A DNA stretch of 11,804 nucleotides from an uncultured Spirochaetaceae bacterium (GTDB lineage Bacteria > Spirochaetota > Spirochaetia > Treponematales > Treponemataceae). Within the stretch, counting starts at the first letter, position 1. Every line of letters starts with the position of its first letter. The notes below the pieces were generated by a model. The model searched no databases and was not told the origin of the DNA. It worked only from the letters and a program-made list of their open reading frames with translations. The DNA lies in the NCBI GenBank assembly GCA_902773215.1, contig CACYDQ010000277.1, forward strand, positions 1 to 11,804. The letters are read 5' to 3'. A program made the position numbers and the translations under genes. Shown here piece after piece: positions 1-11,804 of the stretch.

Positions 1-2
1 AG

Positions 3-923
3 ATTTTCAAGAGCCGCATCCGCTCTTACAAGGACCTTCCCCTGCGTCTGGCTGAGTTCGGCCACTGTGTACGTAATGAACCGAGCGGAACTCTCCACGG
101 TATTATGCGCGTGCGCGGCTTTGTACAGGACGATGCACACATCCTCTGCACCGAGGACCAGATAGAGGCGGAGGTCAAGAAGTTCTGCCATCTGCTCGTC
201 GATGTCTACAAGGATTTCGGCTTTGACAAGAACCTTCTGGTCAAGCTGTCCACCATGCCCGACGACCACGTGGGCGACGAGGCGACCTGGAAGCACGCGG
301 AGGAAGCCCTTGCGAACGCATGCGACTCCGCCGGGCTCAAGTACGAGCTGCAGCCCAAGGAAGGAGCCTTCTACGGGCCCAAGCTTGAGTTCACCCTGAT
401 TGACGCGCTGGGCCGCCAGTGGCAGTGCGGCACGATCCAGCTGGACTACCAGCTGCCTTCCGCCGACCGCCTGGACGCGACCTACATCGGCTCGGATAAC
501 CAGAAGCACCACCCGGTCATGCTGCACCGCGCCGTCTTGGGCTCGTTGGAGCGCTTCTTGGGCATCCTCATCGAGAACTACGCGGGAGCCTTCCCCACCT
601 GGCTGCACTTCGAGCAGGTGGCGGTTGTCCCGGTCGGGAACGACTTTGACGATTACGCGAACAAGGTCGCATCCTGCCTGCGTGAGGCGGGGCTCCGTGC
701 CAATGCCTACACCGATGACAGCAATATGAAGGCCAAGATAAAGATGATTTCCGGGGAGCACAAGACCCCCTACATCCTCGTCGTCGGGGCCAAGGAGCGG
801 GACGAGGGCACCGTCACTGTCCGCTTCCGCGCCTCCAGCGACCTGGAGCAGAAGACCTTCAAACTGGAGGACTTCCGCGCCTATGTGCTGGACAAGGTTC
901 ATAGCCACTTCAACGGAATCTAA
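3..923 (+). CDS. thrS: Threonyl-tRNA synthetase, C-terminal 306 residues (5' end outside window)
   Basis: The open frame runs in from the left edge (first complete codon at base 3) to TAA at 921-923. An internal ATG at 105 is not the start, because conserved ThrRS sequence precedes it. The enzyme charges tRNA-Thr in the cytoplasm. Class II motif 2 is visible near the edge ([14 protein letters not shown], then [12 protein letters not shown], whose His is a zinc ligand in the family). Motif 3 follows ([20 protein letters not shown], containing another zinc-ligand His). The C-terminal anticodon-binding domain begins around [12 protein letters not shown] and ends at FNGI. The N-terminal editing domains and first zinc Cys lie outside the window. 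The stretch [20 protein letters not shown] departs from the more usual K-I-R-E-A-x-x-x-K-x-P-Y form but keeps the frame and the following LVVG. It is the only gene on this strand and is convergent with the ABC operon. Identification is secure. Confidence 0.97.
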
Positions 924-952
924 ACCATGTGTTTGCGGGCAACCCCGCATCT

Positions 953-985
953 AATCCCGGGCTTCATCGGGGCCCGGGATTTTTT
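953..985 (+). terminator. Rho-independent terminator of thrS
   Basis: A perfect 10-bp stem (AATCCCGGGC at 953-962 pairing with 972-981) with a 9-nt loop runs into six T residues (980-985), 30 nt after the thrS stop. A smaller 6-bp hairpin (934-939 with 944-949) sits just before it. On the minus strand neither hairpin is followed by a T-run, so this is probably not an efficient bidirectional terminator for the converging ABC operon. Confidence 0.9.
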
Positions 986-1092
986 GTCCTTATCCGTCTG
1001 GAATCTTCCGCAACAAGCTTGTGTGCTTCACATCCTCTCTACATCGCAGCGTAGCATGCATTTGAAAAGTATGAAGCCCTGTCCCCCCCCTG

Positions 1093-1851
1093 CTATATGT
1101 TGTACTCCTGGGGCAGGGAGATGTTGTTCCGGAGCAGGAATGCCCGGGTACGCTCGTTCTGCGGGTACTCGAAAATCTGCCCGGCTGTTCCCTGCTCCAC
1201 GATTTTGCCGCCCTCCATAAAGATGACCTTCGTCGCCACCTGACGCACAAATTCCATCTCGTGTGAGACGATAATCATCGTGTTCCCCTCGGCGGCAATC
1301 TGCTTGATTGACGCGAGGACTTCCCCGACAAGCTCGGGGTCAAGCGCGCTCGTCGGCTCATCAAGCAGAAGCAGCTCCGGCTCCATCGCAAGCCCCCGCG
1401 CAATCGCCACCCGCTGCTGCTGGCCCCCGCTCAGATGCTTGGGGTAATACTGCAGGCGGTCCAGCATCTTTACTTTCTCCAGCTGCCGCATGGCAATCCG
1501 CTCGGCTTCCTCCCGGCTCTTTTTCTGCACCCAGACAAGGGGCTGGGCGACATTCTGCAGCACGGTCTTCCGCTGGAAGAGGTTGAAAGACTGGAAGACC
1601 ATCGTGCTCCTCTTCCTCAGCGCGGAGATTTCCTTCTTCTCATGATTCCCGTAATCAAACGAGAAATCATCGAACGATATGACACCCTCCTCCGGTGTCT
1701 CAAGCATATTGATACAGCGGAGCAAGGTGGACTTGCCCGTCCCGCTCGGCCCGATTATCGCGACGACATCGCCCTTTTCCACCGTAAAATCAATTCCGTC
1801 CAGCACGGTGTTCTGCTGGAAGCTTTTCTTCAAATTGCTTATTCGTATCAT
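1093..1851 (-). CDS. Polar amino-acid-type ABC transporter, ATP-binding subunit
   Basis: This 252-residue protein has the usual length for the GlnQ/HisP/TcyN family. It is the cytoplasmic ATPase that powers the importer encoded just upstream. Visible motifs are Walker A GPSGTGKST (34-42), Q-loop Gln87, signature LSGGQQQRVAIARG (140-153), Walker B LLLLDEP (160-166), the D-loop SALDPE, and switch His197 in VSHEM. All catalytic residues are intact. The ATG is one base after the permease TGA, so the two are almost certainly translationally coupled. An AGGGG within the permease end serves as ribosome binding site. It is the last gene of the operon, and no convincing T-tailed hairpin follows it on this strand. 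The substrate cannot be read from an ATPase; polar amino acid or cystine is inferred from the partners. Confidence 0.95.
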   Translation of the reverse strand: MIRISNLKKSFQQNTVLDGIDFTVEKGDVVAIIGPSGTGKSTLLRCINMLETPEEGVISFDDFSFDYGNHEKKEISALRKRSTMVFQSFNLFQRKTVLQNVAQPLVWVQKKSREEAERIAMRQLEKVKMLDRLQYYPKHLSGGQQQRVAIARGLAMEPELLLLDEPTSALDPELVGEVLASIKQIAAEGNTMIIVSHEMEFVRQVATKVIFMEGGKIVEQGTAGQIFEYPQNERTRAFLLRNNISLPQEYNI

Positions 1852-1852
1852 A

Positions 1853-2662
1853 TCATACCCCTGCCCTCACGACACTCACTGCGGCGAATTTCTTTTGACC
1901 CGACCAAGAAAGCGAACGCACTCTTTCCTTGATGCCGATGCCGGATTTCTCTGCTTTCGGTTCATCGGGAATCCTCACGGCATGCAGGACACGAGCGATG
2001 ACGAACTCAAGGAAAATCGTGATGAGCCAGTAGATAACCGCAAGGGCGACGTATGCCTCAAAGTAGCGGTAATTACGGGCCGCGACAATTTTTCCCTGAG
2101 CGGTCATCTCCACGATTGCGCATGAGAATGCAAGCGACGTCCCCTTTACGAGCCCTATCAGCGTGTTGCCCAGGGACGGTATGGCAAGCTCCAGTGCCTC
2201 CGGGATGACGATCCTGACCATCCGCTGAAAGGGAGTCATTCCCAAGGACGTGGCGGCCTCGATTTCCCCCTTGTTCACGGCCTGCAAGGCGGACTGAATC
2301 GTGACGGCATGAAGCGCGGACTGGTTCAACGACAGGGCGACGATGGCGTAGATGATTGACGGGACGTTCCCTATCATCACCTCTTTACCGGTCCAGTAAC
2401 TGTAGTACTTCAGGAAAATCGGAATGCCGAAGTAGGTGACGTAGAGCTGCACAAGAATCGGCGTTCCCCGTATCACCGAGATGAAGAGGGTCACGAGCCG
2501 TTTGAGTACCGGGACTTTTTTTATCCTGATAATCGCGAGCACAAAGCCTATCGCAAGCCCCAAGACCATCGCAAAGACGGACAGCTTGAGGGTGACGGGC
2601 AAAAAACGTATGATTGCCCAGAAGTCGTCATAGACGACGGACACATCGAACAAGTTTGGCAT
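1853..2662 (-). CDS. Polar amino-acid-type ABC transporter permease (His/Glu/Gln/Arg/cystine family)
   Basis: A 269-residue inner-membrane permease with about five hydrophobic segments (roughly 19-46, 55-80, 100-118, 163-188, 202-227). The N-terminal part has the family pattern of a first helix with TLKLS followed by an RGTPILVQL turn near 65-73. The cytoplasmic EAA loop that docks onto the ATPase is at about 134-160 (EIEAATSLGMTPFQ, then IPEAL). The last 35 residues form a basic, hydrophilic tail longer than in most family members. The start is supported by AGGAGGG a few bases upstream, directly behind the M20 stop. Only one permease gene is present, so the transporter would use a homodimeric membrane domain. 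The TcyL/TcyM cystine permeases are the closest resemblance I can name from motifs, but the substrate is inferred only. Confidence 0.93.
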   Translation of the reverse strand: MPNLFDVSVVYDDFWAIIRFLPVTLKLSVFAMVLGLAIGFVLAIIRIKKVPVLKRLVTLFISVIRGTPILVQLYVTYFGIPIFLKYYSYWTGKEVMIGNVPSIIYAIVALSLNQSALHAVTIQSALQAVNKGEIEAATSLGMTPFQRMVRIVIPEALELAIPSLGNTLIGLVKGTSLAFSCAIVEMTAQGKIVAARNYRYFEAYVALAVIYWLITIFLEFVIARVLHAVRIPDEPKAEKSGIGIKERVRSLSWSGQKKFAAVSVVRAGV

Positions 2663-2671
2663 ACATCCCTC

Positions 2672-3826
2672 CTATGCGGCCTTCGCATCGTTCAGGTAAT
2701 CAAAGGCATAGGCAAGGAGGAATTCCAGCCCGTACAGCAGGACTTTCTCATCCACCAATGTCTTGTCGGTATGCTGGGGACGGTATACCCCGTCCGTCAC
2801 GCCGCCGACATGTACGAACACGCCCGGTATCTTTTCCTGATACAACGAAAAATCTTCCCCACCCATGCTCGGCTTTGCCCACTCGACATACTGCTTCCCA
2901 AACAGCTCCTCGACTACACGGGCCGCACGGTCAGTGCTTTCCCTGTCATTGTTCACCGCATGACCATGATTGACATGCGCCACTGAAACGGAGACATCAT
3001 GGCTCGCCTCAATTCCCTTTGCGATGCGGTCAGAAATCTCGTTGAGGATTCTCGTCGTCGCCTCATCGAGCGTACGGAAATTGAGCTGGATGACAACCTT
3101 CTTTGGAAATCCGCAGGACTCGTTCTCGGTAGACACAACGGTCGGAACGAGAACTCCCTGATCCTCGCCCGGGACATGCCGGGTCGCAAGGGAAGTCACC
3201 GTGTTCACCAAATCCGCCGCCGCAAGCAGGGGATTGCCTTTCGCGCCGTCAGCCCGCGTGACCGTGATGGTAACGCCCGAGCCGTATGACGACATGACCC
3301 CGTAGTTGAGAGAGAATATTCCCAAGTCCTTGTCAGCGGCATTGTGCACGCCGACGATGTTGTCCACCCCGTCAAGGATGTTGGTCTCCATCAGCTTCCG
3401 TGCCCCGGCACCTATTTCCTCTCCTTCCTGAAAGATAATCTTCACCGTGCCATGAATCTCATCTTTCAGGTCCTTCAGGATTTTCGCCGCGCCGAGCATA
3501 TAGGTCGCATGAATGTCATGCCCGCAGGCATGCATCACGCCGGGATTCTCCGAGGCAAAATCCACGCCGGTCGCCTCGGTTATCGGGAGCGCGTCAATGT
3601 CTCCCCGCATCGCGACGGTCTTTCCCGGAAGGCTTCCCTTGATTGTTGCGACGATGTCGCTGACACCGGTCGTCTCGTAGGGGATGCCCCACTCATCGAG
3701 ATGGCTCTTGATATATGCCGCCGTCTCGAATTCCTGACTGGACAGCTCAGGGTGGCGGTGGAAATGCTTTCTCGTCTCAACGAGAAAATCAAAGTTATCC
3801 AGCACGAGTTTCTTCAAATCTGCCAT
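2672..3826 (-). CDS. M20-family amidohydrolase/deacylase with degenerate lid domain
   Basis: A 384-residue M20D-type (aminoacylase/amidohydrolase) metallohydrolase. The di-metal ligands expected for the family are all present: Cys101 and His103 in ACGHD, the EGEE motif with Glu136/Glu137 as catalytic and metal Glu, His161 in VGVHN, and His352 near the C-terminus; MGGEDFS is at 321-327. The N-terminal RKHFHRHPELS signature is intact. The inserted lid/dimerisation domain (about 182-290) is abnormal. Where relatives have a G-G-H loop it reads RADGAKGNP (191-199), about five residues shorter, and the G-T-x-x-N-x-I-P motif is replaced by ENESCGFP (234-241). The start has a perfect AAGGAGG 7 nt upstream, and the ATG overlaps the preceding TAA by one base (TAATG). 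Within an ABC importer operon it most likely hydrolyses an imported N-acyl or amide substrate, by analogy with M20 deacetylases in Bacillus S-compound operons. The substrate is unknown. Confidence 0.92.
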   Translation of the reverse strand: MADLKKLVLDNFDFLVETRKHFHRHPELSSQEFETAAYIKSHLDEWGIPYETTGVSDIVATIKGSLPGKTVAMRGDIDALPITEATGVDFASENPGVMHACGHDIHATYMLGAAKILKDLKDEIHGTVKIIFQEGEEIGAGARKLMETNILDGVDNIVGVHNAADKDLGIFSLNYGVMSSYGSGVTITVTRADGAKGNPLLAAADLVNTVTSLATRHVPGEDQGVLVPTVVSTENESCGFPKKVVIQLNFRTLDEATTRILNEISDRIAKGIEASHDVSVSVAHVNHGHAVNNDRESTDRAARVVEELFGKQYVEWAKPSMGGEDFSLYQEKIPGVFVHVGGVTDGVYRPQHTDKTLVDEKVLLYGLEFLLAYAFDYLNDAKAA

Positions 3827-4212
3827 TATGCGACCTCCTTAGTTTTTTTGCCGGAATACCGTGCCTTGTAGCTCACCTGATACAATGCGGAGATGGCATC
3901 CGCGCTCGTCTCGATGAGACTCTTGAGCTGCCGTGCCTGGGCTTCCGTCACGAACTCAGCTCTCAGCACCAGATCTGCCGTCTCAGGGATGATGTTGCTC
4001 TTTGTTCCCGCCGAAAAGCTGACGGGATACAGGGCGACGTTATCGAACGAGTCGAACTCGTACCACAGGCGCTGGGTCACCGCGTGAATCAGTTCGAAGC
4101 CTGCGATGACGGGGTTGTGCGTCTTGAACGGCGTGGAGCTGTGCCCGCCCAGTCCCAGTATGTGTACCGCGACATCAAATGATTCGGTCCTTTTCGGATT
4201 TTTCTCTGCCAT
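3826..4212 (-). CDS. Stand-alone M20 peptidase lid/dimerisation domain protein
   Basis: A 128-residue protein that consists almost entirely of an M20 lid (bacterial dimerisation) domain, without any catalytic domain or metal ligands. It has the canonical lid motifs: GLGGHSSTP with His24, the following HNP, and SAGTKSNIIPE (68-77) with Asn73. The start at 4212 is chosen because a perfect AAGGAGG (4227-4221) lies 8 nt upstream; a longer upstream reading (to 4257) would overlap the lipoprotein gene and lacks this support. It is not a broken M20 gene. It is 13 nt behind the lipoprotein stop, has its own strong ribosome binding site, and its stop overlaps the start of the full-length M20 gene. In M20 dimers the lid His and Asn complete the active site of the partner chain, so this protein probably acts as a subunit of the neighbouring hydrolase. 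That role is inferred from motifs and coupling. Confidence 0.85.
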   Translation of the reverse strand: MAEKNPKRTESFDVAVHILGLGGHSSTPFKTHNPVIAGFELIHAVTQRLWYEFDSFDNVALYPVSFSAGTKSNIIPETADLVLRAEFVTEAQARQLKSLIETSADAISALYQVSYKARYSGKKTKEVA

Positions 4213-4220
4213 ACTCTGTT

Positions 4221-4227
4221 CCTCCTT
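4221..4227 (-). promoter_or_regulatory. Ribosome binding site fixing the start of the lid protein
   Basis: The perfect Shine-Dalgarno AAGGAGG overlaps the TAA stop of the lipoprotein gene and lies 8 nt before the ATG at 4212. It shows that the small lid-domain gene is a designed, independently initiated gene rather than a degraded remnant. Confidence 0.85.
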
Positions 4228-5137
4228 ATTTTGCCTGGTCCTTTGCGACTTTCTCACGGGCGGACTTCACCAAATCAAGCGTCAGGTAGTCATCCTCTTC
4301 CGTAAGCCCGAAGTATTTTGCGCGGAGGGCGTGAATCGTCCCGTCCTCGATAAGGCTCAGCAGGACGTCATCAAACTCTTTCTGCAGCTGCTCCTCGCCT
4401 TTGGGGAAGATGTAGAAATTGCCGTCAATGTGGAAGTTGCCGATGCTGTCCATCCATGCCTCATAATCCTCACGGGGTATCGGATGAATCTCAAGGTTGT
4501 CAAGCTTCGTCCTCGCGACATGCTGCTCGATTGCGTAGCGCGTGAAAAGGTAGAAGTCATACTTTCCTGTAGAGACATCAAGCCCGTACTCGGTCTCGGC
4601 ATCCGTATAATGAATGTCGATGGGATTGTCGGGGTAAGTCTTGTTGTTCAGCTCGTAATTCGTGGAGTTAAAGCTGCTCGGGGACGCGACGGTAGAATGC
4701 CCGCCCAAATCCCGCACGGTCTTGATGGGGCTGCCCTTCTTCACGAGTATCGCGCTTCCGCCATAGTCATAGGGAGCGGAGAACAGGTACTTCTCGCCGC
4801 GGGCACGGTTGTAGCCCAAGTGATTCACGCCGAACTGATACATGCCGCTGTCAAGACCCGTAAAGATGGACGCGAACTCCGTGACCACGAACTTGGTCTC
4901 GTACTGCGGAAGCTTTTCGAACACGAGGCGTATCACGTCTATGTCATACCCCCCGGGAACACCATTGTCATCGACGACAATCCATGGCGATGGGCTGGAG
5001 CTCGAGGCTATCGTGATAAGCCTCTTGCCTGTCTGCCCCTCCGTGTTTTTCTGTTTGCCTCCGCATGACAGCAAAAGAAGTGATGAAAGCAAGACGGCTC
5101 CTGCCCCTGCCGACCTCAGATGTTTCGTAACGTTCAT
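4226..5137 (-). CDS. ABC transporter substrate-binding lipoprotein (SBP_bac_3 type)
   Basis: A 303-residue extracytoplasmic receptor that delivers substrate to the permease encoded downstream. The start at 5137 is preceded by TGGAGG with a 7-nt spacer; an upstream in-frame Met at 5182 would lie inside the leader terminator and is rejected. The N-terminus is a lipoprotein signal: short basic n-region, hydrophobic stretch, lipobox L-L-L-S-C with Cys25 as lipidated residue, then GGKQ. The mature part follows the family-3 solute-binding pattern, with PWIVVDDNGVPGGYDIDVIR near the N-terminus, an FTGLDSG segment and a FSAPYDYGGSAILVKKG hinge region. It ends in a Lys-rich tail (AREKVAKDQAK). It is the first gene of the ABC/M20 operon, behind a promoter and riboswitch-like leader. 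The family usually binds polar amino acids including cystine; the actual ligand is not readable here. Confidence 0.93.
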   Translation of the reverse strand: MNVTKHLRSAGAGAVLLSSLLLLSCGGKQKNTEGQTGKRLITIASSSSPSPWIVVDDNGVPGGYDIDVIRLVFEKLPQYETKFVVTEFASIFTGLDSGMYQFGVNHLGYNRARGEKYLFSAPYDYGGSAILVKKGSPIKTVRDLGGHSTVASPSSFNSTNYELNNKTYPDNPIDIHYTDAETEYGLDVSTGKYDFYLFTRYAIEQHVARTKLDNLEIHPIPREDYEAWMDSIGNFHIDGNFYIFPKGEEQLQKEFDDVLLSLIEDGTIHALRAKYFGLTEEDDYLTLDLVKSAREKVAKDQAK

Positions 5138-5167
5138 ATAAATACCTCCAGTATTTTGGCCAGAAAC

Positions 5168-5218
5168 AAAAAAGGCTCCCAAAGAAGGGCGGGCACTCCC
5201 GCCTCTCTTTCGGAACCT
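5168..5218 (-). terminator. Leader A intrinsic terminator
   Basis: The 5' arm AGGTTCC (5218-5212) pairs with GGAGCCT (5179-5173, one G-U pair). The inner helix GGCGGG (5203-5198) pairs with CCCGCC around an AGTG loop, with an AAAGA/TCTTT helix between them. Six T residues follow (5173-5168). It lies 30 nt before the lipoprotein ATG, so it would abort the operon transcript unless the competing upstream fold forms. Confidence 0.85.
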
Positions 5219-5237
5219 CTGGTTATCCAGTCAGTCC
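5168..5237 (-). promoter_or_regulatory. Riboswitch-like leader A (guanidine-IV/mepA-like), upstream of ABC/M20 operon
   Basis: Read on the minus strand, 5236-5212 contains GGACTGAC, the hairpin CTGG-ATAA-CCAG and AGGTTCC. GGAC (5236-5233... continuing to 5234) can pair with GTTCC (5216-5212) to enclose the hairpin. The same AGGTTCC is also the 5' arm of the following terminator, so the two folds exclude each other, as in a transcriptional ON switch. The block is nearly identical to leader B in front of the MATE gene, and two base pairs of its hairpin covary with that copy. The arrangement and gene company (MATE) resemble guanidine-IV riboswitches. The class assignment is from memory of that family and is not certain; the regulatory architecture is seen directly. 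Confidence 0.65.
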
Positions 5238-5258
5238 TCGGGTATTCCTTTTTCATTA

Positions 5259-5275
5259 CCTAGTTATTAACTAGG
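5259..5275. promoter_or_regulatory. 17-nt perfect palindrome overlapping predicted transcription start (operator candidate)
   Basis: CCTAGTTA-T-TAACTAGG is an 8+1+8 perfect inverted repeat beginning 4 bases downstream of the -10 box, so it covers the predicted +1. The position and symmetry fit a repressor operator. It would also be the first thing transcribed and could form a 5' mRNA hairpin. No regulator gene is in the window. Confidence 0.6.
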
Positions 5276-5278
5276 GGT

Positions 5279-5307
5279 ATAATACAAAAGCAAACCCAGT
5301 ATGTCAA
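5279..5307 (-). promoter_or_regulatory. Sigma-70-type promoter of the ABC/M20 operon
   Basis: On the minus strand a perfect TTGACA (5307-5302) is separated by exactly 17 nt from TATTAT (5284-5279), one mismatch from the TATAAT consensus. Transcription would start near 5272, giving a leader of about 135 nt that carries the palindrome, the riboswitch-like element and the terminator. The promoter lies 28 nt behind the MATE stop codon. Confidence 0.85.
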
Positions 5308-5334
5308 TAGGTTTTGAAAAAGTTATGAAAAAAA

Positions 5335-6687
5335 TTATCTTCTCGTATACCGTTCCAACGCCCGCCTGTAGTACAGGACCATCACGAGCGCGGTGAACAC
5401 CCAGACGATGGGATACGCGAGGGCGACGAAAGCAAAGCGACCGGAAAGATGCGTACTCATAAAAAGGTAGGTCTGCCGCAGGACGACGAAGCCGCCCAAG
5501 ATTATCGCGGTAGGCGCAAGGGACTCTCCCAGACCGTGCAGAGCCTGACAGTACAGCATCGTGGTCGCACACAGGACATAAAAGGGCGTTGCAAACCGGA
5601 TGAAGAGTGAGCCGTAGCGGACCGATTCCGCATCGCTGATGAAAAGCATGGTAAAGCAGCGGGCAAAAAGGAAGGCAAGAAAGGAAATTGCCCCGATAAG
5701 GCACAGGTTCAGAACAAAGGAAAGCTTTACGCCCTTCCGTATGCGGGCGAACTCGTTCGCCCCGAAGTTCTGGCTGACGAACGTCGTGATGGCAAACGAG
5801 ATGCTTACCATGGGCATGATGATAAAATTGTCAAAGCGCGAGAACACGGCAAAGCCAGCGATGCATGCCTCCCCGAACACGTTCACGTACTTCTGCATGA
5901 ACGTGTTTGAGAGTGCGATGAGTGCGGATGAGACCGCGCCGGGAAGCCCTATCTTGAGGATTTTCGCGAAGATGGGACTGCTTACCCGCAAGTCCCGGAG
6001 GCGGATTTTGTAATCCCCGTCCACCGTGCAAAGAACCCAAAAGACAGGCACAACGGAAAGCATCTCGGAAATCACGGTCGCAAAGGCTGCCCCCCGTATG
6101 CCCATTTTCAGGACAAGCACGAAAACGAGGTCAAGGACTATGTTTATCACGGAGCTGAATATCAGGAAATAGAGCGGGCGTTTGGAATCGCCGAGGGCTC
6201 GGAGGATGCCGGAACCTATGTCATACAGAATCAGAAAGACCATTCCCGAAAAGAAAATCCGAAGGTAGGAACTTGCCAGCTCAAAGACAGCAGCAGGGAC
6301 ACGAATCAGGCGGAGCATGAAGTTTGAGATAAAAATCCCGAAAAAGCTGAGGAATACGCTTATAAAAAGTGAAGCAAGCACCGACGTATGGACGGCAGCT
6401 TTCAATGCCGCCCTGTCCTTTGCGCCGAAGCTCTGAGAGATAATGACCTGTGCCCCTGTCGCAAGCCCGTTGAAAAATCCAATGACACCAAAGACGAGCT
6501 GGCCCGTGGAACCGACAGCGGCAAGGGCATCCCGTCCCAGGAAGCGGCCGACGATGAGGCAGTCCATCGTGTTGTACAGCTGCTGGAAGATGTTCCCAGT
6601 AAGCAAGGGCAGGGCGAAGCGGACAATCTGCGGGAGGATAGATCCCTGAGTCATATCCGTGCCGAGCCGTTCAGGAGATTTCGTCAT
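5335..6687 (-). CDS. MATE-family (NorM/DinF/MepA-like) multidrug or metabolite exporter
   Basis: About 450 residues with roughly twelve hydrophobic segments, the usual size for MATE cation-coupled exporters of the inner membrane. The N-terminal signature region is typical: FALPLLTGNIFQQLYNTMD, then IVGRFLGRDALAAVG and the FNGLATGAQVIISQ segment. The second half repeats the pattern (GLPGAVSSALIALSNTF, FVSQNFGANE). The longest reading begins at an ATG at 6735, but that codon lies in the loop of the leader terminator, so it is rejected. ATG 6687 follows GAGGG, although the spacing is only 2 nt; ATG 6654 is the other candidate, with no clear ribosome binding site. The gene is preceded by riboswitch-like leader B and by yezD, with no promoter visible between them. 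The substrate is not shown by the sequence; the leader suggests a small toxic metabolite such as guanidine (inference). Confidence 0.92.
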   Translation of the reverse strand: MTKSPERLGTDMTQGSILPQIVRFALPLLTGNIFQQLYNTMDCLIVGRFLGRDALAAVGSTGQLVFGVIGFFNGLATGAQVIISQSFGAKDRAALKAAVHTSVLASLFISVFLSFFGIFISNFMLRLIRVPAAVFELASSYLRIFFSGMVFLILYDIGSGILRALGDSKRPLYFLIFSSVINIVLDLVFVLVLKMGIRGAAFATVISEMLSVVPVFWVLCTVDGDYKIRLRDLRVSSPIFAKILKIGLPGAVSSALIALSNTFMQKYVNVFGEACIAGFAVFSRFDNFIIMPMVSISFAITTFVSQNFGANEFARIRKGVKLSFVLNLCLIGAISFLAFLFARCFTMLFISDAESVRYGSLFIRFATPFYVLCATTMLYCQALHGLGESLAPTAIILGGFVVLRQTYLFMSTHLSGRFAFVALAYPIVWVFTALVMVLYYRRALERYTRR

Positions 6688-6707
6688 ATCCCTCAAAAGG
6701 AACACAT

Positions 6708-6757
6708 AAAAAAGGTTCCTGAAGTGGGACAGCATACGCCGTCCTCTTCAGGAACCT
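6708..6757 (-). terminator. Leader B intrinsic terminator
   Basis: A perfect 12-bp lower stem (AGGTTCCTGAAG, 6757-6746, with CTTCAGGAACCT, 6724-6713) is capped by a GGACGGC/GCTGTCC helix with loop GTAT and followed by six T residues (6713-6708). In the absence of the competing fold it would end transcription of the upstream nif-like operon before the MATE gene. Confidence 0.9.
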
Positions 6758-6776
6758 CCAGTTTTCTGGTCAGTCC
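6708..6776 (-). promoter_or_regulatory. Riboswitch-like leader B (guanidine-IV/mepA-like), upstream of MATE gene
   Basis: Minus-strand bases 6776-6751 read GGACTGAC, CCAG-AAAA-CTGG (sharing the final C of GGACTGAC as its first base), then AGGTTCC. GGGAC (6777-6773) can pair with GTTCC (6755-6751) around the hairpin, in competition with the terminator that uses the same AGGTTCC arm. The element starts only a few bases after the yezD stop, so it must receive transcripts from the nif-like operon unless a promoter hides inside yezD. Known guanidine-IV riboswitches are ON switches in front of MATE (mepA) genes, which is the basis of the suggested class; ligand identity is not proven here. Confidence 0.7.
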
Positions 6777-6779
6777 CAG

Positions 6780-6962
6780 TTAATGTTCTTTCTTGTCGAA
6801 CCTGAACTTCTCGTTTTTGTCAATCTGTATGATCCTGCCGTCCTGTATCTGGATGGTCACGGAACCGAACTTGATTGAGCGAACGTATTCGGCAAGCTGG
6901 CTGAATTCCTCAGGAAAGGGTTCAGCCGGTCTCTTATGCAGCACAACAGTATCCTGCGTCAT
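6780..6962 (-). CDS. yezD: YezD family (DUF2292) small protein
   Basis: A 60-residue soluble protein. Its second half has the YezD/DUF2292 pattern: FGSVTIQIQDGRIIQIDKNE (32-51), then KFRF and a charged tail. The molecular function of this family is not established. From family knowledge, yezD-type genes are frequently found next to sulfur assimilation and sulfur-compound uptake genes. The ATG at 6962 follows GGGAG at normal spacing and lies 24 nt behind the stop of the NifK-like gene, so both are in one operon. The stop codon directly abuts riboswitch-like leader B. The N-terminal 20 residues (MTQDTVVLHKRPAEPF) show no recognisable motif. Recognition rests on a short but distinctive motif. 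Confidence 0.8.
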   Translation of the reverse strand: MTQDTVVLHKRPAEPFPEEFSQLAEYVRSIKFGSVTIQIQDGRIIQIDKNEKFRFDKKEH

Positions 6963-6986
6963 ATGCAGCTCCCGTCGGCACGAAGC

Positions 6987-8291
6987 CTAGTTGAAGCGCT
7001 GCACGGCAACGGTATAGATATCCTCTATGAGCCGTATACCCCCGGTGTAGCCAGCATAGAAGCTGTCCATGACGACCCTGTTCTGGAAAGGCCATGAGAC
7101 ATTCAGGAAGTTACCCTTCAGGTCTTCGGTGACTTCCTTGTCATAGTAGCTTCCCAGCACGAGGGGATATCCATGGTAATCATGCTCCCGTATCTGATTG
7201 TGAATCAGGTAGCTGTCGGTCGTAAATTCCACTTCCGCCTGAATGCCGTAGTTGAGCTTCTTGAATTCCTCCGTGATTGCCGCCTGGTAGTCCTTGGGCG
7301 TGTCATCGGTGATGAACTGCTTTGCGGGGAAGAGGCCCAGGTCGTTCACGAGGAACTTCGTGAAGGCGAGGGCATAGTGCGCATCCGCGACAACCGAAAA
7401 CTGCTTATTGATGACGCGGTTCTCCAGGAAGAGATCGGCATAGCGTTCGATGAGATAGTAGAAGTACTTCTCATGCTCCGCAACAACGGCCTCCACTTTC
7501 TCCGCAGGAACTTTCGCAAACTCGCCGACCGCGCGGAGGAACTTGCTGGTCTCAGTCGCCCCGACGGGAAGCACCGGATAGTGCAGATAAGGAATGCCGA
7601 GCTTCTTTTCCATCTTCTGCACGTTCTTGAGTCCGACCCAGGGGGAGACAAGCAGGTTGAACTGTGCCTTGGGAACAAGGTCGATGTTCTGTATACCCCG
7701 GTCGTATCCGAAAATCGTATTGGGTGTAAGCCCCAGCTCCGCGACGAGCTTTTCCAGCTCACGCAGGTTTCCCAGCCAGAACTGGTCCTGATAGGGAACG
7801 TCCGCCCAGATGTTCACGAGCCCCGGTACTTTCTCGCTGTCGGGCACCTTCTTGAGATACTGGCTGATTATCGCATCGACGACCTGCTCGTGCCCCTTGT
7901 AGTTGTTACCCTTGAAGCCCGCCGTGCTCGCATAGATGACGGGCTTTTCCGCATCCGCGAACTGGCTCACGACCTCTCCGGTGTCGTCCCCCACGATTTC
8001 AGGAATGCAGCCGGTCAGCACGACGTAGAGGTCGGCATCTATGACTTTGAGCGCATTGTCAATCGTGCTCGCGAGCTTCTTGGTTCCGCCAAAGACGACA
8101 TCCTTCTCATTGATGCTCGTGCAGGGGAAGATGTTCGGCGAGAAGTAGCCAGAGCTGCCCATGCCGTCAGAAAGCTTCTGGGCACATCCCGGGCCGGAGT
8201 GCAGGACGGGGATGGCCCTCGTAATCGCCTGCACGGTCTGCATGGAGGCAAGCGCACACTTGTATCTTTGTTTATCCAGCAACTTTGCCAT
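6987..8291 (-). CDS. Nitrogenase-like component 1 beta subunit (NifK/MarK-like)
   Basis: A 434-residue NifK-like protein that would pair with the NifD-like subunit. Three cysteines occur at P-cluster positions: Cys12 in YKCALAS, Cys36 in LHSGPGCA and Cys95 in LTGCIPEIVGDD, with spacings (24, 59) very close to those of NifK (25, 58). The protein lacks the roughly 60-residue N-terminal extension of molybdenum NifK, as in alternative and nitrogenase-like systems. The start at 8291 has GGAGGAG at good spacing; a longer upstream reading (to 8429) would be an out-of-frame overlap with the D subunit and is rejected. The real gene overlaps the D gene by 20 nt, indicating coupled translation. Genes for cofactor assembly (NifB/E/N types) are not in the window. 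Nitrogenase itself is possible, but the sulfur gene context favours a methylthio-alkane-reductase-like enzyme. Confidence 0.85.
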   Translation of the reverse strand: MAKLLDKQRYKCALASMQTVQAITRAIPVLHSGPGCAQKLSDGMGSSGYFSPNIFPCTSINEKDVVFGGTKKLASTIDNALKVIDADLYVVLTGCIPEIVGDDTGEVVSQFADAEKPVIYASTAGFKGNNYKGHEQVVDAIISQYLKKVPDSEKVPGLVNIWADVPYQDQFWLGNLRELEKLVAELGLTPNTIFGYDRGIQNIDLVPKAQFNLLVSPWVGLKNVQKMEKKLGIPYLHYPVLPVGATETSKFLRAVGEFAKVPAEKVEAVVAEHEKYFYYLIERYADLFLENRVINKQFSVVADAHYALAFTKFLVNDLGLFPAKQFITDDTPKDYQAAITEEFKKLNYGIQAEVEFTTDSYLIHNQIREHDYHGYPLVLGSYYDKEVTEDLKGNFLNVSWPFQNRVVMDSFYAGYTGGIRLIEDIYTVAVQRFN

Positions 8292-9753
8292 TTTTCTTCT
8301 CCTCCTCAAAGAATTTGTCGATGTTCTGCTCATACCACCAGTCGGTGTAGGGCAGCTTGACCCGGCTGGCGAGGTTCTTCTCGAAGCTCCTGTTGCGGAT
8401 GCTGTCCAGAATCGTCTTGGCAAACTCAAGCGTGTGCTTGTAGCCGAAAATCATGTACTCATCGGCAACGTAAACCGCGCTTGTCCCGTTCTTGATTGCC
8501 CACACGGTTGAACCGGGATGACGCGAGAAGTAGAGGTCGGGTTTGAACTTGTGAAGGATATTCATCACCTCGTAGTTCTGCTGGTCCGACACGCTCGCCT
8601 CAAAGTTGATGTTGTTCTCAAGCAGGTACTTCATCGACGGGGGTACGTCGCCGTTCTCGTACTTCTTGTCGTAGTGCCAGGCGAGCGCCCACACGACCTC
8701 AATTCCCAGCTCGTTCAGGACACGGCTCACCTCGAAGGTGTAGCCGGGCCCCATGCCAATGACGGCGCGGAGTCCCTTAAGTTCCTTCTTTATCTCTTCA
8801 ATCTGGGGGATGTAGATAGCCCGCTGTTCCTCGATGTACTTCTCCACCTTGTCGCTGCGTCCGGTTACCTTTCCTATCTCGCGGAGCCATGTCTCGAAGC
8901 CGACGATGCCGCACTGGTTGATGCTGCGCACGTAGGGCACACCGTACTTCTCCTCAAGCCCGTTGCCCAAGTAGTTCCCCAGGGTACCGCAGATACAGGT
9001 CGTCACGACGGACTCCGAGATGTGGGACAGCTCCTCGATCGTCGAGTTGCAGTACAAGAAAACCGGCTCCAGGTCGAAGTTCTTGAAAATCTCGATAATT
9101 TCCGGCCTCGCGCTCTCGTAGAAGTTCTTGAAGTTTATCGTGTTCCGCTTCTGCTTGGGCGGCTGCACGATACCTGACAATACGGCATGGTCGGCGATGT
9201 CAAAGCCCGTCGCCCAGATGCGGGACTTGAAGCCCTCGCAGTGGACGGCGATGACCGGCACGTCTATCTCCGCCTTCACATCGTCCACGATGCTGTCTAT
9301 GTCCTCTCCGATGATTCCCGTCGCGCAGGAGCTTGCCACAAAGATTGCCTTGGGCGAATAACGCTTGTTCACCTCGAGGATAATCTTCCTGAGCTTCTCC
9401 GTGGAGCCGAAAATCGTATCCTGCTCGTTCATGTCGGTTCCGACATAGACAGTGCTGGTCGTGACACCGCGCTTCTTTGCCATTACCTTGTCCAGGTAAT
9501 AGGTCCCGGCGGCCGTCACGGAACAGCCCGCAGGCCCGTGATGGATTATCGCGATGTCGCGGATTGCAGACAACTGGCCCAGCGCACACATGGAAAGACA
9601 TGAGCTGGACTGGGAGAAGCAGCGGGAACAGCCCTTAAGCGTCCCGCACTCGGACTTCTCAGCCAAGTCCTTCAGGTCACCGATATACCCCGTTATGGAC
9701 CCGATCCTGTTCTCGCGGGTCGCAACGTTGGAAGAGTTTAAATTCACAGCCAC
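8272..9753 (-). CDS. Nitrogenase-like component 1 alpha subunit (NifD/MarD-like)
   Basis: A 493-residue NifD-like protein. Translation starts with GTG at 9753, supported by AAGGAG 7 nt upstream. P-cluster-type cysteines are Cys56 (MCALGQLSAIRD), Cys77 (HHGPAGC) and Cys143 (SSCATGIIGEDID); the 66-residue gap between the last two equals that in NifD. Cys256, in TTCICGTLGNYL and 12 residues before EEKYG, aligns by eye with NifD Cys275, the cofactor ligand. The second cofactor ligand, His442 of NifD, does not appear to be conserved: the region reads VADEYMIFGYKH, with Asp431 or Ala430 at that position. The N-terminus is unusually Cys-rich (Cys36, 42, 45, 52 and 56). The gene is 29 nt behind the CysK-like gene and overlaps the K gene. 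It very likely holds a complex Fe-S cofactor and reduces a small molecule, perhaps an organic thioether. The exact substrate is inferred. Confidence 0.85.
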   Translation of the reverse strand: MAVNLNSSNVATRENRIGSITGYIGDLKDLAEKSECGTLKGCSRCFSQSSSCLSMCALGQLSAIRDIAIIHHGPAGCSVTAAGTYYLDKVMAKKRGVTTSTVYVGTDMNEQDTIFGSTEKLRKIILEVNKRYSPKAIFVASSCATGIIGEDIDSIVDDVKAEIDVPVIAVHCEGFKSRIWATGFDIADHAVLSGIVQPPKQKRNTINFKNFYESARPEIIEIFKNFDLEPVFLYCNSTIEELSHISESVVTTCICGTLGNYLGNGLEEKYGVPYVRSINQCGIVGFETWLREIGKVTGRSDKVEKYIEEQRAIYIPQIEEIKKELKGLRAVIGMGPGYTFEVSRVLNELGIEVVWALAWHYDKKYENGDVPPSMKYLLENNINFEASVSDQQNYEVMNILHKFKPDLYFSRHPGSTVWAIKNGTSAVYVADEYMIFGYKHTLEFAKTILDSIRNRSFEKNLASRVKLPYTDWWYEQNIDKFFEEEKKNGKVAG

Positions 9754-9782
9754 AGTTTGCTCCTTTAAAATCTATAAAACAC

Positions 9783-10799
9783 CTAGAATCCGGCCTTGCT
9801 CTCTACGTCGGGGCGCACCCGCTGCAAGTCCTCCGACAGGTAACGCTCGCCGTTGTCGGGCAGGAGCGGAACAATCAGCTTGCCCTTGTTCTCGTCACGG
9901 AGAGCCTGCTTGATTGCTATGGCGAGGCTTGCTCCGCTCGAAGCCCCGATGAAGATTCCTTCGTAGTGGGCGAGCAGGTGAATGGCCTTCAGTGTCTCAG
10001 CATAGGTTACGGTCTCATACTCGTCCACGACCTTGTCATTGAAGTTGGTCGGGGCCATCGGGTTCAGACCTTTCTCATCGTGAACAGCGTGGATGCCGTG
10101 GAAGCCGCCGTCCTCAACACCCTGCACGACGGGGGTCTCCACGTCGGCCTTGTCCGGCTGTGCGATGACGACCTTGACCGCCTTGTTCTTCTCCTTGAGA
10201 AACTTGCCCACGCCGTGGGTGGATCCGCCCGTACCGACACCGCCGACAAAGATATCGATTTTGCCGTCCGTGTCCTCCCAAATCTCCGGACCGGTATGTT
10301 TGTAATGGGCGGCAACGTTATCCGGGTTGGACAGCTGCCTGGTGGTCCAGCTGTTCGGGGTAGAGTCCAAGAACCACTGGTACACGTCGTTGAAGGCCTC
10401 GATTCCTTTCTCGAAAACCCCGGCTATCAGCTCCTTGGGCGGGGAGACGATTTCCGCATTGTATGCTTCCATCAGTTTCTTGCGCTCGACCGATACCCCG
10501 TTCTGGATTCCAATCTTGAACTTGTAGCCCTTGGCGGCTGCAACCGAAGCAATGCCGATGCCCATGTTGCCGCTCGTGAACTCGACGAGGGTCGTCTTGT
10601 CAGGGCTTATCTCCCCGCGCTGCTCCGCGCTCTCGATAATCTCCAGCGCAGCCCTGTCTTTGTGGCTTCCCGCCGGGTTAAAGTACTCCAGCTTGCCCGC
10701 GATGCGCCCCTTGAGTCCGAGGGCCTTCTCCAGCCTGTGGAACTCCACGATGGGGGTATGCCCGATAAGCTCCGTAATCGAATTGTATATCTTTGCCAT
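9783..10799 (-). CDS. cysK: Cysteine synthase-type PLP enzyme (CysK family, divergent substrate loop)
   Basis: A 338-residue fold-type II PLP enzyme. Lys47 in NPAGSHKDR is the Schiff-base lysine, GVGTGGSTHG (187-196, counting the preceding Gly) is the phosphate-binding loop, GASSGAS is at the C-terminal substrate side, and LPDNGERYLS corresponds to the usual L-P-D-T-G-E-R-Y-L-S. O-acetylserine sulfhydrylases normally read S-V-K-D-R and T-S-G-N-T-G; here these are SHKDR and TSGNMG (75-80), so the loop that grips the substrate carboxylate is changed. The length is slightly above the usual 310-325. The start has GAGGAG upstream. It lies between the NifH-like and NifD-like genes, suggesting it uses a sulfur product of the nitrogenase-like enzyme (sulfide or a thiol) to make cysteine or a related amino acid. 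That is an inference; a different beta-replacement donor is possible. Confidence 0.88.
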   Translation of the reverse strand: MAKIYNSITELIGHTPIVEFHRLEKALGLKGRIAGKLEYFNPAGSHKDRAALEIIESAEQRGEISPDKTTLVEFTSGNMGIGIASVAAAKGYKFKIGIQNGVSVERKKLMEAYNAEIVSPPKELIAGVFEKGIEAFNDVYQWFLDSTPNSWTTRQLSNPDNVAAHYKHTGPEIWEDTDGKIDIFVGGVGTGGSTHGVGKFLKEKNKAVKVVIAQPDKADVETPVVQGVEDGGFHGIHAVHDEKGLNPMAPTNFNDKVVDEYETVTYAETLKAIHLLAHYEGIFIGASSGASLAIAIKQALRDENKGKLIVPLLPDNGERYLSEDLQRVRPDVESKAGF

Positions 10800-10826
10800 A
10801 TTGTTATTTCTCCTCTATCTTACAGA

Positions 10827-10842
10827 GCGCCACGGATGGCGC
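10827..10842 (-). other. Intergenic stem-loop between NifH-like and CysK-like genes
   Basis: GCGCCA and TGGCGC form a perfect 6-bp GC-rich stem with a 4-nt loop in the 56-nt gap behind the NifH-like stop. No T-run follows, so it is not an intrinsic terminator. It could act as a 3' stabiliser or processing site that raises NifH-like protein relative to the downstream genes; this is inferred. Confidence 0.5.
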
Positions 10843-10855
10843 GTCAATTCATATA

Positions 10856-11804
<949 letters not shown>

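Follow-up and report, generated by a model that had tools for sequence, protein, structure and literature searches.

The window, by which we mean the whole 11,804-nucleotide stretch of DNA that was analyzed, belongs to the 2.69 Mb draft genome (72% complete) of an uncultured Spirochaetaceae bacterium, and all of the genes under discussion lie on its minus strand (Table 1). Two of them encode M20-type proteins, a small lid-only protein and, directly downstream, a large hydrolase. The stop codon of the first gene and the start codon of the second overlap in the sequence TAATG and each start is preceded by its own ribosome-binding site; coordinates and motifs were rechecked and are as given in the preliminary description of this DNA. 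The pair is enclosed by the genes of a cystine-type ABC transporter, of which the solute-binding protein gene probably starts at position 5137, with a GGAGG ahead of it. Upstream of the transporter and the pair lie the gene of a MATE transporter and an island of nitrogenase-like genes, in which PF00148 is matched at 229 and 240 bits, PF00142 at 430 bits, and PF00291 as well.

Table 1. Features of the window discussed in the text, with positions numbered from its first nucleotide.
Feature	Position	Strand	Remarks
Lid-only protein, 128 aa, stand-alone M20 dimerization/lid domain	3826..4212	-	
Large M20D hydrolase, 384 aa, catalytic domain plus lid without trans-acting His/Asn	2672..3826	-	
AAGGAGG, ribosome-binding site of lid-only gene	4221..4227	-	
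AAGGAGG, ribosome-binding site of large gene	3834..3840	-	within 3' end of lid-only gene
His24 of lid-only protein, putative trans-acting lid His	4141..4143	-	invariant in 60 aligned; 63/63
Asn73 of lid-only protein, putative trans-acting lid Asn	3994..3996	-	invariant in 60 aligned; 63/63
Glu86 of lid-only protein	3955..3957	-	position of the cis-acting Arg in intact M20D lids
Cys101, bridging metal ligand of large chain	3524..3526	-	46/46 and 96/96
Eroded lid loop RADGAKGNP, residues 191-199 of large chain	3230..3256	-	relatives: G-G-H loop, GGH-S-x-P
Eroded second lid motif ENESCGFP, residues 234-241 of large chain	3104..3127	-	relatives: G-T-x-x-N-x-I-P
Arg251 of large chain, equivalent of cis-acting Arg258 of H. 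influenzae DapE	3074..3076	-	46/46; Asn-Arg spacing
Family 3 amino-acid ABC solute-binding protein	4226..5182	-	Pfam SBP_bac_3, 92.5 bits
ABC permease, cystine type	1853..2662	-	NCBIfam PRK15100, 151 bits, under cut-off of 300
ABC ATPase, cystine TcyN type	1093..1851	-	NCBIfam PRK11264, 308.6 bits, under cut-off of 406
Nitrogenase-like island: two Oxidored_nitro, cysteine-synthase-like, and NifH-like genes	6987..11704	-	Pfam

Active sites that are shared across the M20 homodimer are well known from DapE and aminoacylase-1. The large protein of the window passes the curated M20D subfamily model TIGR01891 (269.9 bits, cut-off 153.75) and its predicted model shows the whole-chain fold of solved M20D enzymes. 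As the preliminary description had reported, it keeps the metal ligands Cys101, His103, Glu137, His161, and His352, and it has the general base Glu136 too. Each ligand and the base Glu are present in 46/46 of the relatives that lack the lid His (the His-less group) and in 96/96 of those with an intact lid, both sets comprising proteins of 340-420 residues from which sequences more than 85% identical were removed. The ligands are as in the structure 6SLF, where Cys101 corresponds to Cys-105 (PMC7209930).

Alignment with relatives bore out the earlier observation that RADGAKGNP and ENESCGFP replace the two lid motifs of the large chain, and it ruled out a conserved lid His in this chain after all. 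The His column is a gap in 20 of the 46 His-less rows. A His does fall in this column in P0023 (one of the 46 rows of the thinned set) and, without thinning, also in P0024, P0026, and genome G1394, all of which were retained in the His-less set; in these four the His occurs in a shortened, eroded loop without the GGH-S-x-P context. The loop reads ERDDAHKGN in G1394, the large gene of which (L199, 594-1493) runs into a stretch of Ns in the assembly. The Asn column keeps its Asn in 11 of the 46 large chains, some Clostridium members included, and the spacing from the Asn position to the Arg is 13 residues in the large chain of the window, the same as between N245 and R258 of DapE.

The lid of the large chain (residues 181-285) forms a complete βαββαβ domain in the AlphaFold model (mean pLDDT of the chain, 93.6). 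A Pfam scan of the large chain detected no lid domain, as compared with detection in 10 of 23 aligned relatives. The lids of the large chains vary more than their catalytic domains (mean identity 0.32 versus 0.57), the corresponding values being 0.46 and 0.52 for the eight intact sisters used for comparison. A protein recorded as coming from Treponema sp. (P0058) is 50% identical to the large chain of the window. Another His-less large chain, P0085 (531 residues), is annotated with the additional domains PF00293 and PF14815, which we take to be NUDIX and NUDIX_4.

The small protein had been read as a lid and nothing else, with both motifs intact, and this holds. It contains GLGGHSSTP with His24 and AGTKSNIIP with Asn73, and passes the Pfam M20_dimer model (PF07687; 40.4 bits, cut-off 21). 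It is without a catalytic domain and scores 45.7 bits with TIGR01891, below the cut-off of 153.75. Its single-chain AlphaFold model has the complete βαββαβ lid fold, and its limits match those of the lid insert of full-length M20 proteins. Those clostridial lid-only proteins that have a name in their source are called 'peptidase dimerization domain-containing protein', 'hippurate hydrolase', or 'metal-dependent amidase/aminoacylase/carboxypeptidase family protein'. Three lid-only proteins (P0179, P0180, and P0183) are longer, at 177-194 residues, and end in a lengthy, charged C-terminal extension. When plasmids were searched with the lid-only protein, 37 records were returned, all under 60% identity; the five matches listed comprise four proteins annotated as M20 enzymes and a hypothetical protein.

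Conservation of the gene pair

Of the 120 best-listed homologues of the large chain (from a total of 7509), 82 are without an intact lid motif and 38 have it, and a profile search with the small protein gave 74 proteins, 72 of which have the lid domain alone. The preliminary description had suggested a survey of genomes for co-occurrence of lid-only genes with His-less M20 genes, and the two were found together throughout. Among 390 genomes of the window's order there are five large-chain matches (580-632 bits, the next best being 287), each with a lid-only gene immediately upstream (5/5); three matches (E ≤ 1e-110) among 206 genomes of a clostridial family are likewise paired (3/3); and in a lid-first search of 200 genomes of the window's genus, a lid-only gene was found in 10 and the large gene adjoins it in 10/10, G1394 included, the eleventh match being a full-length enzyme. 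The pair is carried by 13 different genomes, with eight loci found via the large gene and five via the lid-only gene, and the two genes are adjacent in 13/13. The 390 genomes of the order, as well as the 397 of a second clostridial family and the 176 of the genus that are referred to below, are samples drawn evenly from larger groups.

A generic-pattern locus search supplied the control loci. Of the 80 matches listed from it, the near relative L027 was excluded, and beside the remaining 79 intact-lid M20D loci (9 kb or longer in 62 cases) a lid-only ORF was found in none. Among the best-listed proteins, the longest-contig size is identical to that of a lid-only protein for 20 of the 82 His-less chains and for 0 of the 38 intact ones, when the sizes were shifted as a control, such matches averaged 0.44 and never exceeded 3.

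Between the window and G267, purifying selection on both genes is strong, with a dN/dS of 0.05 for the small gene and likewise for the large. In Clostridium pairs the NG86 values are 0.16-0.45 for the small gene and 0.18-0.19 for the large, with dN/dS saturated or without a value for some pairs; the highest small-gene value, for G857 and G847, is 0.45 by NG86 and 0.22 by YN00, and the large gene has 0.18 by NG86 there. Chance or a mis-read frame as the origin of the small ORF is ruled out by this selection together with the conservation. The paired genes form a family that is conserved among spirochaete and clostridial relatives and that includes cultured clostridia, one of them the solvent producer Clostridium saccharoperbutylacetonicum. 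In L152 a second, complete M20 gene with its own lid (9374-10561) lies directly downstream of the clostridial large gene, and in L153 a corresponding second M20 gene downstream of the large gene (9255-10430) is seen as an ORF.

Reciprocal residue loss and the history of the two lids

The strongest result, and one that is absent from the preliminary description, is the reciprocal loss of residues between the two lids. Intact M20D lids have the His, the Asn, and the Arg in 96/96 each, and the His-less large chains have the His in 1/46, the Asn in 11/46, and the Arg in 46/46. The lid-only proteins have both His and Asn in 63/63 and the Arg in 0/63, with a Glu at the Arg position in 33, the 63 being those of 110-150 residues with identifiers up to P0189. 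The pair in the window has the lid His, Asn, and Arg each present once across its two chains. The six lid columns that are at least 95% conserved in intact enzymes are divided between the two proteins: Gly198, His202, Pro206, and Asn251 (L027 numbering) are kept in the small protein and lost in the large, and Val238 and Arg264 are kept in the large and lost in the small. The intact database rows were chosen for their lid His but the 79 genome loci were not, and these M20D loci, found regardless of lid, have His and Asn in 79/79 among the matches listed. The pair represents a clear case of a residue-by-residue division of labor following domain duplication.

The chain from which each lid residue acts has been assigned in H. 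influenzae DapE, where, in models built on 5VO3, the residues that position the substrate are His194, Asn244, and Asn245 of one chain (B) and Arg258 of the other (A) (PMC5919655). A second account agrees on Arg258 and Asn245 but puts H194 in chain A (PMC11270798), which conflicts with the first and counts against reading the lid His as trans-acting.

Among the 397 genomes of the second clostridial family, one has a close single-gene relative, L027 (2717-3919; 529 bits), whose lid is intact and which lies within the same kind of transporter operon; a search of that genome for a lid-only gene found none. The L027 lid scores 117 bits with the lid-only profile, while the other full-length lids listed reach at most 69.1. 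In L027-type sister lids the trans loops resemble those of the small proteins (identities of 0.61 and 0.64, versus 0.27 and 0.21 to the large chains) and the Arg segment resembles that of the large chains (0.40, versus 0.12 to the small proteins). We considered whether the L027 clade might carry a re-fused lid, but the same mosaic occurs in P0086 and P0090, which lie outside that clade in the catalytic tree, and hence the combination of small-like loops with a large-like Arg segment looks ancestral. The single-gene, intact-lid arrangement of L027 appears to be ancestral as well.

Trees built from the lids group the lid-only proteins in one clade (100/100) and the His-less lids in a second (99/96), and the same two clades are recovered without the motif columns (100/99 and 99/96). 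In the best tree of the catalytic domain the His-less chains are not one clade and three changes are needed, and a single His-less clade is not rejected (p-AU 0.112). The distances between partners are correlated by the mirror-tree approach (r 0.928 over 24 pairs, with 0/5000 permutations as high), a correlation that includes the shared ancestry of the partners; the set consisted of 20 database matches minus P0033, which has two partners, plus five genome loci.

A proposed M20D heteromer

We propose that the two genes very probably specify a single metal-dependent N-acyl hydrolase, an M20D heteromer in which the second protomer is replaced by a lid-only paralogue. The lid of an ancestral homodimeric M20D enzyme would have been duplicated as a free-standing gene. 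In the simplest assembly, a 1:1 heterodimer, the small protein would take the place of the second protomer, with its lid pairing with that of the large chain and with His24 and Asn73 reaching the two-metal site of the large chain, which would itself supply the metal ligands, the base Glu136, and Arg251 from its own lid. The trans loops of the large chain, no longer facing any catalytic domain, would then have eroded, with the fold and the cis Arg kept. The small lid, which has no catalytic domain in its own chain, would have kept its trans loops but lost the cis Arg. Each large chain would then have a single active site that the small subunit completes. The proposal builds on the residues, the gene pairing, and the reciprocal loss, which are observed, and on the two lid folds as predicted in single-chain models, and from these we infer the physical complex, its stoichiometry, and the dependence of activity on the small subunit.

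The preliminary description had proposed that the trans-acting lid has become a separate subunit of a split enzyme. Linkage, co-variation, and most of all the reciprocal loss argue strongly for the separate subunit, and the two chains may also depend on each other obligately or be regulated through subunit supply, as that description further suggested. The split itself has to be given up, as the large chain retains the whole lid fold in its model, including the cis Arg, so that the lid appears to have been duplicated and its tasks divided. The family resembles a natural experiment in which the cis and trans functions of the lid have been placed on separate genes, and hence the chain origin of the lid residues could be tested by mixing the proteins.

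A higher-order assembly with the same trans-acting chemistry, for example of two large and two small chains, is rather unlikely but has precedents, as several M20D enzymes are tetramers (PMC11511702) and AbgAB is an α2β2 tetramer (PMC5082436); a dimer of two small lids within it would leave the lid of the large chain unpaired although its fold has been kept. It is improbable that the large chain forms an ordinary M20 homodimer able to work in the absence of the lid His, with the small lid capping its active site as a regulator or inhibitor. Homodimerization would be compatible with the whole lid domain in the large-chain model, but the His, Asn, and Arg are there just once each across the two chains of the window, the small lids are without the cis Arg in 63/63, a loss that would be needless for a mere inhibitor, and the intact relatives found regardless of lid keep the His in all 79 listed. 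That the small gene is a functionless, decaying fragment of a duplicated M20 gene, as the match of its limits to the lid insert might suggest, is hardly credible for a gene with a dN/dS as low as that of the large gene (window versus G267), His and Asn in every one of 63 members, its own ribosome-binding site, and a single clade in both lid trees.

The heteromer that we favor can be compared with several known M20 systems. The Corynebacterium N-alpha-acyl-glutamine aminoacylase (6SLF), B. subtilis YxeP (1YSJ; presumably UniProt P54955), and the S. aureus protein 4EWT have the fold and the metal ligands of the large chain, but these M20D homodimers are the products of one gene, with identical protomers in which each lid acts both in cis and in trans. 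YxeP is the second-best relative of the large chain in the PDB, and a Klebsiella 'aminobenzoyl-glutamate utilization protein' of solved structure (3io1) is a further match. The DapE of H. influenzae (3IC1, 5VO3), which we take to belong to another M20 subfamily, differs in being a homodimer and matches P0060, an intact relative, with only 28 bits. Its residue logic is the same, with His194, Asn244, and Asn245 assigned in trans and Arg258 in cis (PMC5919655). The lid-deleted enzymes HiDapE-T and VcDapE-T, reported to have no activity without the lid (PMC4012986), are similar in that a catalytic domain is separated from a lid, but they are man-made and the cis lid was removed too, whereas here the cis lid is kept and the trans lid is a separate protein.

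Similar to the pair in its genetic arrangement is the p-aminobenzoyl-glutamate hydrolase AbgA/AbgB of E. coli, an M20-type enzyme whose two unlike subunits come from a single operon (PMC5082436). Both AbgA (436 residues) and AbgB (481 residues) are full-length, compared to 384 and 128 residues here, and its authors had supposed that the two jobs might be shared out between the subunits, but homology turned out to span the whole length of both (PMC5082436). Unlike AbgAB, the system described here would have a bare lid as one subunit, with the lid residues divided between the two. Heteromeric M20 enzymes are already known from AbgAB, and what is new here is the reciprocal loss of residues. No report of a stand-alone M20 lid subunit was found in the literature searched, which lay mostly outside the subscription journals.

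Substrate and the nitrogenase-like neighborhood

We lean toward the fuller reading in which the pair, as a heterodimer with one active site and divided lid residues, serves as the deacylase of an anaerobic, nitrogenase-like organosulfur assimilation island. In 8 of the 13 genomes that carry the pair, G1394 and G1436 among them, nitrogenase-like PF00148 genes share its contig. As for the others, G857 has on the pair contig a gene whose start reads like NifH by eye, the PF00148 matches listed for G367 and G1435 are on contigs other than that of the pair, and G1439 and G1405 make up the remainder. Nitrogenase-like genes were detected in 8/8 of the first eight pair-bearing genomes scanned, but a genus-wide control found them in 97 of 176 genomes, and G425, which has an intact-lid enzyme, has them also. 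As they are common in the genus, their presence says little and physical linkage alone counts, and this control makes the fuller reading slightly less probable.

The clostridial pairs of G845 and G847 have as neighbors genes for NifH-like, NifX-like, and radical SAM proteins, a Cys/Met PLP enzyme, and a cysteine-synthase-like protein, together with two Oxidored_nitro genes, a GNAT acetyltransferase, a GST-like protein, and the second complete M20 enzyme. The island near the pair, in the window and in L149-L154, is probably an anaerobic organosulfur assimilation locus, and the pair may bring a deacylase to nitrogenase-like loci for sulfur assimilation, about which little is known. Cleavage of C-S bonds and assimilation of isethionate have been described for nitrogenase-like enzymes (PMC12552129, PMC11423573), and M20 relatives of B. 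subtilis, clustered with an acetyltransferase, are described as deacetylating N-acetylcysteine (PMC12757645). Given the neighbors and these known C-S and deacetylase systems, the first candidate would be a deacylase of an N-acyl, perhaps S-substituted, cysteine, comparable to N-acetylcysteine deacetylases of the ScmP/YtnL/YhaA type. The cystine-type transporter and the nitrogenase-like neighbors weakly suggest a substrate of the N-acyl-cysteine type, perhaps an N-acyl, S-substituted cysteine that would be imported by the adjacent transporter.

There is a real, if lesser, chance that the substrate is some other acylated amino acid or a dipeptide and that the organosulfur neighbors are incidental. 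Known M20D substrates include many acyl-amino acids and dipeptides (PMC11511702), the transporter matches are below the NCBIfam equivalog cut-offs, and, as noted above, nitrogenase-like genes are found in more than half of the genus sample and in a genome with an intact lid. Arguing for the cysteine-type substrate are the linkage on the pair contig in 8 of 13 genomes and the identity of the large-chain relative YxeP (1ysj) with the N-acetylcysteine deacetylase ScmP (PMC12757645). Further, higher-scoring sets of PF00148 genes (up to 438 bits) lie away from the M20 pair in G356 (contig C13), G410 (contig C48), G845, G847, and G857.
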